From: Pirellulales bacterium
GTDB taxonomy: Bacteria > Planctomycetota > Planctomycetia > Pirellulales > PALSA-1355
DNA length: 64,000 bases
Reading direction: 5' to 3'
Assembly: GCA_022844125.1 (NCBI GenBank)
Contig: JALHMI010000006.1
Coordinates: 62,001-126,000 of the forward strand
Made by a program: the position numbers and the translations under genes. Below the pieces are notes generated by a model. The model did no database searches and was not told the DNA's origin. It worked only from the letters and a program-made list of their open reading frames with translations. Position 1 is the stretch's first letter. Every line of letters starts with the position of its first letter. Below, piece after piece: positions 1-64,000 of the stretch.

Positions 1-622
1 CGAACAGCAGCGTGAACCGCTTTTGCTCGGCGTCCCACAGCTCTTCGCCGAGTTCGAGGAACACGCCTTCGACAGGCTGATCGTTCTCATCCAGCAGGTG
101 TATGTGCCGGTAGGCTTCGCCGCGGCTCATCGGCGCGGAGAAGTGGATGTAGAACTTAAGCTGATTTTCAGGCAAGACGTCGGCCGTGGGATAGATGTGG
201 GTGACTACCGTCGTCGGTTCAGAATCGCTGGTTGGCACTTCCATGACATGGATGAGCGGCGGTGAGTCCAACACGGCGCGGTAGCTCAGGCCCGGTTCGA
301 GCGGATAGCGGGGCTGAAAGCGGAGCGTTCCGCCTTCGATGGTGAGCGTGCCGGTCAGGGGCGGCAGGTCGCTGGCCTCGGCGCCGACGGAGACCGTTAA
401 GGTCTTGGCGCGGTCTTCGGCCGAGAGGGCCTCGAACTGTTTAAGTTGCTCGGCGCCGAGGCCGGTGATCTCGATCGAATAGCCGCGGTCAACGGAGCCC
501 GCGAGCGTGATGCGCGGAGTAGCCTGCTGCGCGAAGCTGGTTGTCGCGATCGCTGAGAAGGTGATCATCGCGATGGCGGCATACAGCAACCTGGTGTTTA
601 GGAAGAATCGAGGCCTGGACAT
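1..622 (-). CDS. Exported Ig-like (Big_5-type) protein, partial
   Basis: The reading frame opens with ATG at 622 (reverse strand) and runs off the left edge, so about 207 N-terminal codons are visible. Residues 1-32 form a signal peptide (basic start, hydrophobic core, then SFAQQ as a likely cleavage region). The body contains a beta-rich stretch ending in LKFYIHFSAPMSRGEAY and a following HIHLLDEN segment, which is the pattern of bacterial Ig-like Big_5 domains common in planctomycete exported proteins. The remainder, probably a further domain, lies outside the window. Function is unknown; an extracytoplasmic or surface role is inferred from the signal peptide. It is separated from the next gene by about 125 bp and is transcribed in the same direction as it. 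Confidence 0.75.
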   Translation of the reverse strand, partial: MSRPRFFLNTRLLYAAIAMITFSAIATTSFAQQATPRITLAGSVDRGYSIEITGLGAEQLKQFEALSAEDRAKTLTVSVGAEASDLPPLTGTLTIEGGTLRFQPRYPLEPGLSYRAVLDSPPLIHVMEVPTSDSEPTTVVTHIYPTADVLPENQLKFYIHFSAPMSRGEAYRHIHLLDENDQPVEGVFLELGEELWDAEQKRFTLLF

Positions 623-748
623 GGTTGCACCCGCCCTGACAAACCACGGTGAAACGGCGACCTTTATTCTATCAAGAAACGAACACGGACGGTCTGACCG
701 GGGCCAGACCGTCCGTGCTTGAAAGTGGGCTAGACGAGCGGCCAGCAC

Positions 749-1831
749 TTACGGCAGTTCGATGGCCTCGAGGTTGAGCGAACCGGCCTCGGTTTGCTTG
801 AGCACGAGGGCATGGTCCTTGTCGAGCTTGTCGAGCTGGGTGACTCCCTTCAGGTCGCCGATCGTGTCGTACGGCAGGCCGGCGGTGCCGCTGATGCGGT
901 CGGTGATGCCATCCGTCTTGTCGATCGTGGCGACGTCAACCTTCATCACGCCGCGGCTGCTGTTGGCCATCAGCAGGTAGTCCTTGCCGCCCTTGTTGTA
1001 GACAATCATGTCCAGCGGTCGGTTGCGGTTGCCGAGCTCGGCGATGGTCGTGCCGCGAACCTTCGCGCCTGGCTTTAAATCCGAGAGCGGGAACTTCACG
1101 AGCGGCGTGCAGGTGTAGGCGGCCAGGACGTTGGGCTCGCCGCTGATGTCGAAGACCGCCAGCGTGCGAACGGGCGAGTGCGTTTCCAGCTTGCCGTGCG
1201 CGCCGTGATAGATCTCGACGCCGGTGCCGCCGGCGGCTTCCTTGAATGGGAAATCGAGAACGCGGAGCTGCGAGGCGAACTCTTCATTCGAGAGGCCAGC
1301 GACAATGATCTGTCCGCCGGTGAACTGCAGGTCGGTGGTCACTTCCTGCCGTTTCTTGTCTTCGGTCGGAGCATTGGGAAGCTGGGCCCGCGAGAACTTG
1401 ACGTCTTCGAGCTTTTGCTCGGCGAGCTTGCCCGCCGAATCGAGACGCACGACGACAGGCGTGGCGTCGGGACCGGTGCCCCGCGAGACCGAGAAGAAGG
1501 TGTTGCCGGTTTCCGGGTTCACGGCCATGTCGTTGATCAGGATTCCCTTGGGCGTGGTGCCGAGCAGGGCCGCGATTTTCTCGTCAAGCTTTTCGACGCT
1601 GAGCTTCTCGCTGGGCGAGCCCGAGGATTTGTCTTCGGTGGCGACGGCCACGATGCTGGAGCCTTGCGGGTCGCCGATCAGCAGGATGCTTTGCGGGGCG
1701 AACGTGATCGGGCCGATTGATTTGAGCTTAGGCGAACCTTGCTGCATGCCGGCGGTGAGATCGGCTGCGGGGGCGGCACTCGCGATAAGCGAGAGGGCCA
1801 GGGCGGCGAGGAGCGTGGAGCGAACAGGCAT
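749..1831 (-). CDS. Secreted beta-propeller-like protein of unknown function
   Basis: This 360-residue protein starts at ATG 1831, chosen because a strong AGGAGG lies just upstream and because a clean signal peptide follows (hydrophobic core about residues 5-20, cleavage near SAAPAAD). A longer frame extends upstream to 2224 but that part has no protein-like character. The mature part has repeated short beta-strand segments with patterns such as LLIGDPQGSSIVAV and DYLLMANSSRGVMKVDV, suggesting a periplasmic WD/NHL-like propeller that binds or reports on something, but no catalytic motif is visible. Such proteins are frequent in planctomycetes and uncharacterised. Neighbours are also small exported proteins. 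Confidence 0.7.
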   Translation of the reverse strand: MPVRSTLLAALALSLIASAAPAADLTAGMQQGSPKLKSIGPITFAPQSILLIGDPQGSSIVAVATEDKSSGSPSEKLSVEKLDEKIAALLGTTPKGILINDMAVNPETGNTFFSVSRGTGPDATPVVVRLDSAGKLAEQKLEDVKFSRAQLPNAPTEDKKRQEVTTDLQFTGGQIIVAGLSNEEFASQLRVLDFPFKEAAGGTGVEIYHGAHGKLETHSPVRTLAVFDISGEPNVLAAYTCTPLVKFPLSDLKPGAKVRGTTIAELGNRNRPLDMIVYNKGGKDYLLMANSSRGVMKVDVATIDKTDGITDRISGTAGLPYDTIGDLKGVTQLDKLDKDHALVLKQTEAGSLNLEAIELP

Positions 1832-1991
1832 CGTAAGTCCTCCTGTAATAGAAGCGGGTGGATCCGCGTGTGCGTTCAGCGGGCTCTCGCTGGAGCAGAC
1901 AACGCCGCGGCGCGAGAAAAGTTCCCGGCCGCGGCGCGTTAAGTGTAGCAGAGCCGCTACGAACGATCGAACAAATGCGCAGATCGTTTGG

Positions 1992-2384
1992 CTACTTCGA
2001 GCGTTTGGCTTCCCAGTCGCGGCTTTTGCCACCGCCGCCGGGGCGTCCGCCGCTCGTGGTGCCGGTGATGGTGTCGCCTTCGACCTTGCCTGCGAACTTC
2101 TGGACGATTTCCTGTCCGTTGCGTTCGGTTTTGACCTCGAAGCTGATCTCATCTCCCTTGATCGATCCATTCGAGATTTCGCGCGACTTTTTGCCCCGCA
2201 GCAGGTCGCCGGTGAGCTTGTCACCCTGGACGCTGAGGGTCAGCGTGCTTTGGGTTTCCTTGCCCTTTTTCGTCTTGGTCGTCCAGGTCCAGGTTCCGGC
2301 GACGTCGGCGGCCAGCGCCGTGGCAGCGACCGTTGCGGCCAGAATCAGGGCGGCGGCGGGGGAGAACACTTTCTTGAAACTCAT
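1992..2384 (-). CDS. Small secreted beta-rich protein, tandem paralogue 1
   Basis: A 130-residue protein with a signal peptide (residues 1-25, core AALILAATVAATALA) and a mature domain beginning DVAGTWTWTT. The mature part alternates charged beta strands (LTLSVQGDKLTGDL, KFAGKVEGDTITGT) in a lipocalin-like rhythm, and ends in a Gly-rich linker (GGRPGGGGKS) plus basic tail. It is clearly homologous to the next gene at 2504-2884, sharing the AAD-GTW-W opening, the KLTG/KLAG turn and the G-KVDGDKITGT strand, so the two are a tandem duplication. Start at 2384 fits the signal peptide. Function is unknown; an envelope location is inferred. Confidence 0.7.
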   Translation of the reverse strand: MSFKKVFSPAAALILAATVAATALAADVAGTWTWTTKTKKGKETQSTLTLSVQGDKLTGDLLRGKKSREISNGSIKGDEISFEVKTERNGQEIVQKFAGKVEGDTITGTTSGGRPGGGGKSRDWEAKRSK

Positions 2385-2503
2385 GGGGGTAACCCTCTTT
2401 CTCTCAGCAACAATGTGGAACAGGAAACTGGGAGTGGATGGATCGTTGTTTGGGTTCAACACGCCCTTCGCCGCGGCGCAGGGTCGTGTCACGCAAGCTC
2501 AAA

Positions 2504-2884
2504 CTATTCTTTCACGCGAGTCGCTACCCACTCGCGGCTGCGATTCTGATCGCCGGCCACGAATTCGATCGTGCCGGTGATCTTGTCGCCGTCGACTTTT
2601 CCCTTGTAAACCATTTCGAACTTGTTGCCGTCGCGCTCGCGAATCGTCTTGAACGAAACCTCGTCGTTCTTAAACACGCCGTCGGTGATCTCGGTTTCGC
2701 GGTTGTTGCTATAAACTTTGCCGGCGAGTTTTTCGCCTTCGGCCTTGAGGTCGAGCTTGATTTCGATTTCGTTATCCTGCCGCTGGAACTTCCAGCTCCA
2801 GGTGCCGCTGGGATCGGCTGCCAGGGCCGAGGTGCTCAGGGCGAACAACGCCAAGAACGCGAAAGCCAAGGTGCGGTGCTTCAT
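2504..2884 (-). CDS. Small secreted beta-rich protein, tandem paralogue 2
   Basis: A 126-residue protein starting at ATG 2884. Residues 1-23 are a signal peptide ending in STSALAAD. The mature part opens PSGTWSWKF and has the same beta pattern as the gene immediately downstream (1992-2384), including KGKVDGDKITGTIEF near the end; the C-terminus REWVATRVKE matches RDWEAKRSK of its paralogue. It lacks the Gly-rich linker of paralogue 1. The two genes lie 120 bp apart on the same strand. No enzymatic motif is visible, so the role (ligand binding, structural or other) is unknown. Confidence 0.7.
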   Translation of the reverse strand: MKHRTLAFAFLALFALSTSALAADPSGTWSWKFQRQDNEIEIKLDLKAEGEKLAGKVYSNNRETEITDGVFKNDEVSFKTIRERDGNKFEMVYKGKVDGDKITGTIEFVAGDQNRSREWVATRVKE

Positions 2885-3112
2885 GGTCGGATACTCCGAT
2901 GGTTGGTTGGGGCAGTGCCTGCAATAGGTTGCGTCGCGGAGGTCATCTTGCCTGGCGCGGGCCAACGCGTCAAACCGCCGGCGGCTGGCCGCAAACCGGT
3001 TGGCTGCAAGCTCCCTATTTAGCCCCGTTGGCCGAGGAAAGTTCCGGTATCGATGGCTTCCAGGAGGTGAATTTTGTTCGCTCCAATCGAGCTGCGTCAT
3101 AGAATAGGGATT

Positions 3113-3490
3113 ATGAGTGCCGATCCGATTGAAATCCGCGACAATCGCAGGGGGCAACCGCGAGCCTATATTGCCGGCACGCGAGTCCGGGTTCAGGACA
3201 TTTATGTGATGTCGGAACAGCAAGGACTTTCGGCGGACGAAATCGTACGTTCTCTGCCTCATCTGACGCTGGCCCAGGTGCACTCGGCGCTGGCTCATTA
3301 TTTCGCCCATCGCGACCAGATTCTGCAAGAGATCCGCGAGGATCTCGCCTTTGTGGATCAGATGAAGTCTCAGGCGCAGCCAAGTCTGCTGTGTGAGAAA
3401 CTCAAAAGCCTGGATGCGGGTCACGATCCACTGGCGAATTGGTCCGCTTTCTTTGCCTGCTGCACGACTGCCTGGCCGAAGACGAGATGA
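3113..3490 (+). CDS. DUF433 family (antitoxin-like) protein with altered C-terminus
   Basis: The first ~95 residues match the DUF433 fold (a winged-helix domain found in VapB/MbcA-like antitoxins): IEIRDNRRGQPRAYIAGTRV, then VRVQDIYVMSEQQGLSADEIV and LPHLTLAQVHSALAHYF. The ATG at 3113 gives the usual N-terminus, but a very strong AGGAGGTG at 3062-3069 is placed ideally for an in-frame TTG at 3074, so the protein may be 13 residues longer. DUF433 genes are usually followed by a DUF5615 PIN-like toxin; none is present here. The last ~30 residues do not look like DUF433, and a different frame over the same bases ends more naturally at 3513, suggesting a frameshift. Confidence 0.65.
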   Translation: MSADPIEIRDNRRGQPRAYIAGTRVRVQDIYVMSEQQGLSADEIVRSLPHLTLAQVHSALAHYFAHRDQILQEIREDLAFVDQMKSQAQPSLLCEKLKSLDAGHDPLANWSAFFACCTTAWPKTR

Positions 3491-3509
3491 TCAATCACGT
3501 CGAGTATCT

Positions 3510-4820
3510 CTAGCGCCGCTCCTGCGCGCTCCCTTCGCCCGTAATCAGCCGGGCCGCGCGGCCGCGAGTGAAATAGCTGAAGGCCCACTGGAACATCACC
3601 ATCACGCGGTTCTGGAACTGCACCAGAAACAGGATGTGCACCACGAGCCAGGTGATCCAGGCCAGGAAACCGCTGAGCTTGATCCAGCCCAGGTCGGCCA
3701 CGGCGGCGGAGCGGCCGATCGTGGCCATCGTGCCTTTGTCGCGATAGTGAAACAGTGAAGGCAAGCGGCTGCCACTCACGCGGTGGCAGACGAGCTGGGC
3801 GACGTAGCGTCCTTGCTGCATCGCCACCGGCGCAAGTGCCGGGAGCGGTTTGCCGTCCTGCGTGTAGCTGGCGATGTCGCCGATGGCGAACACGCTCGGA
3901 TGCCCCTTGAGCGAGCAGTCGGCTTCAACGGGAATGCGGCCCGTGCGATCGAGCTCGACGCCGCTCTCTCTCGCAAGGATTTCGGCCAGCGGAGAGGCCT
4001 TGACGCCGGCGGTCCAGAGGATCGTGGCCGCGCGAACTGTTTCGTGCTGATGGTCGCTGGTTCGGATGACGACGCGCTCGGGCTCGATCTCGGTGACCAT
4101 CACACCGGCGCGCACCTCGACGCCGAAGCGGGTGAGCTGCTCGAGGGCCTTCTCGCGGAGGTCTGCGGGAAACATGCCGAGAATCGTGGGGGTCGCTTCG
4201 ACGAGCACGATGCGCGTGTCGGCGGTGTTGATATGGCGAAACTCCTGCTTGAGCGTACGGAAGGCCACCTCGGCGATCGCCCCAGCCAGTTCCACTCCGG
4301 TGGGACCGCCGCCGACGATCACGAACGTCATGAGTTGCTGGCGCCGCTCGGGATCGGTCTCCAACTCGGCGGCTTCGAACGATTTCAGCACGCGAGTGCG
4401 AATCGAGAGGGCGTCTTCGACCGACTTGAGACCGGGGGCGATGTGCTGCCAATGGTCGTGGCCGAAGTAGTTGAACGTCGAACCGGCGGCGACGATCAGC
4501 GTGTCGAATGAGAGCGGCTTGGGATGTCCACCGTGGAAGAGCAGCTTGCGGCCGGCGAGATCGATGTTGGCGACTTCGGCGAGTAGAACTTCGGCGTTGC
4601 GCTGATGGCGGAGCACGGCGCGGAGCGGCGCAGCGATGTTCGCCGGCGAGAGGGCGCCGGTGGCGACCTGGTAGAGCAGCGGCTGGAAGAGATGGAAGTT
4701 GCGGCGGTCGACGAGCGTCACTTGCAGGTGGCGGCATTTTCGAAAGCGTTGAGCCGCATTGAGGCCGCCGAAGCCGCCGCCCACGATCACCACACGGTGC
4801 GGGGCGTTGTGCTGGATCAT
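3510..4820 (-). CDS. ndh: Type II NADH:quinone oxidoreductase (NDH-2)
   Basis: This 436-residue flavoprotein transfers electrons from NADH to the quinone pool without proton pumping. The N-terminal FAD-binding motif VVIVGGGFGGLNAA is at residues 10-23, followed by the NDH-2 signature NFHLFQPLLYQVATGALSP (41-59). The NAD-binding Rossmann motif FVIVGGGPTGVELAGAIAE is at 166-184, and the second FAD contact is the VFAIGD segment near the C-terminus. The final ~80 residues contain a hydrophobic stretch (LAWITWLVVHILFLVQF) that probably anchors it to the inner membrane. Its start codon overlaps the stop codon of the upstream CinA-like fusion gene (ATGA), so the two are almost certainly co-translated, linking it to NAD metabolism. 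Confidence 0.92.
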   Translation of the reverse strand: MIQHNAPHRVVIVGGGFGGLNAAQRFRKCRHLQVTLVDRRNFHLFQPLLYQVATGALSPANIAAPLRAVLRHQRNAEVLLAEVANIDLAGRKLLFHGGHPKPLSFDTLIVAAGSTFNYFGHDHWQHIAPGLKSVEDALSIRTRVLKSFEAAELETDPERRQQLMTFVIVGGGPTGVELAGAIAEVAFRTLKQEFRHINTADTRIVLVEATPTILGMFPADLREKALEQLTRFGVEVRAGVMVTEIEPERVVIRTSDHQHETVRAATILWTAGVKASPLAEILARESGVELDRTGRIPVEADCSLKGHPSVFAIGDIASYTQDGKPLPALAPVAMQQGRYVAQLVCHRVSGSRLPSLFHYRDKGTMATIGRSAAVADLGWIKLSGFLAWITWLVVHILFLVQFQNRVMVMFQWAFSYFTRGRAARLITGEGSAQERR

Positions 4821-5959
4821 GATTCGTCTCCCAACGCGGCGCTGGAGCGGCGAATGGCGGTGCTGGAGATGTCCTCACGAAAGTCCGCGGCGGGAACACC
4901 CTGGCAAAGCGCGGCGAGCGAACGTGGCAAGTGGATATCGTCGAGCGTTTGGAACGAATCGCCGGCGGTTCGGCCGAAGACGAGGAACCGGCAGCCCCGC
5001 GCGGCGATCTCAACGAAAGCAGCTTCCATGGTCTGGGGACCGCCGTAGTATCGTTCCTGACCGATACGCTCGACCGTATCTGCGCCGACCACGAACGTGC
5101 TGCCGGGAAACAATGCGGCTTTTTTCACAAACGTGGGGGCGACGCTTAGCCACACCGCATCGGCGGGATCGAACTGCCGCACGCGGGTTTGCATTTCCAG
5201 AAAGTCGAGCGGCGGCTTGTCGACGTTCTCGATCGAGATTTCGAATGCCACCGGGCAACCGAGGATTCGAGCGGCGACGTCGGCCATCCGGCGATGTCCG
5301 ACGTGCAGCGGATGGAAAGCACCGCTGAAGACGGCGCGCGGCAGACGATCGAGCGAGGCGCTGCCGCGGGCAACCAGCGAAGTCGTGCCGGCAAGCAGCG
5401 CTTGTTCATCAGGCGCACCATGCACGATCGCTTCTCGGACTTCCTCGCCGGGGCGCAGCGAAAGTTCGAGGCGACCGTGAGCGCCGGTGGATGCGGCCAC
5501 GGCATTCAGGACCATCGCGGCGACGATCTGCTCTTCTTCCGTCCGGCTGCGGGCTCCTTTTTCCAGATTGAGGTGGCTTGTGGCAGTGGTCCGGGCGCTC
5601 TGCCAGGCGACGTACACCCGATGGGGGCCGCGCTTGGGCCGATCGCTGGCCAAGCTGGCCGTGGCGCCCACGCCGACGACCCCGGCCGCAGGGGCCAGGA
5701 AGCGAGCCCGGCGGTAGGCGGCCATTGCCATCAACCGGGCGGTTCGTTCGGAGCAGTATTGTTCCGGCGGGCCTCCGAGGAAGGCGGCGAGTGCGGCGGG
5801 CGCATAAGGAACGAGCGATTCGAGCACGGTTCGAGACGCTCCGGGCACAGTCAGGAGTGCTGCAACCGCCCCACTTCCGCCGCCGGTGACGGCCAGAACC
5901 AGCGGCGTACCGGCGGCGTGAACCTCTTGTACCAGGAGGGTTTGCGTCGTGAGCTTCAC
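4817..5959 (-). CDS. CinA-like domain fused to an NMN adenylyltransferase-like nucleotidyltransferase
   Basis: Start set at GTG 5959 because sequence upstream in the frame is not protein-like; 380 residues result. Residues 1-165 resemble the CinA C-terminal (PncC, NMN amidohydrolase) fold, with VPGASRTVLESLVPYAPAAL and a GPHRVYVAWQ strand, though the usual ES-TGG catalytic region reads VTGGGSG and may be altered. Residues 208-380 are a cytidylyltransferase-like domain with the GAFHPLHVGH signature (213-222) and a C-terminal ISSTAIRRS motif, as in nicotinamide/nicotinate mononucleotide adenylyltransferases. Both halves act on pyridine mononucleotides in known relatives. The gene overlaps ndh by 4 nt. 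An NAD salvage or repair role is inferred; substrate is not proven. Confidence 0.75.
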   Translation of the reverse strand: MKLTTQTLLVQEVHAAGTPLVLAVTGGGSGAVAALLTVPGASRTVLESLVPYAPAALAAFLGGPPEQYCSERTARLMAMAAYRRARFLAPAAGVVGVGATASLASDRPKRGPHRVYVAWQSARTTATSHLNLEKGARSRTEEEQIVAAMVLNAVAASTGAHGRLELSLRPGEEVREAIVHGAPDEQALLAGTTSLVARGSASLDRLPRAVFSGAFHPLHVGHRRMADVAARILGCPVAFEISIENVDKPPLDFLEMQTRVRQFDPADAVWLSVAPTFVKKAALFPGSTFVVGADTVERIGQERYYGGPQTMEAAFVEIAARGCRFLVFGRTAGDSFQTLDDIHLPRSLAALCQGVPAADFREDISSTAIRRSSAALGDES

Positions 5960-6211
5960 GGCTGCTCGGATGGTTGAGAACTGCGGGACCTGTCGTCTGA
6001 GGGTAAGCCTACCCAGTATTAGGTTTTTGGGCCAACCGACGTGCCAACCCAGCCCGGGCGACAATCCCCGGCGGCGGGCTGGAAATTCTTTAGTTTGCTG
6101 GGCCAAGAGCCGCGCTAACACGGCGAATAGCTTGCTGGGACGGCGCATTTTCGCCGGTCGTCACCCGTTTGAACCAACATGTCAGACCCGTCGTGTGGGA
6201 GGCCCAGGACC

Positions 6212-7027
6212 ATGATCAGGAAAGCAATTGTTACGGCAGCGGGCGCGAGCCTGCTGGCAGTTTTGTTCTTCGGACGAGACGCGGTGAGCTATGTCTCGAC
6301 CTCGTTCGGCTGGATGAAGGACTCGGTAAAGTCGAACGTGCCGGTCGAGTTTGAGATTGAGCGCGCTCGCCGGATGGTCAAGAACCTGGTTCCGGACATT
6401 CGCCGGAACATGCACGTGATCGCCCAGGAAGAGGTCGAGATCGAACGGCTCGATAAGGAAATCGCCCGGACGGAAGCGACGATGGGTCGCGAGAAGACCG
6501 AACTGGTGAAACTGAAGGACGACCTGAAGGAAGATAAGTCGTCGTACCAGTACGGCGGCCGCGTGTACACCGTGGCCCACCTGAAACTCGACCTGGCAAA
6601 TCGCTTTGAGCGATACAAGACGCACGAGGCCACGCTGGCCAGCCTGCAAGACATTCAATCAGCCCGCCGGGCGAGCCTGGATGCGGCCCGCCAGAAGCTC
6701 GAGAACATGCTGGTTGCCAAGCGGCAGCTGGAGGTGGACGTCGAGCAGTTGGAAGCCCAGTACAAGATGGTCGAAGTGGCCCAAACGATGTGTGAACACA
6801 ACATCGACGACAGCCAGCTTGGCCGTGTGAAGGAGCTGATTGGCGACATTCGCGCCCGGCTAAAGGTTGCCGAGCGATTGGCTTCGACGCCGATGATTGA
6901 TGGCGAAATTCCGGTCTCCGCCTCGGAGTCGGAAGTCGACACCATCGTCGAGCAGGTGACGGAATACTTTAACGCCGGCGAGGAGCCGGTGCAGGTTGCC
7001 GAAGCGCCGCAGAAGAGCGCCGACTAG
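6212..7027 (+). CDS. Membrane-anchored coiled-coil protein
   Basis: A 271-residue protein starting at ATG 6212, supported by GGAGG a few bases upstream; an in-frame ATG at 6179 lacks such a site. Residues 5-22 form a single N-terminal membrane segment or uncleaved signal. Most of the rest is long alpha-helical coiled coil (about residues 45-235), rich in Glu, Lys, Arg and Leu heptads, for example VEIERLDKEIARTEATM and KLENMLVAKRQLEVDVEQL. A conserved-looking patch YQYGGRVYTVAHLKLDL sits in the middle. Similar uncharacterised proteins occur widely in planctomycetes. It probably projects into the periplasm; partner unknown. A 15-bp stem hairpin follows its stop codon. Confidence 0.7.
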   Translation: MIRKAIVTAAGASLLAVLFFGRDAVSYVSTSFGWMKDSVKSNVPVEFEIERARRMVKNLVPDIRRNMHVIAQEEVEIERLDKEIARTEATMGREKTELVKLKDDLKEDKSSYQYGGRVYTVAHLKLDLANRFERYKTHEATLASLQDIQSARRASLDAARQKLENMLVAKRQLEVDVEQLEAQYKMVEVAQTMCEHNIDDSQLGRVKELIGDIRARLKVAERLASTPMIDGEIPVSASESEVDTIVEQVTEYFNAGEEPVQVAEAPQKSAD

Positions 7028-7054
7028 GCCACCCCTTGGGTCTCTCTCACACAA

Positions 7055-7089
7055 CTGTAGTCGGGGTCGAACTCCGACCCCGGCTACAG
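7055..7089. terminator. 15-bp stem hairpin after the coiled-coil gene
   Basis: Arms 7055-7069 and 7075-7089 pair over 15 bp with one mismatch and a 5-nt loop (AACTC). It lies 27 bp after the stop of the coiled-coil gene. There is no U-tract, so it may be a transcript 3' end stabiliser or a member of a dispersed palindromic repeat family rather than a Rho-independent terminator. Confidence 0.45.
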
Positions 7090-7268
7090 ACGGGAGAATT
7101 TTTCGAATTCCGTCTTGAGCGACTCAGTCACGCGAAATGACCGACAGGTGCAGAGATTTGGCAATCGAGTGGCGAAAACACCTGGCCGGACCCAAGGACG
7201 CGCTGCACTGGTTGTGGCACGGACCGACTCCCGCGGTGGGCGGCACGAATGCGGCGAGGAGCGCAGGC

Positions 7269-7934
7269 ATGATCAAGTCCGTGCAAGCCGTTTCAACTCC
7301 AGCGGCAGATTGCGTACCATGGATAGACAACGCCGTGAATCACGCCACCACCAAATCACGTCTGCTGCTATGGGTCGACGCCGTCGGCGGATTCTTCGTC
7401 TGCCTGGGGGGCGAGGTGCGGCTGGGGCAAGCCACGCCAGATGCGGCCGTGGATCTGCCGATGCTGGCGGATCTCTCGCGCCATCACGCAACCTTTCGCC
7501 GCGACGAAGAGGGTTACACGATCGAGCCGTTGCGCGACGTGAAGCTGAATCACGAACGGATTACTTCCGTGAGTTGGATCAACGACGGCAGCCTGCTGGA
7601 AATGGGACCGGCGCTGAAGCTACGCTTTCGTCGGCCACATCCGCTTTCGGCCACGGCCCGGCTGGATTTCGTGAGCCACCACCGGACGCAACCCTCCAGC
7701 TCGGCGGTCCTGCTGATGGCCGACACGCTGATTCTCGGCCCGGAGACCAACAACCACGTGGTTTGCCGGGGCTGGCCGCACGACGTGATCCTGCACCGGC
7801 AGCACGGCGGGCTGTTCTGCACCAGCAGCACCCCCATCGAAGTGGACGGGCGGCGGTACGACTCGCGGGCTCCGCTGGAACACAACTCGCGAGTGGTGGG
7901 CGAAGGTTTTTCGTTCAGCCTCGAAGAAATATGA
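7269..7934 (+). CDS. FHA domain protein
   Basis: Forkhead-associated domains bind phosphothreonine peptides. The start is placed at ATG 7269, which has GAGGAG at a good distance; an upstream in-frame ATG at 7137 has none. The 221-residue product shows an FHA core: GEVRLGQATPDAAVDLPMLADLSRHHATFRR (strand-Gly-Arg... Ser-Arg-His), followed by GYTIEPL and LNHERI and NDGSLLEMG. A second half (DTLILGPETNNHVVCRGW...DVILHRQHGGLFC) repeats the same pattern in weaker form, so it may carry two FHA-like units. The gene precedes a Ser/Thr kinase by 271 bp on the same strand, a classical pairing, so it may read phosphorylation by that kinase. Confidence 0.75.
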   Translation: MIKSVQAVSTPAADCVPWIDNAVNHATTKSRLLLWVDAVGGFFVCLGGEVRLGQATPDAAVDLPMLADLSRHHATFRRDEEGYTIEPLRDVKLNHERITSVSWINDGSLLEMGPALKLRFRRPHPLSATARLDFVSHHRTQPSSSAVLLMADTLILGPETNNHVVCRGWPHDVILHRQHGGLFCTSSTPIEVDGRRYDSRAPLEHNSRVVGEGFSFSLEEI

Positions 7935-8205
7935 AGCGGGAGCTTTGAAAGTGCCCCCTGCCAGCGGAAACTTCCGCACAGCAAGCTGGAAAACACAACA
8001 TCGAACGTCGGGGAGCGAATAAGTGTCAAACGGTGCAGGCAGCAGCGGAGCAAGGCCTGGAAAAGGGCCGGAATTCTCGGAGTTCTGCCGGGAACGAGCG
8101 ACCGCTTTGGTCGCCGCCCACCGCCGTGTCATAATCATGGACTAGGGGACTTCCGCGGCCGGTCGAGCTCGCATCGCCGGCCAGCGGGGGCAGCAAAGGT
8201 CGAAC

Positions 8206-10383
8206 ATGTTCTCGCGGACTGAAGCCACGGCCCTCTCGCCCGAACCTACCAGCGACGCAATGGAACCACACCTGACCCAAGCCGACGAAACGCCTCGCGG
8301 TGGACCGCTGAAGTTCACTTATGCGAGCGGCGCGCGCCCGCTGGATGGCTACACCATCAAGCGCGGGATCGGTCGGGGCGGTTTTGGCGAGGTGTACTTC
8401 GCGGTGAGTGACGGCGGCAAGGAAGTCGCGCTCAAGCTGATCCGGCACAACCTCGAGGTCGAGCTGCGCGGCGTGGCCCACTGCTTGAACCTCAAGCATC
8501 ACAACCTGATCGCGCTGTACGACGTCAAACAAGACGACAATGAAAACACCTGGGTTGTGATGGAGTACGCGGTTGGCGATTCGCTCGAGGAACTGCTCGA
8601 CCGCCATCCCAACGGCCTCTCGACCGAGGACGCTTGCGACTGGTTCAGCGGCATTGCGGCGGGCGTCGGTTACCTGCACGACCACGGCATCGTCCACCGC
8701 GACCTGAAGCCGGGCAATATCTTTCGCGATGACGGCCAGGTGAAGCTGGGCGACTATGGACTCTCGAAGTTCATCTCGTGCAGCCGCCGCAGCGGACAGA
8801 CCGAAAGCATCGGCACCGTCCATTACATGGCGCCTGAAGTGGCAAACGGCCGCTACGGCAAAGAGATCGACATCTACGCCCTGGGCATCATCTTGTATGA
8901 GATGCTCACCGGCCAGGTTCCGTTCGAAGGCGAGAGCATCGGCGAAGTCTTGATGAAGCATCTGACAGCCGAGCCTTCGCTCGACAAGCTGCCGGACGGT
9001 TATCGGCAGGTGGTCGCCCGGGCGCTGGCCAAGGATCCGCTGGCGCGGTTTGCGAGCGTTGGCGAAATGATGCACGCGCTGCCGCCAATGGCCAAGACCA
9101 TGGCCTATCGTCCGCCGGAGACGCGCTATCCGCACGAACAGCCGGCTACAGCGCAACCGAAGACCGAGCCGCCACAGGCAGCCGCCGCGCAAACCCATGC
9201 GTCGGGCGAACCAATTATGGCCCAGTTCGTCGCCGGCGCAGCGGGAGTGGCTCAGGCGGCCGTTGACGACGACGACCCGGTGTGGAATGCGGTGCGCGAC
9301 GGCTGGAAGAATGCCCGCGATAGTTGGGACCGGCTGAACACGCCGACGAAGGTCGCCGTGGCCGTGATCGGTTGCGCGGCATTGGCCTACAACTTCCAGC
9401 TTGTGCTGGGGTTGATCGTTCCGGCCGTGGCACTGTACGTGCTGTATCGGGTGGTGCGATCGGTGATCTTGCATCACGAACAGAAGAAAGCTCGCTGGGT
9501 TCCAGTGGGGTCGCCGCAAGCGGCGCGTTCGGCCGCGCCGCCAACTCCTCAAGCAACACCGAGGCCAATTCAGCCGGTCGGAAGTCTCGACGCAACGACG
9601 TATCAGCCAGCTGCGCGGGCTTCAACCGCAGCAGAGCCGGCCGCGCCGGCGAAACCTGGCGATTGGCGGGCTGCGAGCGCGAAGCACTGGAAGCGCCAGA
9701 GTTCGAAGCGTTGGCGTCAGGAGGCTGCCCAGTCGCTGGCGGTGAAGAGCGTCCGCGAACGCGTGGCCGACCTGGCCGGTTCAATGTTGTTGGCCGCCGT
9801 AGTGGCTTCGATCATGAGCATCGTGGCCGTGATCCTGCGGGGACAGACGAGTGTCGAACAGAACCAGTTTGCCTGGCTGACGCTGACCAGTGTGCTCGGC
9901 TCGTGGGCGGTGCTGATTCCCTCGACGTTCTGGGCTGGCACCGACGGCGATCAGACGCTGCGGCGCGTGACGATGCTGGTGGTGGGCTTGCTGGTGGGGG
10001 CCGCGGCTTACCTGGCCTCGACGACGCTGCTGGTGCAGTTCGACGACGCGAAGGGCGTGCACGAATTCATTCAGCTCGACTTCAGCAAGAACTTTTACGA
10101 CACCAAGGGTCTGCCGCAGTTGCCGGCCTACCTGGCCTATTTCGGCGCGATGCTGGCGAGCATTCGCTGGTGGCGGCAGGCCGACCCGCTCCGCCGCACG
10201 CGACTGAGCGTGTGGAACGTGGGCGCGGCGGTGATGGGCGCCTGGGTCGTCGACTGGTTCTGGCGTTTTCCGCAGCCGTGGGGCCTGATGGTCGCGGCCA
10301 TTATTTCGACCTCGGTACAACTGGCTGCTCCCCAAGTCACGGCTCCTGTGGATGAGCCCGCAGTGAAGGAGAAACTGTCGTGA
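8206..10383 (+). CDS. Membrane-anchored Ser/Thr protein kinase
   Basis: A 725-residue Hanks-type kinase. The catalytic domain covers about residues 48-300: Gly-rich loop GIGRGGFGEV (54-63), ATP-binding Lys77 in ALKLI, catalytic HRDLKPGN (164-171), a DYG in place of the usual DFG (183-185), and APE (209-211). A Pro/Ala/Gln-rich linker (about 305-345) leads to one or more hydrophobic segments at about 380-415, a basic linker, and then a C-terminal block with several membrane spans (about 525-715). Unlike most bacterial PASTA-type kinases it has no recognisable extracellular sensor. The next gene overlaps its stop codon (GTGA), so the two are translationally coupled. Confidence 0.9.
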   Translation: MFSRTEATALSPEPTSDAMEPHLTQADETPRGGPLKFTYASGARPLDGYTIKRGIGRGGFGEVYFAVSDGGKEVALKLIRHNLEVELRGVAHCLNLKHHNLIALYDVKQDDNENTWVVMEYAVGDSLEELLDRHPNGLSTEDACDWFSGIAAGVGYLHDHGIVHRDLKPGNIFRDDGQVKLGDYGLSKFISCSRRSGQTESIGTVHYMAPEVANGRYGKEIDIYALGIILYEMLTGQVPFEGESIGEVLMKHLTAEPSLDKLPDGYRQVVARALAKDPLARFASVGEMMHALPPMAKTMAYRPPETRYPHEQPATAQPKTEPPQAAAAQTHASGEPIMAQFVAGAAGVAQAAVDDDDPVWNAVRDGWKNARDSWDRLNTPTKVAVAVIGCAALAYNFQLVLGLIVPAVALYVLYRVVRSVILHHEQKKARWVPVGSPQAARSAAPPTPQATPRPIQPVGSLDATTYQPAARASTAAEPAAPAKPGDWRAASAKHWKRQSSKRWRQEAAQSLAVKSVRERVADLAGSMLLAAVVASIMSIVAVILRGQTSVEQNQFAWLTLTSVLGSWAVLIPSTFWAGTDGDQTLRRVTMLVVGLLVGAAAYLASTTLLVQFDDAKGVHEFIQLDFSKNFYDTKGLPQLPAYLAYFGAMLASIRWWRQADPLRRTRLSVWNVGAAVMGAWVVDWFWRFPQPWGLMVAAIISTSVQLAAPQVTAPVDEPAVKEKLS

Positions 10384-12032
10384 GCATCTCCTGGGTTGGT
10401 ATCGGATTGCTCGTTCTGTTCGGTATGGCGATGTTCAAGTGCACGCGCGGCGCGTGCAGCCGTGGACCAGGCTTCGTCGCCAAGACGCTCGGCGTCGTGG
10501 CCGTCGTGGCCGGTGTATGGATGCTGGTGGCTCGCGATCACGACCGACGCGTGGTTGTGGATCACGCGGTCGTCCGCGATGTCGGGTTTGAGAAGATACG
10601 GTTCGCAGAGGATGGTCCGCTCGGCGATAACTTTAATCCGTTGGGAGAGAACTTCGATCCATTGGGACCGGATTTCGATCCGCTGCGCGACCACCACAAG
10701 CGTTTCAAAGATTCTTCCCCGCGGATCGGGATGTTCGTTCTGCTCGGCATTGGGTTGATCATTCTGGGAGCGATGCTCTTTGGTCGCGACAAGCAAAAGC
10801 CGTTCGCACTCAAGGCGATCACCTGGCTGGGCATCGGAGCGATCATCTTCGCAGTGGCCAACTTCTTTGGCGAAGCGCCGCACGCCGATCGGGTTTCGCA
10901 TCGGGTGGTTGACGCTCGGGCTCGGCAGGTGGAAGAGGAACATGCGGCCCGAAGGCCTTCCCGTCCCGGCCGGGCCAAGCGTCCATCGCTGCGACCGGAT
11001 CGGCCGGCGAGCTCGCGCACGGATCGCGACGAAGCCGAAGTCACACTGCCTCCGCGAGCGGGCTCGATTCCGGTCGAGATCGAGATTGCCAAGGTGGCTG
11101 CCGAGCGGAAGGAAGCCCTCGAAGAAGCGGAGCGCGCCCGCAAAGAAGCGGCCCGAGAAGCTGAGGAGGCCAAGGCCGAGGCAGCGCGTGAGATAGAAGC
11201 TGCGAAAGCCGAAGCCGCTCAGGATCTTGAGGAAGCTAAGGCTGACGTTGCAGAAGCCAAGGCCGAAGCCGAAGCGGAGATCGCCGCTGCGAAAGCTGAA
11301 CGCGAGCAGACGGAAGACGATCAGGAAGAAGCGAAGCAACAGATCGAGACGGCGGACGCTAAGCCTGCCGTCGAAGCTGCCGAACCCAAGGCTGTTTCTG
11401 AGCCCAAGCCGGCCCAAGTGCCCGTCGCGGAGACCGTCGCCGTCGAGAACGAGGCGTCAAAACCACACCGAGTCGCCGTGGTCAGCACAAGCGGCGATCG
11501 CCCCGCCTGGGTCACGGCCGGGCCGGCGCTGGTGGACGGCGTGTATCGCATGACGGTCAGCTCGGGACCGTGGAGCAGTGTGCCGGAATGCCAGCACGCG
11601 CTCGACGAGGAGGTGCTGGCGGCGACGAACAATTATATCAACGAGTATCTTGGCAATCCGCAGGCGGCCTCGCTGGTGAACATCTCGCCGAACTATCTGC
11701 GGCAGCACGTGCGCAAAACGGAGCACTCGGAGATTGTTGATTCGCCGGCCGTGGGCCAGATGCACCAGCTTCATGCCCAGCTCGAGTTCGATGAGCGTGT
11801 CCGCGCCGACTTCGAACGCATGTGGCGGAACGCCGTGGTGCAGGATCGGCTGTGGTACATCGGCGGCGGCGGAGCATTGGTGCTCGCCCTGCTCGGTACA
11901 CTCTACGGCTATCTGAAGCTGGAGCTGCGAACCGACTCGGCCAGCCGCGGCAAGCTGCAACTCGCGGCAACGCTGGTAGCGCTGATCGTCGCGGCGGGTG
12001 CGCTGCTGGCGCGGTGGACCGTGGCGTTTTAG
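10380..12032 (+). CDS. Membrane protein with long Ala/Glu coiled coil, coupled to the kinase
   Basis: A 550-residue protein that starts at GTG 10380, overlapping the kinase stop codon by 3 nt. Two N-terminal membrane spans (about 4-18 and 34-51) are followed by a short internal repeat, NPLGENFDPLGPDFDPL, then two more spans near residues 115-160. Residues ~235-330 are a highly charged Ala/Glu/Lys coiled coil built of near-repeats such as EEAKAEAAREIEAAKAEAA. The C-terminus carries a conserved-looking domain (WVTAGPALVDGVYRMTVSSG...) and two final spans. No known family is recognised. Coupling suggests it is a partner, scaffold or substrate of the kinase. Confidence 0.7.
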   Translation: MSISWVGIGLLVLFGMAMFKCTRGACSRGPGFVAKTLGVVAVVAGVWMLVARDHDRRVVVDHAVVRDVGFEKIRFAEDGPLGDNFNPLGENFDPLGPDFDPLRDHHKRFKDSSPRIGMFVLLGIGLIILGAMLFGRDKQKPFALKAITWLGIGAIIFAVANFFGEAPHADRVSHRVVDARARQVEEEHAARRPSRPGRAKRPSLRPDRPASSRTDRDEAEVTLPPRAGSIPVEIEIAKVAAERKEALEEAERARKEAAREAEEAKAEAAREIEAAKAEAAQDLEEAKADVAEAKAEAEAEIAAAKAEREQTEDDQEEAKQQIETADAKPAVEAAEPKAVSEPKPAQVPVAETVAVENEASKPHRVAVVSTSGDRPAWVTAGPALVDGVYRMTVSSGPWSSVPECQHALDEEVLAATNNYINEYLGNPQAASLVNISPNYLRQHVRKTEHSEIVDSPAVGQMHQLHAQLEFDERVRADFERMWRNAVVQDRLWYIGGGGALVLALLGTLYGYLKLELRTDSASRGKLQLAATLVALIVAAGALLARWTVAF

Positions 12033-12039
12033 CTGGCGT

Positions 12040-12095
12040 CACTTCGCGGAATTCCTGGAAAAAGAATTCCCCAGGCTTTAGCGCGCGAAGTGCCA
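12040..12095. repeat. Short palindromic intergenic element (ATTCCCC-GGCTTTAG type), copy 1
   Basis: Between the two convergent kinase-region genes lies an imperfect palindrome: ACTTCGCG ... CGCGAAGT as outer arms and CCTGG ... CCAGG as inner arms, with the core ATTCCCCAGGCTTTAG. The same core (ATTCCCCGGGCTTTAG) recurs at 37872-37905, also between genes. It may be a terminator region or a small dispersed repeat. Confidence 0.45.
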
Positions 12096-12161
12096 ATGTC
12101 CAGATCGCCGCATAAATCACGACCGCGGCGATGAGTTGGAACTGGAACATAGGACGCGAGC

Positions 12162-13553
12162 CTACTCCAGCAGTTCCGCGATCTCGTTCATCGAGAGCTC
12201 GCGCTGGCGTACGTCAGCCACCAGTGTCTTTCGCAGAATCGTGGCGAACGGCTCGGGCACTTCGGACGCGTAACGCTCCCCGTCGATCGCGTCGATCTGC
12301 CGCAGCACATCGAGCAGGTTGTCGCCGCGAATGGCTTTCTGGCCGGCAAGCATTTCGTAGAGCATCAGTCCCAGCGAGAACACATCGCTCTCGGGCGAGG
12401 CCGGTTCGCTGCGCGTCTGCTCGGGTGACATATAGGCCGGCGTGCCCGACAGGCCCGAGGGATCGACCGTGGCCCAATCGCCGGTTTCGTGCATCGGCGA
12501 GCTGCGTTGTTTGCGGTGTGCGAGACCGAAGTCCATTACCTTGGCTAGTCCTTCGGTCGTGACCATGATGTTGGCCGGCTTGAGGTCGCCGTGCACCACG
12601 TGGCCGGCGTGGGCGGCGGACATGCCGAGGGCGATCTGCCGGCCGATCCCTTTGACTTCATCGGCGCCGAGCCTGCCGCCCGACAGGATATCGTCGAGCG
12701 GGCGGCCATTGACGTGTTCCATCACGATCATCGAGATGCCATCGTTCTCGTCGACCGCATGGATCGTGCAGACGTTCGGATGGTTGAGTGCGGCCGCCGC
12801 ACGGGCTTCGTCCAGCATGCGCCGCGGTGAGCCGGCCGGCCCCGGGCGGAAGACCTTGAGCGCGACCTGCCGTTCGAGCGTGAGGTCTTTAGCGCGATAG
12901 ACCACGCCGAAGGCACCGCTGCCGAGTTCTTCTTCGATGCGATATTGCCCGACGACGCTGCCGCCGCGCAAGACGCGCGTCGGGTCGAGCACGGGTGCAT
13001 CGCGGCTCCAGCTTTCGGGACAGAGCCCTCCGGTTTGCAGGCCGTCGAGCACGCGGACGACTTCTTCGCTGCGGCGGCCGACGCTGAGATTGTGCACGAC
13101 CTGGTATTGCAGCACGCCGTTGGGATCGATGATGAACAGGCCGCGCAGCGCGACATTCTGGCGCGGCACGAGCACGCCGTAAGCCAGGCAGACTTCGCCG
13201 CTCTCGTCGCTCGCCAGCGGGAACGACAGTCCGCCGAGTCCGCCCTGGTTGCGCGGGGTGGCAATCCACTTTTGATGGCTGGCCACCGAGTCGGTGCTGA
13301 CGCCCAGGATGTCGCAATCGCGGCGGGTGAATTCGTCGTACTGTACGCTGAGGGCGGTCAGCTCGGTGGGGCACACCATCGAGAAGTCGCGCGGATAGAA
13401 GATCAGCACCAGCCAGCGATCGCGATAATCGTCGAGGCGCACGATCCGCTCGGCCGTATCCGGCCAGGCCGTGCAGGGGAGCGTAAAATCCGGGGCTCGG
13501 GAGCCCACCATCACCGGCGCCGTGCGGCCGGCCGTTTTCGATTGTGTAGCCAT
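12162..13553 (-). CDS. 2-Cys peroxiredoxin fused to a Ser/Thr protein kinase
   Basis: A 463-residue fusion. Residues 15-185 are an AhpC/TSA peroxiredoxin: YPRDFSMVCPTEL carries the peroxidatic Cys61 with the upstream Pro and Thr of the active site, and GGLCPESW carries a typical resolving Cys178, so the redox centre looks intact. Residues 204-463 are a Hanks-type kinase: Gly-rich GSGAFGVVY (211-219), Lys233 in VALKVF, catalytic HGDLKPANI (321-329, Gly replacing the usual Arg), DFG 341-343 and a SPE (376-378) in place of APE. No membrane segment is seen, so it should be cytoplasmic. Peroxide-driven disulfide formation could control kinase output; this is inferred from the architecture. It is divergent from the gene at 13612, 58 bp away. 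Confidence 0.9.
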   Translation of the reverse strand: MATQSKTAGRTAPVMVGSRAPDFTLPCTAWPDTAERIVRLDDYRDRWLVLIFYPRDFSMVCPTELTALSVQYDEFTRRDCDILGVSTDSVASHQKWIATPRNQGGLGGLSFPLASDESGEVCLAYGVLVPRQNVALRGLFIIDPNGVLQYQVVHNLSVGRRSEEVVRVLDGLQTGGLCPESWSRDAPVLDPTRVLRGGSVVGQYRIEEELGSGAFGVVYRAKDLTLERQVALKVFRPGPAGSPRRMLDEARAAAALNHPNVCTIHAVDENDGISMIVMEHVNGRPLDDILSGGRLGADEVKGIGRQIALGMSAAHAGHVVHGDLKPANIMVTTEGLAKVMDFGLAHRKQRSSPMHETGDWATVDPSGLSGTPAYMSPEQTRSEPASPESDVFSLGLMLYEMLAGQKAIRGDNLLDVLRQIDAIDGERYASEVPEPFATILRKTLVADVRQRELSMNEIAELLE

Positions 13554-13611
13554 GATGTGCTATTCTAGGTGCCAGCCCCAACCGGAGTCCATCGCTGAAA
13601 GGTGGCCACGC

Positions 13612-14079
13612 ATGAACGACCCCATTCTCGCGGAAGCCAGCGCCATGTCGCCGACCGAGGCGATTGATCGGGAGCATTTGAATTTGCTCTCGATCTTTCA
13701 CTTCATCGTGGGTGCGATCACGATTCTGTTTTCGAGTATCTTCATTTTTCACATGGTGTTCATGCTGGTCCTGGCGTTTAATCCGGAGGCCTTTCCGGGG
13801 CCGCCGAAGGTTGAGGGGAGACCGCCGCAGGAATTTCCGTTCGTGCTGGGCTTGATGATGGCGATCATGACGGGCTGCTTCGTCCTCACGGGTTGGGTGT
13901 TGGGCGGGCTCACGATCTATTCGGGAATTTGCCTGCGGCGGCAGCGACGCAGAATCCTGAGCCTGGTCGTGGCCGCGATCCAGTGCATGTTCGTGCCGTT
14001 CGGTACGGTGCTGGGCGTGTTTACGATCGTGGTGCTGATGCGCGATTCGGTGCGCAGACTGTATGGCGAACCGGTGTAA
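13612..14079 (+). CDS. Small multi-span membrane protein
   Basis: A 155-residue protein starting at ATG 13612 with AAAGGTGG upstream. After a polar N-terminus (1-25) there are hydrophobic segments at roughly 29-57 (FIVGAITILFSSIFIFHMVFMLVLAF), 78-103 and 113-138, so three or four membrane spans, and a short basic C-terminus. No domain is recognised; this type of small integral membrane protein is common in planctomycetes. It is transcribed divergently from the peroxiredoxin-kinase fusion, so the 58-bp gap must hold both start regions and the two genes could be co-regulated. Confidence 0.65.
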   Translation: MNDPILAEASAMSPTEAIDREHLNLLSIFHFIVGAITILFSSIFIFHMVFMLVLAFNPEAFPGPPKVEGRPPQEFPFVLGLMMAIMTGCFVLTGWVLGGLTIYSGICLRRQRRRILSLVVAAIQCMFVPFGTVLGVFTIVVLMRDSVRRLYGEPV

Positions 14080-14128
14080 GCGCAGGAGCTCTCGCTTTTG
14101 CCAAGCTCGGAAATCGGCTGCGATTCTT

Positions 14129-14184
14129 AACCCGACGCTTAAGCGAGGCCGGCGTCAGAGTTTGCCTCGCTCACGCGTCGGGTT
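14129..14184. repeat. Inverted pair of the CCCGACGC-GAGCGAGG dispersed repeat
   Basis: Two 21-nt arms (14129-14149 and 14164-14184) match in inverted orientation at 19 of 21 positions around a 14-nt centre. Single copies of the same motif occur in other gaps of this window (19951-19974, 20141-20166, 30516-30550, 38538-38562, 38571-38595, 41254-41276). It is a dispersed palindromic, REP-like intergenic repeat; here it follows the stop of the membrane protein gene and may act as a terminator. Confidence 0.55.
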
Positions 14185-14339
14185 GTGAAAAGCTTGTGTC
14201 GGCCTGGCTTTTGAGATGGCGAACGGCCTACGGCGCCGGGCAATAAAAGCTTGCAATTGGCTCTGTGGGCGGTTTGAATTGAGGCGGACTTACCCGCCTT
14301 GCATGCGCTCTCCCCGCCTGAATCAACGGAGCACATCTG

Positions 14340-15725
14340 ATGAACGATGCTTGCACGCCGCGCGCTTCGAATACCGTGATCGTCCCCAGCCGCCGCGACT
14401 TCTTGTTTCAATCGGCCGGAGCGACTGCCGGGCTGATGGCCTTCGGCGCATTGCACTCGGCTCGTGCCGCCGACAGCCAGCCGCTCAAGGTGGCGTGCAT
14501 CATGACGGCGTTCCATCATCGCAGTCACGCGCATGTGATTCTCGAGAACTTCCTGCATCCCTATCTGTTCAATGGCCAGGTCACGCAGCCAGGCATGCAA
14601 GTGGCCAGCTTCTTCGTCGATCAGTATCACCCGGAGGACATGACGCGTCACACGTCGAAGCAATATGGCATCCCGATCTACAAGACGATTGGCGAGGCCG
14701 TCACCCTCGGCGGCGACAAACTGGCGGTCGACGCGGTGATGATCATCGGCGAGCATGGCGACTACCCCGTGAACGCGAAGGGGCAGATGGAATACCCGCG
14801 GAAGAAGTTCTTCGACGAGGTGGTGGCGGTGTTCAAGAAGAGCGGCCGCGGTGCGCCGGTGTTCAACGACAAGCACCTCTCGTATCGCTGGGATTGGGCG
14901 AAGGAGATGGTCGACACCTCCCGGTCGCTCGACTTTCCGTTGATGGCTGGCAGCTCGGTGCCGCTGGCCCAGCGCCGTCCGCCGATGGAGTTTCCCTCTG
15001 GTGCGAAGATCGACGAAGCGGTTTCGATTCAAGGGGGCGGGGTCGAGAGCTACGACTTCCATTGCCTGGAGGTGCTGCAGTCGCAGGTCGAAGCCCGCAA
15101 GGGAGGCGAGACCGGTGTGGCGAAGGTGCAGTTCCTCGATACGCCCGCCTTGTGGAAAGCGGCGGCCGATGGCTTCTGGTCGCCCGATCTGGCGGCGGCG
15201 GCGATGGCGGCCGAAGTTGGCCCGGATGATCCGATGACGAAGTACCTCGCCTCGGGCGGGAAGGATACGGGCGACAGTAATTCTGAGGCGGGGGCCCCAC
15301 CGACGCATGCGATTGCCGTGCACTATAAGGACGGCCTCCGCGGGCTGGCTTTGAAGGTTGGCAACAGCGCCACGCGGTGGAACTTTGCCACGCGGCTGCC
15401 GGGCGATCCGAAACCGCTGGCCACCGCGTACTACGTTGGCCCGTGGCAGAATCGAAACTTGTTCAAGGCCCTCTCGCACTCGATTCAGACGTTCTTCCGC
15501 GAGAAGAAGGCTCCCTATCCGATCGAGCGGACGCTGCTCACGACCGGGGCGCTCGACGCGGCGATGGATTCGCGCGTGGCCGGCGGCAAGCTGACGGACA
15601 CCCCGCAGCTCCTGTTCAGCTACGCACCGGTGGATTTCCGGCGGATGCGCGAGATGGGCGATAGCTGGAAGATCATCACGGAGGAGATGCCGGAGCACGA
15701 GGGGATCAAGCCGGTCGGAGTATAG
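14340..15725 (+). CDS. Tat-exported conserved protein, paralogue A
   Basis: A 461-residue protein with a twin-arginine signal (SRRDFLFQSAGATAGLMAF, residues 17-35; likely cleavage near SARAAD), so it should be folded before export. It shares long conserved blocks with the two genes at 38606 and 39847: GGDKLAVDAVMIIGEHGDYP, FNDKHLSY, FPLMAGSSVP, EARKGGETGV and YPIERTLLT. The N-terminal part alternates like a Rossmann-type fold (VACIMTAFHH..., VASFFVDQYH..., GIPIYKTIGEAVTLGG) and recalls Gfo/Idh/MocA proteins, though no dinucleotide Gly motif is clear. Function is unknown. It stands alone here, unlike its two clustered paralogues. Confidence 0.75.
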   Translation: MNDACTPRASNTVIVPSRRDFLFQSAGATAGLMAFGALHSARAADSQPLKVACIMTAFHHRSHAHVILENFLHPYLFNGQVTQPGMQVASFFVDQYHPEDMTRHTSKQYGIPIYKTIGEAVTLGGDKLAVDAVMIIGEHGDYPVNAKGQMEYPRKKFFDEVVAVFKKSGRGAPVFNDKHLSYRWDWAKEMVDTSRSLDFPLMAGSSVPLAQRRPPMEFPSGAKIDEAVSIQGGGVESYDFHCLEVLQSQVEARKGGETGVAKVQFLDTPALWKAAADGFWSPDLAAAAMAAEVGPDDPMTKYLASGGKDTGDSNSEAGAPPTHAIAVHYKDGLRGLALKVGNSATRWNFATRLPGDPKPLATAYYVGPWQNRNLFKALSHSIQTFFREKKAPYPIERTLLTTGALDAAMDSRVAGGKLTDTPQLLFSYAPVDFRRMREMGDSWKIITEEMPEHEGIKPVGV

Positions 15726-16482
15726 GCCGGATGCTTGAGGGTCGAATTTTCAAAGAGCTTGGGGGGGAGTGCGAAGTTTTCAGTGTTCAGTTTTCAGCGA
15801 AGAAGAACGGGAAGTTGTCCTTTGTGCTGAACACTGAACACTTCGAACTCTTTCTTGCCTGGCTGTTTCTAAGCGATCGATTTTGCGCGCGTGTGCGCTG
15901 AGAAAGTCGTGAAAATGATATTTCGGGCGCACACTTCGTGGCTGACGCGTCCCGCGTTGGCCCAAGCAGGTGGCGTTTGGACTGCGTAGTTTCTCTAACT
16001 TTGCGGCGACGTGATCGGCGAGTGCGTTTTGCGAAATTCGCGACACAATCCGCTGAACGTACCATAGACGAATCGCTGGCCTGATTTCAAATCGTGGTGG
16101 ACACTTGCGTGGTGTGCGCGGTGCGCAGTTGAGCGAGAAGACCCGCAACGAGTTACGGCGACGAGTCGCCACACACGCGGGCAAGTGGGCTTTGGCCGGG
16201 TGATTTTTTCTCATGTGAGATTCCTCTCTTCGTGCCGTCAGAGCTGCGTTGCAGTTCGGTGGGATGTTGGCTGGCAGCGAGTCTTGCACTCATGCATCTG
16301 GCCCGTGAGTTGAGCCATCGAGCGAGATCCACCATGCACCCTAGGCGAAAGCCTGGCCTGATTTCAAGCGACGAAATCGGAGTGTGTTGCGAGATTCACG
16401 ATGTATGAGGCGCGGCAATGAGTTGCGACGAAGTTTGCGCACACGCACCGGGTGGCACCCGGCGTTGGGCCGCTGACCCTGA
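15726..16482. other. Gene-poor interval with one inverted repeat
   Basis: No convincing gene is seen in these ~750 bases; short frames lack ribosome sites and protein-like composition. An inverted repeat lies at its start: CGAAGTTTTCAGTGTTCAG (15772-15790) pairs with 15827-15845 (18 of 19) around a 36-nt loop. The phrase GCCTGATTTCAA occurs twice (near 16080 and 16353), hinting at a decayed duplication. The interval could be a gene remnant. Confidence 0.4.
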
Positions 16483-16755
16483 CTAATGCACGACGCCGCG
16501 TTGCGGCTGCTGCCTCTTGCCGGACTGGGAGAAGATGAGCATCGTGGCGACGACGGCGGCGATCGCGATCAGCAGGTCGACCGTGAAGTTAGCCACATGG
16601 AAGTCGGCGGCCTCGCTGCCGAACCAGGTAGCAAAGGTGAACGGGAAACCGGCGATGGACAGCACGCCTTTGATCGGTCGCGGCCAGTTCGCAAAGAGGA
16701 ACACGCTCGCCACCAGAGCGCCGGCGATCAGACCTCGGCGGGTAAGGTGATTCAT
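16483..16755 (-). CDS. Small inner-membrane protein, two spans
   Basis: A 90-residue protein starting at ATG 16755. A basic N-terminus (NHLTRRG) is followed by a membrane segment at about 8-24 (LIAGALVASVFLFANW), a loop containing GFPFTFATWFGSEAADF, and a second segment at about 58-75 (FTVDLLIAIAAVVATMLIF), then a basic tail QSGKRQQPQRGVVH. The topology is therefore N-in, C-in. No family is recognised. Composition and hydrophobic pattern support a real gene despite its size. The block of palindromic repeats and the RAYT gene begin about 80 bp beyond its start. Confidence 0.55.
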   Translation of the reverse strand: MNHLTRRGLIAGALVASVFLFANWPRPIKGVLSIAGFPFTFATWFGSEAADFHVANFTVDLLIAIAAVVATMLIFSQSGKRQQPQRGVVH

Positions 16756-16837
16756 GGTGGCTAGTTCGGGAAGCGAACGGATGGATTCGCACGGAGGAGC
16801 ATTATGCGCACTGCTTTGTATTACATTAACACAAACG

Positions 16838-16985
16838 CGGTTGGCGCTGACAACTTGCTTGTTAGTGGGCTTTAGCCCAAGAGGGATCAGATATCGCGTG
16901 ACAAGACATCGAGGTCCGTCACTGGGACCGCGCGTCCTGAGCCCTCTTGTTGCTGCGCAACACCGACAGATTGTCGGTGCCACCC
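16838..16985 (+). repeat. BIME-like palindromic element, copy 1
   Basis: A ~148 bp unit: left hairpin near TGACAACTTG, a CCCAAGAGGGATCAG block, a variable core, GAGCCCTCTTG, then the right hairpin CACCGACAGATTGTCGGTG and terminal CCACCC. This copy's left arm is diverged (GCTGACAACTTGCTTGTTAG). It is the first of three units spaced ~175 bp apart on one side of the RAYT gene. Confidence 0.85.
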
Positions 16986-17011
16986 GGCGGTGCTTTCCAG
17001 TGAATGGATCT

Positions 17012-17161
17012 GGGTGGCACTGACAGCTTGCCTGTCAGTGGGCCGTCAGGCCCAAGAGGGATCAGGACGGGCTTTAAGGCATGGTGCGGTGGGCGATTGG
17101 GTGACGCGTTCACAGGACCCTCTTGTTGCTGCGCAACACCGACAGGTTGTCGGTGCCACCC
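17012..17161 (+). repeat. BIME-like palindromic element, copy 2
   Basis: 150 bp, bounded by GGGTGG and CCACCC. Left hairpin CACTGACAG/CTGTCAGTG, right hairpin CACCGACAG/TTGTCGGTG. The ~26 bp spacers between copies 1-2 and 2-3 are themselves alike (GGCGGTGCTT...GGATCT), so copies 1-3 form a tandem array with a period of ~175 bp. Confidence 0.88.
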
Positions 17162-17187
17162 GGCGGTGCTTCCGAGGGAATGGATCT

Positions 17188-17334
17188 GGGTGGCACTGAC
17201 AACTTGTTTGTCAGTGGGCGTCAGCCCAAGAGGGATCAGGTCGCGCGTGACAAGTCGTTGGGGTCTATCACTCAGGACCGCGCGTCCTGAGCCCTCTTGT
17301 TGCTGCGCAACACCGACAATTGTCGGTGCCACCC
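17188..17334 (+). repeat. BIME-like palindromic element, copy 3
   Basis: 147 bp with GGGTGG and CCACCC ends. The left hairpin CACTGACAA/TTGTCAGTG is perfect (9 bp) and the right hairpin CACCGACAATTGTCGGTG is a perfect palindrome. It ends 14 bp before the RAYT stop codon. Confidence 0.9.
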
Positions 17335-17347
17335 GATCTCACGTTGC

Positions 17348-17857
17348 TCAATCAAGCCAAGTGACGGGCACACCGACGGATTTGCCATCTTCATAGTACC
17401 GCGCAGAGCTCCAGCGCCAGTCGCAAGGCTTCTCAACGAGGCCGGCGCGGACGGGATTCTGATGCATGTAGGTCAGCTTCTCTTCGAGCTTGGCGTGGCT
17501 GAAGACATTGAACACGTAGTACTTGGCCTGCCAGACCGGTGACTCCTCAAGCTGTTCGGAATAGCGGGTCAACACCGTCGCGAGCAAATGAGCGATTCGC
17601 AGGCTGCTGGTGCGCTTCCACTGCTTCATGAAGTCACTGATGTGCTTGGGGTCCGGAAACCAGACCAGCGCGTGCACATGGTTGGGCATCAGGACGAAGC
17701 CGACGCACTTGCCGGCGAGGCGACGAAGTTGTGCGCTCAATGCTCCGAGCACGATGCGTTTCGCGGCGTCATCGTCGAGTAGACGGCGCCGTTTGTAGCA
17801 AGAGAATGTCACGAAGTAGACGCAACGCTCGCGGTTGTAGATCTTTCGTCGGGACAT
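17348..17857 (-). CDS. REP-associated tyrosine transposase (RAYT)
   Basis: A 169-residue single-strand DNA transposase of the IS200/Y1 HUH superfamily. The metal-binding HUH motif is H60-V-H62 in FVLMPNHVHALV, and the catalytic Tyr is Y130 in LTYMHQNPVRAGLV, followed by the RAYT-typical DWRWSSARYY block (146-155). Length fits the compact RAYT branch. Known RAYTs act on REP/BIME palindromes and are domesticated singletons without terminal repeats of their own. Three ~147 bp palindromic elements lie on each side of the gene, the arrangement called a REPtron in gamma-proteobacteria. Start at 17857 with GGGGCATG context. The reading frame is intact, so activity is possible. Confidence 0.92.
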   Translation of the reverse strand: MSRRKIYNRERCVYFVTFSCYKRRRLLDDDAAKRIVLGALSAQLRRLAGKCVGFVLMPNHVHALVWFPDPKHISDFMKQWKRTSSLRIAHLLATVLTRYSEQLEESPVWQAKYYVFNVFSHAKLEEKLTYMHQNPVRAGLVEKPCDWRWSSARYYEDGKSVGVPVTWLD

Positions 17858-17902
17858 GCCCCTAGCCTATTGTGGCGGGCAATGCAGGTGCAAGATCGTG
17901 AT

Positions 17903-17950
17903 GGGGCACTGTGACAACTGGTTGTCACTGGGTCGTAATGGGACCGCGGA
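17903..17950 (+). repeat. Partial BIME-like element
   Basis: A truncated and diverged left half: CACTGTGACAACTGGTTGTC followed by ACTGGGTCGTAATGGGACCG. It joins the left hairpin directly to the core segment seen in full copies, as if an internal deletion had removed the AAGAGGGATC block. Confidence 0.55.
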
Positions 17951-17957
17951 ATTTTCT

Positions 17958-18104
17958 GGGTGGCCCTGACAACTCGTTTGTCAGTGGGCCTTCAGGCCCA
18001 AGAGGGATCGGGCAGGGCGTAGCAAGACACTGGGGTCTGTCACTTAGGAACGCGCGTCCTGAGCCCTCTTGTGCTGCGCACACCGACAATTGTCGGTGCC
18101 ACCC
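17958..18104 (+). repeat. BIME-like palindromic element, copy 4
   Basis: 147 bp with GGGTGG and CCACCC ends. The left hairpin reads CCTGACAACTCGTTTGTCAG and the right hairpin is CACCGACAATTGTCGGTG. The loop of the CTCTTG segment is shortened (GTGCTGCGCAC). It starts 100 bp upstream of the RAYT start codon. Confidence 0.88.
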
Positions 18105-18130
18105 GATCCAAGCAGATTCAAGAACTGCCC

Positions 18131-18279
18131 GGGTGGCCCTGACAACTTGTTTGTCAGTGGGCCTTCAGGCCCAAGAGGGATCGGGCAGGGCGTAGCAAGA
18201 CACTGGGGGCTGTCACTGGGACCGCGCGTCCTGAGCCCTCTTGTTGCTGCGCAACACCGACAGATTGTCGGTGCCACCC
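18131..18279 (+). repeat. BIME-like palindromic element, copy 5
   Basis: 149 bp with GGGTGG and CCACCC ends. The core (TCGGGCAGGGCGTAGCAAGA) is nearly identical to that of copy 4, showing recent duplication of neighbouring copies. Confidence 0.88.
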
Positions 18280-18300
18280 GACTGAAACGTGAGGAGACCG

Positions 18301-18443
18301 GGGTGGCCCTGACAAGTGTCAGGGTGCCTCCGGCACAAGAGGGATCAGGTCGGGCGCGACAAGCCCCTGGGGTCTGTCACTCAGGACCGCGTGTCCTGAA
18401 CCCTCTTGTTGCTGCGCAACACCGACAATTGTCGGTGCTACCC
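18301..18443 (+). repeat. BIME-like palindromic element, copy 6
   Basis: 143 bp. The left hairpin is shorter (CCTGACAAGTGTCAGG) and the right end reads GTGCTACCC instead of GTGCCACCC. It ends 32 bp before the stop of the DUF1501 gene. Confidence 0.85.
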
Positions 18444-18474
18444 GGTACCCTGTTGCGTCAAACAACCAGCAATA

Positions 18475-19911
18475 TCAAGCCAACAACTCCGTCACCACCC
18501 TACACGGTTTCGTGTCGGTGATGGTTTGCTCGCGGTTGTTGTAGGTGTAGATCAGCTTGGTGTGGTCCATGCCGAAAAGATGCAGCAGCGTGGCCTGGTA
18601 GTCGTTGGGGCTCACCGGGTTCACGGCGGCCTTATGGCCGAACTCGTCGGTCTCGCCGTAAGTGATGCCGCCCTTGACGCCGCCGCCGGCGAGCCACATG
18701 CTGAAGCCCTGCCCGTTGTGGTCGCGGCCGCACTTGTCGCCTTCCCCCTCGGTGACCGGCAAGCGGCCGATCTCGCCGCCCCAGTGCACGAGCGTGGTCT
18801 CGAGCAGCCCGCGTGCTTTGAGGTCTTTCACCAGCGCGACGCTCGGCTGATCGGTCTTCTTGCAGATGGCGGGCAGGCCCGCGCGGATGTCCTGGTGATT
18901 GTCCCACGGCTGACCGCCCATGAAGAGCTGCACGAAGCGCACGCCGCGCTCGACCAGCCGGCGGGCGATCAGGCAGCGCATGCCGTATTCGGCCGTCTCG
19001 GGATTGTCGATGCCGTAGAGCTCGCGCGTGGCCTTGGTCTCGCTGGAGATGTCGAGCGCCTCTTTGGCGGCCGACTGCATCCGCGCGGCAAGCTCGTAGC
19101 TCGCGATGCGGGCTTCGAGATCGGCTTCGCCCGGGTGACGGTCGAGATGCATGCGATTCAGGTCGGAGAGCAGGTCGAGGTTTTGCTGCTGGCGCAGGCC
19201 GCGCAGGTGGGCCGGCGGATCGAGGTTCAGGATCCGCGGCTCGTTGGGACGAATGACGGTGCCCTGATAGAGCGGCGGGAGCCAGCCGTTCGACCAGTTG
19301 CGCACGCCGTCGACCGGATGTCCGCCGGGATCGCTGAGCACACAATAAGCCGGCAGGTCTTGCGATTCGCTGCCGAGGCCATAGGTGAGCCACGAGCCGA
19401 GGGCCGGACGGCCGGGCTGCGCGAGGCCGGTGTTCATGTACCAGATCGAAGGCTCGTGGCCGTTGATGTCGGTGTGCATCGAGCGGACGACGGCGATGTC
19501 GTCGACGATCGTGGCCAGGTGCGGCAGGCACTCGGAGACTTCGGTGCCGCACTGGCCGTGCTTGGCAAACTTGAACGGGCTGCCAAAGAGCTTCTTGCTC
19601 GCGCGGTTGGCGAAGCTGTAGACGATCTCGCCGTTGAAGTCGGTGCCGCTGTGCTTGGTCAGCTCGGGCTTGGGATCGAGCAGATCCATGTGGGCGGGGC
19701 CGCCGTGCATGAACAGCGAGATCATGGCCTTGGCCCGGGGCTGCGCGTGCGGGGCCTTGGCCGTGAGGTCGAACTTGGGGTTCTCCTTGGGCATGTGCGG
19801 GGCGGCGAGCAGGTTTTGCTCGGCCAGCAGCGAAGCGAGAGCGACGCTGCCCATGCCGAGGGCGCTCGTTTGCAGGAAGTGGCGGCGAGTGCGAACTTCG
19901 CTGGGTTGCAT
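18475..19911 (-). CDS. DUF1501 Tat-exported sulfatase-like protein
   Basis: A 478-residue protein of the DUF1501 family, an alkaline-phosphatase/sulfatase-like superfamily greatly expanded in planctomycetes. The twin-arginine signal is RTRRHFLQTSALGMGSVALA (residues 7-26). Family hallmarks follow: SLFMHGGPAHMDLLDPKP near 65-82, CLPHLATIVDDIAVVRSMHTD, RRLVERGVRFVQLFMGGQPWDNH, VHWGGEIGRLPV and GRDHNGQGFSMWLAGGGVKGG. The mature enzyme should act outside the cytoplasmic membrane. It lies downstream of a DUF1549/DUF1553 gene on the same strand; these two families are habitually paired and thought to act together, though their substrate is unknown. Confidence 0.9.
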   Translation of the reverse strand: MQPSEVRTRRHFLQTSALGMGSVALASLLAEQNLLAAPHMPKENPKFDLTAKAPHAQPRAKAMISLFMHGGPAHMDLLDPKPELTKHSGTDFNGEIVYSFANRASKKLFGSPFKFAKHGQCGTEVSECLPHLATIVDDIAVVRSMHTDINGHEPSIWYMNTGLAQPGRPALGSWLTYGLGSESQDLPAYCVLSDPGGHPVDGVRNWSNGWLPPLYQGTVIRPNEPRILNLDPPAHLRGLRQQQNLDLLSDLNRMHLDRHPGEADLEARIASYELAARMQSAAKEALDISSETKATRELYGIDNPETAEYGMRCLIARRLVERGVRFVQLFMGGQPWDNHQDIRAGLPAICKKTDQPSVALVKDLKARGLLETTLVHWGGEIGRLPVTEGEGDKCGRDHNGQGFSMWLAGGGVKGGITYGETDEFGHKAAVNPVSPNDYQATLLHLFGMDHTKLIYTYNNREQTITDTKPCRVVTELLA

Positions 19912-19950
19912 TGCGGGGAGGGTCCTGAGTTGGCAGGCGTGTGTTTCTGG

Positions 19951-19974
19951 TAGCCCGACGCGTGAGCGAGGGAG
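19951..19974. repeat. Dispersed CCCGACGCGTGAGCGAGGG repeat
   Basis: A single arm (TAGCCCGACGCGTGAGCGAG plus GGAG) of the motif that forms the inverted pair at 14129-14184. It is one of several intergenic copies in the window. Confidence 0.5.
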
Positions 19975-20001
19975 TGTTGGTGGTGGAGCGAAGTGTGCTT
20001 A

Positions 20002-20104
<103 letters not shown>

Positions 20105-20140
20105 AAGAGGGCGGTGTGCGAGTGGTTAACTAACTTGCAA

Positions 20141-20166
20141 GGTACCCTCGCTCGCGATTCGGGCTC
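20141..20166. repeat. Dispersed GAGCGAGG-type repeat between the direct repeats
   Basis: GGTACCCTCGCTCGCGATTC followed by GGGCTCG is an inverted-orientation copy of the CCCGACGC-GAGCGAGG family. It lies across the end of the spacer and the first bases of direct repeat copy 2. Confidence 0.45.
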
Positions 20167-20263
20167 GTGTTGAGTCGGTTTCGAGTTTCAGTTGGTTTGG
20201 TTAGTTGAGTGCAAGGCAAGAATCGCGAGGAGCACTGCTGGGCAAGCCAGACAATGGCACCCG
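20161..20263 (+). repeat. 103-bp direct repeat, copy 2
   Basis: Second copy of 20002-20104. It differs at the GTTGAGTGC/GTTGCGTGC position and at ACAATGG/ACAGTGG in the small hairpin. It ends 13 bp before the stop of the DUF1549/DUF1553 gene. Confidence 0.85.
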
Positions 20264-20276
20264 GAAACAAATACGA

Positions 20277-22883
20277 TCACTCGACGTACAGGAATTCGTT
20301 GGAACTCAAAAGCACCTGGCAAAGGTTCACGAGCGGGTCGCTGGTCGGCGTGCCTTCGGCGGGCGCCGGCGCGCCTTCGATTGGTGTTGCTTGCGCCGCG
20401 AGGAAGCTCGCGGCGCGCTCCGCTTCGGCTGCGAGCGGGTCGCGACCGAAGGCGAGTTGCCAGGCGACTTGAATCTGCCTGGCCTGATCTTCGGAAGCTT
20501 CGCCGCGAACGCGCTTGGCGAAGTAGCCGGCTTGCTGGAGTACGAACTCGCTGTTCATCAGCATCAGGGCCTGCGTGGCAACGGTTGAACTCGTGCGGCG
20601 GTCGCAGTTGGTTTCCATCACGGGCTGATCGAAGACGTGCAGCATGGCGAGCGGCTGGCTGCGGCGCATCTGGACATACACGCTGCGGCGGAAGGCGTCG
20701 TGGCCGGCCGGGTCGCGATCGGCCGGCGGCGCGGCTTCGACGACGATCTGGCCGACACCGTCTTCCTTCACGCTCATCGGCGGGCCGTACAGCTTGTCAC
20801 TCAGCACGCCGCTCGTGGCGAGGATCCGATCGCGAACGGCCTCGGCATCGAGCCGGCGGACCGGCATGCGAGCGAGCAGGCGATCTTCCGGATCGCCGCT
20901 GGCGACAGCCTCGGTGCGAGCGCTGGCCTGGCGATAGGCGGTCGAGGTCATGATCAGCTTGTGCAGCCGTTTGAGTTGCCAGCCGCCACGCATCAGGTCG
21001 CGCGCGAGCCAGTCGAGCAGCTCGGGATGCGAAGGCGCTTCGCCCATCGCGCCAAAGTCGGCCGGCGTGTTCACCAGGCCGCGGCCGAAATGATGCAGCC
21101 AGACGCGATTCGCCAGCACGCGGGCGGTGAGCGGGTTGTCGGGGCCGGTGAGCCAGCGAGCAAGCGCGAGGCGCCGGCCCGAGGTGGGGAGCGAGGGATC
21201 GTCGACGGGGATTTCGAGGCGTGCGCCTTCAGCCGAGCAGACGGTGAGTCCGCCGGGGGGAATCTGGTCCTTGGGTTGCTGATGATCGCCGCGATGGAAA
21301 AGGAACGTCGCGGGGAGGTTGCCCGGCAGTTCGTTGGTGATGGCGATGAAATCTTGCGGCGGTTTTTTGGCGGCGATCTCCGCGATGCGGACGTCGATCT
21401 TCTTGAGCTCTTCGATCGCCTCGGGTTTGTATTGATAGAGGGTGCCCGGCGAGATGCGGGAGACGGCTGGGTTCAGTTCGAGCAGTTTCTTCTGGTCGTC
21501 GGTGTGCTTGTCAGCCGGCGACTTGTAAGCGTCGCGCAGCGGGGCGCGGACGTCTTCTGGCAATTTGGCGAGCTCGGCCTCGAGGATTTCGTCGAGATAG
21601 GCGGCTTCCTTAGCCTGGCGTTCTTTGGAGACAACGCCCACCTCGGCATCGACCTCGGCGGCTTTCGCACGCTCGGCATCCGTCCACAGCGAGACGAGCC
21701 GCTGGTCGGGGTTTCGCCAGTTCTTGTAGTCGTAGGCCGGCTCGAACACGGCGCGAAGGCGATAGTAGTCGGCCTGCGGGATCGGATCGTAGCGATGGTC
21801 GTGACACTGGGCGCAGCCGACCGAGAGGCCGAGCAGCGAGGTGCTGACGATCTTCAGCGTGTCGGCCATCACGCCGTTGCGGGCCGTGTCGTAGTCGAGG
21901 CCAACCGAAGCGGTGCCGTCGGCCGCCATGCGCAGAAAGCCGGTGGCGGCGAGCTTGTCGAGGTTTGCCGGAGAGTGATTCGTTAGATCGCCTTCGATGA
22001 GTTCGTCGCCGGCGAGCTGCTCGGTGATGAAGCGGTCGAGCGGCATGTCGTCGTTGAAAGCCCGGATCACGTAGTCGCGATACTTGTAGATGTAAGGACG
22101 CGGGCGATCTTCGCTGGTGTAGCCTTCGGAGTCGGCATAGCCGGCGACGTCGAGCCAGTAGCGGCCCCAGCGTTCGCCGTAGTGGGGCGAGTCGAGCAGG
22201 CGATCGACGGCGCGCCCGTAGGCATCGGGCGAGTTGTCGGCGAGCAGCGCGGCCAGTTCCTCGCGCGAAGGGGGCAGGCCGATCAGGTCGAGCGAGGCGC
22301 GAAAGAGCAGCGTGCGCTTGTCGGCGTCGGGCGAGAAGGGAAGGTTCTTCTCGCGAAGCTTGGCCAGCAGGAAGGCGTCGATCGGCGTACGAGCGCGGTC
22401 GGCGTCCGATACCGCCGGAATGGGAATCTCCGCGGCGATCGGCTGGAACGACCAGAACGAACGTTCTTCGGGCGTGATCTGCAGGCCGGGATCGATTGTC
22501 TCGGGTTCGGGGCGGAGCGTAGCAGCACCGGAGTCGATCCAGGCGGCGACCAGCGAGAGCTCTTCGGCCGTGAGCTTCTTATCCGTGGGAGGCATCTCGC
22601 CGCTTTCGAGCTTGCTGTAGAGCAGGCTATCTGCGTGCTTGCCGGGCATGATTGCGGGGCCGGACTCTCCGCCGGCGAGCACAAGCCGTTTGAGGCGCAG
22701 ATCGAGGGCCGCCTTGGCTTCGCCTTCACCGCCGTGGCAGTGGAAGCAGTGGGCCTTGAAGATCGGGCGGATGTGCTGTTCGAAGGTGAGGGGTTCGCCT
22801 GCGGTCGGTCGGGCCGCAAGGGCCACGTTTCCGATCGCGCACAGCGAAACCACGAGCACGGCGAGCCGAGCAATGTGATGCAT
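20277..22883 (-). CDS. PSCyt1 / DUF1549 / DUF1553 exported protein
   Basis: An 868-residue planctomycete-specific protein. Start at ATG 22883 is preferred because it gives a signal peptide (residues 1-24, ending NVALAARP); 79 upstream in-frame codons are not protein-like. The N-terminal cytochrome-like domain has a haem c motif CFHCHGG (residues ~46-52) followed by SGEMPP. Next comes DUF1549 (PIDAFLLAKLREKNL..., RYWLDVAGYADSEGY) and, near CAQCHDHRYDPIPQADYY, a second Cys-x-x-Cys-His. The C-terminal DUF1553 carries TARVLANRVWLHHFGRGLV and the ETNCDRRTSSTVATQALMLMN block. It is likely periplasmic. It pairs with the DUF1501 gene downstream; the joint function is not known. Confidence 0.9.
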   Translation of the reverse strand: MHHIARLAVLVVSLCAIGNVALAARPTAGEPLTFEQHIRPIFKAHCFHCHGGEGEAKAALDLRLKRLVLAGGESGPAIMPGKHADSLLYSKLESGEMPPTDKKLTAEELSLVAAWIDSGAATLRPEPETIDPGLQITPEERSFWSFQPIAAEIPIPAVSDADRARTPIDAFLLAKLREKNLPFSPDADKRTLLFRASLDLIGLPPSREELAALLADNSPDAYGRAVDRLLDSPHYGERWGRYWLDVAGYADSEGYTSEDRPRPYIYKYRDYVIRAFNDDMPLDRFITEQLAGDELIEGDLTNHSPANLDKLAATGFLRMAADGTASVGLDYDTARNGVMADTLKIVSTSLLGLSVGCAQCHDHRYDPIPQADYYRLRAVFEPAYDYKNWRNPDQRLVSLWTDAERAKAAEVDAEVGVVSKERQAKEAAYLDEILEAELAKLPEDVRAPLRDAYKSPADKHTDDQKKLLELNPAVSRISPGTLYQYKPEAIEELKKIDVRIAEIAAKKPPQDFIAITNELPGNLPATFLFHRGDHQQPKDQIPPGGLTVCSAEGARLEIPVDDPSLPTSGRRLALARWLTGPDNPLTARVLANRVWLHHFGRGLVNTPADFGAMGEAPSHPELLDWLARDLMRGGWQLKRLHKLIMTSTAYRQASARTEAVASGDPEDRLLARMPVRRLDAEAVRDRILATSGVLSDKLYGPPMSVKEDGVGQIVVEAAPPADRDPAGHDAFRRSVYVQMRRSQPLAMLHVFDQPVMETNCDRRTSSTVATQALMLMNSEFVLQQAGYFAKRVRGEASEDQARQIQVAWQLAFGRDPLAAEAERAASFLAAQATPIEGAPAPAEGTPTSDPLVNLCQVLLSSNEFLYVE

Positions 22884-23064
22884 GGCGGGAACGCTTGGCT
22901 GGTTTGTGGTGGGGAATGTGATGCGGTGGCATTCGCGAGGAGCCAACGCATCGGCAGGCGTGAATATTATTGTAGCGTCTGGCGGCGAAAATCCAGCAGG
23001 AAATCGTGTCGTTACACGGGGTGTCCTGCGGGGCCAAAAGCCGCATTCGCGCAGCCGGGGGTCA

Positions 23065-23544
23065 TCAGGCGCGACGCTGGAGTTGGTTGGCGGTGACCAG
23101 CATGTAGATCGAATCGGCAAGCGCGACTTCCTTGCCTTCGGGCGTCGTGATCACGGCGTCGGTGTGGATGATCTGCCGACCCATCCGCAGGACGCGGGCA
23201 TCGCAGAAGACTTTCCCCTCGCCGACTGGCCGCAGGTACTTGAGCCGCAGATCGACCGAAACCATCCGACCGCCATGTTCGTCGCGCAGCGCCCGGTGCT
23301 CGGGCGTGAGCAGGATTGCGTGGGCGATGGCGGTATCGGCCAGCGAGGCCATGGCGCCGCCGTGCAGGATGCCGGCCGGCTGGCAGAGGTCTTCGCGCCA
23401 GGACATCGAGAGTCGCGCGCGGCCGGGTTCGATGTCGACGAGCTCCATGCCCATGAGCTGATTGAACGGAAAGTGCCTGAAGAATGTGAACAGGGCCTGG
23501 CGGTCCTTCTCGAGCGAATCCTCGGAGGCGGACTCGGTACTCAT
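23065..23544 (-). CDS. PaaI-type hotdog thioesterase
   Basis: A 159-residue acyl-CoA thioesterase-like protein. Start at ATG 23544 with AGGAG upstream. The hotdog fold signature is clear: GRARLSMSWREDLCQPAGILHGGAMASLADTAIAHAIL, where the HGG and the following Asp (SLAD) form the usual active region, then VSVDLRLKYLRPVGEGKVFCDARVLRMGRQ. Family members hydrolyse acyl-CoA esters in the cytoplasm; the exact acyl group cannot be told from sequence. It is divergent from the membrane protein at 23740 and not in an obvious operon. Confidence 0.85.
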   Translation of the reverse strand: MSTESASEDSLEKDRQALFTFFRHFPFNQLMGMELVDIEPGRARLSMSWREDLCQPAGILHGGAMASLADTAIAHAILLTPEHRALRDEHGGRMVSVDLRLKYLRPVGEGKVFCDARVLRMGRQIIHTDAVITTPEGKEVALADSIYMLVTANQLQRRA

Positions 23545-23739
23545 CGGCAGCTCCTGCGCTAGGCGAAATTCGGCTGGACAGCCGCTCAACTTACCAGATG
23601 GGGCGGGAATCCGCATCGCGCGGAAGGTGCGAGATTTGCCCTCGCCGCGCGGGCTTCTCGTGGAGCATAATCGGGGCGCGCCGCAGGCCCTGACGACTGT
23701 GCTCGGCGAAATGGTCGCTCGGCGAGGATTTACGCAACG

Positions 23740-24603
23740 ATGTTCAGCGCTTGGGAAATGTTTGCCGCGGGGGTGCTGCCGGCGGCGGTGAGCGCGATGG
23801 TGCTGGTGGCCGGGTGGCGCGTGACGCGGCACCGCTACGGCTCGCGCGAGAGCCGATCGTGGGCCGGACCGCCAGCCGTGGCGCTCGCGTTTGCCGCAGC
23901 GTGGCTGGCGCTATTCGGGTGGACGGGTTTGCCGCCGCAGGATGCGATCGATTGGCTGCTGCCGCTCACGCTTCCCGTGATGCTGCTGGGACTGCTCGAG
24001 TCGTACTATCGCTGGCCGCCGCCGGCCGGTGTGCTGGCCATTGCCGTGGCCGTGGCGGTGACGCTGCTGGCCATCTCGTGGCCGCTGTTAGGTGCAAGCG
24101 CGGATGACGGGATGAGCGGGCGATTGTTCGTGGCGACCACGCTCGCGATGTTGACGCTGATTCCGCTCGATCTTCTGGCACAGCGACTTTCGTTCGGGCG
24201 GATGAGCGCGATCCTGTTTGCGGTCGGCGCTCCGGCGGCGATAGCGCTCGGTTGTTCGGGGAGCGCGCGGCTGGGGTTGATCGCCACCGTGCTCGCGGCG
24301 ACTCAGGCCGGCGGGATGGCGGCGGGCGTCGTGCTGGGAAGATCGGCCACGGCGCGGGGCGTGGTGCTGGTGTTTGGTACGCTGCTCGCGGGTCTCTTGT
24401 GGAGCGGTTATGCGTATGCGAGCCTGTCGGTCGTCGATGGGCTGCTGCTCACGGCCGCGCCGAGCGCGGCCTGGCTGGGGCGCTGGGCGCCGCGCCGGTT
24501 TGGTTGGTCGGTGAACTTCGCGTCGCAGATTGGCGCCGTGTTGGCAGTCGCGATGATCGCCGCGGTGCGCGCGTGGCTGGAGTTTCGCGCGGCGGGGTTG
24601 TAG
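23740..24603 (+). CDS. Polytopic membrane protein of unknown function
   Basis: A 287-residue, strongly hydrophobic protein with about eight predicted spans: near residues 8-25, 42-62, 68-86, 95-116, 131-148, 156-172, 177-196, 205-225 and a last one at 262-280. Short basic loops (RVTRHRYGSRESRS, RWAPRRFG) suggest inside loops. No transport or enzyme signature is recognised; it may be an uncharacterised planctomycete membrane family. It stands between a divergent thioesterase and a convergent alcohol dehydrogenase, whose stop codon is 17 bp away. Confidence 0.6.
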   Translation: MFSAWEMFAAGVLPAAVSAMVLVAGWRVTRHRYGSRESRSWAGPPAVALAFAAAWLALFGWTGLPPQDAIDWLLPLTLPVMLLGLLESYYRWPPPAGVLAIAVAVAVTLLAISWPLLGASADDGMSGRLFVATTLAMLTLIPLDLLAQRLSFGRMSAILFAVGAPAAIALGCSGSARLGLIATVLAATQAGGMAAGVVLGRSATARGVVLVFGTLLAGLLWSGYAYASLSVVDGLLLTAAPSAAWLGRWAPRRFGWSVNFASQIGAVLAVAMIAAVRAWLEFRAAGL

Positions 24604-24619
24604 GGCCGGCCGGCGGGTT

Positions 24620-25603
24620 TCACGGCACCAGCACCGCCGCGCCGCTCAGGCGGCCGGAGCGGAGATCGGCCAGGGCCTGGTTCGCCTCGGCGAGCGGGTA
24701 GACAGTTGTGGTCGCGCGGACTGCGGCCTGGGGCGCGAGTGCCAGGAACTCGGCGCCATCGCGCCGCGTGAGGTTGGCGACTGAGCGGATTGCTCGCTCG
24801 CCCCACAGCAGGTCGTAAGAGAACTGCGGGATGTCGCTCATGTGGATGCCCGCGCAGACGATTGTGGCCCCTTTGGCCGATGCGGAGAGCGCAGCCGGGA
24901 CCAGCGAGCCGACCGGGGCGTAGATGATTGCCGCATCGAGCAGTTCGGGCGGACGCTCGTCCGATCCACCCACCCAATGGGCGCCGAGCTCGCGGGCGAA
25001 CGCCTGGGCCTGGGCGTCACCAGGTCGGGTAAAGGCGAAAAGCTGGCGACCTTGAAACTGGGCGATCTGCGAGATCAGGTGAGCGGCAGCGCCGAAGCCG
25101 TAGATGCCCAGCCGACGAGCCTCGCCGGCCATGACCAGCGAGCGATAGCCGATGAGGCCCGCACACATGAGCGGAGCGGCATCGGCATCGGTGTAGCCGG
25201 TCGGCAGCGGGAAGCAAAACCGCTCATCGGCCACCGCGAACTCGGCGTATCCGCCATCGCGGGTGTAGCCTGTGAAGACTGGTCGATCGCAGAGGTTTTC
25301 GCGATCCGAAAGACAGTAAGTACAAGCGCCGCAAGTCTCTCCGAGCCAACCGACGCCCACGCGCTGGCCGACGGCAAGTCGCTGGCACTGGGGGCCGAGC
25401 TGGACGACTTCGGCGACGATCTCGTGACCCGGAATGAGCGGGAGCTTGGGCAGTGATAGCTCGCCGTCGACGATGTGCAGGTCGGTTCGGCAGACGCCGC
25501 AGGCGAGAATGCGGAGCAGTGCCTGAGCTGGTCGCGGGATGGGGGACTCGACCTCTGCGAGCTCGAGATGCTTGCTTGATTGTCTGAACACCATTGCTCG
25601 CAT
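24620..25603 (-). CDS. Zinc-dependent alcohol dehydrogenase (MDR family)
   Basis: A 327-residue medium-chain dehydrogenase. Catalytic zinc ligands are visible as the Cys of LACGVCRTDLH and the His of PGHEIVAEV. The structural zinc lobe has Cys residues in GETCGACTYCLSDRENLCD. The cofactor-binding segment is atypical: LGIYGFGAAAHLISQIAQF takes the place of the usual GxGxxG, as in the zinc-binding alcohol dehydrogenase family protein group. It probably oxidises or reduces a small alcohol or aldehyde with NAD(P). It is a single gene, convergent with the membrane protein at 23740. Confidence 0.85.
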   Translation of the reverse strand: MRAMVFRQSSKHLELAEVESPIPRPAQALLRILACGVCRTDLHIVDGELSLPKLPLIPGHEIVAEVVQLGPQCQRLAVGQRVGVGWLGETCGACTYCLSDRENLCDRPVFTGYTRDGGYAEFAVADERFCFPLPTGYTDADAAPLMCAGLIGYRSLVMAGEARRLGIYGFGAAAHLISQIAQFQGRQLFAFTRPGDAQAQAFARELGAHWVGGSDERPPELLDAAIIYAPVGSLVPAALSASAKGATIVCAGIHMSDIPQFSYDLLWGERAIRSVANLTRRDGAEFLALAPQAAVRATTTVYPLAEANQALADLRSGRLSGAAVLVP

Positions 25604-25730
25604 GGACTGTTCACCGAGCGGTCAGTTTGTCGCGCGCGTTGTATGCGATTAGCTCATGGTTCGCGCGGGCTTCGCACGTGATTTATGCACTTAGAGCCTC
25701 AAAAGGGCGATCTAGGACGAAATAAGGCGT

Positions 25731-25746
25731 TGGCACAAAATTCGCA
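25731..25746 (+). promoter_or_regulatory. Candidate sigma-54 (-24/-12) promoter for the BON gene
   Basis: TGGCACAAAATTCGCA fits the sigma-54 consensus TGGCACG-N4-TTGCW with exact GG-N10-GC spacing, all of TGGCAC and the GCA of the -12 box. It would start transcription about 40 nt before the ATG at 25800. Confidence 0.5.
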
Positions 25747-25799
25747 ATTGTTTGTCCCTTATGTCCACCCGTGCCTCTCGAACCCGACAGGAAGCCCCC

Positions 25800-26090
25800 A
25801 TGATTGCCTCGCCTCGTCTCACTCGGCAGCAGCAGTTTTCCTCCGACAGCGACCGCCAGTTGCATGCGGCCGTGACGGAAGTGCTGGCCAGCAGCAAGTA
25901 CACGCCGCTGCGGCAGTTGAGCTGCCATGTGCAGGAGGGGGTGGTCGAGGTATCGGGCATTGTCGGGTCGTTTTACCTGAAGCAACTGGCGACGACGGCC
26001 CTGCTGCCACTTTCGAGCGAAGGCCGGTTGCATAACCTGGTGGAAGTTCGGGAACAGGTGGCGATTCCTTATACGCCCGCAACGGCTTAG
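25800..26090 (+). CDS. BON domain protein
   Basis: A 96-residue protein starting at ATG 25800, preceded by AGGAAG; the longer in-frame version from 25752 lacks a ribosome site. Residues 20-86 form a single BON domain (alpha-beta fold that binds phospholipid or other surfaces): LHAAVTEVLASS, then LRQLSCHVQEGVVEVSGIVGSFYLKQLATTAL and LHNLVEVREQVAIP. There is no signal peptide, so unlike OsmY it should stay in the cytoplasm. It lies 42-54 nt after a sigma-54-like site and beside universal stress protein genes, suggesting a role in stress responses. Confidence 0.75.
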   Translation: MIASPRLTRQQQFSSDSDRQLHAAVTEVLASSKYTPLRQLSCHVQEGVVEVSGIVGSFYLKQLATTALLPLSSEGRLHNLVEVREQVAIPYTPATA

Positions 26091-26124
26091 GTTTTTCTCA
26101 GCTTGCCTACAAACCAATCCCATG

Positions 26125-26166
26125 CGGCCGCACCGATCAATTCGGCGCGGCCGTTTGTTTTTTTTG
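26125..26166 (+). terminator. Rho-independent terminator between BON and USP genes
   Basis: A 12-bp GC-rich stem (26125-26136 with 26142-26153, one mismatch), a 5-nt loop TCAAT, then TTTG followed by nine T. It ends the BON transcript and, being nearly symmetric, lies just past the stop of the convergent USP gene. Confidence 0.85.
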
Positions 26167-26189
26167 GCCTTCGTGCTGGCGCTGTGGAC

Positions 26190-27119
26190 TTAGCGGGCCG
26201 GCAGCGGGACCACGACGACGGAGCAAGGGGCGTGATTGAGCACGGCGTCCGAAGTGCTGCCCAATAGAGCGCTGGACAGGCGGGACTTCTGGTGAGCACC
26301 GACCAGCACCACGTCGATCTTCTGTTTGGAAATCTGCGCCAGCACCACGCCCGAGGGTTCCCCTTCGACCACTTCGGTCTCGTAGCGCGAGAACACGGGG
26401 GGCAGCTTGCTGGAGAACGCCTCGAGGCGGACTCGGGTGGTGGCAATCTCCTCGTCGTGCTCGCGGGCCCAGGCCTTGACCATCTCCTCGACGTCGGGGC
26501 TGCGGGCCTGCTGCTGGAGCCACTCGGGCACGTTGCCGGCGAAGAGCGAAGGAATGGCGCTGAGCACGTGGCACACCGAGCCCGTCGGCCAGGTTAGCTT
26601 TTCGAGCATCGAGGCGTGCTTGCACTCCTGCTGCGGATCCTCGCACGTCAAAAGCACTTGCAATGCTTTGGAGGCGCCCGAGGCGGCGGGCGTGCCGGAC
26701 GCGCGGCTGACCCAGACCGGAATGCGCGAGGAGTGGACGACCGCGCGGGAGACGCTGCCCACGAGCAAGCGTTCGAAGCGTCCCAGGCCGCGAGCACCGA
26801 CCACGATCAGTCCCGCCTGCCAGGCGTCGGCCGCGGCGGGGATCCCGTTGCGCGCGTCGTGCTGGTCGGCGATGATCGTCTCGGCCTTAGCCTGCAGCGG
26901 TTCGGGCAGCCGCTTGCGGGCTTCGGCGAAGACGGCATCGACGAGCGAACGCCGGGCTCGTTCGAGGACGGTCTTGTCCGCGCTGGCGGAGCTGAAGAAC
27001 TTACTGGGCGGAGCACAGAACAGAGCTACCTGGTCACGCTCGGCGCTGAGCAGGCCGCCGACCTGGGCGACTGCTGCCAACGAGTGCTCTGAACCATCGA
27101 CGGCAAACAGGACTTTCAT
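26190..27119 (-). CDS. Tandem universal stress protein (two UspA domains)
   Basis: A 309-residue protein with two UspA folds. Domain 1 (1-145) has the ATP-binding pattern G-x2-G-x9-G-S at 108-122 (VVGARGLGRFERLLVGSVSRAV). Domain 2 (about 152-309) has VVLVGAHQKSRLSSALLGSTS, where the second Gly is missing, so nucleotide binding there is doubtful. Such cytoplasmic proteins accumulate under starvation, oxygen shift or redox stress. It is convergent with the BON gene and followed upstream by the cytochrome/USP pair. A near-sigma-54 sequence about 60 nt before its start has the wrong spacing. Confidence 0.85.
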   Translation of the reverse strand: MKVLFAVDGSEHSLAAVAQVGGLLSAERDQVALFCAPPSKFFSSASADKTVLERARRSLVDAVFAEARKRLPEPLQAKAETIIADQHDARNGIPAAADAWQAGLIVVGARGLGRFERLLVGSVSRAVVHSSRIPVWVSRASGTPAASGASKALQVLLTCEDPQQECKHASMLEKLTWPTGSVCHVLSAIPSLFAGNVPEWLQQQARSPDVEEMVKAWAREHDEEIATTRVRLEAFSSKLPPVFSRYETEVVEGEPSGVVLAQISKQKIDVVLVGAHQKSRLSSALLGSTSDAVLNHAPCSVVVVPLPAR

Positions 27120-27287
27120 CGGTTAATTATCTCCCCGACAGCCAAGCGAATTTACATGCGAGAGAGCTCCGGGTGAGCAAGGACAACGTGCCACCACGGC
27201 GAAGCTTTGCGCGGTTCTCCAAGCTTTCGCTACTGGGCTCCCACGCTCGCGCTTCAGGCTAGTATATGGCATTCACGACGCGATCTG

Positions 27288-27686
27288 TCAGTCAACCCGA
27301 GCCATGCGCACATCCCGCAGGTATTTGTGGCACTCCACGCACCGCTGCAAAACGACATTGTAGTCTTTGGTGGCCTGATCGAGGTTCTTTTTTCGGGCGG
27401 CCTCGCTGAGGGCATCGGCCGATTTTCGGAATTTTTTGCTGTACTCGATGTACTGCGGAGTTTGCAAGACTTGCCAGGTCGCGGCCAGGCTGAGGAGGCT
27501 CATCTCCTGGGCGCCCTTGCCGATCTTCTCGAAATCGCCGAGCACGAGGCCTTCGACCACGTTCTGCGAATGGATGAGCTTGGCGCGCATGAAGTCGTCC
27601 AACTCGTCGGCAGCGGCCGAGGGCCCTCGGATCAGGCCAAGTGCGACGGCGGTCGTGAGCAGGAAGCAGAGAGTGAGGGGTTTCAT
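27288..27686 (-). CDS. Periplasmic c-type cytochrome (cytochrome c'/c556-like)
   Basis: A 132-residue protein with a signal peptide (1-26, ending SAAADE) and a C-terminal haem-binding motif C116-VECH120-KY. The helical N-terminal part, MRAKLIHSQNVVEGLVLGDFEKI, resembles the four-helix cytochrome c'/c556 fold, in which haem is attached close to the C-terminus. It should work in the periplasm as an electron carrier or gas-binding protein. The gene starts 44 bp after the stop of a universal stress protein gene on the same strand, so the two are probably one operon. Confidence 0.8.
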   Translation of the reverse strand: MKPLTLCFLLTTAVALGLIRGPSAAADELDDFMRAKLIHSQNVVEGLVLGDFEKIGKGAQEMSLLSLAATWQVLQTPQYIEYSKKFRKSADALSEAARKKNLDQATKDYNVVLQRCVECHKYLRDVRMARVD

Positions 27687-27730
27687 CGTCGGGGGTCTCC
27701 TGGTTATCCGAAACTCAGCGAAGGGTTCGC

Positions 27731-28168
27731 TTAATCGGGAACATGATTCGCTTGCTTGACGGTGAGCACGGGGCACTTGGCCAGGCGCATCACGCTTTCG
27801 GCCACGCTGCCCATCAACACGCGCATCAGGCCGGTGCGGCCGTGGGTGCCAATGACCAGGAGGTCCGCTTTTTCTTCCTCGGCGACGCGCACAATGTCGT
27901 CCGCTGCAGTGCCCATCACGAGCCGATGTTCGAACTTCACGCTCTTATCGGCCGGCACGACAGCTTCGAGCATCTTGCGAACTTCGGGATTCGGGTACTC
28001 GGGCTGGGCGAAGTACATCTCGCCGCCGGCATAGGGCATCGGCATCTCTTCGATGTGCGCGATGACGAGCAGCGCGCCCGAGTCGCGGGCCAGAGCCGTG
28101 GCAAACTCCAGCGCGCTTTCGCTGGTCAGCGAGAAGTCCGTGGCGAAGAGGATTTTGTGGAAGTGCAT
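27731..28168 (-). CDS. Universal stress protein (single UspA domain)
   Basis: A 145-residue UspA protein. The ATP-binding motif is complete: G107-x2-G110-x9-G120-S121 in VIGTHGRTGLMRVLMGSVAESV. It begins with the usual KILFATDFS strand and ends PVLTVKQ. It is of the usual single-domain length. It heads a likely two-gene unit with the cytochrome gene downstream. A sigma-54-like site (28233-28248, reverse strand) lies about 65 nt before the start, and a sigma-54-dependent regulator gene is the next gene on the other side, so nitrogen- or redox-linked control is plausible. Confidence 0.88.
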   Translation of the reverse strand: MHFHKILFATDFSLTSESALEFATALARDSGALLVIAHIEEMPMPYAGGEMYFAQPEYPNPEVRKMLEAVVPADKSVKFEHRLVMGTAADDIVRVAEEEKADLLVIGTHGRTGLMRVLMGSVAESVMRLAKCPVLTVKQANHVPD

Positions 28169-28647
28169 GGCTCGTCCCTTTGCGTTAAATGAGTGAAGGT
28201 CTGGTCAGTTTTCGCGACGTGGCTGGCGACCGAGCCAATGGGGTGCCTGTCTCTGAAGGGAACGCAAACCCGGTGCCAAGTGAGGTGGCTGCCCCTGGGA
28301 TCTCGATCTTTTGGGTGGTGATACGGCCGCTTGGCTGGCAAGGGTAAATCCGGCGATCCTTGGGGTTGCAGAAGCCTTTGGCCGCGCTGGCCCTGCGCAC
28401 GACACGATGCTGGAACTACCCCGAATCAACCTGATCGTGCCCGCTCGAAGTATACTACAGCGTGCCGGAACGCACACTTCGTGAGCGGATTGCGCGCGTC
28501 CGGTTGCTCCCTGCGGGAGCGGCAAATCGCGCGAGAACTCGGTAAAACACGGGCTCTTGTGGCATCCTGTGCGGAGTGAGTGGCTGGTGGTACGCAGCTT
28601 GCCTCCAGTGGTTCGTCTTTTCCTTTTTTGCGCGTGAGCCCGACTCC
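28169..28647. other. Gene-free regulatory interval
   Basis: These ~480 bases separate the divergent USP and response-regulator genes. Apart from the sigma-54-like site near the USP gene, no gene, repeat or clear terminator is seen. Short frames within it have no ribosome site. It probably holds the promoters for both directions. Confidence 0.4.
28233..28248 (-). promoter_or_regulatory. Candidate sigma-54 (-24/-12) promoter for USP-cytochrome unit
   Basis: On the reverse strand the site reads AGGCACCCCATTGGCT: GG-N10-GC spacing is exact, with GGCAC at -24 and TGGCT at -12. Predicted start would be about 50 nt ahead of the USP ATG at 28168. Confidence 0.4.
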
Positions 28648-30033
28648 ATGAATTTCGACCCGAGCAAGATCGACTTGATGCTGATTGACGACGACGCGGA
28701 CTTTCGCGAGACGGTGGCGCGGCGGTTCACCCGGCGAGGATTTCACGTGCAGGAGGCCGCGCACGGCGAGCAGGCGCTGCAACTGGCCGACTTGCGGCAG
28801 TTCGACGTGGTCGTGCTCGACATGGTGATGCCAGGGATGTCGGGCATCCAAACGCTCGAGCACTTGAAGGTGAAGCATCCGGAGTGCGAAGTGATCATGC
28901 TCACGGGGCAGGGGACGATCGAGACGGCCGTGCAGGCGATGAAGCTGGGGGCGTTCGATTTCTTGACGAAGCCGTTTCCACTGGCGGACCTCGAGACGCT
29001 GATCGAAAAGGCCTACGAGCGGCGCGAGTTGCGAAAGGAGAATCGGCAGCTCAAGGCCGCGCTCCGCCGGGCCGATACGCCGCCGGAGATCATCGGTAAG
29101 AGTGACGTGATGCAGCAAGTCTTCAAGCTGATCGAGCGCGCGGGTCCGACGGACAAGGCCATCCTGATCCAGGGTGAAAGCGGTACCGGCAAGGAGCTGG
29201 TAGCCAAGGCATTGCAGCGGGCAAGCCAGCGGGCGGATCAGCCGATGGTCACGATCAACTGTGCGGCGCTCCCCGAGTCGCTGCTGGAGAGCGAGCTGTT
29301 TGGCCACGAGAAAGGCTCGTTTACCGGGGCCATCGCCGCGAAGCCGGGCCTGTTTGAGGTGGCCGACGGCGGTACGCTGTTCATCGACGAGATTGGCGAG
29401 CTGGCCGGACCGCTGCAGGCGAAACTGCTCCGGGTGCTGGAGGATGGTTCGCTACGGCGGATCGGTTCCCTCAAGGAGCGACGGGTTAACGTGCGGCTGC
29501 TGGCGGCAACGAATCGCGATCTGGAAGCCGAGGTGGCGGCAGGACGGTTCCGCGAGGATCTGTATTACCGGATCAACGTGATGTCGCTGAAGCTGCCGCC
29601 GCTGCGTGACAGGCTCGGAGATATTCCACTGCTGGTGAAGCGGGTGCTGGGAGAGGAGTGGACTATCTCACCCGAAGCGTTGCGGGCGATGGAAGCGTAC
29701 TCTTGGCCCGGCAACGTGCGGCAGTTGGTCAATGCGCTGGAGCGTGCGCAAATCATGTCGGACGAAAAGCGGATCGAGCTCTCGGCGCTGCCGAGCGAAA
29801 TCGCCGGCCCGCAGCGGCCGGCGGCGCGCGTGGCGGCGAGCTTGCCGGACGGTGTGTTCCTGGCCGACGTGCAGCGAACGCACATTCTGGAGGTGCTGAA
29901 GCGCGAGCGGGGCAACAAGGCCCGCACAGCGCGTGCCTTGGGCGTGAACCGCCGCAGCCTGTATCGGCTGCTGGAGAAGTACGGCATCGAACTGCCGATC
30001 GAGGGCGCCGCCGGGGCTGCCCAGCACCTGTGA
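28648..30033 (+). CDS. Sigma-54-dependent response regulator (NtrC family)
   Basis: A 461-residue regulator with receiver, AAA+ and DNA-binding domains. Receiver: acidic pair D14-D15-D16, phosphoacceptor Asp58 in [12 protein letters not shown], and Lys108 in FLTKPF. AAA+: Walker A GESGTGKE (176-183), the sigma-54 contact loop as GSFTGA (223-228), and Walker [10 protein letters not shown] (244-252). The C-terminus has a Fis-type helix-turn-helix, [29 protein letters not shown] 28648 is used; an upstream start at 28576 would add 24 atypical residues. When phosphorylated it should open sigma-54 promoters. The globin-coupled kinase at 30679 is the obvious partner. Confidence 0.92.
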
Positions 30034-30035
30034 GG

Positions 30036-30076
30036 TGTGCGGCTGGATGACTGTGCGGCTGGATGACTGTGCGGCT
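30036..30076 (+). repeat. 16-bp tandem repeat, 2.6 copies
   Basis: The unit TGTGCGGCTGGATGAC occurs twice in full and once in part, directly after the response regulator stop codon (30033). It is a short local tandem duplication. Confidence 0.85.
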
Positions 30077-30264
30077 GTGCCAACGTGTCGCAGGCCGCAC
30101 AGGGCCCGGTCTGCCTTCTGCTGGCTCGGGCAAATTCGCAACTGTCGCTTGGACTCGGATTTAGGTCGTCGCGCTGCGGGCGCGACATCCCTTCGGCATG
30201 GCGGCTGCAAAGCGTGGAACGTGCTGACTATTTTCCACCACGTTTCACAGGATTGCGAGCGATC

Positions 30265-30486
30265 ATGGCAACTGCCGGCCCTACCCGTCTCGTCGACAAA
30301 TTGAACTGGTACACCACGAGCCGTGCCCATTCGGTATGGGATCGCTTCTCTGCAGACGACCAGGAGCGAATGCTGTCCGACGAACTGGCGGCCGGGACGC
30401 AAGTCTCGCTGGTGTTGACCGCCCTGATCACGATTGGGCTGGTGCTGAGCGTCGTGACGCTGATCGGCGTGCTCGTGATGCAGTAA
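30265..30486 (+). CDS. Small single-span membrane protein
   Basis: A 73-residue protein starting at ATG 30265. The polar N-terminal half (VDKLNWYTTSRAHSVWDRFSADDQERMLSDELAAG) precedes one membrane segment at about 47-72 (VSLVLTALITIGLVLSVVTLIGVLVM), ending at the C-terminus. It looks like a tail-anchored protein with the soluble part inside. No family is recognised. It sits between the response regulator and the convergent globin-coupled histidine kinase, so a link to that two-component system is possible but unproven. Confidence 0.55.
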   Translation: MATAGPTRLVDKLNWYTTSRAHSVWDRFSADDQERMLSDELAAGTQVSLVLTALITIGLVLSVVTLIGVLVMQ

Positions 30487-30515
30487 CGCCGCTCGCTGGT
30501 TTCACGTGCTGGATA

Positions 30516-30550
30516 GTAGCCCGAAGCGCGAGAGCGCGAGCGAGGGTATC
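30516..30550. repeat. Dispersed CCCGAAGCG...GAGCGAGGG repeat
   Basis: TAGCCCGAAGCGCGAGAGCG continuing CGAGCGAGGGTATCC is a member of the dispersed intergenic family seen at 14129, 19951, 38538 and 41254, here with an extra GAGCGC inserted. Confidence 0.45.
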
Positions 30551-30678
30551 CCGCCAACGGGCACGATCCTCCGTGTTGGCGATCAAAGCCGCGGAAGCAA
30601 CGCTGCAGGCTATGCGTTTCGGCAGGTTTCCCTCGAAGCGCGCGTCGGGCTGAGATGCGGTCCCTTGCGCTACTTGCG

Positions 30679-31926
30679 TCAGTCCTTCGACGCGGCCTGC
30701 TTGAGCAACACGTAGAAGCGGCTGCCGGTGCCGACTTCCGACTCGACCCAGATCCGGCCTTGTTGCTGTTCGACCATCGTTTTAGCGAAGTAGAGCCCCA
30801 GTCCCGAGCCGGGGACTTCGCGATGGGCCGGCAGGCGGCGAAAAGGAACGAACACCCGGGCCAATTCTTCGCTGGGGATGCCGCTGCCATTGTCGGCGAT
30901 CGAGATGATGCACTCGCCGTCGCGCTCTTTGCAGCCGATCTCGATTCGGCCGTGCCGCTTGTCGCTGAACTTCACGGCATTCGACAGCAGGTTGTAAAAC
31001 ACTTCGCGAATGCGGGCCCGATCGCCGAGCACGTGGGGCAGATGGTCTTTGACCGTGAGTTCGATCTTCTTTTGCTTGAGTAGCGGGCGGACCTGGTCGA
31101 CCGCCTCGGCGATGATCTGCTCGGTGTCGACGGTGTCCTGCGGTAGTTCGGCGTGCAAGGACATCGTGGAGTGCAGGAGCTCATCGATGGTCGTGCTCAT
31201 CTTGAAAGCGCGCGTGCGGGCGGCTTCGACGAGCTTCACGGCTTCGGCCGGCATTTGGCTGCCGAATTCGTCGATGGCTTCGTCGCAGAGGTTCGCCATC
31301 GTGGCCAGCGGCGTCTTGAGATCGTGCGAGGTGAGCTGGGCGAACTGCCGCAGCTCGGCATTGGCCTGATAGACCAGGTCGAGTGCCTTGCGGAGGCTTT
31401 GCGTGGCCTGGCTGAAGTAGGCTTCCAGCGTGAGGCCGATATCCAGGAATACCGCTTTCTGCAAGGAAAGCATCTGCAGGGCGCACTCCTGGGCCGGGCC
31501 GTCGAGTTCGCTGGAGAGTTCGCGGATGCAAAATTGCAGGTACTGGTTGTACGCGCCCAGGAAGATCTGCGGGCTGATGCCGACCGTGGCGTGTGCGTCG
31601 CCCACGCGGTGGCGGCGTTCGACGTAGGAGTCGTCCCATTCGGCGGCGAGCATCGACTCCAGGTGTGCCTGCTGTGCCTGTTTGAGCCGGGTGACAAGCG
31701 CCGGATCGGCGAGGAAGCGGGCCGTCTCCTCGAACTTGAACAGGTGGCGATAAAACGTTTCGACGAAGGTTTCGCCTTTTGCGTTCAAGCGTTCGGCCAA
31801 ACTCTGCAGCCGCTCGCGGTCGGCCTCGTCGACTTCAAGGAACGCCAGCCGGCGGGGCAGCGTCTTGATCTGCGAAGGATGGGGCGAAGCGTCGCCGGTA
31901 GGCAAAGGGTCGGGCGTTGCGTGCAT
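30679..31926 (-). CDS. Globin-coupled sensor histidine kinase
   Basis: A 415-residue kinase using ATG 31926 (a GTG at 31980 would add 18 residues). Residues ~26-180 are a protoglobin sensor domain: FYRHLFKFEETARFL, then YVERRHRVGDAHATVGISPQ with likely proximal haem ligand His112, and GAYNQYLQFCIREL. This type of domain senses O2, CO or NO through haem. Residues 195-260 are the dimerisation domain with phosphoacceptor His201 in LTSHDLKTPL. The HATPase domain has N313-LLSNAVKF, DNGSGIP (345-351) and GSGLGLYF (373-380). There is no membrane segment, so it is cytoplasmic. The NtrC-type regulator gene two genes away is a probable partner. Confidence 0.9.
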   Translation of the reverse strand: MHATPDPLPTGDASPHPSQIKTLPRRLAFLEVDEADRERLQSLAERLNAKGETFVETFYRHLFKFEETARFLADPALVTRLKQAQQAHLESMLAAEWDDSYVERRHRVGDAHATVGISPQIFLGAYNQYLQFCIRELSSELDGPAQECALQMLSLQKAVFLDIGLTLEAYFSQATQSLRKALDLVYQANAELRQFAQLTSHDLKTPLATMANLCDEAIDEFGSQMPAEAVKLVEAARTRAFKMSTTIDELLHSTMSLHAELPQDTVDTEQIIAEAVDQVRPLLKQKKIELTVKDHLPHVLGDRARIREVFYNLLSNAVKFSDKRHGRIEIGCKERDGECIISIADNGSGIPSEELARVFVPFRRLPAHREVPGSGLGLYFAKTMVEQQQGRIWVESEVGTGSRFYVLLKQAASKD

Positions 31927-32083
31927 AGCTTTTCGCCGAACAGTAAAGGGAGGTGAAACTCTCCGCAGTTTAACGGGCACGAGCGAGGATTGTCAGCGGT
32001 GAACTGCACCGAATCGCACCGAACTGAGAAGGTATCGAAATTGCTTGCCCCGTCCGCCCGGCTCGCTTACACTCCGGCTCGTG

Positions 32084-33457
32084 ATGCACGAGCGAGATAC
32101 TGCTGCCGATTTAAAAAGCGAGCCGGATTCTTCGCCCACCCGGGCTCGCTTTGGTGTTTTGGCATTTCTGTGTTCGCTGTCGTTCGTGCTGTACATCGAT
32201 CGGGCCTGCATCGGCAAGGCGGCGATTCCGCTCAGCGAAGACCTGGGGCTGACCGAGGCCCAGTTGGGCTATGCGCTGGCCGCGTTCACGCTGGCGTACG
32301 GGCTGTTCGAGGTGCCGACCGGCCGCTGGGGCGATCGTTATGGTTCGCGCGGCGTGTTGGCGAGGATTGTCGTCTGGTGGTCGGTGTTCACGGCGCTGAC
32401 CGGCGCGGCCACCGGGATCGGGATGCTCGTCGTCGTGCGGTTTCTGTTCGGAGCGGGCGAGGCGGGGGCGTATCCCAATGCAGCCCGGGTGATCGCGCGG
32501 TGGTTTCCGCTTTCCGGGCGCGGGATGGCGCAGGGTTGGATGCTCACCAGTGCGCAGCTCGGCGCGGCGATGGCCCCGCCGGTCGCTGAAGGATTGATCA
32601 ACGGCATCGGCTGGCGCGGCGATGTGAGTATTCCGGGCGTCGGCTGGCGCGGAGCGTTCCTGGTGTTCGGCTCGCTGGGGATCGTCTGGGCGGTGGCGTT
32701 CTACTGGTGGTTTCGCGATGAGCCGGCCGATCATCCGCGGGTGAACGATGCCGAACGGCGGTTGATTGAGCATGCCCGGCCGCCACAGCCGAGCACCGAG
32801 CATCCGCCGATACCTTGGCGAAGCATTTTGCGGAGCCGGAACATCTGGCTGTTGGGGGTCGTGCAAACGTGCTCGTCCGCGATCTATTACATGGTGATTA
32901 ACTGGTATCCGAGCTACCTGCAGAAAGGGCGTGGCGTTTCGAGTCAGCAGGCGGCGTGGCTGGCGTCGCTGGTGCTGGCCGGGGCGGCGGTCGGTTGTCT
33001 GTCGAGCGGATACTTCAACGACAAGCTCTCGCGGATGACGAACTTTCATCCGGCGCGGTTTCGGATCTATGGCTTTCTGGGAACGATGTTCGCCGCAGTG
33101 TGTTTGCTCGCCAGCGTGCGGGCCGAGAGTGCGCTGGCGACGAGCCTGTGGGCGGCGGCCGCGTGTGTCGGCACCATGTCGCAGCAGGCGACGTTCTGGG
33201 CCGTGACGACCGAGATCAGCGGCCGGCACCTGGGCTCGATCTTCGGACTGATGAACTCACTGGGCGTGCCGGGTGCGTTTGCGTCGACGCTGTTCCTCGG
33301 GCAGTTCGTCACCTGGATGCGCGAGCACGGGCACGAGGGGCGCGCGCAGTGGGATCCGGCGTTTTATGTGTACGCCGGCGTGCTGGTGGTCGGGGCGTTC
33401 TGCTGGCTGGCGGTCGATGCGCGACGGCATGTGCCGGATAGCGACGCGGGGGCGTGA
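32084..33457 (+). CDS. MFS transporter, anion:cation symporter type
   Basis: A 457-residue transporter with about 12 membrane spans. Start is ATG 32084; the TTG at 32045 in frame is less likely. The first span has VLAFLCSLSFVLYIDRACIGKAAIPL, the DR of which is typical of the ACS family (hexuronate, phthalate or phosphate-linked organic anion importers). The loop 2-3 motif GRWGDRYGSRGVL is the MFS A-motif. Motif RFLFGAGEAGAYPNAARVIARWFP is also ACS-typical. It probably imports a sugar acid or another organic anion with a cation; the substrate cannot be assigned. It is divergent from the globin kinase gene. Confidence 0.88.
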   Translation: MHERDTAADLKSEPDSSPTRARFGVLAFLCSLSFVLYIDRACIGKAAIPLSEDLGLTEAQLGYALAAFTLAYGLFEVPTGRWGDRYGSRGVLARIVVWWSVFTALTGAATGIGMLVVVRFLFGAGEAGAYPNAARVIARWFPLSGRGMAQGWMLTSAQLGAAMAPPVAEGLINGIGWRGDVSIPGVGWRGAFLVFGSLGIVWAVAFYWWFRDEPADHPRVNDAERRLIEHARPPQPSTEHPPIPWRSILRSRNIWLLGVVQTCSSAIYYMVINWYPSYLQKGRGVSSQQAAWLASLVLAGAAVGCLSSGYFNDKLSRMTNFHPARFRIYGFLGTMFAAVCLLASVRAESALATSLWAAAACVGTMSQQATFWAVTTEISGRHLGSIFGLMNSLGVPGAFASTLFLGQFVTWMREHGHEGRAQWDPAFYVYAGVLVVGAFCWLAVDARRHVPDSDAGA

Positions 33458-33640
33458 CGGCTAGCGCCGCTCTCAAGTGTCGCAGTAGCTCAGCGGCTGC
33501 GCTGATCGCAAGTGTCACTTTTCGGCCACTCGTTTACTTTTTTATTCTTCGCTTCTGGCTATCGAAATATTGCCACCTGTTGCGGTAGTTTGGCCGTATT
33601 GAACGTCGTGTCCGCGATCTACGCAACAGGAGATGCTCAC

Positions 33641-34339
33641 GTGGATGGAGAAGACGATCGCAAGCAGCCGCAGCACTTAGTGCAAAGTGAGGAGCTTGGC
33701 GATGAGGGCTTTGCCGTGGTTTCACACGCGTCGGAGCATACGGCACCAGCGGCGACATCCGCGAAGGACGTCAAGCGCGAAGAAACTGAATCGAGCGATG
33801 CGGGGCTGCAGGAGCCGATAAGTTCGGCTCGTACAAGTGACCCCACACCGTCAGGGCCGACGGAACCTACTCGCAACGTCGAGATTGAATTGCCCGCAGG
33901 TTGGAACGGAAGCGGCGCCAAGCCGAGCGAGCGATCTGGTATCGCACTGGAATCGCCATCAGGGCCGACCGAGCCGAGTCGCCATGTCCAGATCGAGTTG
34001 CCGACCGGCTGGGACCGCAGTGGTGCCGAGCCGAGCGATTCGTCAGGCGATGTTTTTAATCCGCCTTCCGCTCCGCTGCCTCGACATCGTGCGCCCGTTC
34101 CGCCGTACTCTGCACGTGGCAGCCAGGGCGATCGTGAGCGACTCGTGCCGAGCATCATCGTGACGGTCAGCCTGGGGCACTCTCGCGACATGTTCGAGCA
34201 AGCGGTGGAAGCGGCAATTCAGCGCGCGACGCAGAAGTTCCACAAGATTGCCAAACAAGAGATTGACTTGTTCGCATTTGAGCAGCGCGCGGCGCGTAGG
34301 GCGGCCGACTATCGCTTGCGAGGGCCAAATCCGCAGTAG
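33641..34339 (+). CDS. Pro/Ser-rich protein with two 36-residue repeats, island gene
   Basis: No family is recognised. GTG 33641 is preferred as the start because AGGAG lies 9-10 nt upstream; the frame is open back to 33512 but without a ribosome site. The 232 residues fall into three parts: an acidic, disordered N-terminus (1-70); two repeats with a 36-residue period, each SGPTEP-R-V-IELP-GW--SGA-PS--SG (71-100 and 107-136); and a proline-rich hinge leading to a predicted helical C-terminal domain (168-232: SIIVTVSLGHSRDMFEQAVE...). It has no signal peptide or membrane span. It lies ahead of the toxin-like operon but a terminator-like hairpin separates them, so it may be an adaptor or an independent gene. 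Confidence 0.6.
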   Translation: MDGEDDRKQPQHLVQSEELGDEGFAVVSHASEHTAPAATSAKDVKREETESSDAGLQEPISSARTSDPTPSGPTEPTRNVEIELPAGWNGSGAKPSERSGIALESPSGPTEPSRHVQIELPTGWDRSGAEPSDSSGDVFNPPSAPLPRHRAPVPPYSARGSQGDRERLVPSIIVTVSLGHSRDMFEQAVEAAIQRATQKFHKIAKQEIDLFAFEQRAARRAADYRLRGPNPQ

Positions 34340-34419
34340 CGGACAACGTTCCAACAGCAGTTCTTTCTGACAATCTGATCCCAGTTGGGTATCGAGCGGG
34401 GCCTTCGGGTATTCGCGCG

Positions 34420-34476
34420 GGCCCGTTGCCTTGGGCGTTCAACATCGAACGCACTTCAGGCAGCGGGCCTTTTTTT
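34420..34476 (+). terminator. Two-tier hairpin with U-tract before the toxin-like operon
   Basis: Outer stem 34420-34431 with 34458-34469 (12 bp, one G-U), inner stem GCGTTC/GAACGC (34435-34440 with 34447-34452), followed by seven T. It is a good Rho-independent terminator. Lying between the repeat protein and the small helical protein, it could end the former transcript or serve as an attenuator of the toxin-immunity genes. Confidence 0.75.
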
Positions 34477-34512
34477 ACGCCCAGCGGCATTCTTTTTCGC
34501 GGACGCGTTGCC

Positions 34513-34713
34513 ATGGACCGAGCCTATCCCGCCTTGCGGCAGATGTTCACGGACATCCGCAACCTGTGGTTCGAAAAGATGGGGCGCGAGCTGCGAGACT
34601 TCTCCATCGAGCTCTCGGACTTTCTCTACGGCCTTAGGAACCATCCGACGGAGAAGTGGCACGAACGGTTTCACGCGTTCGCGGCCGGCAGCGGTTTCAG
34701 GGGCGTTATATGA
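34513..34713 (+). CDS. Small helical protein coupled to the toxin-like gene
   Basis: A 66-residue protein starting at ATG 34513 (an alternative TTG at 34426 would run through the hairpin and is unlikely). It is mostly predicted helix with spaced aromatic residues: YPALRQMFTDIRNLWFEKMG and LRDFSIELSDFLYGLRNHP. Its TGA overlaps the ATG of the 447-residue gene (ATGA), so the two are translationally coupled. No family is recognised. Its size, helical nature and position resemble the small partner or chaperone proteins that precede LXG- or Rhs-type toxins, but no sequence motif proves this. Confidence 0.55.
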   Translation: MDRAYPALRQMFTDIRNLWFEKMGRELRDFSIELSDFLYGLRNHPTEKWHERFHAFAAGSGFRGVI

Positions 34714-36053
34714 CGCCTGAGAGCGAGGAGTCGCTGCTGGCCTACATCAGCCGCTGGGCGGCGCTGGAGATGACGGATAACGCCGCGGAAATGCCGGAAA
34801 TCGAGCTGGATCCGAACGCGTTCGAAGTGACGGAAGCCGATAGGGCACGCGCGCGAGAGGGACTTCCCTGGTGGTACGCCAAGCCGTTCGAACTGGGTGA
34901 CGGTTGGTGGGAGGAGAAGTTCGAGGAACTTGCCAAAGTGGCGGGCGACAAGATGCTCGCCACCTGTCGCGAGCTTCAAATGCTCGGTTCACTGGCTCGC
35001 AACGTTGATCAACTGCCGGACGATGGGATCGATGTCTTGCAGCAGCATGTCGATCGAGTGAACGCGGCGCACGACGAGTACGTTCAAGCACTGATCGACA
35101 TCGATCGCCAATACCTCAGTTATGTCAAATCGCATTTGTGGGTTGGCTGGCTGGTTTCGAGGCAGATCGAGAAGCTCGCGGGCAAGCTTCCGCCGCGATT
35201 GTTCGATTTGCCATCCTCGAAGTTGAAGGTCCTCGCCCGGGGGCGCGCTGAACTCGACCACGCGCTCGGCAAGGTAGTGAAGCGAGTCGAAACCGCTTAT
35301 GAAGTTGCCGTGTGGACGGATCGAGCGATCACGGCGATTGAGATCGCCACGGGAATCATTGGCGGCATCAAGGTCATCGCAAAGGAGGTGGTTGAGAAGG
35401 GAATCGTCATCGCCGCGAAGCTGGCGGCTAAACGAGCCGCCAAGCAAGTGGCGATCGAGGGCGCGGCGTACATCGCCGCCAACTACGTGATGCCGCAGGT
35501 GGTTGCCACCACGGGCATCCGGGTCGACCTGGTTTTTTCCGGCGTGATGGTCGTACACGGGATCGGTGAGCTGAAGAAGCTGCGATCCGCGCGAAACCAG
35601 CGCTTGGGGTTCGCAGAAACGCCTACGGGATCTGGCGGGTCCATTCCGGAGAAGAAGTCGGATTTGGCTCCCGAGGCGAAATCTCCGACTCCCAAGGCTG
35701 CTGAGCCTACCCCTATTAGCATCACTCCTGGCAGCCCGGCAGTCTCAAACAACTACAGGCGAGTATTCTTTGATGCCCACCCGGACCTCAAGGGTAAAGT
35801 GGTAGTACACCATGCGATCGAGCAGAATGTGTTGGACAATTATCCGGGACTGTTCACAGCGGATGAACTGCACTCGTTGGCGAATCTTCGCGGCATACCA
35901 AAGTCGAATAATCCTAAATTGCATCTTAGCCGCATCCGCCGAGAATGGAACGCATTTTACCGTGCGTTTCCGAATGCGACACGCGACGAGATCATTGCAA
36001 AGGTGGCTGAAATTGATCGTCGATTCGGCAGCCAGTTCAATCCTCAGCGATAG
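34710..36053 (+). CDS. Polymorphic-toxin-like protein with C-terminal HNH/Endo VII-type nuclease domain
   Basis: A 447-residue multidomain protein. Residues 1-205 are helical and acidic with Trp-rich patches (PWWYAKPFELGDGWWEEKF). Residues ~206-290 are hydrophobic and Ala/Gly/Ile-rich (IEIATGIIGGIKVIA, VIAAKLAAKRAAKQVA), a possible membrane-inserting or pretoxin region. A Pro/Ser/Lys linker (300-345) leads to a C-terminal domain (349-447) with VVVHHAIEQ (His367-His368), LFTADELHSLANLRGIPK and LHLSRIRREWNAFYRAFP. The same pattern closes many Rhs and polymorphic toxins and fits the HNH/Endo VII nuclease group. A cognate-looking immunity gene follows 12 bp later. Delivery route is unknown: no Rhs, LXG, VgrG or PAAR part is visible. 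Confidence 0.75.
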   Translation: MTPESEESLLAYISRWAALEMTDNAAEMPEIELDPNAFEVTEADRARAREGLPWWYAKPFELGDGWWEEKFEELAKVAGDKMLATCRELQMLGSLARNVDQLPDDGIDVLQQHVDRVNAAHDEYVQALIDIDRQYLSYVKSHLWVGWLVSRQIEKLAGKLPPRLFDLPSSKLKVLARGRAELDHALGKVVKRVETAYEVAVWTDRAITAIEIATGIIGGIKVIAKEVVEKGIVIAAKLAAKRAAKQVAIEGAAYIAANYVMPQVVATTGIRVDLVFSGVMVVHGIGELKKLRSARNQRLGFAETPTGSGGSIPEKKSDLAPEAKSPTPKAAEPTPISITPGSPAVSNNYRRVFFDAHPDLKGKVVVHHAIEQNVLDNYPGLFTADELHSLANLRGIPKSNNPKLHLSRIRREWNAFYRAFPNATRDEIIAKVAEIDRRFGSQFNPQR

Positions 36054-36065
36054 GAGAAGTATGCG

Positions 36066-36500
36066 GTGTACTACAACCTAGAACCTGAAGTCGCTGGACA
36101 TCTTAGCGGTGAAAGCATCCGCGCATTGTCAAATGGCTCTCATTTGGTGGAGCTGCACTACGTGATGGATGGCTGGCTCGGCGATGATTTGATCGAGTCG
36201 TTTCCGTGCTTTATTCTCTCCAACCGTGTTCGTGTAGAGTTGGATCGCGCCAACTTCTCAGGATATGAGTTCGGTGATGCTCGCGTCACAACGTCTGAGC
36301 TCTTTCAGGAATTGCATTCCGAAGTCGAGTTGCCTGCTTTTTCTTGGCTCAAGGTCACTGGGCAACCGGGAATTGATGACTTCGGGATCGCTAAAGATCG
36401 GCGGATAGTGGTTTCCGAGCGCGCACTGGCTGTGATCAGAGAGGCTGGACAGCTTTCGGACTGTCTGATTGAGCCGTACGACGAGAAGGAGCAGGGGTGA
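36066..36500 (+). CDS. Putative cognate immunity protein for the HNH-type toxin
   Basis: A 144-residue cytoplasmic protein. GTG 36066 is chosen because AGGAG lies 9 nt upstream; the nearby ATG at 36061 is out of frame. Notable segments are YYNLEPEVAGHL at the start, LHYVMDGWLGDDLIESFPCFI (residues ~28-48) and LKVTGQPGIDDFGIAKDRRIVVSERAL (~97-123). I recall proteins with GWLGDDLLESFPCFI downstream of Rhs toxins that end in the same HH-E-LHLS domain, so the pair is assigned on that basis and on the 12-bp spacing. It probably binds and blocks the toxin in the producing cell. GC content here is visibly lower than in flanking housekeeping genes. Confidence 0.7.
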   Translation: MYYNLEPEVAGHLSGESIRALSNGSHLVELHYVMDGWLGDDLIESFPCFILSNRVRVELDRANFSGYEFGDARVTTSELFQELHSEVELPAFSWLKVTGQPGIDDFGIAKDRRIVVSERALAVIREAGQLSDCLIEPYDEKEQG

Positions 36501-36645
36501 GGAGACAGGTGGCGGCGATGGCCATCGGCGGAGATCTGCGCCAACGGCTTGAAATGGGTGCGTTCCAATTGTTCGGTCGAGCGGGCGGAACTACCAATAA
36601 TCGTTCTGACCTCTGATCCCTAATTGCTTATAAGAGCTACCAAGG

Positions 36646-37101
36646 ATGAGAATCGAGGACGCCAGACGTCGGTATGTCGCTCTCTACTGCGAGGATCCTA
36701 CGGATCCCGGCACTTTAGAGGAGATCGAATCCTCCTTGCAGATAACGTTGCCAACTGATCTCAAGGAGATTGCGCATTTCTATGGTGGTGGAATTCTTGG
36801 TGGGATTGATCACACCACTATCGAGGCGAGGGGGCCGGGAGGTGGGATCGTCGATGTGACCGAGGCATTTCGGGCCGGGATCGGCCTGCCTAATCGTGTT
36901 GTTGTGTTAGCCGATCACTCGGAGAGCGTAATTGTTCTGGATGTCGATTCAGGGGCGATTACATGGCTCGACTCAGTTGAGGTGGAGAGCTTGGTGGATG
37001 GTCGGCCACTTGTTGGCTGGAAGAAGTCATGGGCGAGTTACTCGGAATTCTTTGAGTACATGCTTGACGAGGAAGAACGAGAACGATCGGAGCGCGGCTG
37101 A
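36646..37101 (+). CDS. SUKH/SMI1-KNR4-type immunity protein, copy 1
   Basis: A 151-residue protein starting at ATG 36646 in an AT-rich setting. It carries the SUKH hallmark arrangement: IESSLQITLPTDLKEIAHFYGGGILGG (about 27-53), then IDVTEAFRAGIGLPNRVVVLADHSESVIVLDVDSGAITWLDS and a C-terminal helix SYSEFFEYMLDEEERER. SUKH proteins are broad immunity proteins against many nuclease and deaminase toxins. It is 30-35% alike by eye to the next gene at 37315, so the two look like a duplicated immunity pair. There is no matching toxin directly beside it. Confidence 0.75.
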   Translation: MRIEDARRRYVALYCEDPTDPGTLEEIESSLQITLPTDLKEIAHFYGGGILGGIDHTTIEARGPGGGIVDVTEAFRAGIGLPNRVVVLADHSESVIVLDVDSGAITWLDSVEVESLVDGRPLVGWKKSWASYSEFFEYMLDEEERERSERG

Positions 37102-37314
37102 TGGAACAGTTATGGCTGACGAACCGTGGGTACTCCAGCCCCAGCCCGCGCAACGTAAAGCCGAGCCCATTCGGCTGCTGCTCCATTCACTGGGCGCTGC
37201 CGCAGGTATAGTCCCGCTGCGTCGTTCAAGCAGCGCCGACCCCGTCTTACTTGGCAAGGACGTGGTAAATTGGCCAGCTTCAATGTCGCGATCCGCGAAA
37301 ATGAGCAAGACCAT

Positions 37315-37776
37315 ATGAGTACCGTCGACGACCTGCGCAACCGCTACGCTCAGCTTTGCGCGAATGATCCAGCAAGAGACGGAGCTGTCAACGACATCGA
37401 GTCTGCTCTTGATATTGAATTGCCGCAGAATGTGTGGGCGATATCGAGGTTCTTTGGCGGTGATTTGTTGGGTGGCAAAAGCCACTATCGATTTGACGTG
37501 TCGGGACCACCGACGAACGTCACCGAGGAAACTCTACGACTGCGGAAGGCTATCGGACTGCCGAAACAGTACGTCGTACTTGCTGAACCGCCAGAGAGCC
37601 AAATCCTACTTGACACCGAGGACGGTGGCGTATTTTGGCTAGGCTCGCACGACGTGTACAATCTCGCCAGCGCCAAGCCGCTGACCGGTTCGCCCACGAG
37701 ATGGCAAGACGACTTGGATTTCTTCTCTTACTTGTTGGATGAAGAAGTCGAGGAGCGGAACTGGTCGAATGAGTAA
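37315..37776 (+). CDS. SUKH/SMI1-KNR4-type immunity protein, copy 2
   Basis: A 153-residue protein starting at ATG 37315. It aligns with the gene at 36646 through the whole length: RNRYAQLCANDPARDGAVNDIESALDIELPQNVWAISRFFGGDLLGG, then LRKAIGLPKQYVVLAEPPESQILLDTEDGGVFWLGS and the acidic end DFFSYLLDEEVEERN. The gap of 213 bp between the two (37102-37314) contains no gene, though it could be a toxin remnant. The pair probably represents orphan immunity genes kept after toxin replacement, a known feature of polymorphic toxin loci. Confidence 0.72.
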   Translation: MSTVDDLRNRYAQLCANDPARDGAVNDIESALDIELPQNVWAISRFFGGDLLGGKSHYRFDVSGPPTNVTEETLRLRKAIGLPKQYVVLAEPPESQILLDTEDGGVFWLGSHDVYNLASAKPLTGSPTRWQDDLDFFSYLLDEEVEERNWSNE

Positions 37777-37871
37777 ATCGCACGCGGCGAATCGTCCACA
37801 GAAAGAGCAAGTGAGTCGGAACTTGTTGATGAAGAAGCAAAGGATAGGTGAGCGATGGCTGTGACAGGCCA

Positions 37872-37905
37872 GTTCCCGGGGAAAGTATTCCCCGGGCTTT
37901 AGATG
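37872..37905. repeat. Short palindromic element (ATTCCCC-GGCTTTAG type), copy 2
   Basis: TTCCCGGGGAAAGTATTCCC followed by CGGGCTTTAG forms a hairpin and shares the core ATTCCCCGGGCTTTAG with the element at 12040-12095. It lies at the right edge of the immunity island, before the convergent peroxiredoxin gene. Confidence 0.45.
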
Positions 37906-37928
37906 AATAGAGCGCGGCAGTGTGAGCG

Positions 37929-38444
37929 CTACTTCTTCTTCACGCCGAGCTCTTCGAGCTGGGCGGCAATTTCGGCTGCCGCGTCCTTCGTGTTCACCAT
38001 CTTGTCGATCGCTTGGATCGTGCCGTCCGGACCGATGTAGAACGTCCAGCGCTCAGGCACCTGGCGGCCTTCGTGCACCACGCCGTAAGCTTCGGCCGTC
38101 TTCTTGCCCGGGTCGCTGAGGATCGGATAGTCGAGCGAGAGCGATTCAGCGAACTTGGTGTTCGTGGCGTGGTCGTCCGTGCTGGCGGTGAAGTAAACCA
38201 CGTCGTAGGCCTTGATCGCTTTGCCGTTCTCCTTCATGTTCTTGCACTCGGCCGTGCAGCCGCCGGTGAACGCCTTCGGGAACCAGGCGATGACGACCGT
38301 CTTGCCGGCGAGATCTTTCAGCGAGTGTTCCTTGCCGTCGGAACCTTGCAGCTTAAAGTCGGGAGCTTTATCGCCGACTTCGGGAGCGGCTTGTGCGAAC
38401 GAGGCGGAGAGCAGCAGGGCGGCAAGTGCGAGGGTGGGTTTCAT
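37929..38444 (-). CDS. Secreted peroxiredoxin (BCP/AhpC-TSA type)
   Basis: A 171-residue thiol peroxidase with a signal peptide (1-19, ending FAQAAP), so it works in the periplasm, unlike most peroxiredoxins. The active site is FPKAFTGGCTAECKNM, with peroxidatic Cys63 and a second Cys67 four residues later as in the BCP alpha2-type class that forms an intramolecular disulfide. Flanking motifs GDKAPDFKLQGSDGKEHSLKD and ASTDDHATNTKFAESLSLDYPILSD are typical. It would reduce hydrogen peroxide or organic peroxides. It is a single gene, convergent with the immunity island. Confidence 0.88.
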   Translation of the reverse strand: MKPTLALAALLLSASFAQAAPEVGDKAPDFKLQGSDGKEHSLKDLAGKTVVIAWFPKAFTGGCTAECKNMKENGKAIKAYDVVYFTASTDDHATNTKFAESLSLDYPILSDPGKKTAEAYGVVHEGRQVPERWTFYIGPDGTIQAIDKMVNTKDAAAEIAAQLEELGVKKK

Positions 38445-38537
38445 GTGGGTGGTCCTGTTTCGGGTGGTTGGTTTGTCGGATTGACGACAAAGTATTATCG
38501 CGGTCAGTCAATGAGCGGGCGAGTATCCCTCGGCAGG

Positions 38538-38562
38538 GTACCCTCGCTAGCGCGTCGGGCTA
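38538..38562. repeat. Dispersed repeat, inverted orientation
   Basis: GTACCCTCGCTAGCGCGTCG followed by GGCTA is a reverse-orientation member of the CCCGACGC-GAGCGAGG family. A weaker copy (CACCTCACTTACGCTTCAGG) follows at 38571. Both lie between the peroxiredoxin gene and the paralogue pair. Confidence 0.45.
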
Positions 38563-38605
38563 AGATGTAACACCTCACTTACGCTTCAGGTTGTGAAGAA
38601 GGAAG

Positions 38606-39841
38606 TTACGTCGTGGCGCCGCAGTAGCGGGCGATTTCGGGTGGTTGGTAGATGACTTTTAATTCCGGAGTGGGCAGTCGCTTGTGGCCGCCCACTTTGC
38701 TGTCCAGGCAGCGGTCGAGGATCCCGCACGTGATTTGCGTGCGCTCGGCTGGGTAGGGGGCGACGCCCGTGGTGATCATCTCTTCGATGCCGTGCACCAG
38801 GCAGGACGAGTAAGCCACATTCGGCAGCACCGGAAGCAGGAACTGCGTGGAGATGATCGCTGGCCCCGCCGCCGTATCACTGTCACGCAGCTTGCAGGCG
38901 AAGTTGTAATCCTGCACCGCGCCGTTGAGCATCAGGAGCGTTGCCCGGAGGCCATCGTTGTACTCGATGAAGTACGCGGCGGGCTGCTTGACACGCGTTT
39001 CCAGTTCGCCGCTGCGGGTCCAATCCTGCGGGCGGCCGTCTTCCATGCCGATTCCACTGCGCGACGTGCTGCGCGAGAGGGCCGCTTCTAACAAGCGGCG
39101 CGACCAGCGGCCGTCGGCGCCGGCCTTCCAGACTTCGGGTCCTTCGATGAGCTGCACGGCGCGAACGCCCGTTTCGCCCCCTTTGCGACGTTCGAGCATC
39201 GACTGCATCGCTTCAAGGGCGTGATAGTCCATCGGATCGGAACCGCCGACGCCCACCATCAGGGCTTCTTCGATCCGCGCGCCGAGCGGCACTTCCACCG
39301 GCGGCAGCCGCCAGGTGACCGGCAGGCTGGAGCCGGCCAGGAGCGGAAAGCCGAGCCGTTTGCTGTCGGCCACCATCTTGCTGGCTTTCTCAAAGCTGTA
39401 CGAGAGATGCTTGTCGTTGAAGATCGGCACGCTGCGGCCGTCGGCCTCGAACACTTTGACGCACTGCTCGAAGAACTCGTAGCGCGGATATAGGATCTGA
39501 CCTTTCTCGTTGACCGGATAGTCGCCGTGCTCGCCGATGATCACGATGCCATCGACGGCGAGCTTGTCGCCGCCGCAGCGGAGGGCTTTGGCGATGGTCG
39601 GATAGACTTTGAATCCAAACTCTTTCGCGCGGAGTTCGCTCTGATCTTCGGCCGGCTTCTGATCGGCGTAGACGGCCACGACGTCGATGGGCGGATTGTG
39701 CCAGCGACCTTCCCAGGGATAGCCGACCAGGAAGCGATCGCCCATGTGCTGGGCATGCGAAAGGTACTTCCACAACGTGGTGATGATGGCGATGCGTTTG
39801 CGAGGGACCTGTTCGCCGGCATTCTTGGTTGGTTCGCTCAT
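38606..39841 (-). CDS. Conserved protein, paralogue B (no signal peptide)
   Basis: A 411-residue relative of the proteins at 14340 and 39847. It lacks a Tat or Sec signal and starts directly in a Rossmann-like strand, KRIAIITTLWKYLSHAQHMGD, so it is predicted cytoplasmic, in contrast to both paralogues. Shared blocks are CGGDKLAVDGIVIIGEHGDYP, FNDKHLSYSFEKASKMV, FPLLAGSSLPVTWRLPPVEVP, ERRKGGETGVRAVQLIEGPEVWKAG and YPAERTQIT. The N-terminal part (VVAVYADQKP...RAKEFGFKVYPTIAKAL) recalls Gfo/Idh/MocA oxidoreductases. Function is unknown. Only 5 bp separate it from the stop of paralogue C, so the two are co-transcribed. Confidence 0.75.
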   Translation of the reverse strand: MSEPTKNAGEQVPRKRIAIITTLWKYLSHAQHMGDRFLVGYPWEGRWHNPPIDVVAVYADQKPAEDQSELRAKEFGFKVYPTIAKALRCGGDKLAVDGIVIIGEHGDYPVNEKGQILYPRYEFFEQCVKVFEADGRSVPIFNDKHLSYSFEKASKMVADSKRLGFPLLAGSSLPVTWRLPPVEVPLGARIEEALMVGVGGSDPMDYHALEAMQSMLERRKGGETGVRAVQLIEGPEVWKAGADGRWSRRLLEAALSRSTSRSGIGMEDGRPQDWTRSGELETRVKQPAAYFIEYNDGLRATLLMLNGAVQDYNFACKLRDSDTAAGPAIISTQFLLPVLPNVAYSSCLVHGIEEMITTGVAPYPAERTQITCGILDRCLDSKVGGHKRLPTPELKVIYQPPEIARYCGATT

Positions 39842-39846
39842 GGTGA

Positions 39847-41175
39847 TTAGCTCCGGCGGAAGGTCGATTCGGGGTTCGGCTGGTAAGCGATCACGAGGTG
39901 CGGGGTGTCGAGCAACTTGCCGTTTTGGAAGAGCGATTCGACGCCGGCAGTCACCAGGCCCGAGGTGAGCAGCGTGCGTTCGAGCGGTTGCACGGGGCGG
40001 CCGGTGTGGATGAACTTTTCGATCTGCCAGGAGAGGGCGTCGAAGTTGTGCGGCTGGGTCGTGCCTCCTCCGCCGAGATAGAACTGCGTGGAGAGCGGGT
40101 CGCGCTGACCCTTGATCCGGGCGGCGGCCGTGATGTCGCCGACCAGGCCATTGAGCAACAGCATAGTACTCTTGAGTCCGTCTGCGTGCTCGAAACGATA
40201 GGCGATCGGATCCTTCACCATCCGGCGCATGTCGGCCGGAGTGGGGTAGACGTGGTTGAAGCCTTCGCGCGCCGGAGCGAGCTCGTGGCTGCGGCAGAGG
40301 CAGGCCTCGAACAGTTCGCCGTCGAGCCCGCCGCTGTTCCAGTCGCTGGTTTCCAGCAGTTTCCAGACGGCGTCGCCGCGGAGGGCTTGCAAACGCACGA
40401 CCCCGGACTCGCCCCCTTTGCGGCGTTCGACGAGGGCCTGCATCGCTTCGAGGGAGTGGAAATCATAGCTGTCGGGATTGCCAACGCCGACCGAGACGAT
40501 CTCAGTCACTTCGGCGCCGAGCGGCATCTCGACCGAGGGCAGCCGCCAGGTGATTGGCACGCTCGAACCAGCGGCCAGCGGAAACTGCAACTCGCGGGCC
40601 GTGTCGACCATCTTCTTCGAGAGGTCCCAGCTCCAGGAGAGGTGCTTGTCGTTGAAGACCGGCACGCCGCGGCCACTGTCGCGAAAGACCTTCACGGTCT
40701 GTTCGAAGAACTCATAACGCGGGTAGAGCGTCTGGCCTTTTTCATTGACCGGATAGTTGCCGTGCTCGCCGATGATGATCACTCCGTCAACGGCGAGCTT
40801 GTCGCCGCCGAGGCAGAGCGCTTCGCGAATCGAAGGGTAGAGCGTGAGCTCGAATCGCGCGTCGCGTTCGCGGCTCAGGTCGCCTTCGGGCTGCTGGTCG
40901 ATGTACAGCGAAACCAGATCGACGTTCGGCCGGTAGTGGGCGCCTTCCCAACCGTAACCTTCGAGGAAGCGGTCGACGATCACCTCGACGTGCGAGTTGC
41001 GGCGGAACTCGGTGCCGAGGGCGGCGATCTTGGGGCGCGTCGTCCTTTTCGGCGCGGGATCGGCAGCGCTGCTGATCGACGGCACGGCGGCAAGTGCGAG
41101 TGCCGTGGCGGGCGCGGCGGCGAGCAGATGGCGGCGAGTGAGTTTCAGGTTCGGTGGGTTGTCGGTGCGATTCAT
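39847..41175 (-). CDS. Tat-exported conserved protein, paralogue C
   Basis: A 442-residue protein with a twin-arginine signal: LKLTRRHLLAAAPATALALA (residues 10-29), cleavage probably near SSAADP. It carries the same family blocks as the genes at 14340 and 38606: LGGDKLAVDGVIIIGEHGNYP, FNDKHLSWSWDLSKKMVD, FPLAAGSSVPITWRLPSVEMP, ERRKGGESGVVRLQAL and PLERTLLTSG. It is the first gene of a likely unit with paralogue B, and it sits about 110 bp from a creatininase-family gene on the same strand, which could act on the same substrate. The family has no assigned function that I can name. Confidence 0.75.
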   Translation of the reverse strand: MNRTDNPPNLKLTRRHLLAAAPATALALAAVPSISSAADPAPKRTTRPKIAALGTEFRRNSHVEVIVDRFLEGYGWEGAHYRPNVDLVSLYIDQQPEGDLSRERDARFELTLYPSIREALCLGGDKLAVDGVIIIGEHGNYPVNEKGQTLYPRYEFFEQTVKVFRDSGRGVPVFNDKHLSWSWDLSKKMVDTARELQFPLAAGSSVPITWRLPSVEMPLGAEVTEIVSVGVGNPDSYDFHSLEAMQALVERRKGGESGVVRLQALRGDAVWKLLETSDWNSGGLDGELFEACLCRSHELAPAREGFNHVYPTPADMRRMVKDPIAYRFEHADGLKSTMLLLNGLVGDITAAARIKGQRDPLSTQFYLGGGGTTQPHNFDALSWQIEKFIHTGRPVQPLERTLLTSGLVTAGVESLFQNGKLLDTPHLVIAYQPNPESTFRRS

Positions 41176-41253
41176 GGTGTGACTCCGGGGTGAGGGAGAA
41201 TCGCGGAAGGATGGATGGCGGGAGGACCGTCGGCAGGTTTAGTTGGTGGGCTT

Positions 41254-41276
41254 CCTCGCTCACGCTTCGGGTTGAG
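41254..41276. repeat. Dispersed repeat before paralogue C
   Basis: CCTCGCTCACGCTTCGGGTT plus GAG is a member of the CCCGACGC-GAGCGAGG family in reverse orientation, lying in the gap between paralogue C and the creatininase gene. Confidence 0.45.
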
Positions 41277-41287
41277 ATTGTAAAGGT

Positions 41288-42043
41288 TCAATTCCAGCCG
41301 CGGCCGGACCAATTGACGACGCGCTGAAGGAGGTTGATCGCGTCGGTGGCAAAGGCGGCGAGCAGTGTTTCGCCTTTCACCGCGGTGGCGGCCGAGGGAT
41401 CGCCCACGTGGCCTGCGGCGCTGCGGTCCTTGGTGGTCCAGGCGCGCATGGCCGGTTCGCAGGCGTGGCGCGGATCAACGACTTGGGTGTTCTTGTAGTC
41501 ACCAACCAGGTGCGGGGCGAGCGCGAGCATCATCGAAGTCTCCCATTCGCAGGCGTGCTGCATGGCCTGCTGCTGGATCGAGGCGTCGAGCTCGTTGGGG
41601 CGTGTGCCGAGGGCCCAGTACGGCGCGAAGAGCAGGAGCAGGTCGTCCTCGTCGCGGTGCCGCTGGCGGACTTCGAACAGCGCGTGCTGGCCCGGGACGT
41701 TGTTGCCGCCGTGGCCGTTGATGATCACGATCCGGCGGAAGCCGTGCCGGAGGAAGTTCTCGACCATGTCGCCCACCAGGTCGATATACGTGCGTGGGCC
41801 GGCGGACATCGTGCCGGCGAAGTCGAGATGATGCGCGGAGTTGCCCAGCCACATGACGGGCGTGAGCACGATCTTGTCGGCCAGCGCGGCTTCGGCCCGG
41901 CGGGTGACTTCGCCCACCAGCATGCTGTCGGTGAACAGCGGCAGATGATGGCCATGCTGCTCGAGCGCGGCGGTGGGAATCACGATCGGCACGTCGGGCG
42001 ACAGGGCGGTCACCTGTGGCCAGGTCATCTCGGCGAGTTTCAT
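41288..42043 (-). CDS. Creatininase-family amidohydrolase
   Basis: A 251-residue metal-dependent amidohydrolase. Metal-binding residues of the family are visible: Glu and His in ALEQHGHHLPLFTD (residues ~27-40), and INGHGGNN near 108-115, plus HACEWETSMML where Glu closes the site. Family members hydrolyse cyclic amides (creatinine), or act in riboflavin/F420 or mycofactocin pathways (MftE), so the substrate cannot be fixed. It stands upstream of the paralogue C-B pair, with the same orientation and a 112-bp gap, so joint expression is possible. Confidence 0.85.
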   Translation of the reverse strand: MKLAEMTWPQVTALSPDVPIVIPTAALEQHGHHLPLFTDSMLVGEVTRRAEAALADKIVLTPVMWLGNSAHHLDFAGTMSAGPRTYIDLVGDMVENFLRHGFRRIVIINGHGGNNVPGQHALFEVRQRHRDEDDLLLLFAPYWALGTRPNELDASIQQQAMQHACEWETSMMLALAPHLVGDYKNTQVVDPRHACEPAMRAWTTKDRSAAGHVGDPSAATAVKGETLLAAFATDAINLLQRVVNWSGRGWN

Positions 42044-42066
42044 GCTTGGTGGTGGGAGTTCATGAC

Positions 42067-42100
42067 TAACCGCAGAGGGCGCGGAGGGTCGCAGAGGGAA
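42067..42100. repeat. ACCRCAGAG...GCAGAGG dispersed repeat, copy 1
   Basis: TAACCGCAGAGGGCGCGGAG followed by GGTCGCAGAGGGAA is closely similar to 43607-43642. Both lie next to the PQQ-type gene, one at each side. Confidence 0.5.
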
Positions 42101-42120
42101 GTCAGAGGTAGGGGAATGTT

Positions 42121-43518
42121 TTACGGAGCGGCGATGCAGTACAGGTGCTTGCGGCCGCGGAGGAAAATCTCGGGGCCAACGATGGCGGCCGAGGCGTCGA
42201 AGCGGTCGTCGAGCGTGTTGGTGAACAGCAGCTTCACTTCCTTCTTATCGCCCGACTCGTCGAACTTGCCGGTCTCGAACACGACGGTGTTGCCTTCGCG
42301 GCTGGTGACGTAAATGTGGCCGGCGGCTTCGACCGGCGAGGCATAGATGTTGGCGATGCCTTCGAGCCGTTGCTTTTCGACGACCGGTTCGCCGGTGGCG
42401 GCGTTATAGCAGGAGAGGATACCCTTGTTGCCGGCCGTGAAGTACAGCAGGTCGCCGACCAATAGCGGCGAAGGGACGTAGGGCGTGCCGATCTTGCGCG
42501 ACTTCCAGGCGACCTTGGTTTCGTCTTCGGTAATGTCGCCGGTGCTGTTGAGCGGAATCGCGTAAAGCGTGTTCGTGATGAAGCCGGTCATGGCGAACAC
42601 GCGCGTGCCGTCGCTGACCGGCGTAGGAATGGCGCTGGGACCTTGTCCGCCGCAGGCCCAGATCAGTTCGCCCGTGGCCAGGTCGTAGCTGCGCACGCGG
42701 GTCGAGCCGTGCAGGATGACCTGCACGTGGCCGGCCGCGTCGAGTACGAGTGGCGTGGCCCAGGTGGTGGTCTCTTCGCGGTCGATCTTCCAGCGAGTTT
42801 CGCCGGTGGCCGCGTCGAGGCAGATCAGAAACGAACCGCCTTGATGGTCCCAGTTGACGATCACGTTGTCGCCATAGATGACGGGCGAGGCGCCTTCGCC
42901 GAAGGAATTGAACGTCCACATCCGGCCGAGGTCGCGCTTCCAGAGCAGCTTGCCTTCGAGGTCGTAGCAGTAGACGCCGAAGGAGCCGAAGCTGACATAG
43001 AGCCGCTGGCCGTCCGTACTGGGCGAGGCGGAAGAGTAGCTGCCGTCGGGGTGATGACCTTCGTGCGGAACGGCTTCGTTGGCCACATGCCGCCAGATCT
43101 CTTTACCGGTTGCGCGGTCGTAGCAGAGGGTGACGAACTCGAAGATGTTCTTGGGCGCTTCGCCGCTGGTGCGGAAGCCGCGTTTGCCCTTGGCGGGTTC
43201 GGCGCTGGTGGCGGCGAACTCAGCCGGCGGCGGAGCGGGCTCACCCTCGCGGTCGGTTTTGATCGCCGAGGTCACGAAAACCTTATCGCCCCACACAATC
43301 GGCGTGGCGGTGCTGTCGCCGGGGACTTCAATCTTCCATTTGACGTTCTTCTCCTCGCTCCACTCGGTGGGTGGATTTCCCTTGGGGGCGACGCCGGTCA
43401 TCTCGGGCCCGCGCCACTGCGGCCAGTTGTTCAGCGCGGCCGGCGTGGTCAGTTGGGCGAAGGCCGAGGACGCGGAGAGCATCATTGCGAGCACAAGGAA
43501 CATCACGCTGCGGCGCAT
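42121..43518 (-). CDS. Exported PQQ-like beta-propeller protein
   Basis: A 465-residue protein with a signal peptide (1-21, ending SAFAQL). It is built of repeating ~45-residue beta-propeller blades with the Trp motifs of quinoprotein-like repeats: DRATGKEIWRHVAN, DLEGKLLWKRDLG, DAATGETRWKIDREE, DLATGELIWACGG and NAATGEPVVEKQRL. In planctomycetes such proteins are often annotated as BamB-like or alcohol-dehydrogenase-like, but the residues needed to bind PQQ cannot be checked here. It likely works in the periplasm as a scaffold or binding protein. It stands as a single gene. Confidence 0.85.
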   Translation of the reverse strand: MRRSVMFLVLAMMLSASSAFAQLTTPAALNNWPQWRGPEMTGVAPKGNPPTEWSEEKNVKWKIEVPGDSTATPIVWGDKVFVTSAIKTDREGEPAPPPAEFAATSAEPAKGKRGFRTSGEAPKNIFEFVTLCYDRATGKEIWRHVANEAVPHEGHHPDGSYSSASPSTDGQRLYVSFGSFGVYCYDLEGKLLWKRDLGRMWTFNSFGEGASPVIYGDNVIVNWDHQGGSFLICLDAATGETRWKIDREETTTWATPLVLDAAGHVQVILHGSTRVRSYDLATGELIWACGGQGPSAIPTPVSDGTRVFAMTGFITNTLYAIPLNSTGDITEDETKVAWKSRKIGTPYVPSPLLVGDLLYFTAGNKGILSCYNAATGEPVVEKQRLEGIANIYASPVEAAGHIYVTSREGNTVVFETGKFDESGDKKEVKLLFTNTLDDRFDASAAIVGPEIFLRGRKHLYCIAAP

Positions 43519-43846
43519 GGGTGGGTCCTTAGGAAGGTCTAGTGTGGGTGGCCATCAGCGTACCATGCCCAAGCAGCGGATGCCAAACTGGCCCAGGGGG
43601 AAGGGATTAACCACAGAGATCGCGGAGGTACGCAGAGGGAGGGCAGAGGAGAGCATCGAAAAGGGGAAGGGGGAAGGCAGAACCAGAGATGGACACTATG
43701 AACACAGATGAAGAGGAAGAAGGAACAGGAGAACGCGCTTCGCGGCGCTGCTCCAACCAGTTGGTGTTCATCGGTGTTTATCTGTGGTTCTCTTTTTCCT
43801 TGGCCTCTGCCTACATCCGCGTTCGCTGCGGTCCATTCTCTTCGGA
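43519..43846. other. Intergenic interval of dispersed repeats
   Basis: No gene. It contains TTAACCACAGAGATCGCGGA plus GGTACGCAGAGGGAG (43607-43642), a match to 42067-42100, and a second low-complexity palindromic part (about 43688-43800) in which ATGAACACAGATGAAG faces TTCATCGGTGTTTATCTGTG. Similar ACACAGATGAA/TTCATCTGTG sequences are known as abundant dispersed repeats in several phyla. Confidence 0.55.
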
Positions 43847-46800
43847 TTATTTCAGCGACTGCAAGAAGGCAATCAAGTCGGCGAGCTCTTCCCGGCTGAG
43901 CTGGGCTTCCATCCCTTCGGGCATGATCGAGACGGGGCTCTGCGAGAGCGCTTCGAGCTCGTCGCGCGAGATGCGGGTTTCTACCCGGTCGGTCGAGAAG
44001 AGGTAGACCGCGTCGGGCGTTTCGCGGGTGATGATGCCGGTGTACGTCTCGCCGCTGGCGGTGGCCGCGATAAAGGCTTCGTAGCCGCGAGCGAAGCTGG
44101 CGCTGGGGACGACGATGGCTTCCAAGAGGTCGCGGCCATTGCGGATGGCGCCGATCTTCGAGAGGTCGGGACCGATGCGACCACCTTGTCCTTGCACGGC
44201 GTGGCACGTGGCGCAGATCGCTTTCTTGTTGCCGAAGAACAGGTCGCGGCCGCGCTGGATCTCACCGCCTGCGAGCACGCCCGTGAGTGCGGCGAGCTTG
44301 ACTTGCTGCCTGGCCGTGTCGACGGTGAGCGTGTCGTAGAGCGGCTTGGCGGTTTGCTTGAGTTCGTCGGGATAGGACGTGAGCACGGTGGTGAGCAGTT
44401 CGGGGCGTACGCTGCGGAGGCCGGGTGACTGCTGGAGAGCGGAGATCAGCTTCTGGCCAATCTGCGGATCAGAGTTGTTTTCGAACGCCAGAACGAGCCG
44501 CGGGAGTTCGAGCACGCCGGCCGTCGATACCAGTTTGGTCAGCCCAATAAGTTGCTCGTTGCTAAGCGAGGATTTCCCGAGGGCTTCGGCCGCGTCCAGT
44601 CGTTCAAGCGGCGGATGCTCGGCCTTTAGACTGTCGGTGAGGAACGCGAACATCGCGGGCTCGACATGATCGAGCCGGGCGGCGACGGTGGCCGCGGCCT
44701 GGACGCGCTGCTGCGCCGGGCGGTTGGCGTCGTTCACAATCGCGAGCAGCGCCGGGTCGAACGCCGAGATGGCGACGTCGGGGAGCGAGTTGGTTGCGCC
44801 CGGATAAAACTCGGTGACGAGTCCTGGGGAGTGACCGGCGGAAGAACTGCTGGACGGGTGAGCGAGAGCGCTGGCGGGAATCACTTCGCGCTTGCTGCCC
44901 GGTGGCTGCCACGACAGGATGCAGCCGGCGCCGCCCCCTTCTTCGATGAAATCCAGCACCAGCAGGTGATCTCCCGCGGTGAGTTCAGTCCGGCCGCTGC
45001 GCTCGCGCATGCCGTGCGAACCACCGTTGTCGACGACGAGCCGGCCATCGATGAACAGTTGGGAGCCGTCGTCCGAGTTGGTGCTGAACTCGTACGTGCC
45101 GGCGTTGGGACAGTGCACGATGCCTCGCCAGCGAACGGAGAACTCACCGGAAAGATTGCCGTCGGCAAAATTGCCCGTGGTCTCAGGATAGTTGACTTGC
45201 GGGTCGATCCGCACGAGCGCCGGGCGGCCGCCTTGCGGCAGCGAGCGGATCGTGGCGATGGCCTGTGACGCGACGAGGGTATCGGAGTCGGCCAGCGCGG
45301 TCTGTAGGGCCCTGACCCAAGCGGGGGACAAACGGCGCGGGGCGGCCTCGGCGATCGACTCGAGCAGGAGTAAACGCGTGTCGCGCGGCGTGGAAGTGGC
45401 GGCGAGCGCTGTGGCGATCACTTCTTGGATCGACTCGTTGCCGGCGAAGGCCAGCAGTTGCTGCCGGAGCGCGGTTCGCTCTGCGACCGGAAGATCGCTG
45501 CGGGTGAGCTGCTGCTGAAAATAGGGTCGCGTGTCATCGGCCCATTCCGGATGATGCGCGATGACCCACAGCGCGGCCTCGCGAAGTGCGGGCTCTTTGG
45601 GATCGAGAAGTGCCAGCACACGATCGGACGTGAGATGTTTGCCGGACATCTGATCGAGAGCAATCATGGCTCCACGCCGCGTGGCGGGGCTTTCGGCAGT
45701 CAGGCCGGCGGTGGTTGGTTCAGCGGCGTTAATTGTGATGAGCGCGAAAATCGTGGCGTGTTCGAGGAAGCGATCGACCGGCGAAGCAAGCGCCGTGAGC
45801 AGGGCGGGTACGCTGGCGGGATTGCCAATGCGGCCGAGCGCGGTGGCGGCTTCGCGGCGGACGGGTGCTTCGCCCGTTTGTGCGAGTTGTTCGAGAGCCG
45901 CCCGCGCGGCGGGATCGCGGTGCAGTCCGGCGGCTCGGGCGGCGGCCTGGCGGACGCTGGCGTGTTGTTCAGCGAGAGCCTTGCGAATGGGCTCACGCGC
46001 CGAGGCATCGTCGATGCGGCACAGTGTCCAGACGGCAGCACAGCGGGCGTCGATGTCGGTCGAGTCCTGCAGGAGCTGCGCGAGCGAAGGGACGGACTCG
46101 GCGCCACGCCTGGCGAGCTCGGCCTGAGCGCGATCGACGAGGGCGCACCGCGAGTCGCTCAAGAGGTCGCACAGCGCCTCGGGGGCGAGCACCTGGCAAT
46201 CGATCGCCAGGCCGCGTGGGTCTTTGGGCGGTTTCGCGTCTTTGCGGCGCACGCGGTAGATCGCGCCCAGCACTTCGGGCTTGGCAACTTGTGAAGTGGG
46301 GCAGCCGATGCGAAACCAACCGCCGGTGTCGATGACCAGCAAGCTGCCGTCGGCGTCTTGCAGGACATCGGTCGGATGGAAGTCGGAGTCGCTCGAGACC
46401 AGGAAGTCTTCGTTGTGGCAGGTGAACGTCGCGCCACTCGCGACGATGTTGTGCCGCATGATCTTGTGCATGTTGAAGAGCGCGGAGAAGAGCTGGCCGC
46501 GCGAGGCTTCGCCCAACGCGTCGCCGCGGCAGATCGTCAGGTCGCTTGAAGCGGCAAAGCCCAGGTGCGTGAGCGGCGGCAAGAGTTCGCCCGTGCGCTT
46601 GTGTTCGTTGAGGATCCGATCGCGCACAGGGTACTCCGCGCCGTCGATGCAGTGGACGAGCGCATCGCGCAGTTCGGCGCCCATCCAGTTCGGCGCGAGG
46701 TAGGTACCGCTGGAGAAGGTGTCCCCCTCGCGCGTGAACGCGACGCCGACGGCGTTGCCTTGCGAGCCGGAGAGAACTTCGAGCTCCGAGCCGTCGGGCT

Positions 46801-47437
46801 TGCAGCGAAGAATGAGCGGCGCAGTCCCCTTGTGCACGACGGGGCCGCCAGGGCGGCGAATCTCGTGCGGAAAGCGGCCGGCGCACCAATAGAGCCGGCC
46901 ATCGGGGCCGAGGCTGCCGCCGTGCATGTCGTCGGCCACGCCGGTGTTGGCGAAACCGGTGACGAGTTCTTCGCGCTGATCGCAGCGGCCGTCACCATCG
47001 GTGTCGGTAAGTTTCCAGAAGCTGGGGGGCGACGAACAGTAGATCGCGCCGTCGTGCCAGACGATGCCTTGCGGGAAGAGCATCTTGTCGGCGAAGACGC
47101 TGCTACGGTCGAACGCGCCGTCGCCGTCGGTGTCTTCGAGGATGCGAATCGTGTGCGGCGGGTTCTTGGCGAGCTCCGCTCCGCGGAGGTTCACGCCGGC
47201 GGAGTCGCACACATAGAGCCGGCCTTGATCGTCGAACGCGGCGAGCATGGGGCGTTCGATAAGCGGTTGCCCCGCGGCGAGCGTGACTTCGAAACCTTCG
47301 GGGACGGTAATCGCGGCGAGGCCGGTCGCGGTGCTGACGTTTGGGGTGGGCGTGGCGTCGTCGGCCGCGGCGAGTGGGAGGCCGGTGAGCGACAAGTAGA
47401 TCGCGGCGAGAGCGAGCAGGGCGACGGGCGAGCGCAT
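43847..47437 (-). CDS. PVC-type dehydrogenase / HEAT / PA14 / cytochrome c fusion protein
   Basis: A 1196-residue exported protein; ATG 47437 gives a signal peptide (1-25, ending PLAAADD). Order of parts: an N-terminal propeller related to membrane-bound dehydrogenases (ITVPEGFEVTLAAGQPLIERP..., DQGRLYVCDSAG, NTGVADDMHGGSLGPDGRLYW); HEAT-type repeats (about 490-760, for example EQLAQTGEAPVRREAATALGRIG); a PA14-like carbohydrate-binding domain (FSVRWRGIVHCPNAGTYEFS...DDGSQLFIDGRLV); and a C-terminal planctomycete haem-binding domain with CATCHAVQGQGG and IGPDLS. It may oxidise a sugar-like substrate while passing electrons to its own haem; the substrate is unknown. Confidence 0.88.
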   Translation of the reverse strand: MRSPVALLALAAIYLSLTGLPLAAADDATPTPNVSTATGLAAITVPEGFEVTLAAGQPLIERPMLAAFDDQGRLYVCDSAGVNLRGAELAKNPPHTIRILEDTDGDGAFDRSSVFADKMLFPQGIVWHDGAIYCSSPPSFWKLTDTDGDGRCDQREELVTGFANTGVADDMHGGSLGPDGRLYWCAGRFPHEIRRPGGPVVHKGTAPLILRCKPDGSELEVLSGSQGNAVGVAFTREGDTFSSGTYLAPNWMGAELRDALVHCIDGAEYPVRDRILNEHKRTGELLPPLTHLGFAASSDLTICRGDALGEASRGQLFSALFNMHKIMRHNIVASGATFTCHNEDFLVSSDSDFHPTDVLQDADGSLLVIDTGGWFRIGCPTSQVAKPEVLGAIYRVRRKDAKPPKDPRGLAIDCQVLAPEALCDLLSDSRCALVDRAQAELARRGAESVPSLAQLLQDSTDIDARCAAVWTLCRIDDASAREPIRKALAEQHASVRQAAARAAGLHRDPAARAALEQLAQTGEAPVRREAATALGRIGNPASVPALLTALASPVDRFLEHATIFALITINAAEPTTAGLTAESPATRRGAMIALDQMSGKHLTSDRVLALLDPKEPALREAALWVIAHHPEWADDTRPYFQQQLTRSDLPVAERTALRQQLLAFAGNESIQEVIATALAATSTPRDTRLLLLESIAEAAPRRLSPAWVRALQTALADSDTLVASQAIATIRSLPQGGRPALVRIDPQVNYPETTGNFADGNLSGEFSVRWRGIVHCPNAGTYEFSTNSDDGSQLFIDGRLVVDNGGSHGMRERSGRTELTAGDHLLVLDFIEEGGGAGCILSWQPPGSKREVIPASALAHPSSSSSAGHSPGLVTEFYPGATNSLPDVAISAFDPALLAIVNDANRPAQQRVQAAATVAARLDHVEPAMFAFLTDSLKAEHPPLERLDAAEALGKSSLSNEQLIGLTKLVSTAGVLELPRLVLAFENNSDPQIGQKLISALQQSPGLRSVRPELLTTVLTSYPDELKQTAKPLYDTLTVDTARQQVKLAALTGVLAGGEIQRGRDLFFGNKKAICATCHAVQGQGGRIGPDLSKIGAIRNGRDLLEAIVVPSASFARGYEAFIAATASGETYTGIITRETPDAVYLFSTDRVETRISRDELEALSQSPVSIMPEGMEAQLSREELADLIAFLQSLK

Positions 47438-47535
47438 GGTGAAATCATCCAAAAGCGGCGGCGACAATGTCGGGGATGATTGTAATCGAAGCGGGTGTGA
47501 GACGCATGTTGGCGTGATGGCGGGCAGGAAGGGCC

Positions 47536-47686
47536 GGGCGCCCCTGACAACTTGCTTGTCAGGGAACCTGGTGGCACAAACAGGGATCAGGTAAAGCGTT
47601 GAACGAAACCACGCCTTTCCCCTGGGAACGCTGTGCTGGATCCCTTCTGTGCTTCGCACACCGACAACAAGTTGTCGCTGCCACCC
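47536..47686 (+). repeat. BIME-like palindromic element, copy 7
   Basis: A diverged ~151 bp copy: left hairpin CCTGACAACTTGCTTGTCAG, GGGATCAGG block, a different core, GGATCCCTTCTGTG, then right hairpin CCGACAACAAGTTGTCGCTG and CCACCC. It ends 3 bp before the stop codon of the DUF1501 gene at 47690, far from the RAYT gene. Confidence 0.75.
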
Positions 47687-47689
47687 GAT

Positions 47690-49036
47690 TCAGAACAGCT
47701 GCCGGATGGGGCGGCCTTCGCTGATGGCGAGCGGGCGGCCGAGCGGGTCGTGCATCAGCGTGTCGGGCGTGAGACCGAACGTGTGATAGACGGAGGCCAC
47801 GACGTCGGCGGGGCTGACGGGCGTATCGCTCGGGTAGGCGCAGATCGAGTCCGACGCGCCGACAATGTTTCCGCCGCGCACTCCGCCGCCGGCCAGCAGC
47901 ACGCTCGAACAATAGCCCCAGTGATCGCGGCCTCCGTCAGCGTTCACCTTGGGCGTGCGGCCGAACTCACCCATCGTGACGACGAGCGTGTCGTCGAGCA
48001 GGCCGCGCTGGCGGAGGTCAACGAGCAGGGCGGAGAGCCCTTGATCCAAGAGCGGCAGCAGTTCGTCCTTGAGCGCGGGGAAGTTTTCCTTGTGCGTGTC
48101 CCAGCCGTCGCACCTGGTCATGTGGTTGAAGTGCACGCCGACGAACGAGACGCCATGTTCGACGAGCCTGCGCGCCAGCAACATGCTCTGACCGAAACGA
48201 TGCCGGCCGTAAGCGTCGTGTGTCTGCGCACTTTCGCGCTCGAGGGCGAACATCGCTTCGGAGGCGGTGACCAGTCCGGCGGCCGACTGGCGGAAAGCCT
48301 GGTAGTCGTGCATCGCGGCGCTGCGCGCGGCATGGCCGTCGAGCACGGCGAGCAATTGTTGGCGGCGCTCGAAGCGCTCGCCGCGGGTGTGCTCAGGCAG
48401 CGACAGGCCTTGCGGCGCGATCGTGGGATCGTCGTTGATGGCCAGCGGATCGTACGCAGCACCGAGCAGCCCTGCTCGGCCGCCACCGGAGACGGGCGTC
48501 TGCAGCTTGCGGACCTGCACCTCGGGAATCGCGACGTAGCCCGGCACTCCTTGGCGTGCGTGCTTGAACTTACTGATCACGGCGCCGAGGTGCGGATCGT
48601 CGGAGCGCGACGGCGGGAGGACCGTGTTCGCACCCAGCGGGACGCGCGACTCGCGGCCCGTCAGCGTCGTGTAGATCATGAACGGATGATCGTTGTTCGG
48701 ATACGTGACGCTGTTGAGCAGGGCGAGATCGCCGGCCTGGGCAGCGAGCTTCGGCAGGTGCTCGCAGAACCGCATCCCCGCCACGAGCGAAGTGATGGAC
48801 TTGAACGGCCCACGGATCTCGGCGGGAGCGTCCGGCTTCATGTCCCACATGTCGATCTGCGGCGGACCGCCGAGCAGATAGACGAGGATGCAATGCTTAG
48901 CGCGGCCGAAGCCGGGGGCGGTGCCGGAGTTTGTCGCGGCGAGTGATGCATGCGGCCTGGCGAGGCCGGCGAGGAACGTGGCGGTCCCGGCTTGGAGGAG
49001 GGTGCGGCGGGTCAAACTTGCGGCAGGACGTTGCAT
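47690..49036 (-). CDS. DUF1501 Tat-exported sulfatase-like protein
   Basis: A 448-residue DUF1501 protein. Twin-arginine signal LTRRTLLQAGTATFLAGLA (residues 8-26). Hallmarks: CILVYLLGGPPQIDMWDMKPDAP (49-71), LPKLAAQAGDLALLNSVTYPN, ARRLVEHGVSFVGVHFN, LLDDTLVVTMGEFGRTPKVN and GRDHWGYCSSVLLAGGGVRGG. It differs from the protein at 18475 in the GEFGRTP segment (which reads GEIGRLP there) and is closer to that at 56570. A palindromic repeat follows its stop codon. It is next to the cytochrome fusion gene on the same strand rather than to a DUF1549 gene. Confidence 0.9.
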   Translation of the reverse strand: MQRPAASLTRRTLLQAGTATFLAGLARPHASLAATNSGTAPGFGRAKHCILVYLLGGPPQIDMWDMKPDAPAEIRGPFKSITSLVAGMRFCEHLPKLAAQAGDLALLNSVTYPNNDHPFMIYTTLTGRESRVPLGANTVLPPSRSDDPHLGAVISKFKHARQGVPGYVAIPEVQVRKLQTPVSGGGRAGLLGAAYDPLAINDDPTIAPQGLSLPEHTRGERFERRQQLLAVLDGHAARSAAMHDYQAFRQSAAGLVTASEAMFALERESAQTHDAYGRHRFGQSMLLARRLVEHGVSFVGVHFNHMTRCDGWDTHKENFPALKDELLPLLDQGLSALLVDLRQRGLLDDTLVVTMGEFGRTPKVNADGGRDHWGYCSSVLLAGGGVRGGNIVGASDSICAYPSDTPVSPADVVASVYHTFGLTPDTLMHDPLGRPLAISEGRPIRQLF

Positions 49037-49080
49037 GCAGCGATTGTACCGGCCGTCGGTAAAAGGCGAAACAATCCGGC

Positions 49081-52000
49081 CTAGTCTCTGCCGATTGCTT
49101 GCGGTTGGATTCGCGGGGCGGCTGGCGGAACGGTCTTATCCACCGGCTTACGCCCCAGCGTCATTGCTCGCCGCATCGTCCACTGCGTGGCTTCGTCGAA
49201 GGTGTCGTAGAACTCGGCGACGCCGGCCTGACGCGAGGCGACGAGCTGGCCGCCGCGGACGATGAGCGCGTTGCGATGCGTGGCCGGGATACGCGTGCCC
49301 GGGGTGATAACGCCGAAGAGGTTGATGGGATCGGCCGCGGAGACCACGGTCCAGTCTTGCGGCTGCCCATCTTCCAGCTCGCGTCGCGCTTCACGCAGGG
49401 CGTCGACTGCTGAGGGGAGGGCATACTGCTCGCCGGCGACTCCGCTGACGAAGCGTCCGCCGCGCACTTCGCCGCGCAGTTCCAGCAGCCGCAGCACGGG
49501 CAAGAGATCCTGCCACCGCGGTGCGTTCACTTCGCGGATCAAAACGTCGCGGAAAAGGACGCCCCAGCGTTTGAGGAGCTGGCGCGCCCAGGCTTCGAGG
49601 TAAGCTTCGCGCGTGGCGGCCGAAAGTGGACCGGGAAACAATGACCAGCGGCCGACCGGCGTCGTGGCGGTGTGCACCGGGCGGCGCGACTTCTGGCGCG
49701 CGCGGCTGGCCGATTTGCGTTCGTCGACGATCTTGCGGACGGCGGCGAACGTGTCGGAAGTAACGAGTCCGGCGGCCGAAAGCTCGCGGAGCGTTTCTTC
49801 AAGCTGCGAGGGAAGCGTGCCAGAGATGACCTTGAGCTCGCCAAAGAAGAGCGCGCCGTGGGCCTTGAGCGCGGCGAGTACTGCTTCGGCCGTCGAGCGA
49901 AGCGGCACAGGCGCGGCTTCGTGTTCGCTGGTGAGCAGGCCGGAGAGCTCTTCGCGCAGCAGCAGCGAAAGCGGCATCGTGCGGGTGAGCGCGGCCATGC
50001 TGGGGCGTTCGTCCTCTTCGCGTCGCGGCGGGTTGAGCCGGCCCCAAACGGCTTCGCCCGACATGAAGAGCTGATCGAGCCACTGCGGATCGTACTCGCT
50101 GACGCGCGGGGCCAGGATGCGATGTTCCCATGCGCCGGCCGGAAGCTCGAAACCTTGCAACTGGCCGATCGCTTCGCGCACTCCGACCGCGCCACCCCAC
50201 TGATTCTCGGACGTAAGGTGATGGAACTTCGTCAGGAAGTGCAGGTAGTGGCGCGGTTCGACGGCTTGAATCTGCTGCCGCAGGCCGGTGAGCGTGAGGC
50301 GATGGATGCGAGCCAGCAGGCGGCGGTCGCACCAGCCGACGGGCGGAGTGTCGGCAGAAGTTGCCGGTTCGATGAAGTTGCCGCGCAGCGCCGAGCCGCG
50401 CCCTTCGAGAGCTTCGAGCGAGGCGAACACGAGCCCTTCGTCGAGACCCAAGTACTCGGCCAGCTCGGCGGCGGTGGTGGGACCGGTGTGCTCGACGCGA
50501 CCTTTCACGAGTGCAACGGCGGCGTCCGCGCTCGTGACTTCGCGTTCGAGCTTTTCCGGCAGCACGACCGGGGGATCGCAGGTCGCTTCGGGAAAGGCGG
50601 CGCGGAGGACGGGCCAGTTTTCGGAGGTGGTCCAGAAAGTTCGCGCCCCACCGGGAGTGATGGCGACGACTTTTGAGGCCCGCTTCGACTTGGCGAGCGC
50701 GGCTAGCCACGGCTGCCAGGCAGCGGCTTCGCTGGCGTTGATGGTGACCAGACTGGTCAGAGCGTCGTGCAGTTCGTCAGCGCTGCGGACGAGCGGCCAG
50801 GCTTCGGCGCGGACTTGAGAGACGGCCGCCGAGTCGAGCTTGGCCAGGTCGCGCATGTCGTCCGGCGAAAGCGTGCGGCGGGTTTGCACCGCGCGCACCC
50901 GGCGCTCTTCCAGCGGCGCGCCGTCAAGGAAGGCATACGGCGCGGCGTTCAATAGCTCATAGCTGAAAGGGGAAGGCTCGCGCGTATCGCGGCCGACGAA
51001 CGTGATCTGGCCATCGCGCACCCGGCCCATGACGTCGATCAGGGCATTGATATCCATTGCCTCGGTCAGGCAGTCGTGCATCGTCTGGCGGACGAGCGGG
51101 TGGTCGGGAATCTCGACATCGCCGTGATGGTTTTCGAGACAGCCGACCGTTTCGGGAAACACGGACGCAAGCAGATCGTCGCTGCGGAAGCGGAGCATGT
51201 GCGGCGGAACGCGCTTGCCGCCTTGCTGCCGAAGCACGGCGAGCGATCGGGTGAGATTCCACCGCCAGCGGACCTGGAACATCGGGACCGCGAGCAGGGC
51301 CTGCTCGAGCAGGTACTTGACGTTCTCGGCGTTGAGCATCTTGAACAGGGCTTCGATCGGCACGCTGTGCTGGGGGCCAAGCGAGAGAACGATGCCGTCG
51401 TCGTCGGCCGCGGCTTGCAGCTCGAAGTCGAAGCTGCGGCAGAATCGCTTCCGCAGCGAAAGACCCCAGGCGCGATTGACCCGGGCGCCGAGCGGGGCGT
51501 GAATGACGAGCTGCATTCCGCCCGACTCGTCGAAGAAGCGTTCAAACAGGATCTGCTGGCCGGTGGGCACCATGCCGACCGCGGCGATTTGGGTTTCGAC
51601 ATACGCCTTCGCTTGCTGGGCGGCCCACTCGCTCGCGCCGCACTCGCGCTCGATCCAGTCGGGGGCAAGTGCGGCGGCTTCGCAGTTCGTGGGCGCGGAA
51701 GTTTGCGTGAACGGAATCGCCAGATCGTGCCTGAGCTTCGAGAGCTCTTCCGATAGTTCAGGCGTCCGGCCGGGGCGTTCGCCAAGCCAGAACGGAATAC
51801 TGGGCGGCGCGCCCTCGGCGTCGCGGACGCGGACTTCACCGCCACGAACGTTGAGCACGCGCCAGGACGTATTGCCCAGGAGGAACACATCGCCCGACAT
51901 GCTCTCGATCGCGAAGTCTTCGTCGACGGTGCCGACGAAAGTATTGTCCGGCTCGGCCACGACGCGATACAGGGCCATCTCGGGAATGGCGCCGCCGGAA

Positions 52001-53502
52001 GTGAGCGCTGCGATGCGTGCACCGCGGCGAGCGCGCAGGCGGTTGTTGATCGCATCGCGATGCAGGTACGCGCCACGTTTCGAACCGCGCGCCACGCCTT
52101 CGCTCACCAGGTGCACAATCGCGTCGTGGTCTTCGCGCGAGAGATTTCGGTACGGCCAGGCGCGCCGCATCAGGTTGTAGATGTCGTCTTCGCTGGCTTC
52201 CTCGCACGAGACCTCGGCGATGATCTGCTGGGCGAGAATGTCGAGGGGCTGCTCGGGCATCACGATCGCATCGAGATGGCCCCGCCGCACGGCGCGGACC
52301 AGGGCGAACGATTCGAGTAGTTCGTCGCGCGTGAGCGGGAAGAGCCGGCCCTTGGGGATCTTGCGCAGCGAGTGGCCGGCGCGGCCGACGCGCTGCAGGA
52401 AGTTGGCGATCGAACCGGTCGAGCCAATCTGACAGACGAGGTCGATGTAGCCGATGTCGATGCCCATCTCAAGCGAGGCCGTGGCGACGATCGCCCGGAG
52501 CTCGCCGTTCTTGAGGCGGATTTCGGCCGATTGGCGGATCTCTTTCGAAAGGCTGCCGTGATGCGCGGCGACGACGGCTTCGCCGAGGATCTCGCGCAGA
52601 TGGTGCGAGACGCGCTCGGCCAGTCGGCGGGTGTTGACGAAGATCAGCGTGCTGCGATGCTGGCTGACGAGCTCAACGAGGCGAGTGTAGATTTCCGCCC
52701 ACTGTTCGTTCGAGCAGACGGCCGAGAGTTCGCTCTCGGGTACTTCGACGGCGATGTCCAGCTCGCGAGCGTGGCCGCCATCGATGATCGCGCAGTCGGC
52801 CTCGCCGGCTGCGCTCACTTGCTGGGCGCCGACCAGGAAGCGGGCGATGTTTTCGATGGGCCGCTGCGTGGCCGAGAGACCAATCCGCACCGGAGGCTTT
52901 TCGCAGAGCGCTGCGAGCCTCTCGAGCGTGAGCGCCAGGTGGCTGCCGCGCTTGTCGCGCACGAGGGCGTGGATTTCGTCGACGATCACGGTCTCGACGC
53001 TGCGCAAGAGTTCCCGGCTTTTGGCCGAGGTGAGCAGCAGGTACAAGGACTCCGGCGTGGTGACCAGGATGTGCGGTGGGTTGCGGAGCATCTTGGCCCG
53101 CTCGCTGGCCGGTGTGTCTCCGGTGCGAACTCCAGCGCGAATCGGAAGCGAGCCTTCACCGGTTTCCGCGAACCGCGCGCTCAGCTCGGCGAGCGGCTCT
53201 TCGAGGTTGCGATTGATGTCGTTGCTGAGCGCCTTGAGCGGCGAGACGTAGATGACGTACGTGCGGTCTTCGAGGGTTCCTTCGCGCCAGCGGCGAACCA
53301 GCCGGTCGAGACAGACCATGAACGCGCTGAGAGTTTTGCCTGAGCCGGTGGGGGCGGCGATCAGGGTGTTGCGGCCGGCGGCGATTTCGGGCCAGCCGCG
53401 CTGCTGGGGATCGGTGGGCTCGCCGAATTTGTGACGGAACCACTCGGCGACGACGGGATCGAAGAGGGTATCGACGAGCGGCGTTTCGGCGGCGAGTTCC
53501 AT
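49081..53502 (-). CDS. lhr: Lhr-type DEAD/DEAH superfamily 2 helicase
   Basis: A 1473-residue ATP-dependent helicase, the full-length Lhr type with Lhr-Core plus the long C-terminal region. Motif I APTGSGKT is at 50-57, motif Ia VSPLKAL at 86-92, motif Ib VTTPESL at 147-153, motif II DEIH at 175-178 and motif III GLSATQRP near 208-215. The second RecA fold carries FVNTRRLAERV, HHGSLSKE, ATASLEMGIDIG and QRVGRAGH. The remaining ~900 residues hold the winged-helix and beta-barrel parts and a C-terminal extension. Lhr proteins unwind RNA-DNA hybrids and take part in DNA repair. It is a single gene with ATG 53502. Confidence 0.92.
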   Translation of the reverse strand: MELAAETPLVDTLFDPVVAEWFRHKFGEPTDPQQRGWPEIAAGRNTLIAAPTGSGKTLSAFMVCLDRLVRRWREGTLEDRTYVIYVSPLKALSNDINRNLEEPLAELSARFAETGEGSLPIRAGVRTGDTPASERAKMLRNPPHILVTTPESLYLLLTSAKSRELLRSVETVIVDEIHALVRDKRGSHLALTLERLAALCEKPPVRIGLSATQRPIENIARFLVGAQQVSAAGEADCAIIDGGHARELDIAVEVPESELSAVCSNEQWAEIYTRLVELVSQHRSTLIFVNTRRLAERVSHHLREILGEAVVAAHHGSLSKEIRQSAEIRLKNGELRAIVATASLEMGIDIGYIDLVCQIGSTGSIANFLQRVGRAGHSLRKIPKGRLFPLTRDELLESFALVRAVRRGHLDAIVMPEQPLDILAQQIIAEVSCEEASEDDIYNLMRRAWPYRNLSREDHDAIVHLVSEGVARGSKRGAYLHRDAINNRLRARRGARIAALTSGGAIPEMALYRVVAEPDNTFVGTVDEDFAIESMSGDVFLLGNTSWRVLNVRGGEVRVRDAEGAPPSIPFWLGERPGRTPELSEELSKLRHDLAIPFTQTSAPTNCEAAALAPDWIERECGASEWAAQQAKAYVETQIAAVGMVPTGQQILFERFFDESGGMQLVIHAPLGARVNRAWGLSLRKRFCRSFDFELQAAADDDGIVLSLGPQHSVPIEALFKMLNAENVKYLLEQALLAVPMFQVRWRWNLTRSLAVLRQQGGKRVPPHMLRFRSDDLLASVFPETVGCLENHHGDVEIPDHPLVRQTMHDCLTEAMDINALIDVMGRVRDGQITFVGRDTREPSPFSYELLNAAPYAFLDGAPLEERRVRAVQTRRTLSPDDMRDLAKLDSAAVSQVRAEAWPLVRSADELHDALTSLVTINASEAAAWQPWLAALAKSKRASKVVAITPGGARTFWTTSENWPVLRAAFPEATCDPPVVLPEKLEREVTSADAAVALVKGRVEHTGPTTAAELAEYLGLDEGLVFASLEALEGRGSALRGNFIEPATSADTPPVGWCDRRLLARIHRLTLTGLRQQIQAVEPRHYLHFLTKFHHLTSENQWGGAVGVREAIGQLQGFELPAGAWEHRILAPRVSEYDPQWLDQLFMSGEAVWGRLNPPRREEDERPSMAALTRTMPLSLLLREELSGLLTSEHEAAPVPLRSTAEAVLAALKAHGALFFGELKVISGTLPSQLEETLRELSAAGLVTSDTFAAVRKIVDERKSASRARQKSRRPVHTATTPVGRWSLFPGPLSAATREAYLEAWARQLLKRWGVLFRDVLIREVNAPRWQDLLPVLRLLELRGEVRGGRFVSGVAGEQYALPSAVDALREARRELEDGQPQDWTVVSAADPINLFGVITPGTRIPATHRNALIVRGGQLVASRQAGVAEFYDTFDEATQWTMRRAMTLGRKPVDKTVPPAAPRIQPQAIGRD

Positions 53503-53666
53503 CCCTTCATCATACGCGTGGGTGCGGTCGCGGCGAGTCCCCGGGCTGGGTCGAAATTGTGCCCTATTTTTGACCGCAGGACGGGGAGTGGCTTGACCGG
53601 TTAGTTGGTCTGAAATTGACCTGCCGCACCTTGGCGGGCTAGCATAGAAGCGGAGGGCGAAATGCT

Positions 53667-53903
53667 ATGGCCAGTGAATTATCTCCGGATCGAGATGCGG
53701 TCATTGAACAGCTTGTGGCTGGCGGGATCTTTCCAGACCGTCATCAGGCCCTGAATCACGCCGTGGACTTGCTGCGTGAAGAGGCCGAGACGCATGCTGC
53801 GATTCGCGAAGGGCTGGATTCTATTGAGCGCGGCGACGAAATCCCGTTCGATGAGGCAATCCGTGATCTCCGTCTGCGGTACAACATTCCAGAAGACGCA
53901 TGA
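53667..53903 (+). CDS. ParD/CopG-like antitoxin
   Basis: A 78-residue antitoxin starting at ATG 53667 with GGAGGG upstream. The N-terminal half is a ribbon-helix-helix type DNA-binding domain (LSPDRDAVIEQLVAGGIFPDRHQALNHAVDLLREEAE), and the C-terminal half is acidic (IERGDEIPFDEAIRDLRLRY), as usual for ParD proteins that wrap the toxin. Its stop overlaps the start of the ParE-type reading frame (ATGA), the typical type II toxin-antitoxin arrangement. Because the toxin frame is broken, the antitoxin may now be an orphan, protective against related toxins. Confidence 0.8.
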   Translation: MASELSPDRDAVIEQLVAGGIFPDRHQALNHAVDLLREEAETHAAIREGLDSIERGDEIPFDEAIRDLRLRYNIPEDA

Positions 53904-54212
53904 AGTATCGCCTCGTCTTCCAACGGCGTGCGCTCAGTGATCTTGAGCAACAATTCAACTATGTCAGAAACGGCTACCCGCTGGTTCAGTCAATTTGTTA
54001 AAGCACTAGAAAGCCTGAAGACGTTTCCGGAGCGTTACTCTCGGGTACCCGAATCGGATGTCTACGGCGTCGAGATTCGGCAGTTGTTATACGGTAAACG
54101 CGGCGGTATGCGGCGTGCGCTGTTTAAGATCGATGGTGATACTGTTCGTATCCTCTGTATCCGGCACGCGTCACGCGGGAATGCGACTCGCAACGAACTC
54201 TTCGGCGAGTAG
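53900..54212 (+). pseudogene. ParE/RelE-type toxin with frameshift
   Basis: The toxin starts at ATG 53900, overlapping the antitoxin stop. The first frame reads MKYRLVFQRRALSDLEQQFNY and continues a few residues to a stop near 53999. The rest of a ParE protein lies in the +1 frame: SETATRWFSQFVKALESLKT, then FPERYSRVPESDVYGVEIRQ, LLYGKRGGMRRALFKIDGDT and VRILCIRHASR, ending at 54212. Relatives have about five more residues at the join, so a 14-nt deletion explains both the missing residues and the shift. An internal ATG in the second frame could allow a fragment, but a full toxin cannot be made. Confidence 0.75.
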
Positions 54213-54227
54213 ACGATGCTTGGCCGC

Positions 54228-55160
54228 TTAGCGTGCTAGCGATTCACCTCCACTCACCACCTCGGCGTGCCCTTCCGGTTCGATTTTCGAGCCGTACATC
54301 CGGGCATAGACCTGGGTGAACTCTGCGCCGAAGTACATGATAATCGCGGAGTAGTAGGCCCAGAGCATAAAGATCACGAGCGAGCCGGCGGCGCCGTAGG
54401 CCGAGCCGACGGCGCTATAGCGGAAGTAAATGCTGAGGGCGGCGTTGCCGATGCCGAACAGGATGGATGTGACGAATGCCCCCAGCCAGACGTCACGCCA
54501 GGCGATCACCGCGTCGGGCAGAAAGCGGAAGACCAGAGCGAAAAGCAGCGTGAGCAGAACCAGCGTCACGGCGTAGTTGATCCAACCGGCGGCGGAGCTG
54601 GAAAACGGCAGGTAGCTTTCGAGCCAGCCCCAGGCGGCCTGCGTGGCCGAGGTGAGGATCATCAGGGCCAGAAACATCGTGCCCACGAGGACGACCAGGC
54701 CGAACGCGAGCAGTCGATTCTGCACGGCGTGCCACCAGTTGGCCGAAGGCTTGGGGCGAACTCGCCAGACTTTGTTGAGCCCCATCCGCAGTTCGCCAAA
54801 GGCGGCCGATGCCGCAAACAGGGCCACGGCCAGGGACACAAAGGTCCACCAGCCGCCACCGCCAGCATGGGTCTCGGCGATCAGCTTCTGCACGGATTGT
54901 GCCGCGTCGGGCGTCATCACAGATTGCAATTCATCCGCCACGCGGCCCTCGGCGGCATCCGAGCCATAGACCAGTCCCACCACGAGCACGGCCAGAATCA
55001 GGACCGGCGAGAGGGCGAAGACGGCGTAGTAGGCCAGCGCCGCGCTGAGCCGCATGCACTCGTCGTTCCACCAGGAGGCGACAGTTTCGGACGCGAGATT
55101 CCAGGGAGAGGCGTGCTGGCGCAAGCCGGCGCGCAAGTCGGCGGAAGTGGCAGTAGCCAT
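54228..55160 (-). CDS. YihY/BrkB family inner-membrane protein
   Basis: A 310-residue protein with about six spans. Family motifs: RLSAALAYYAVFALSPVLILAVLVVG (36-61), then an amphipathic loop, LFAASAAFGELRMGLNKVWRV, LAFGLVVLVGTMFLALMIL, LVLLTLLFALVFRFLPDAVIAWRDVWLGAFVTSILFGIG and YGAAGSLVIFMLWAYYSAIIMYFGAEF with the Gly-Ala-Glu-Phe end typical of the family. It was once called a ribonuclease BN candidate, which is not supported by later work; its molecular function is unknown. It is a single gene, convergent with the toxin-antitoxin locus. Confidence 0.88.
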   Translation of the reverse strand: MATATSADLRAGLRQHASPWNLASETVASWWNDECMRLSAALAYYAVFALSPVLILAVLVVGLVYGSDAAEGRVADELQSVMTPDAAQSVQKLIAETHAGGGGWWTFVSLAVALFAASAAFGELRMGLNKVWRVRPKPSANWWHAVQNRLLAFGLVVLVGTMFLALMILTSATQAAWGWLESYLPFSSSAAGWINYAVTLVLLTLLFALVFRFLPDAVIAWRDVWLGAFVTSILFGIGNAALSIYFRYSAVGSAYGAAGSLVIFMLWAYYSAIIMYFGAEFTQVYARMYGSKIEPEGHAEVVSGGESLAR

Positions 55161-55315
55161 CGCGAAGCCTATAGGTCGAGATTGCCGCGCGTACGAGGTC
55201 GCCGCGCCCCCGTGCGGCCCTCATACCGCCATCGTAGCGCGCACCGTGCGAGGGTCAAGCGCACGAACAACCCCCGGCCGCAACCAGCCCCCGGCCAGAG
55301 GCCGGGGCTGAGGGG

Positions 55316-56335
55316 TTACTTGCTCGGATCGGCGACTTTCACCAGCCGCTTACCCGTGTTGTCCCCCTGCAGCATGCCGATGAACGCCCGGGGCAGATTC
55401 TCGAACCCGTCGACAATGTCCTCGCGATACTTCAGCTTGCCCTCTTTAATCCAGCCGGCCATCTCGGCCACGGCGGGACCGAACTTCTCAAAGAACTGGA
55501 ACACCAGGAAGCCTTCGACGCGGGCCTGCTTGACGATCATCGCCCACAGCCAGCGCGGGCCCATCTCGGGCTTTTCGATGTTGTACTGCGAGATCTGTCC
55601 GCAGATGGACATGCGGCCTTTGACATTCAGCAGCGGAACCACGGCGTCGGTGATCGCGCCGCCGACGTTGTCGAAGTAGACGTCGATCCCCTTGGGACAA
55701 AGCCTCTTGAGCTCCTCGACGTAGTTCTTGGTGGTCTTGTAGTTGAAGGCGCCATCGAAGCCGAGTTCGTCGATGAGGTACTTCACTTTCTCGTCCGTGC
55801 CGGCGATGCCGACCACGCGGCAACCCTTGATTTTGGCGATCTGGCCGACGGCCATGCCGACCGCGCCGGCCGCGCCGGAGATGACGACCGTCTCGCCGGC
55901 TTTGGGCTGGCCGATCTCGAGCAGGCCGAAGTAGGCGGTCAGGCCGGGCATGCCAAGGATGCCGATGGCGGTCGAGATCGGCGCGAGCGAGGGATCGACC
56001 TTGCGCACGCCCTGGCCATTGCTGAGGGCGTACTCCTGCCAGCCGAATTCGCTTTGCACGATGTCGCCGGGCTTGAACTTGGCGTTGTTCGATTCGATCA
56101 CTTCGCCCACCACGCCACCGACCATGACGCCGCCGATCTCGACCGGGGCGGCATAGCTCTTGGCGTCGTTCATCCGGCCGCGCATGTAAGGATCGACCGA
56201 GATATAGAGCGACTTGACGATCATCTCGCCGGCGTTCGGTGCGGGAACTGGCGTCTCGACGAGCTTGAAGTCAGATTCTTTGGGCATGCCGACGGGGCGA
56301 GCGGCGAGCGTGAATTTGCGGTTGGTGAGTGCCAT
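55316..56335 (-). CDS. NADP-dependent oxidoreductase (CurA / leukotriene B4 dehydrogenase-like)
   Basis: A 339-residue medium-chain reductase without zinc sites. The N-terminus FKLVETPVPAPNAGEMIVKSLYISVDPYMRGRM is diagnostic of the prostaglandin reductase/CurA group. The NADP-binding motif is ETVVISGAAGAVGMAVGQIAKI (about 148-169) with CRVVGIAGTDEKVKYL. Next, VYFDNVGGAITDAVVPLLN and GRMSICGQISQYN are also standard. Such enzymes reduce double bonds next to carbonyls, for example in enals and curcumin, with NADPH, in the cytoplasm. It is a single gene and may detoxify reactive aldehydes. Confidence 0.9.
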   Translation of the reverse strand: MALTNRKFTLAARPVGMPKESDFKLVETPVPAPNAGEMIVKSLYISVDPYMRGRMNDAKSYAAPVEIGGVMVGGVVGEVIESNNAKFKPGDIVQSEFGWQEYALSNGQGVRKVDPSLAPISTAIGILGMPGLTAYFGLLEIGQPKAGETVVISGAAGAVGMAVGQIAKIKGCRVVGIAGTDEKVKYLIDELGFDGAFNYKTTKNYVEELKRLCPKGIDVYFDNVGGAITDAVVPLLNVKGRMSICGQISQYNIEKPEMGPRWLWAMIVKQARVEGFLVFQFFEKFGPAVAEMAGWIKEGKLKYREDIVDGFENLPRAFIGMLQGDNTGKRLVKVADPSK

Positions 56336-56569
56336 GGTTGGTCGCTGGTGGTTCGTGGTAAGTGGAAAGCGCGTGGGCGCGAATATCGAAGTTCAGAGTT
56401 GGAGCACCGCCATTGTCGCGATCCGCTGGCGGCATAGCAACGAGGCAGCTCCGCTCGATTCTGAGGGACTCAACCAAATGCTTTGCTGGGTCTGGTCGCT
56501 GTGCTAAGATAAGCCGCGGTTGATGCGTTGTGGCGCGATCGCTTTCTCGTGCGCTCGGAGTTTCAAGGC

Positions 56570-57973
56570 ATGCTTCACGCTCGCCGGCTTCATCGTCGCG
56601 ATGCCATGATCCGCCTCGGGCAGGCCGGGCTCGGTGCGCTCGCGCTGCCGAACCTGCTACAGGCCGAGTCGGCGCTCGCTTCGACGGCCCTCGAGCCGAA
56701 AGCGAAGAGCTGCATCCTGCTGTATCTGTGGGGTGGGCCGCCGCAGCAGGACATGTTCGACATGAAGCCGGAGGCGCCCGAGGGCATCCGCAGCCAGTTC
56801 GCGCCGATCGACACGGTCGTGCCGGGCATACAGCTTTCGGATCAGCTTCCGCAGATGGCTAAGCAGACCGACAAGATGGCGATCATCCGCTCGTACACGC
56901 ACCCCAGCAATGTGCACGAGGTGGGTGTCTATCACACGCTGACCGGCAAGATTAACAACACGCTGGCCGTGCCGCGGAACCAGCGCAATCGGAATGACTT
57001 TCCCACACCGGGCGCCGTCGTGTCGAAGTTCAGTCCGCCGGGCCCGCTGCCGGCGAGCGTGACGATCCCATCGCCCATCGGCCACGACGGCGTCATCTAT
57101 ACCGGCACCTATGCGGGCTTTCTCGGCGCGAAGCACGACCCGATGGAGCTCAAGCCGCCGGGCGAAGTGAACAAGGCCGCGCCGCATAGCCTGGATCTGC
57201 TGGATGGTATCGACTCCACGCGGCTGCAAGCAAGGTTCGGCCTGCTGAAGTTGATGGAGGACTACGACCGGCTGGTGCAGGCCAAGGGGCCGCAGCGGGG
57301 AGTGGCAGGGCTCGAACAGTTTCGCGAGCAGGCGTTCCGGATGCTCACCTCGCCCGAGTCGCGCGGCGCGTTCGATCTGGCGAAGGAAAGCGACAAGCTG
57401 CGCGATCGCTATGGCCGCAATGAGTACGGCGAGAGCTTTCTGCTCGCGCGGCGGCTGGTCGAGTCGGGCGTGCGGCTGGTGACGGTCGTGTGGTCGTATA
57501 TCTGTCCCGATGGCAACGTCGCGAACGTGTGGGACAACCACGGCGGCACCGGTTCGCTGGGCGGCGTGACCGGCTATCAGATGCTGAAAGAGAAGTACTG
57601 CCTGCCGCCGCTCGACCTGGCGTACTCGGCCCTGCTGGAGGATTTGCAGCAGCGGGGACTGCTCGATGAAACGCTCGTCGTGATGATGGGTGAATTCGGA
57701 CGCACACCGCAAATCAACAAGGAGCAGGGGCGCGATCACTGGGGCGCTTGCCAAAGCGTGGTGCTGGCTGGTGGCGGCATTCGCGGCGGGCAGGTGTATG
57801 GCTCGAGCGACAAGCATGCGGCCTATCCGCGCACGAATCCCGTCGCTCCCGAGGACGTGATCGCCACGATGTATCACGCGCTGGGGATTCCGCCCGAGAG
57901 TTTGATTTACGACCGCGAGAACCGTCCGCACAAGCTGAGCGAAGGGCGGGTGCTCGGCGAGTTGTTTGGGTAA
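56570..57973 (+). CDS. DUF1501 exported sulfatase-like protein
   Basis: A 467-residue DUF1501 protein. ATG 56570, with GGAG about 10 nt upstream, is used; a TTG at 56528 would lengthen it by 14. The signal region LHRRDAMIRLGQAGLGALAL has a twin-arginine-like RRD. Hallmarks: CILLYLWGGPPQQDMFDMKPEAPEG, LPQMAKQTDKMAIIRSYTHPSN, ARRLVESGVRLVTVVWSY, LLDETLVVMMGEFGRTPQIN and GRDHWGACQSVVLAGGGIRGG. An insert around 290-345 (YICPDGNVANVWDNHGGTGSLGGVTGYQML) is longer than in the other two copies. A palindromic repeat overlaps its end. Confidence 0.9.
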   Translation: MLHARRLHRRDAMIRLGQAGLGALALPNLLQAESALASTALEPKAKSCILLYLWGGPPQQDMFDMKPEAPEGIRSQFAPIDTVVPGIQLSDQLPQMAKQTDKMAIIRSYTHPSNVHEVGVYHTLTGKINNTLAVPRNQRNRNDFPTPGAVVSKFSPPGPLPASVTIPSPIGHDGVIYTGTYAGFLGAKHDPMELKPPGEVNKAAPHSLDLLDGIDSTRLQARFGLLKLMEDYDRLVQAKGPQRGVAGLEQFREQAFRMLTSPESRGAFDLAKESDKLRDRYGRNEYGESFLLARRLVESGVRLVTVVWSYICPDGNVANVWDNHGGTGSLGGVTGYQMLKEKYCLPPLDLAYSALLEDLQQRGLLDETLVVMMGEFGRTPQINKEQGRDHWGACQSVVLAGGGIRGGQVYGSSDKHAAYPRTNPVAPEDVIATMYHALGIPPESLIYDRENRPHKLSEGRVLGELFG

Positions 57974-58118
57974 CACCGATAACTTTATCGGTGTCGCGCA
58001 GCGCCAGGAGGGATCGGGCAGAGCGTGACTGGAAGGAAAGTCCTCCCTTGGGTGAGCACGGTTCATGATCCCTCTTGGGCCACCAGGCCCACTGACAAGC
58101 AAGTTGTCAGTGTCACCC
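57969..58118 (-). repeat. BIME-like palindromic element, copy 8 (reverse orientation)
   Basis: Reverse-orientation, diverged copy: on the given strand it begins TAACACCGATAACTTTATCGGTG and ends GATCCCTCTTGGGCC...CCCACTGACAAGCAAGTTGTCAGTG. Its first bases overlap the last codons of the DUF1501 gene. Confidence 0.7.
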
Positions 58119-58213
58119 AGACAACCGGTTCGTAGGTCCGGTCGTGCGGGCTGGGTGGATCGCGCTAGCGGGTTTCGCCGGATCATGGCGGCCGCGCCGA
58201 GCTAACTTTGTGT

Positions 58214-58933
58214 ATGGCCACCGCACTCGAAACGCCTGCACAGCTCGACTACATCGGCGAGGAACTGGAGCTCTTCAAGCTCGCCGAGAATTGGAAGCAG
58301 TACCTCGCTGCGCGGCTGCGACCATACCTGACCGGCGACCTGCTGGAAGTTGGCGCGGGCATCGGCGCGAACACCGGCTACTTTGATCGACCAGAGCTGT
58401 CGCGCTACGTGGCGCTGGAACCCGATGGCCGGCTGTGCGAGGAGTTCCGCCGCGAGCAAGGGGCGGGGAAGATTCCAGAGCGGTGTGAACTGATTCAGGG
58501 AACACTTGAGACGCTCACGCGCGGGGAAACATTCGACTCGATCGTGTACATCGACGTGCTGGAGCATATCGAAGACGACCGGGCCGAGTTCGCGCGCGCA
58601 TTCGAGCGACTGCGGCCGGGCGGCCGGTTGTGCGTACTTTGTCCGGCGCATAACTACTTCTATTCGCCATTCGATCGGGCGATCGGACATTTCCGCCGCT
58701 ACGACAAACGGATGTTTCGGGGGCTGTCAGAGCAACAGCCGTTAAAGCTGGAGTATCTCGACAGCGTGGGAATGCTGGCGTCGGCGGCGAACAAGCTGCT
58801 CTTGCGACAGTCGTATCCCAACGAACAGCAGATTCGCGTGTGGGATCGGTTGTTCGTACGAGCATCGCGGCTGGTCGATCCGCTTCTTTTACACGCCGTG
58901 GGCAAGTCGATCGTCGGCGTGTGGGCAAAGTAG
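58214..58933 (+). CDS. SAM-dependent methyltransferase (class I)
   Basis: A 239-residue methyltransferase starting at ATG 58214. Motif I is LLEVGAGIGANTGYFDRPELSRYVALEPD, where GAGIG binds S-adenosylmethionine and Glu-Pro-Asp ends strand 2. Motif post-I and the loop FDSIVYIDVLEHIEDD carry the acidic residues of the active site; then LRPGGRLCVLCPAHNYFYSPFD and GHFRRYDKRMF. The pattern matches methyltransferases often found near glycosyltransferase genes, but the acceptor is unknown. The reading frame of the next gene may overlap its 3' end. Confidence 0.88.
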   Translation: MATALETPAQLDYIGEELELFKLAENWKQYLAARLRPYLTGDLLEVGAGIGANTGYFDRPELSRYVALEPDGRLCEEFRREQGAGKIPERCELIQGTLETLTRGETFDSIVYIDVLEHIEDDRAEFARAFERLRPGGRLCVLCPAHNYFYSPFDRAIGHFRRYDKRMFRGLSEQQPLKLEYLDSVGMLASAANKLLLRQSYPNEQQIRVWDRLFVRASRLVDPLLLHAVGKSIVGVWAK

Positions 58934-59646
58934 GATTGCCGCCGGAGTTCCCCTTCGACAGTCTTGTGACGCGTCCGTCTGGCGCGGCGACTAAGGACTC
59001 CAGATTCGCCCGGCTGTCTGTGCTTGCAGGCACGGGCGGCATCACCTGCTGGAGTCTTGCTATCAACGAGATCGCGCAGGGGTCCGAGGCTTCGCCGCGG
59101 CTGTTTGGCCTGGAGCGCCGGCGGCTCGGCGGCTGGGGACTTTTGATCGTGCTGCTGTTGGTTGCGGTGCGCGTGTTGGCGGAGATGGGCATGATGCGCG
59201 CGCACGGACCCGATGCGCAGATGGCGATCTGGTGGGTGTTGTGCGCCTTCAAAGCGACGCTGTGGTTCATTGGCGGTGGGATCGCGCTGGCGATCATGTT
59301 GCGACTGTGGCGCTATCGCTGGGGGAGGACGATCGGCGCTGCTTTGCTTCTAATTTGGGCGGTGGCGATCGGCTGGGCGAGCTGGCAGTACGACGTTGGC
59401 GCGCGGGCGCTCACCGACGCGAGCGACGTGAAGGCTTCGCCCGAGCGATTGCGGGAGCTCGTGCACTTCGACGGGATTCAAGCCGGTTATGAGCTCGACA
59501 ATCGGCTGGCGGCGAACCCCAGCACGCCGCCGGACGTGCTGCGCGAGCTGGCGGCGAAGCCGGATCAGTTGGGGACGCAGATGGTGCTGGAGCGGAATCC
59601 GCGGACATCGGCGGATGTGCGGGAGAAGCTGGACGTGAAGCAATAG
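58921..59646 (+). CDS. Membrane protein with C-terminal LRV-like repeats
   Basis: Start uncertain: GTG 58921 overlaps the methyltransferase end, and no ATG occurs before 59186. From 58921 the product has 241 residues. The first ~60 (GLPPEFPFDSLVTRPSG... to EIAQGSEASPR) look odd and may be translated from a non-coding element. Three membrane spans follow (GGWGLLIVLLLVAVRVLAEMG; MAIWWVLCAFKATLWFIGGGIALAIML; TIGAALLLIWAVAIGWASW). The C-terminus carries short leucine-rich-variant-like repeats: ELDNRLAANPSTPPDVLRELA, then AKPDQLGTQMVLERNPRTSADVREKL. The membrane part plus repeats suggests a planctomycete scaffold protein; function is unknown. Confidence 0.5.
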   Translation: MGKVGLPPEFPFDSLVTRPSGAATKDSRFARLSVLAGTGGITCWSLAINEIAQGSEASPRLFGLERRRLGGWGLLIVLLLVAVRVLAEMGMMRAHGPDAQMAIWWVLCAFKATLWFIGGGIALAIMLRLWRYRWGRTIGAALLLIWAVAIGWASWQYDVGARALTDASDVKASPERLRELVHFDGIQAGYELDNRLAANPSTPPDVLRELAAKPDQLGTQMVLERNPRTSADVREKLDVKQ

Positions 59647-59684
59647 GCCAAGCAGGCTTGCAATGGTAGCAGGTTGCGGAGCCT

Positions 59685-60686
59685 TTATTCTTCATGAAGC
59701 GGCCAAGGAGAACTCTCACGCCATCGCTGTGGTGCTTCGTCGGCAGGCGCCGGTTCGGAGACGTCGTCGCCCGGGCTTGTTACGACCACGATCTCTACGC
59801 CGCCCGGTTCGGGCCCGATCTGGCTTGTGCCGAGATGCGGGATGAACGGGGCGAGCAAGTACTGCCGGACCAGGTACCAGGCGAGCCCAGGCTCGTTCAA
59901 CCGGGGATCGATCGTGTGTGCGATCTTGGCGTGGGCGGCTGGTAGTTCGCTCCAATGCAGGCCCGGGTGATCGTGGTGGGCCGTGTGATAGCCATTGTTG
60001 AAGAAGCAGAAGTTGAAGAGCTGGCTGGTGAAATTGCGGGAATGATCTCGCTCGCTTCCGCCGTGGGTGTGCACGTGCTGGATATAATTGAAGAACATGA
60101 TCACGGAGACCGAGCAAAAGGCGGGCACCACCAGCGAAAAGAACCAGACGAAGAAACCGAGCCGCTCGTGAAAGTGCAGCGCGATCGAAAGGAGCAGCGT
60201 GCCCAGGAAGAACGCGCCCCAGAAGGCATATTGAAAGAGAATGCGGCGGTAGAGATTCTGGTTCGATTGCCTGGCTCGCTGCACATAGCGCTCGATCGGC
60301 TCGCGCTGGAAATAGCTCGATACGAAAAAGTAGGTCGCCGCGACCAGCAGGTTGTGGCGGTTTGTGTAGCGCCAGGTGATCGTGGCATCGCCGCGACAAT
60401 TGACGAACTGATGGTGATTCAAATTGTGGGTCGGCACCCACATCATGGTGGGGTAGCCGTAAAAGATCGTCAGCACGTGCCCGAACACGTTGTTGGCCCG
60501 CTTGCTGTCGAACGTGGGACAATGATTGTGGTTGTGGGCGATCGTGCCGCAGGCGATCGCCAGGTAGCAACTGAACGGCAAGACGTAGAGGACCGTTTGC
60601 GGCCAGTTGAACTGGAGTAAAACCAGCGCCCCGGCCATCGCGACCCAGAGCAGGGTGCGATAGTCCGCGGAATTCCGTAGTCGCAT
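59685..60686 (-). CDS. Membrane fatty acid desaturase
   Basis: A 333-residue integral membrane di-iron desaturase. ATG 60686 is chosen, with GGAAGGA upstream; a longer frame adds 24 residues without membrane character. Three histidine boxes coordinate iron: HNHNH (51-55), HNLNHH (87-92) and HTAHH in GYHTAHHDHPG. Hydrophobic spans occur near 12-32, 35-50, 108-125, 160-185 and 190-215. It introduces a double bond in acyl chains, adjusting membrane fluidity. The C-terminal ~50 residues are a polar, acidic extension. It is a single gene facing the convergent repeat-tail protein. Confidence 0.88.
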   Translation of the reverse strand: MRLRNSADYRTLLWVAMAGALVLLQFNWPQTVLYVLPFSCYLAIACGTIAHNHNHCPTFDSKRANNVFGHVLTIFYGYPTMMWVPTHNLNHHQFVNCRGDATITWRYTNRHNLLVAATYFFVSSYFQREPIERYVQRARQSNQNLYRRILFQYAFWGAFFLGTLLLSIALHFHERLGFFVWFFSLVVPAFCSVSVIMFFNYIQHVHTHGGSERDHSRNFTSQLFNFCFFNNGYHTAHHDHPGLHWSELPAAHAKIAHTIDPRLNEPGLAWYLVRQYLLAPFIPHLGTSQIGPEPGGVEIVVVTSPGDDVSEPAPADEAPQRWRESSPWPLHEE

Positions 60687-61152
60687 CGAGAGTCCTTCCG
60701 TGCGCGCAGCTGAGCGTTGCGGTGAATCGAACCAGCCAGCCAACCGTGGCGTTCCCAACTCGAACAGATTGAACTAGCCGCCTGACTGCGATTGCTGGTG
60801 CGTGCTGGGCCACTCCGTCGAACCGACACTATGCTCCGAGGGGTGGAGCCTGAAGCCGATCCGGTGGCGCAGCGTGTGGAGGTCATTCTAGCAACTGGGC
60901 TGGGCGCCCACGTGGTCAAACTTCTGGCTATTTGTCGGCTCTCGCTGACGCGGGAGGTTCTGCTGAGAGGATCGCGCGGCAATCAGCCCCTTGATAATCC
61001 GCCCCCGATCATGGTAATTTTGAGGGATTTTAGACCGGAACCAAAGTCGGCCCTAAGTCTTTGTGACCCTGAAATGACCGGGGCTCAAAGGTGACGGCTC
61101 TGGAATCGCTCGCTTCCAGCCAACCGTGTCCCAGGGGAAGGTAAACCAAACC
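60687..61152. other. Interval between divergent desaturase and carB
   Basis: These ~465 bases hold the upstream regions of the desaturase (reverse) and carB (forward) genes. No gene, repeat or terminator is seen. GGGGAAGG at 61133-61140 lies about 12 nt before the carB start. No pyrimidine- or arginine-type operator was recognised. Confidence 0.4.

Positions 61153-64000
<2,848 letters not shown>

Follow-up and report, generated by a model that had tools for sequence, protein, structure and literature searches.

Can a bacterial Ser/Thr kinase carry its own peroxide sensor in the same polypeptide? This question is raised by one gene in a 64,000-nucleotide stretch of DNA from a Pirellulales bacterium (assembly GCA_022844125.1, contig JALHMI010000006.1, positions 62,001 to 126,000), which was analysed at its full length and is called the window below. 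The host genome comprises 6.4 Mb in 27 contigs. The gene turned out to be a member of a conserved domain fusion of one lineage, which is built from two known kinds of protein and has a probable selenoprotein branch.

One reading frame encodes a peroxiredoxin and a kinase

An earlier note on this DNA had read a single frame as a 2-Cys peroxiredoxin (Prx) joined to a complete Hanks-type kinase. This reading was borne out, as the frame, which starts with ATG and encodes 463 amino acids, contains both Pfam domains, AhpC-TSA (residues 16-150, E 8.4e-38) and Pkinase (residues 204-455, E 7e-45). The residues named in that note (C61, C178, K233, D323, DFG and HGDLKPAN) all lie where it had placed them, and its estimate that the resolving Cys stands about 25 residues ahead of the kinase fold agrees with the 25 residues counted from C178 to Y204, where the Pfam kinase match begins. 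Apart from the Prx, no input domain for the kinase was matched by Pfam in the window protein. The features are collected in Table 1.

Table 1. Features of the fusion gene in the window, and peroxidatic TGA codons of related loci (locus:position)
Feature	Position	Strand	Basis or remark
Prx-kinase fusion gene	12162..13553	-	ATG start, 463 aa plus stop, no internal stop
Typical 2-Cys (Prx1/AhpC-type) peroxiredoxin domain, residues 15-182	13008..13511	-	Pfam, PDB relatives, Foldseek
Peroxidatic Cys61 (Cp) codon TGC	13371..13373	-	within FSMVCPTEL
Resolving Cys178 (Cr) codon TGT	13020..13022	-	within GGLCPESW
Junction, residues 179-203 (25 aa)	12945..13019	-	Prx tail to N-terminal strand of the kinase
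Hanks-type Ser/Thr kinase domain, residues 204-455	12189..12944	-	Pfam Pkinase, Foldseek
ATP-binding Lys233	12855..12857	-	Lys in 60/60 fusions
Catalytic-loop H321-G322-D323 (HGD, non-RD)	12585..12593	-	Gly in 59/60 fusions
DFG motif, residues 341-343	12525..12533	-	sequence reading
Cp TGA in other fusions	L055:3288, L058:10136, L060:2357, L062:10136		

A single-chain AlphaFold2 model of the protein has a mean pLDDT of 81.0 and a pTM of 0.59, so that the placement of one domain relative to the other is uncertain; the pLDDT falls below 50 at residues 343-368, inside the activation loop. The best 50 Foldseek matches to the model are PknA/PknB kinases and 2-Cys peroxiredoxins, with PknA (4ow8, E 2.7e-20) at the top.

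The fusion is conserved among planctomycetes

The search across planctomycete genomes that the earlier note had called for yielded 60 sequence-distinct fusions including that of the window, almost all of them from planctomycete genomes, and thus refuted the idea that the fusion exists in this genome only. The genome samples overlap and their counts must not be summed. Full-length fusions were present in 7 of the 39 genomes of the near set (the window's own counted), where the others comprise three more genomes of the same family (69-71% identity) and three of the same order but of different families (53-58%). The spread in the order sample is patchy (19/396 genomes), and the phylum sample gave 12/392. 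When the searches were centred on two further fusion hosts, the class of G398 gave 42/396 genomes (12 of these 42 rows carry no locus), the order to which the Gemmataceae genome G397 belongs gave 4/102, and the order of G398, which is the window's order and returned identical contigs, gave 19/385. The 13 new loci from this last search, mostly from genomes already seen, were left out of the residue counts.

In a scan of named genomes 35 loci were found, of which 23 are full-length fusions (L052-L073 and L081), while the other 12 are non-fusions and were left out of the counts. The named hosts are listed as, for instance, Planctomycetota, Planctomycetaceae, Gemmataceae, Pirellulales, Rhodopirellula sp., Anammoximicrobium or simply "bacterium", and one of them, Aquisphaera insulae JC669, is an isolate. 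Duplicates, defined as exact matches over about 100-140 residues, were dropped (5 of 15 extra loci in one batch and 12 of 28 in another), and near-identical fusions were retained. Some of the hosts in the phylum sample are single-contig genomes (G636, G696, G775). An assembly join or a chimeric gene call, which would make the fusion an artefact, is refuted by the 60 distinct fusions, these single-contig genomes and the isolate, and can practically be dismissed. Outside the planctomycetes, the phylum of Anaeromyxobacter contributed a fusion in 1 of 195 genomes (G1075, locus L212, C112:8816-10144), which may reflect either gene transfer or a mis-binned contig, as the two look alike here.

The peroxiredoxin half retains its active site

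The nearest solved structures of the Prx half among the PDB sequences are chloroplast BAS1 and human Prx2 and Prx1, with E values from 2.1e-41 to 7.9e-40. Its catalytic residues are fully conserved: Cp is Cys, or selenocysteine (Sec) in four cases, in 60/60 fusions, and Cr and Arg137 are likewise kept in all 60. The surrounding motif F-S-x-[VI]-C-P-T-E is present in 58 fusions, P54 in 59, and position 58 is Ser in 59 and Thr in one. Judged from these residues, the domain belongs to the Prx1/AhpC type, with a Cp motif of the form PxxxTxxC-P-[ST]-E, the catalytic Arg and a resolving Cys in the tail.

The tail of a typical 2-Cys Prx ends in a C-terminal motif, the YF helix, and the combination of GGLG with a free C-terminal YF helix marks the hyperoxidation-sensitive type of Prx. 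An exact GGLG is found in 35/60 fusions. A free YF helix is absent from the window protein, as its Prx tail lacks YF and runs on into the kinase. The Prx is intact up to this tail, where the window protein reads CPESW...VLDP compared with CPANW...TIKP in several stand-alone Prx, and the kinase follows.

For 10 of the 35 genomes with a fusion, that of the window among them, the Prx domain of the fusion matched nothing besides the fusion itself at E<=1e-15; several of these ten are incomplete assemblies. The genome of the window has 44 AhpC-TSA-family matches including the fusion; the others are more distant, one of them being PrxQ-like. A second protein of this family is encoded inside the window itself at 37929-38444 (-) (Pfam 6.1e-34). 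Its nearest models are those of PrxQ/thiol peroxidases, all below their cut-offs, and by eye its start resembles a signal peptide.

Some fusions probably carry selenocysteine at the peroxidatic position

Four of the 60 fusions, L055, L058, L060 and L062, have an in-frame TGA exactly at Cp, and the remaining frame is open. All four genomes encode a tRNA-Sec with anticodon tca and a SelB above the cut-off. Of the other 33 fusion genomes tested, 11 likewise have SelB, so Cys forms live in SelB hosts as well. On the basis of their sequences the four are probable selenocysteine fusions. They come from no fewer than two orders, that of the window (G398) and that of the Gemmataceae genome G397, and the Cys fusion L041 is sister to the Sec fusion L058 in both the Prx and the kinase tree. 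The window gene itself uses Cys at Cp, and the best tRNA-Sec match in its genome is a tRNA-Ser. Sec machinery in other planctomycetes is reported in a 2016 genome paper (PMC4807772).

In a selenoprotein gene a bSECIS hairpin is expected immediately behind the TGA. The RNA downstream of the TGA was folded in a comparison of 47 loci, in which L159 failed the pattern and three duplicate pairs are present. The Sec genes reach folding energies of -16.3 to -17.3 kcal/mol, compared with a mean of -10.6 kcal/mol (sd 3.0, n=42) for the same stretch of the Cys copies, one of which falls within the Sec range. A hairpin with 7-8 possible pairs and the loop CGUGA is common to L058, L060 and L062 (z -2.5, -2.6 and -3.2); L055 lacks it and folds little better than its shuffles (z -0.8). 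Such z values are not specific, as the window's own Cys gene reaches -2.0 when the stretch is begun two bases late. The exact position of the TGA, the open frames and the Sec machinery thus carry more weight for Sec than the hairpin does. The interchange of Cys and Sec at Cp argues that the peroxide chemistry is under selection.

In Anaeromyxobacter sp. PSR-1 (L075) two adjacent Prx frames were seen at 10001-10495 and 10944-11423, the second of which has an in-frame stop at a Cys-like position; this genome has a tRNA-Sec.

The kinase half is complete and has an unusual HGD loop

The kinase half is also well preserved. K233, E249, H321, D323, K325, N328, D341, D390 and the [SA]PE motif are each kept in 60/60 fusions, the DFG glycine and R451 in 59/60, and the G-loop glycine G211 in all 44 fusions in which it was read. 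From sequence the domain thus has the complete set expected of a Hanks-type kinase, namely the G-loop, VAIK Lys, alpha-C Glu, HxD, Asn, DFG, an APE-type motif, the subdomain IX Asp and the subdomain XI Arg. It does not qualify as an RD kinase: the HGDLKPAN in place of HRD which the earlier note had pointed out is present in the window protein, and position 322 is Gly in 59/60 fusions and Arg in one.

For comparison, kinases of the window's genome and the best non-fusion matches of its relatives were used, a set that is not random. Fifty-two non-fusion kinases passed the length filter, and the HxD motif could be read in 50 and the activation loop in 40 of them; among the kinases of the window's own genome motifs were read in 30 of 35. 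HRD was found in 47 and HGD in 2 of the 50. The kinases L013, L014 and L017, which neighbour the fusion kinases in the tree (support 97/64), have HRD, in contrast to the HGD of 59/60 fusions. Read in this way from the sequences, HGD is a lineage trait acquired at or near the fusion event.

The suggestion that HGD frees the kinase from loop phosphorylation found no support, since 54/60 fusion activation loops contain a Thr preceded by an acidic residue at a distance of one or two positions, compared with 20/40 control loops, a count which is inflated by some long fusion loops. The length of the loop spans 7 to 85 across the 60 fusions.

C262 is the only widely conserved Cys of the kinase domain (56/60 fusions). 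Its equivalent also occurs in the non-fusion kinases L013, L014, L015, L016, L017 and L035, within HPHIC, HPNIC, HPYIC or HPHVC. The loop Cys known from the pair of yeast Tsa1 and PKA, which lies near the activation-loop Thr of PKA, would correspond to position 369, an equivalence that we take from the PKA motif; this position is Cys in only 2/60 fusions. An intramolecular thiol relay from Prx to kinase is therefore unlikely, because C262 is shared with Prx-free kinases and the PKA-type Cys is rare, although C262 may be oxidised by the Prx.

Two further observations concern kinases of this kind. An 839-aa frame in L108 (G428:C67:44001-45425) contains, by eye, a Prx, an HGD kinase and a second, HRD kinase. 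The 12.3-Mb genome G445 gave 1093 first-look candidates with the Prx-kinase profile, many more than any other genome listed, and this excess possibly reflects a large kinase expansion.

The two domains appear to be inherited together

From Cr to the position of Tyr204 there are 25 residues in 57/60 fusions and 26 in the remaining three, while the sequence of the junction is more variable (median pairwise identity 0.36) than that of the Prx (0.54) or the kinase (0.44). In a length control, segments of the junction's size were taken along the protein, and 307 of 413 were at least as constant as the junction. Its length is therefore as fixed as the domain core and unexceptional, and the use of constant length as special evidence is weakened; the notable feature of the junction is rather its more variable sequence.

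Trees were calculated with 34 of the 60 fusions. Their Prx domains form one clade when compared with 29 stand-alone Prx (support 100/98), 19 of which come from genomes that also have the fusion; the stand-alone Prx L034 is absent from this tree owing to its short length. The kinase domains of the same fusions likewise group in a single clade, apart from the 52 other kinases (support 100/99). As each domain forms a single clade, the pair appears to be inherited together, and more than one origin of the fusion is unnecessary to explain the tree topologies obtained from these sequences.

Gene neighbourhood

The best 15 neighbour clusters over 24 loci comprise one cluster of three loci (L052-L054, the nearest relatives of the window) and otherwise clusters of two loci; no neighbour gene conserved beyond close relatives was found among them. 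An apparent five-locus cluster was discarded, as its coordinates identified it as reverse-strand frames overlying the fusion gene itself. Two of the Sec fusions have a gene for the acetate–CoA ligase AcsA directly upstream on the same strand (L060:231-2192 and L062:8011-9972), and a query with AcsA from the Sec loci matched no loci besides those of the L060 and L062 genomes. Within the window, a frame for a REP-associated tyrosine transposase lies at 17348-17857 (-) (NF047646, 108.7 bits, above the cut-off of 80) and has repeats of 36-124 nt around it, both direct and inverted, at 16838-18456.

Comparison with known systems

The fusion resembles typical 2-Cys Prx, such as eukaryotic Prx2, plant BAS1 and bacterial PrxU, in the context of Cp, the Prx Arg and the position of Cr in a GG[L]C tail. 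However, the tail behind Cr enters a kinase rather than a YF helix. PrxU is the best-scoring NCBIfam peroxiredoxin model for the window protein, but its 132 bits stay below the cut-off of 270. With the PknA/PknB group of Hanks kinases the fusion shares the fold and the catalytic residues, and its best NCBIfam match, PknB_PASTA, reaches 202 bits, below the PASTA-kinase cut-off of 450. Unlike members of this group it starts with a Prx, has HGD instead of HRD, and ends at the kinase with no PASTA match.

Functional contacts between Prx and kinases are known from other organisms and give the proposed switch an indirect precedent. Yeast Tsa1 modulates PKA and a Cys near the activation-loop Thr of PKA is modified (PMC7392609), and mammalian Prdx1 interacts with ASK1 (PMC8300624). 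In both cases H2O2 makes a 2-Cys Prx act on a kinase or bind to it; in contrast to the fusion, the partners are separate proteins. The TGA fusions would share Sec in place of the peroxidatic Cys with selenocysteine Prx, such as PrxU of Eubacterium acidaminophilum and others. A 2026 review (PMC13188914) lists Prx (PF00578, TxxU) among the prokaryotic selenoprotein families. The available text of this review names no kinase-fused selenoprotein, and both of its uses of "kinase" refer to PSTK. No description of a Prx-kinase fusion was found in the open-licence PMC literature, and the architecture may have been catalogued elsewhere without study. Prx-Grx hybrids were likewise not found there as a precedent.

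A possible one-component peroxide switch

What the pair does has to be judged from conservation. The peroxide reaction appears to be in use, since Cp is only ever Cys or Sec and Cr is always kept; the kinase appears to be in use, since its catalytic residues are invariant; and the pairing seems to matter, since both halves are inherited as one protein. With modest confidence we lean to the reading that the planctomycete fusion is a one-component peroxide-responsive Ser/Thr kinase, in which coupling would occur by unfolding of the tail or by a change of oligomer. A direction from Prx input to kinase output is favoured, as Pfam offers no other input domain and as the disulfide would need the very tail that leads into the kinase.

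Disulfide formation in Prx requires unfolding of the C-terminal tail, and in the reduced state typical 2-Cys Prx form decamers. Upon oxidation the decamer changes to dimers (PMC8300647). By analogy with this chemistry, H2O2 would react at Cp of the N-terminal Prx (Cys61, or Sec in some relatives), and Cp would then be linked by an intersubunit disulfide to the Cr (Cys178) on the partner subunit, for which the C-terminal tail of the Prx would have to unfold locally. As this tail has no free YF helix and enters the N-lobe of the kinase within 25 residues, oxidation should move or release the kinase, or alter the packing of the kinases on the dimer or decamer. The altered placement or packing would switch trans-autophosphorylation and phosphorylation of substrates, and reduction by a thioredoxin-type system would reset the switch. 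The disulfide, the unfolding and the oligomer change are presumed from known Prx chemistry; we infer, indirectly, both that oxidation would control the kinase and in which direction it would do so. Several points count against the switch: the placement of the two domains in the model is uncertain, the length of the junction is unexceptional, the fusion is patchily distributed in the order, support for a SECIS element in the TGA genes is partial, no conserved neighbour gene indicates a pathway, and the conservation in both halves equally fits an uncoupled bifunctional protein or a peroxidase regulated by its kinase.

The last of these, a reverse control, would have the kinase, activated by another signal or by autophosphorylation, phosphorylate the attached Prx in cis or in trans and so tune its peroxidase or chaperone activity. 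Both halves appear catalytically intact in all 60 fusions, the acidic residues beside the loop Thr would allow autophosphorylation, and phosphorylation of eukaryotic Prx1 is known. However, the kinase of the window protein has no further Pfam input domain, and we consider reverse control unlikely. A scaffold role, in which the Prx decamer would cluster the kinases and the redox chemistry would be residual antioxidant activity with no part in signalling, is distinctly less credible. Ser58, present in almost every fusion, corresponds to the Ser-type active site, which is reportedly more stable as a decamer (PMC8300647), but a scaffold needs neither the complete retention of Cp and Cr nor a TGA at Cp in four fusions. 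There is also little to recommend an uncoupled protein, in which peroxidase and kinase would merely share expression and location. It is compatible with all of the sequence conservation, and the pTM of the model makes no structural coupling evident; on the other side stand the spacer-less junction of 25-26 residues in every fusion, tempered by the length control, and the HGD change typical of the lineage, which together suggest co-adaptation.

If the peroxide switch is the correct reading, the fusions would constitute a new class, a one-component redox receptor kinase with a peroxidase as its covalent sensor, which extends through Planctomycetota and has a Sec version in at least two orders; on this wider proposal we are evenly divided. 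It includes what may be a selenoprotein kinase, in which Sec raises the reactivity towards peroxide. Signalling from Prx to kinases is hard to study in the known cases because the partners are separate proteins. In a conserved covalent pair the question would become testable in one purified protein, and the naturally occurring Cys and Sec forms would serve as a matched set of reagents. Planctomycetes have dozens of kinases per genome, as seen in the near set, and if the switch is true, one among these dozens would gain an identifiable input.
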